Origin: JBFJWU01 sp041623475 [NCBI: bacterium]
GTDB lineage: Bacteria > J088
Reading direction: 5' to 3'
Assembly (NCBI GenBank): GCA_041623475.1
Contig: JBFJWU010000176.1
Coordinates: 1 to 7,233, forward strand
DNA length: 7,233 bases
In this document: in pieces, positions 1 through 7,233 of the stretch
Numbering within the stretch: the first letter of the stretch is position 1
Layout of the letters: every line of letters begins with the position of its first letter
Made by a program: the position numbers and the translations under genes
Notes under the pieces: model-generated
Told to the model about the DNA's origin: nothing
The model's input: only the letters and a program-made list of their open reading frames with translations
Databases searched by the model: none

Positions 1-374
1 ACGAGGCGTTCACCGCTGCCGGGGTTGGCCCGGGCGACATTGATGTCGCCGAAGTCTACGGTGTGTTCAGTTCAACCGAACTGCTGCTCTGCGAGCAGAT
101 CGGTTTTTTTGACACCGGCACCGCCGGAAGCGCCTTTGCCGATGGACGGGCGACATTCGGGGGTGACATAGTGATCGATCCCAGCGGCGGTCGCCTGTCC
201 CTGGGGCATCCGGCGACTGCCACGCCCATCCTGGAAATGCTGGAGGTCGCGCACCAGTTGCAGGGGAAGTGCGGTGACCGGCAGGTCGACAGTGCTGAAC
301 TGGGACTGGTCCACGCAGAACACGGGATGTTGAATGGCGCCGCCATTGGCATTTGGGAAAGGGCCGAAGGATGA
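1..374 (+). CDS. Thiolase-fold acyltransferase/aldolase-like protein, C-terminal part (5' truncated)
   Basis: Only the C-terminal ~123 residues are present; the reading frame is open from base 3 and the start lies upstream of the window. The C-terminal thiolase half is recognisable. An E-V-Y-G-V-F segment (Tyr codon 57-59) sits where SCP2-type thiolases carry their E-x-Y motif. The active-site loop G-G-R-L-S-L-G-H-P-A-T-A-T follows, with the conserved His, then an R-Q-V strand and a terminal L-V-H-A-E-H-G segment. The usual second catalytic Cys of degradative thiolases (C-x-G) is not seen; the equivalent position reads H-A-E-H-G, as in SCP2/lipid-transfer-type thiolases. It overlaps the downstream DUF35 gene by four bases, a pairing typical of Ltp2-like aldolases and related acyltransferases acting on CoA esters. 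Family placement is firm. Whether it is a thiolase, a retro-aldolase or a non-catalytic partner is open because the N-terminal half is missing. Confidence 0.85.
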   Translation, partial: EAFTAAGVGPGDIDVAEVYGVFSSTELLLCEQIGFFDTGTAGSAFADGRATFGGDIVIDPSGGRLSLGHPATATPILEMLEVAHQLQGKCGDRQVDSAELGLVHAEHGMLNGAAIGIWERAEG

Positions 375-781
375 AAGACATTATCGATGCGGCGACCTGG
401 CGGGCCATCACGTACAACGCCGATGGCGCAACTGACCAGTTTTATGATTCGCTGCGAAACCAGCGGTTTCAGTCGACAAAATGCGATGACTGCGGCCACG
501 TCCCCTTTCCGCCACGGCTGTTTTGCTCGAAATGCGGCTGTAACGAGGTTACATGGATAGACCTTCCTGATCGGGGCACGCTGTATGCATTTTCGCTGCA
601 GCAACGGTCACTCCGGTTTCCTGCGCCCGATGTCCTGGGAATTGTCGAGCTTGAAGGCGTCGGCCTGGTTTTTACCCACATCGAAGGCCGGATTTCCGAC
701 CTCGAAATCGGGCAGGCCGTCAAGCTGGGATTCCACCAGGTCAGCGAAAAAATCACAGTCCACAAGTTCATTCCGTCCTGA
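371..781 (+). CDS. DUF35 zinc-ribbon/OB-fold protein, partner of the upstream thiolase
   Basis: A 136-residue cytoplasmic protein with the standard DUF35 layout. A helical N-terminus with a D-Q-F-Y-D-S-L segment is followed by a rubredoxin-like zinc ribbon, C38-x2-C41 and C52-x2-C55, with P-P-R between the knuckles. An OB-fold beta domain then runs to the C-terminus. In this family the DUF35 subunit binds a thiolase-fold partner and supports acyl-CoA binding or stability; in steroid degradation a DUF35 domain (ChsH2) activates the aldolase Ltp2. The ATG at 371 overlaps the preceding TGA (ATGA), implying translational coupling, and a purine-rich GGGCCGAAGG lies just upstream. An in-frame TTG at 353 would add six residues but has no advantage. 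All four zinc ligands are intact. The specific reaction of the pair is not determined here. Confidence 0.9.
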   Translation: MKDIIDAATWRAITYNADGATDQFYDSLRNQRFQSTKCDDCGHVPFPPRLFCSKCGCNEVTWIDLPDRGTLYAFSLQQRSLRFPAPDVLGIVELEGVGLVFTHIEGRISDLEIGQAVKLGFHQVSEKITVHKFIPS

Positions 782-825
782 TTGACAGACCCGTCGGCCG
801 GGCCGCTGCGTCCCCACCCTGAAAC

Positions 826-853
826 TTGCGTTCTATAAAACACCTGTTAGATT
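826..853 (+). promoter_or_regulatory. Weak candidate promoter for the receiver gene
   Basis: The 109-base gap between the DUF35 stop and the receiver gene turns AT-rich after about base 821. TTGCGT (826-831), a 16-base spacer and TAGATT (848-853) form a poor sigma70-like pair. TATAAA at 834-839 is a better -10 hexamer but has no matching -35. That the receiver gene has its own promoter is inferred mainly from the gap and the composition change. Confidence 0.2.
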
Positions 854-890
854 AATTATCGGGTATTGATTCCGTGGGGGAGGCAACCCG

Positions 891-1322
891 ATGAACACTC
901 GCTCGGACCTGTTCAAAGGTCAAACTATAATGGTCCTCGATGACAGCAAGCTGATTCTTGCCTGGACGACTGACGTGCTGACATCAGCAGGCTTTGATGT
1001 AATTGCCCTGGACCATTTCTGGGTAACCCGGCAGATCGTCGATGCAAATCCGGCCCTGATCCTGATGGATGTCGATTTTGCGTCCCTGGACGAAGGGGCG
1101 GTAGCCACGCAGGCCCTGAAGCGACACAGCGTCGCCAGAACAATTCCGATCATTCTTCATTCCGGAAAGCCCGACCAGGAACTGCGTGCCATTGCGGCGC
1201 GTTGTGGTGCCGACGGGTATATCTGCAAGACGGATGATCGCGACTTGTTTACATCTACCGTGATCGAGTTTCTGATGACGGCCCAGCCCGCATCACGACC
1301 CGGCACACAGTCCCTGTCCTGA
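891..1322 (+). CDS. Stand-alone response-regulator receiver (CheY-like) protein
   Basis: A 143-residue single-domain receiver. The phosphorylation site is complete: acidic pair D17-D18 in V-L-D-D-S, phospho-acceptor D60 in L-I-L-M-D-V-D-F, switch Ser91 in I-L-H-S-G-K-P, and conserved Lys113 in Y-I-C-K-T. It therefore probably accepts phosphate from a histidine kinase and works through protein-protein contact. About 25 residues after Lys113 hold the last helix and a short polar tail; no DNA-binding or enzymatic output domain is present. The ATG at 891 has a strong Shine-Dalgarno site GGGGGAGG (876-883) seven bases upstream. It lies alone, 109 bases after the DUF35 gene, and converges on the DUF2889 gene with 13 bases between stops. 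No kinase is encoded in the window, so its partner and any link to the catabolic genes are unknown. Confidence 0.85.
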   Translation: MNTRSDLFKGQTIMVLDDSKLILAWTTDVLTSAGFDVIALDHFWVTRQIVDANPALILMDVDFASLDEGAVATQALKRHSVARTIPIILHSGKPDQELRAIAARCGADGYICKTDDRDLFTSTVIEFLMTAQPASRPGTQSLS

Positions 1323-1335
1323 CTTACCAGCAGGC

Positions 1336-1932
1336 CTAGATTCCGCGAAGCGGGTCCATTTTTTCGGGGTCGCGCCCCAGTTCACGAATCTTGTCGACCG
1401 CAACGTCGTAGATATCGTCATTGCGATCAGCACCCCGAAAACTCCGACACGAATCCGTCAGCACCGGTCGACGCAGGTTCATCTGCCGTTTCTGTTCATT
1501 TGTAATAACTGCGGCCAGCTCTTCATCCCGCTTGACTGAATACAGACCGGCAAATAACGCCCGCAGGCTGGCCTCGATCAGCTCTGTAAAATGCGTACAC
1601 CCGGCCGTTCGCTTGACTCGGGCACGGATTTCGCGAATGATGCCGCGCTGGAAGATCATCAGTCCCTTGATACCTTCGTATGCGGACTCGGTTTCGGGAC
1701 AGACAGGGTATGGCATCCGCTCCATTTTGCAGGCGATATCGTGAATGACCAGGTCGGCACCGACCAGCATGACGACGGACATGTCGTGATGCTCATCCAG
1801 CAGCCTGGTAATGACCATGATTTCGTCATTGTCCAGCCTGGCTACCTCGCTCTTGATGTCACGAATAAATTTGACCCGCTGATGCCGGCTACGGGCTTTC
1901 AAAATGTCAAACGGGTGCTGGCCATCATTCAC
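1336..1932 (-). CDS. DUF2889 family protein of unknown function
   Basis: A 198-residue soluble protein without signal peptide or membrane segment. The DUF2889 pattern is visible: an R-D-I-K-S-E-V-A-R-L-D strand early on, V-I-H-D-I near residues 62-66, P-Y-P-V-C-P around Cys78, a G-I-I-R-E-I-R-A-R-V strand, and the hallmark G-C-T-H-F-T-E-L at 111-118. Cys78, Cys112, His114 and His64-Asp65 are candidate metal or catalytic residues, an inference from conservation only. The C-terminal third (about 131-198) is charged and unassigned. The GTG start at 1932 was chosen because a perfect AGGAGGT (1939-1945) lies six bases upstream. The same frame stays open to 2148, but that extension would run into the divergent thiolase gene and has no comparable ribosome site. 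The gene diverges from the thiolase across a 163-base gap containing the long operator, so it is probably co-regulated with the CoA-ester pathway. Its reaction is unknown. Confidence 0.8.
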   Translation of the reverse strand: MNDGQHPFDILKARSRHQRVKFIRDIKSEVARLDNDEIMVITRLLDEHHDMSVVMLVGADLVIHDIACKMERMPYPVCPETESAYEGIKGLMIFQRGIIREIRARVKRTAGCTHFTELIEASLRALFAGLYSVKRDEELAAVITNEQKRQMNLRRPVLTDSCRSFRGADRNDDIYDVAVDKIRELGRDPEKMDPLRGI

Positions 1933-1938
1933 GATTTC

Positions 1939-1945
1939 ACCTCCT
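1939..1945 (-). promoter_or_regulatory. Ribosome binding site fixing the DUF2889 GTG start
   Basis: The minus strand reads AGGAGGT here, a full match to the anti-Shine-Dalgarno core, six bases before the GTG whose first base is 1932. This decides the 198-residue start over the longer open frame reaching 2148. Confidence 0.85.
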
Positions 1946-1991
1946 GAAATCAAGGGCTTATTCTGCGGCACCGGAACCGGTTCTGTCGACC

Positions 1992-2022
1992 AGCATACCG
2001 TTGGAGCTGCAGCTCCGGCCAA
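1992..2022 (-). promoter_or_regulatory. Tentative divergent promoter for the DUF2889 gene
   Basis: On the minus strand TATGCT (1997-1992) could be a -10 element. The only -35-like hexamer nearby is TTGGCC (2022-2017), 19 bases away, so the match is poor. It is listed because the gene needs a promoter in this gap and because the thiolase side carries the same TATGCT hexamer. The -35 candidate would overlap the operator. Confidence 0.2.
2003..2016. repeat. Perfect 14-bp palindrome beside operator 1
   Basis: GGAGCTGCAGCTCC is an exact inverted repeat with no central spacer. It abuts, and shares two bases with, the outer edge of the long operator palindrome. It could be a binding site for a second regulator in the divergent intergenic region, or chance in GC-rich DNA. 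No second copy was noticed in the window. Confidence 0.5.
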
Positions 2023-2053
2023 AGTGTAAAGTTGAACTTTGCACTTTGGCCGG
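2015..2053. promoter_or_regulatory. Operator 1: 39-bp near-perfect palindrome in the DUF2889/thiolase divergent gap
   Basis: Two 19-base arms flank a single central base (2034) with one mismatch (A2028 region versus G2041). The shared core at 2020-2048 is CAAAGTGTAAAGT, three bases, then ACTTTGCACTTTG. Each arm is itself a direct repeat of AAAGT with a seven-base period. The same 13-3-13 layout recurs at 3281-3309, which argues for one sequence-specific dimeric repressor, of TetR type by length and symmetry. The site overlaps the proposed -35 of the thiolase promoter and lies where a promoter for DUF2889 is expected, so one bound protein could control both directions. The regulator is not encoded in the window. 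Confidence 0.8.
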
Positions 2054-2067
2054 GGCTGGGATATGCT
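2039..2067 (+). promoter_or_regulatory. Candidate thiolase promoter overlapping operator 1
   Basis: TTGCAC (2039-2044), 17 bases and TATGCT (2062-2067) give a sigma70-like pair of modest quality. Transcription would begin near 2074, about 20 bases before the start codon. The -35 lies inside the right arm of the operator, so repressor binding would block polymerase. Confidence 0.4.
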
Positions 2068-2083
2068 GAGCGCGCCGCGGATC

Positions 2084-2090
2084 GGAGGTT
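2084..2090 (+). promoter_or_regulatory. Ribosome binding site fixing the thiolase GTG start
   Basis: GGAGGTT lies five bases before the GTG at 2096. It selects this start over the upstream in-frame TTG at 2039, which lies inside the operator. Confidence 0.75.
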
Positions 2091-2095
2091 CCACT

Positions 2096-3241
2096 GTGTC
2101 AGACGCATTTATTATCGACGCAATCCACACGCCACGCGGACGCCGCAATGGTGCCCTGGCGGGTGTCCATCCAATTGACCTCTATGGATTGTCGCTTCGG
2201 GCGCTGCTGGACCGAACCGCTGTTGATCCGAATGTAATTGAGGACGTCGTCACCGGGTGCGTTTCGCAGGCTGGCGAACAGGGCCGCTGCATGGCAAGGG
2301 CCGCGGTATTGGCAGCCGGCCTGCCGCAATCGGTTCCCGGTGTCTCGCTGGACCGATTCTGCGGATCCGGCCTGCAGGCGATCAACTTTGCTGCGATGGC
2401 CGTCCAATCGGGACATATGGACGTGGTTATTGCCGGTGGCGTGGAAAGCATGAGCCGAATGCCGATTGGCTCGGCCTGGGGTACAGAACGCCCCAGAACC
2501 CTCACTGACAAGTACGACATCAGTACCCAGTTTGTCGCCGCCGAGCGTATCGCCGACAAGTACGGGATATCGCGCGAAGAATGTGACCAGTTTGCGGTCG
2601 AATCCCAGCGCCGGGCCGCAGCCGCCCATCAGGAAGGCCGTTTTGCCCGGCAGATTGCGCCGGTCAAATGGACCGACCCGGATGGCCATTGCCACCAACT
2701 GGATCATAACGAACACATGCGCCCGGGCACGACGGTCGAGGACCTGTCCAGACTGACAACGATCGCACCGGATGGTCGCGTCGTTACCGCTGGTAATGCA
2801 TCCGGTGTGGTTGACGCGTCCGCGGCGGTGCTCGTGGCAGGCAGCGGGGCCGCCAAACGCCTGGACTTGACCCCCAGGGCGCGAATTGTTGCCACCGATG
2901 TCACCGGCTCAGACCCGTACTTTATGTTGACGGGCATTATTCCGGCAACCTCCCGGGTCCTTGCCAAGGCAGGCTTGACACTTGCTGATATCGACCTGGT
3001 TGAAATCAACGAAGCATTCGCCCCGATTCCGCTGGCGTGGATGCGGGAATTCGACTTTGATCCTGCCCGGATCAATGTTAATGGTGGTGCCATTGCCCTT
3101 GGCCACCCGCTTGGTGCGACTGGCGCAATCCTGGCGGCAACAATCATTGACCGGCTTCAGCAGACCCGGGGCCGATACGGACTGATTACAATTTGCATGG
3201 GTTACGGGATGGGCATTGCAACCATTGTCGAGCGGCTTTAG
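2096..3241 (+). CDS. Acetyl-CoA acyltransferase / 3-ketoacyl-CoA thiolase (FadA-type)
   Basis: A 381-residue complete thiolase, close to the usual ~390, which by family cleaves 3-ketoacyl-CoA with free CoA to acetyl-CoA (or propionyl-CoA) and a shortened acyl-CoA. Catalytic residues are all present: nucleophile Cys89 in D-R-F-C-G-S-G, the N-E-A-F motif at 305-308, His337 in G-G-A-I-A-L-G-H-P-L-G-A-T-G, and acid/base Cys367 in C-M-G-Y-G-M-G. The last motif has Tyr370 where many FadA proteins have Gly. The start reads M-S-D-A-F-I-I-D-A-I, the normal N-terminus, from a GTG preceded by GGAGGTT. The gene is monocistronic by appearance: it diverges from DUF2889, and the next gene follows after a 110-base gap with its own promoter and operator. 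Degradative rather than biosynthetic use is inferred from the dehydrogenase and ligase neighbours. Chain-length or steroid specificity cannot be judged. Confidence 0.92.
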   Translation: MSDAFIIDAIHTPRGRRNGALAGVHPIDLYGLSLRALLDRTAVDPNVIEDVVTGCVSQAGEQGRCMARAAVLAAGLPQSVPGVSLDRFCGSGLQAINFAAMAVQSGHMDVVIAGGVESMSRMPIGSAWGTERPRTLTDKYDISTQFVAAERIADKYGISREECDQFAVESQRRAAAAHQEGRFARQIAPVKWTDPDGHCHQLDHNEHMRPGTTVEDLSRLTTIAPDGRVVTAGNASGVVDASAAVLVAGSGAAKRLDLTPRARIVATDVTGSDPYFMLTGIIPATSRVLAKAGLTLADIDLVEINEAFAPIPLAWMREFDFDPARINVNGGAIALGHPLGATGAILAATIIDRLQQTRGRYGLITICMGYGMGIATIVERL

Positions 3242-3250
3242 GATCCAAAT

Positions 3251-3279
3251 TTGACAAATACTCCCGGCGCCGCTAGAGT
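3251..3279 (+). promoter_or_regulatory. Strong sigma70-like promoter of the oxidoreductase-dehydrogenase-ligase operon
   Basis: A perfect -35 TTGACA (3251-3256), an optimal 17-base spacer and TAGAGT (3274-3279, four of six -10 consensus bases) lie in the gap after the thiolase stop. The expected start point near 3285-3287 falls inside operator 2, giving a leader of about 65 bases before the ATG at 3352. Confidence 0.7.
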
Positions 3280-3280
3280 A

Positions 3281-3309
3281 CAAAGTGTAAAGTGCTACTT
3301 TTTACTTTG
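3281..3309. promoter_or_regulatory. Operator 2: second copy of the long palindrome, over the transcription start
   Basis: CAAAGTGTAAAGT, three bases (GCT), then ACTTTTTACTTTG. The arms match as an inverted repeat at 11 of 13 positions. The left arm is identical to that of operator 1, and the 13-3-13 geometry is the same. It starts two bases after the -10 element, a classic position for repression of initiation. Quarter-sites AAAGT/ACTTT start at 3282, 3289, 3297 and 3304, the same 7-8-7 spacing as in operator 1. Confidence 0.78.
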
Positions 3310-3339
3310 GCGGGTCGATGCAGGCCCCTAACCCGGGTT

Positions 3340-3345
3340 GGAGGG
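3340..3345 (+). promoter_or_regulatory. Ribosome binding site of the luciferase-like gene
   Basis: GGAGGG six bases before the ATG at 3352 selects that start over an upstream in-frame GTG at 3292, which lies inside operator 2 and near the transcription start. Confidence 0.75.
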
Positions 3346-3351
3346 ATTCAC

Positions 3352-4461
3352 ATGACGCTCGATCTGAATGACGTCAATTTTGGCCTGTTGCAACTGTTTG
3401 AAGATGCCAAGGGCAAGACAGAGCAACAATTTCTCCAGGAGAATATTGACCTGATCACCTACGCCGACAGGGTCGGCCTGGACGGAGTCTGGCTGGCAGA
3501 ACACCATTTCACAGACTATGGCGTGATGCCGTCGACCCAGGTTTTTGCGGCCTACCTTGCCGGAATTACTGAACGAATCCGCATTGGTACCGGGGTTGTC
3601 GTAACGCCATTCCATAACCCGGTCCGTCTGGTTGAAGAATTCTCGTTTATAGACGTCCTCTCGAATGGTCGCCTGGACCTGGGCATTGGCAGTGGCTACC
3701 AGCCACAGGAATTCGCGGGCTATGGCGTCGACATGAAGACCAAGGGCCAGCGCTTCGACGAGGGCCTGGAGATCCTGCAACAGGCCTGGACCACAGGAAA
3801 AGTTGATTACAAGGGCGAAATTTACAACTTTGACAACATCAGCCCCCGGCCCCACCCTGTCCAGAAACCCCATCCGCCGATTTTTGGTGCAAGCTTCAAC
3901 CCTGAAACAATCAAATACCAGGCCATGAAGAAACTCAACCTGCTGTTCTCGACCCTGTTGACCGGTCCTGAGAAGATTATCGAATACAGGGACATCCTCA
4001 GGGACCAAGGCGAGAATCCGGACGATTATCGAATTGGCGGATTGTTGTTTCTCTATGTGGCCGAGGACTTCGATACCGCCTGCGCCGAATTCGAAGAGCC
4101 ATTCTGGTGGTACTTTCGCAAGTTCGTGGAGCAGATTCCCTTTGACCGAATTCCCGAAGAAGCAACCTTTTACCGGTCGCTGACGGGAATGTACAAAGGC
4201 TGGCTCGACATGTACGACAAAGGGGACATGTCCTTCAAGGAAATGGTGAACCTGGGGCCAACTGCGCACAGTTTTATGATCGGCAGCCCCGACCAGGTCA
4301 CAGAAAAGCTGGAAAGCCTGATGGGCATGTACCCGGGACTGACCGATATCCTGCTTTGGACACGCCTGGGCGGACTGGAAAACGAGAAGGTCATGAAGTC
4401 AATGAAGTTATTTGTTGAAGAAGTCGTACAGCCGGCTCGCGACAATAACGCGGCCGCCTGA
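3352..4461 (+). CDS. Luciferase-like (LLM class) flavin-dependent oxidoreductase
   Basis: A 369-residue TIM-barrel protein of the bacterial luciferase superfamily. Diagnostic segments in order are an N-terminal barrel strand V-N-F-G-L-L, W-L-A-E-H-H-F at 47-53, I-R-I-G-T-G-V-V-V followed by P-F-H-N-P-V-R-L-V-E-E (about 76-96), G-R-L-D-L-G-I-G-S-G-Y at 106-116, and P-R-P-H-P-V-Q-K-P-H-P-P-I-F-G in the middle. The C-terminal I-G-S-P-D-Q-V-T-E-K-L element is also typical. Such enzymes use reduced FMN with oxygen (monooxygenases) or F420 (dehydrogenases or reductases). The E-H-H-F type resembles FMN-linked alkanal monooxygenase-like members, but cofactor and substrate are inferred. It is first in an operon, 20 bases before a dehydrogenase-like gene, behind its own promoter and operator. 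No signal peptide or membrane segment is apparent. In this setting it may oxygenate a CoA-ester intermediate or a ring or branched substrate. Confidence 0.88.
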   Translation: MTLDLNDVNFGLLQLFEDAKGKTEQQFLQENIDLITYADRVGLDGVWLAEHHFTDYGVMPSTQVFAAYLAGITERIRIGTGVVVTPFHNPVRLVEEFSFIDVLSNGRLDLGIGSGYQPQEFAGYGVDMKTKGQRFDEGLEILQQAWTTGKVDYKGEIYNFDNISPRPHPVQKPHPPIFGASFNPETIKYQAMKKLNLLFSTLLTGPEKIIEYRDILRDQGENPDDYRIGGLLFLYVAEDFDTACAEFEEPFWWYFRKFVEQIPFDRIPEEATFYRSLTGMYKGWLDMYDKGDMSFKEMVNLGPTAHSFMIGSPDQVTEKLESLMGMYPGLTDILLWTRLGGLENEKVMKSMKLFVEEVVQPARDNNAAA

Positions 4462-4481
4462 CCCGAACCGCTGGACGACAA

Positions 4482-5537
4482 ATGGACTTCTCCATATCCG
4501 ATGAGGAACAGCTGGTTCGCGACACCGCGGCGGATTTCGCCAGGGCGCTGCGGGAACGTTCCCGCGAAGCAGAAACAAACGGGGTCCACGAGCAGCTGCA
4601 AGCCCAGTATGCGGAAATGGCCTTTGAATCACTGGACTGGCCCGAAGCCCACGGCGGTGCGGCCCTGTCCCCGTACCTGAAAAGCCTGGTCGTTGAAGAA
4701 CTGAGCTACGGATGCGCGGGACAGATGCTGGGACTGGAACCCCGCGCACTGGTCCAATACGCTATTGCCGCGCTGCCCGATGGCGACGTCAAAGCAGCCC
4801 TCTACGCCGACATCTCTGGCAACGCCCCCAGGACGCTGGCGTTCTATATCGATGCCGAGGACCGACTGACGGTCGATGCCAACCGCATCCAGGGAACCAT
4901 TCCCTGGGTTCCCAACTCGTCCGCAGATGCCCTGGTCGTCGTCAAACAGCAGACGTTCTACCTAGTCACAAGCGGATTTGAGTTGAACGCTGTACTCCCC
5001 TGCGGTCTGCAAGCCGCAGGGGCTTCCGAGGTCCTGGTCAATGCTCAGGCCGAACAGGCCATCGAACTGGCGCCCGACGCGGTTGCCCGGATGACCGCCC
5101 AGGTTCGGGTCTATCTTGCCGCGGCACTGATCGGCGTTGCCCGGGCGTCCCTGGACTACGCCTTTTCCTATACCGAAGAACGTGAGGTATTCGGCCAGAA
5201 GATCGCCCATCACCAGGGCATTGCATTCAAACTGGCAGAAATGGCCATCGCAATCGAGTCCGCCCGAATGCTGGTGATGCAGGCGGCTTTTGCCCTTGAA
5301 TCCGGCCCTGGCGATTCAGAAGCGGCCCTGGCGCTAATCCAGGCAACCGAGATGAGCCTGTCGGTAACCATCGACGGCGTCCAACTGCTTGGCGGTCACG
5401 GATTTGTCAAGGATCATCTGGTTGAAAAATGGATGCGTGAAGCACGCACCCTGTCCCTGATGTTTGGTGGCCGCGACGGCGCAGCCATCGACGCCGAGGC
5501 AGCCGGAATTTCAAACTGGGGGTTTGCAGCGGCATGA
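4482..5537 (+). CDS. Acyl-CoA dehydrogenase-like short subunit lacking the catalytic base (probable beta subunit)
   Basis: A 351-residue acyl-CoA dehydrogenase homologue, about 30-50 residues shorter than a homomeric enzyme. The N-terminal helical domain starts with D-F-S-I-S-D-E-E-Q-L-V-R. The middle beta domain is reduced and lacks the flavin-contacting T-E-P-x-A-G-S-D motif. The C-terminal helical domain is well kept, with R234-E-V-F-G238 and Q301-L-L-G-G305-H-G, the elements that in homotetramers reach into the neighbouring subunit's FAD site. The catalytic Glu is missing: counting from Arg319, Phe328 occupies its place. It is therefore unlikely to act alone and most probably pairs with the next gene product, as ChsE-type (FadE28/FadE29) alpha2beta2 dehydrogenases do in steroid catabolism. 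The ATG at 4482 has only a weak ribosome site, 20 bases after the previous stop. Its stop overlaps the next ATG by four bases. Confidence 0.87.
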   Translation: MDFSISDEEQLVRDTAADFARALRERSREAETNGVHEQLQAQYAEMAFESLDWPEAHGGAALSPYLKSLVVEELSYGCAGQMLGLEPRALVQYAIAALPDGDVKAALYADISGNAPRTLAFYIDAEDRLTVDANRIQGTIPWVPNSSADALVVVKQQTFYLVTSGFELNAVLPCGLQAAGASEVLVNAQAEQAIELAPDAVARMTAQVRVYLAAALIGVARASLDYAFSYTEEREVFGQKIAHHQGIAFKLAEMAIAIESARMLVMQAAFALESGPGDSEAALALIQATEMSLSVTIDGVQLLGGHGFVKDHLVEKWMREARTLSLMFGGRDGAAIDAEAAGISNWGFAAA

Positions 5538-6742
5538 ACCTGAACGTCCCCGAAAAGATAACGTCCATGACCCGGATGATTTCCTGGCTGGGCAAGGAAT
5601 ACTTTCGCCCCCTGGGTATGGAGGCCGATCGCACAGGCAATCCCGTGCCTCCGGACAGTGAATTGTATTTCAAATTGGCTGAAATGGGCTTTCAAAGCCG
5701 AATCAAAATCGGCAAAAAGCCCAAAACAGACGGTGATGACAACAAACCAAGGAAAGCAGGCTGGGGAGCCCGAACCGGCGTAATGATTGGCGAAGAAGCG
5801 TCCTATTGGGATCGCGGCGTCGCCGTTACATTGCCCGGCCCTGGCCTGGGCGGACCTGCATTGCAGAAAATGGGTACCCAGGAACAGCAGGAAAAGTATC
5901 TAACGCCGTTCCTCGACACCAGCCAGCCCCGCTGGGGGGCATTTGGCATGACCGAGCCGGGTGCCGGATCAGATGTCGCCCGAATCGTTACCCGTTGCGA
6001 ACAGAAAGACGGCCGCTGGATCCTGAACGGCGAGAAAGCCTTCTGCTCCAATTCCGACCGGGCCGACTGGATTGTTATCTGGGCGACGGTGGACCCGACC
6101 CAGGGCCGCGCGGGCCACCGTGCCTTCATCGTTGAAAAAGGTACACCCGGGCTCTCGATTCCGCGCCACGAGCCCAAAATGGGCCTCAAAGCCTACGCGT
6201 CATGCTCCGTCCTGTTGGAGAATGTCGAACTCGGCGACGAACACCTGCTGGGTGGCCCGGAATACTATGAGGGCCGCGAAGGGTTCAAAGGCGCCATGAA
6301 AGCGTTTGATGCGACCCGCCCGCTTGTTGCCGCCATGGCAATCGGCATCGGCCGCGCAGCGTGGGATCACACGCGGCAGGTGGTCGCTGAAAATTACGAC
6401 CTGTCCCGGCCGATTCCCCGCTATGCAAAGATTCGCGCAAAAGTGGTCGAGGTCAAGCGTCGGCTGGATGCTGGCAAGTTGTTAAGCTGGCGCGCGGCCT
6501 GGATGGCCGATCACGGGATTCCCAATACGGTCGAGGCATCCTATGCCAAGGCCTATTGCCCGACGGCAGCGATCGAAGCGGTATCCCTTTGCCTGGATAT
6601 CATTGGCGACGCCGGCATCCGCAATGACCAGTTTGTCGAAAAGCTTTATCGCGACGTCAAGGCAATGGATATTGTCGAAGGCACCGGACAGATCCAGCGT
6701 CGGGTCATCGCCCGGCGACGCTTCGGCTACCCCGGACAATAG
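5534..6742 (+). CDS. Acyl-CoA dehydrogenase, catalytic (alpha-type) subunit
   Basis: A 402-residue acyl-CoA dehydrogenase that would desaturate an acyl-CoA at C2-C3 with FAD and pass electrons to ETF. Visible motifs are F-G-M-T-E-P-G-A-G-S-D (T-E-P at 140-142) and G-E-K-A-F-C-S-N-S in the beta domain, then L-Y-R-D-V-K-A-M-D-I-V-E-G-T-G-Q-I-Q-R with catalytic Glu382. Two normal motifs are degenerate. The R-x-x-F-G-x-x-I stretch reads S-R-P-I-P-R-Y-A-K-I (291-300), and the Q-x-x-G-G segment reads L-D-I-I-G-D-A-G. These are exactly the parts intact in the preceding gene, so an obligate heteromer is likely. A lysine-rich insert lies at about 58-76 (K-I-G-K-K-P-K, then D-D-N-K-P-R-K). The start overlaps the upstream stop as ATGA, with only a distant GGGGG upstream, suggesting translational coupling and matched subunit levels. 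Confidence 0.9.
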   Translation: MNLNVPEKITSMTRMISWLGKEYFRPLGMEADRTGNPVPPDSELYFKLAEMGFQSRIKIGKKPKTDGDDNKPRKAGWGARTGVMIGEEASYWDRGVAVTLPGPGLGGPALQKMGTQEQQEKYLTPFLDTSQPRWGAFGMTEPGAGSDVARIVTRCEQKDGRWILNGEKAFCSNSDRADWIVIWATVDPTQGRAGHRAFIVEKGTPGLSIPRHEPKMGLKAYASCSVLLENVELGDEHLLGGPEYYEGREGFKGAMKAFDATRPLVAAMAIGIGRAAWDHTRQVVAENYDLSRPIPRYAKIRAKVVEVKRRLDAGKLLSWRAAWMADHGIPNTVEASYAKAYCPTAAIEAVSLCLDIIGDAGIRNDQFVEKLYRDVKAMDIVEGTGQIQRRVIARRRFGYPGQ

Positions 6743-7233
6743 ATGGCCAATGTAGCCGATATCCTGCGCCGCCGAACCGCCGATTTTGCCGACAATCTGG
6801 CAATCCAGGTCGATGGCGGCAATGCGCTGACCTATCGCGAACTGGATGAATGGTCGTCGCGGTTCGCAAACTGGCTGCAATCCGTCGGCATTGGCAAAGG
6901 CGATCGTGTGTCTGTATCGCTCTACAACCAGTCCGGTGACCTGCACCTGGTCAGTTACTTCGGTGTACAGAAAGCCGGTGCCGTTTTCGTGCCGGTCAAC
7001 ATCCGTTATACGGCGCGTGAAGCAGAGCAGCAACTGACCCATTCGGGCGCCCGGATTCTCATCGTCGAACCTGAACTGGCAGCCAGCTGGGCATCTGCGG
7101 TTGGCGACGAACTGAAGGTCGTGGCGTCTGACCAATTGCTTGATACAGTGCGCAACCATCCAAACGTCGACCCTGCCGTAGAAACAGCCGACGACGACAC
7201 CGCCGAAATCATGTATACATCCGGCACAACCGG
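6743..7233 (+). CDS. AMP-forming acyl-CoA synthetase/ligase, N-terminal part (3' truncated)
   Basis: The first 163 residues of an adenylate-forming (ANL family) enzyme; the frame is open to the window edge. Typical features are L-T-Y-R-E-L-D near residues 29-35, G-I-G-K-G-D-R-V at about 50-57, Y-F-G-V-Q-K-A-G-A-V-F-V-P-V-N at about 72-86, and E-I-M-Y-T-S-G-T-T-G at the very end. That last segment is the start of the ATP phosphate-binding loop (A3 motif). It would activate a carboxylic acid to an acyl-AMP and then an acyl-CoA, feeding the dehydrogenase encoded just upstream. The ATG at 6743 directly follows the preceding TAG with no bases between, and no clear Shine-Dalgarno site is seen, so reinitiation after the dehydrogenase is likely. 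Acid specificity cannot be read because the substrate-binding part lies beyond the window. Confidence 0.9.
   Translation, partial: MANVADILRRRTADFADNLAIQVDGGNALTYRELDEWSSRFANWLQSVGIGKGDRVSVSLYNQSGDLHLVSYFGVQKAGAVFVPVNIRYTAREAEQQLTHSGARILIVEPELAASWASAVGDELKVVASDQLLDTVRNHPNVDPAVETADDDTAEIMYTSGTT

Follow-up and report, generated by a model that had tools for sequence, protein, structure and literature searches.

Two copies of a four-pentamer palindrome beside acyl-CoA genes are probable operators of a MerR-family regulator

The DNA stretch analyzed here (the window; 7,233 nucleotides in full) carries genes of the acyl-CoA breakdown type. Its 5' part encodes a thiolase-like protein (end only), a DUF35 protein of the ChsH2 type, and a receiver-only response regulator; the last of these, at 891-1319 between the DUF35 and DUF2889 genes, has no output domain. 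A DUF2889 protein (PF11136) is encoded on the minus strand at 1339-1932, with a GTG start picked for its AGGAGGTG ribosome site as read from the sequence. The plus strand carries a thiolase of the acetyl-CoA C-acyltransferase type (2096-3241) and a presumed operon whose first gene encodes an LLM class (luciferase-like) flavin oxidoreductase (3352-4461). Downstream on the same strand lie two acyl-CoA dehydrogenase subunit-like genes, the first (4482-5537; 351 amino acids) without a middle-domain match and the second (5534-6742) encoding 402 amino acids, and an AMP-forming acyl-CoA ligase (6743-7233) that runs past the window end. Pfam finds no DNA-binding domain and no TetR match in any of the nine window genes, and neither Pfam on these genes nor the profile described below finds a MerR of the operator-linked type in the window. 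The regulator of the sites considered here may be encoded at a place unlinked to them.

The pattern AAAGT-N2-AAAGT-N3-ACTTT-N2-ACTTT occurs in exact form at 2021-2047 (site 1) and 3282-3308 (site 2), 1,261 bases apart, as the cores of two 29-mers at 2020-2048 and 3281-3309; neither is assigned a strand. When up to 3 mismatches are tolerated, these are still the only two sites in the whole window, and dinucleotide-preserving shuffles of the window (n = 200) gave 0 pattern matches. A sequence-only reading had described both 29-mers, with an identical 13-base left arm, and had judged such a repeat unlikely by chance; all of this holds. It had also described the same three-base center and a matching right arm. 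The centers agree in length but not in sequence (TGA at site 1, GCT at site 2), and 11 of the 13 right-arm bases are shared (ACTTTGCACTTTG at site 1, ACTTTTTACTTTG at site 2). The sequence flanking site 1 differs from that flanking site 2. These data support the AAAGT/ACTTT sites as a real, repeated, non-chance element, with the function of a long operator predicted. At site 1 the core sits inside a 49-base near-perfect inverted repeat (2010-2058) with 24 positions per side, 22 of them Watson-Crick and 2 G-T. This inverted repeat is much longer than the operator common to both sites, and site 1 also has a perfect 14-base palindrome, GGAGCTGCAGCTCC, beside it (window 2003-2058).

Two promoter-like matches were found between 1900 and 3400, against a mean of 0.9 in shuffles. 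The better of the two is a sigma-70-like TTGACA-N17-TAGAGT on the plus strand (3251-3279; 10/12 consensus matches), placed as the promoter of the LLM operon. The site 2 29-mer begins 1 base past the end of TAGAGT, directly 3' of the -10 element, which would place a bound protein over the start point. Site 1 is flanked by the divergent GTG starts of DUF2889 (1932, minus strand) and the thiolase (2096, plus strand), and neither promoter-like match overlaps it. The earlier placement of site 1 between divergent genes holds, and of the claim that both copies sit exactly at promoters only the part on site 2 is upheld; overall, that reading's observation is partly confirmed. The canonical layout for activation by MerR proteins, in which the operator occupies a 19- to 20-bp spacer between -35 and -10, is not what is seen, as site 2 is 3' of a promoter-like match with a 17-bp spacer. 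A repressor-like position for site 2 is supported.

In the GTDB r220 collection, the exact pattern was retrieved from 31 loci in many phyla, with one site in each, and reading of the neighboring genes showed that MerR genes repeatedly adjoin these sites. The ORFs near them (at least 100 amino acids, within 600 nt) were called mechanically, some being overlapping and spurious. Among these 103 ORFs, MerR_1 and MerR were the commonest Pfam matches (9 each), followed by RecA and AMP-binding (3 each). TetR, the regulator type proposed by the sequence-only reading, was absent among the 25 of 102 families listed, which leaves room for one or two weak matches; the survey does not support that proposal. 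Fewer than 31 loci are represented, since locus L022 gave no ORF of the required length and distance. Independent lineages are also fewer than the counts, because related Campylobacterota loci were counted separately and contributed the RecA matches and part of the MerR matches. As a control, 63 ORFs beside 3-mismatch sites were scanned as well, and the 25 of 101 families listed for them do not include MerR.

A profile HMM built from 7 linked MerRs matched in 12/31 exact loci, 5 of them outside the training set. In a 13th locus (L009), merR lies just beyond the locus edge, as seen in L195. The remaining 18 exact loci show no MerR of this type, and several of them are AAAGT-rich by eye. The HMM matched in 0/42 loci fetched for other reasons (L032-L047 and L068-L093; 376 kb). 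The exact pattern is also present on 18 IMG/VR contigs (L094-L111), and the HMM matched 0/18 of these in the stretches examined.

Mismatched sites were scored in a sample of 128 genomes from the phylum of G006. Among the 29 newly fetched loci covered by this score, MerR was found at the site in 4/7 loci with 1-2 mismatches and in 0/22 loci with 3 mismatches (Fisher p 0.0015). The 3-mismatch matches were treated as a noise control because a reversed control pattern matches about equally often; the sites of G994 and G1059 were fetched later. By genome, MerR is at the site in 5/10 of those with at most 2 mismatches (G006, whose merR is among the HMM training sequences, and G1020, G996, G948, and G1021). 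In G1061 and G1012 a MerR lies about 2 and 4 kb from the site, and in G994, G1059, and G1026 none was found in the regions examined. The pattern is rare in Pseudomonadota: at up to 2 mismatches it was found in 2/299 genomes, including a Shewanella that was the search center and had been picked for having a match, and neither has a MerR of this type nearby. A 1-mismatch site of G005 (L066) has no MerR within 1.5 kb and a merR about 2.7 kb away.

With merR starts taken mechanically or by choice, 13 of 14 merR-linked loci have the site overlapping the start of merR (or of a Fic-MerR gene) or no more than 160 nt from it; in the other, L018, the distance is 529 nt. Three loci repeat the arrangement of window site 2, with TTGACA-N16-TATAAA (L025), TTGACA-N16-TATTTT (L028), or TTGACA-N18-TAATTT (L161) followed by an operator that overlaps the -10 end or starts at most 4 bases after it; the hexamers were picked by eye and the spacings measured. 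In L006, L021, and L026 (Campylobacterota) and in L175 and L176, the operator seems, by eye, to overlap the -35 element; among the linked loci, promoters were assigned in these alone. Start-point and -35 positions both fit repression. The operator sequence is associated with MerR genes elsewhere and, less generally, with acyl-CoA genes, and the promoter geometry is shared.

The link to acyl-CoA genes made by the sequence-only reading is supported and recurs elsewhere, in genomes that carry this operator or a variant of it. In a Desulfobacterales locus (L122), an exact site at 6682 is upstream of FmdE and two acyl-CoA dehydrogenase genes, and a 1-mismatch site at 14188 is upstream of a URO-D-type gene, which belongs to a minus-strand row with merR as its last gene. 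In L019 a merR is accompanied by an acyl-CoA dehydrogenase-like gene less than 3 kb away, and in L123 by genes for a carboxyl transferase and a short-chain dehydrogenase at a distance of some 5 kb. Two Sulfurovum loci (L195 and L196) have merR followed by a gene of 1152 amino acids, with two operators in each locus. Pfam analysis of the L027 copy identifies this gene as a transporter-acyltransferase-AMP-ligase fusion. In both Sulfurovum loci, merR and the fusion gene lie between the two operators, near recA (L195 5542-9769; L196 3820-8057).

Genome G994 has six sites, mostly of a variant with an outer AAAGC arm, and all adjoin acyl-CoA or flavin-enzyme genes, most but not all of which were identified by Pfam. 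One site separates a ligase/acyl-CoA dehydrogenase pair from an enoyl-CoA hydratase, and two lie between a BKACE/DUF35/thiolase row and a nitronate monooxygenase. The others are upstream of an OYE-type reductase, a ligase, and a gene that starts like nitronate monooxygenase. A single thiolase/DUF35/BKACE/ligase cluster of this genome contains three of the variant operators (L211 6629-9977). No further site was found at up to 4 mismatches in 729 kb (other contig starts and C35), and the roughly 1.1 of 3.7 Mb examined yielded no MerR. G1059 also has acyl-CoA-type sites and no MerR in the regions examined. Two merR-linked loci hold genes of other types as read from the sequence, namely, efflux-type genes in L126 and anaerobic oxidoreductase-type genes in L189; the link between operator and acyl-CoA genes is thus a tendency and not a rule.

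The nearest relatives of the window operon were found in the class of G999, where acyl-CoA dehydrogenase 2 has homologues of 46-59% identity in 14/145 genomes (E ≤ 1e-95). Both dehydrogenase genes are retained together in these relatives, often accompanied by an LLM gene; the LLM protein in these distant operons is at most 38% identical. No operator was found at up to 5 mismatches in the regions from the 14 genomes (L133, L140, and L148-L159), some of which are short (L140, 3.7 kb). The conservation upstream of orthologues that the sequence-only reading would predict was thus not seen among these homologues, distant as they are. Genes are listed for four of the homologue loci, and in three (L149, L153, and L155) the gene in front starts like an HTH-cupin regulator; Pfam identifies the L149 gene as HTH-cupin. 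At L149 9022-13021 and L153 6506-10491, an HTH-type gene stands ahead of a dehydrogenase-LLM-dehydrogenase operon homologous to that of the window.

Farther out, acyl-CoA dehydrogenase 2 was matched in 17/128 genomes from the phylum of G006 (E ≤ 1e-60; best G999, 55%) and in 21/299 Pseudomonadota genomes at 1e-45 (34-38% identity). The LLM protein was matched in 30/369 genomes from the class of G003 (E ≤ 1e-35; best 40% identity), in 5/190 from the class of G002 at 1e-45, in 7/112 from the phylum of G007 at 1e-45 (best 39%), and in 0/299 Pseudomonadota at E ≤ 1e-60. Three genomes with many LLM paralogues (G515, G398, and G612) have no site at up to 3 mismatches, and 14 regions around their LLM genes contain no close copy of the window cluster. 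A plasmid search with four window proteins gave only matches below 60%.

The linked MerRs are mostly about 220-270 amino acids long. An AlphaFold model of the L028 protein, made with 8 sequences (mean pLDDT 81.4, pTM 0.56), contains two winged-helix units and a long C-terminal helix. Unit 1 comprises helices at 8-15 and 19-27 with wing strands at 35-45, and unit 2 comprises helices at 106-111 and 117-125 with wing strands at 132-140. Because the modeled chain has two winged helices, a correspondence of one AAAGT to each winged helix is attractive. It is weakened by two single-domain cases with the same exact operator: a MerR of 75 amino acids with one such domain in L022 and, at L011 1721-2749, a Fic-like protein with a C-terminal MerR domain, where the operator is at the start codon. 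In its strict form, a requirement for two winged helices per chain to read four pentamers was rejected on account of these two proteins. We advance only tentatively, as a rather doubtful generalization, that a widespread and apparently unnamed two-winged-helix MerR subfamily might read the four-pentamer operator, with one AAAGT per winged helix, and repress acyl-CoA/lipid genes at the start point; by record titles it would span Campylobacterales/Sulfurovum, Desulfobacterales, Desulfoluna, Polyangia/Myxococcales, and Acidobacteria. Its assignment as a repressor of acyl-CoA/lipid genes is further weakened by the other gene types in L126 and L189.

Seven linked MerRs were tested against NCBIfam, and none reaches any cutoff. 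CarH and CarA are MerR-family repressors with long repeated operators, and they resemble the system proposed here in combining repression with an operator of many repeats. The fold matches include CarH bound to 26-bp DNA, weakly (rank 33 and below; E about 0.02), whereas a cobalamin-binding domain was found in none of the linked MerRs scanned. LiuR is close in both MerR family and pathway type, its control of branched-chain amino acid utilization being control of acyl-CoA genes. It differs in that the linked MerRs fall below the NCBIfam cutoffs and the one modeled has a second predicted winged helix. In a table of a regulon survey, LiuR is the MerR-family regulator of branched-chain amino acid utilization in Proteobacteria (PMC5343134). 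FtsR/Rv1828, an actinobacterial MerR type of about 250 amino acids, ranks first or second among the NCBIfam matches of the seven linked MerRs, with matches that extend into the second domain and always stay below the cutoff (FtsR model NF050798, best 68.5 bits against 150). Rv1828 appears under "Fatty acids" in a review table (PMC9909328). FtsR differs from the present case in its proposed motif, AACCCTAAAGTAAAGGTTGAGGGTA, as opposed to a four-pentamer operator, and in activating ftsZ (PMC6683498). Canonical MerR, CueR, SoxR, and CadR share the N-terminal MerR_1 domain and are PDB relatives by sequence and fold. The FtsR source also places canonical operators between -35 and -10 (PMC6683498), whereas the present operator occupies the start point or overlies -35 and does not sit in a 19- to 20-bp spacer. 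Within a literature search whose reach excluded most subscription papers, no published description of the motif was found by motif strings, and a text search for MerR with acyl-CoA or LiuR returned nothing relevant.

We consider it probable that a MerR-family factor whose gene lies outside the window uses both window sites as operators and controls the thiolase gene, the LLM/dehydrogenase/ligase operon, and probably DUF2889. The class is suggested by the recurrence of the same operator beside MerR-family genes in unrelated bacteria, from which we infer the same MerR class for the regulator of the window itself. A MerR dimer would bind the 27-bp four-pentamer palindrome. At site 2 it would cover the transcription start just 3' of the -10 element and block the LLM/acyl-CoA dehydrogenase/ligase operon, and at site 1 it would control the thiolase gene and probably also DUF2889, which diverges from it. 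Its release would be triggered by a compound of the pathway, for which an acyl-CoA or the free acid is the likeliest candidate. Overall, the interpretation offered by the sequence-only reading is partly supported. Counted against a MerR are its absence from the window and from 18/31 exact loci, the MerR-less sites of Pseudomonadota, G005 (L066), G994, and G1059 in the regions covered, the homologues in the class of G999 whose examined regions hold no site, and the noncanonical position of site 2.

An alternative is that the operators serve an acyl-CoA gene repressor of the TetR family, or of another family that is not MerR, their likeness to MerR-linked sites being convergent. TetR repressors of acyl-CoA genes are well known, PsrA and KstR among them. 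FadP and LiuQ are given as TetR in a regulon table (PMC5343134). The G994 acyl-CoA regulon, in which the outer arm is mostly AAAGC and the parts examined show no MerR, and the HTH-cupin class regulator in front of homologous operons also speak for such a repressor. The near-site survey argues the other way, with MerR at 9 of 103 ORFs and TetR absent among the families listed there, as do the window genes, 0/9 of which match TetR; on balance we regard a non-MerR repressor as unlikely.

Much less probable is that the inverted repeats function through hairpins in RNA or DNA (a terminator, an RNA stability element, or a repeat element) and not as operators. The plus strands fold, with a 23-pair hairpin of -42.2 kcal/mol (z -8.9) at site 1 and -21.1 kcal/mol (z -4.7) at site 2, yet a terminator-like site was called at neither place. 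The locations also disfavor hairpins, as site 1 is between divergent starts and site 2 at the start point of a promoter-like match; moreover, the two sites share their AAAGT arms despite differing outer flanks, and the same core occurs near promoter-like elements in other genomes. We give the least credence of all to two copies arisen by local duplication or chance, without a regulator. There are just two copies, and exact matches elsewhere include AAAGT-rich simple repeats, but the shuffles, the differing flanks, and the association with MerR and acyl-CoA genes elsewhere make such an origin highly improbable.

If the assignment to a MerR-family factor is correct, the palindrome would serve as a DNA signature by which a class of MerR-type repressors, often in control of acyl-CoA genes, can be recognized in uncultured lineages, and regulons could then be called from sequence alone. 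It would also mean that MerR proteins are used as plain start-point repressors and not as promoter-twisting activators.
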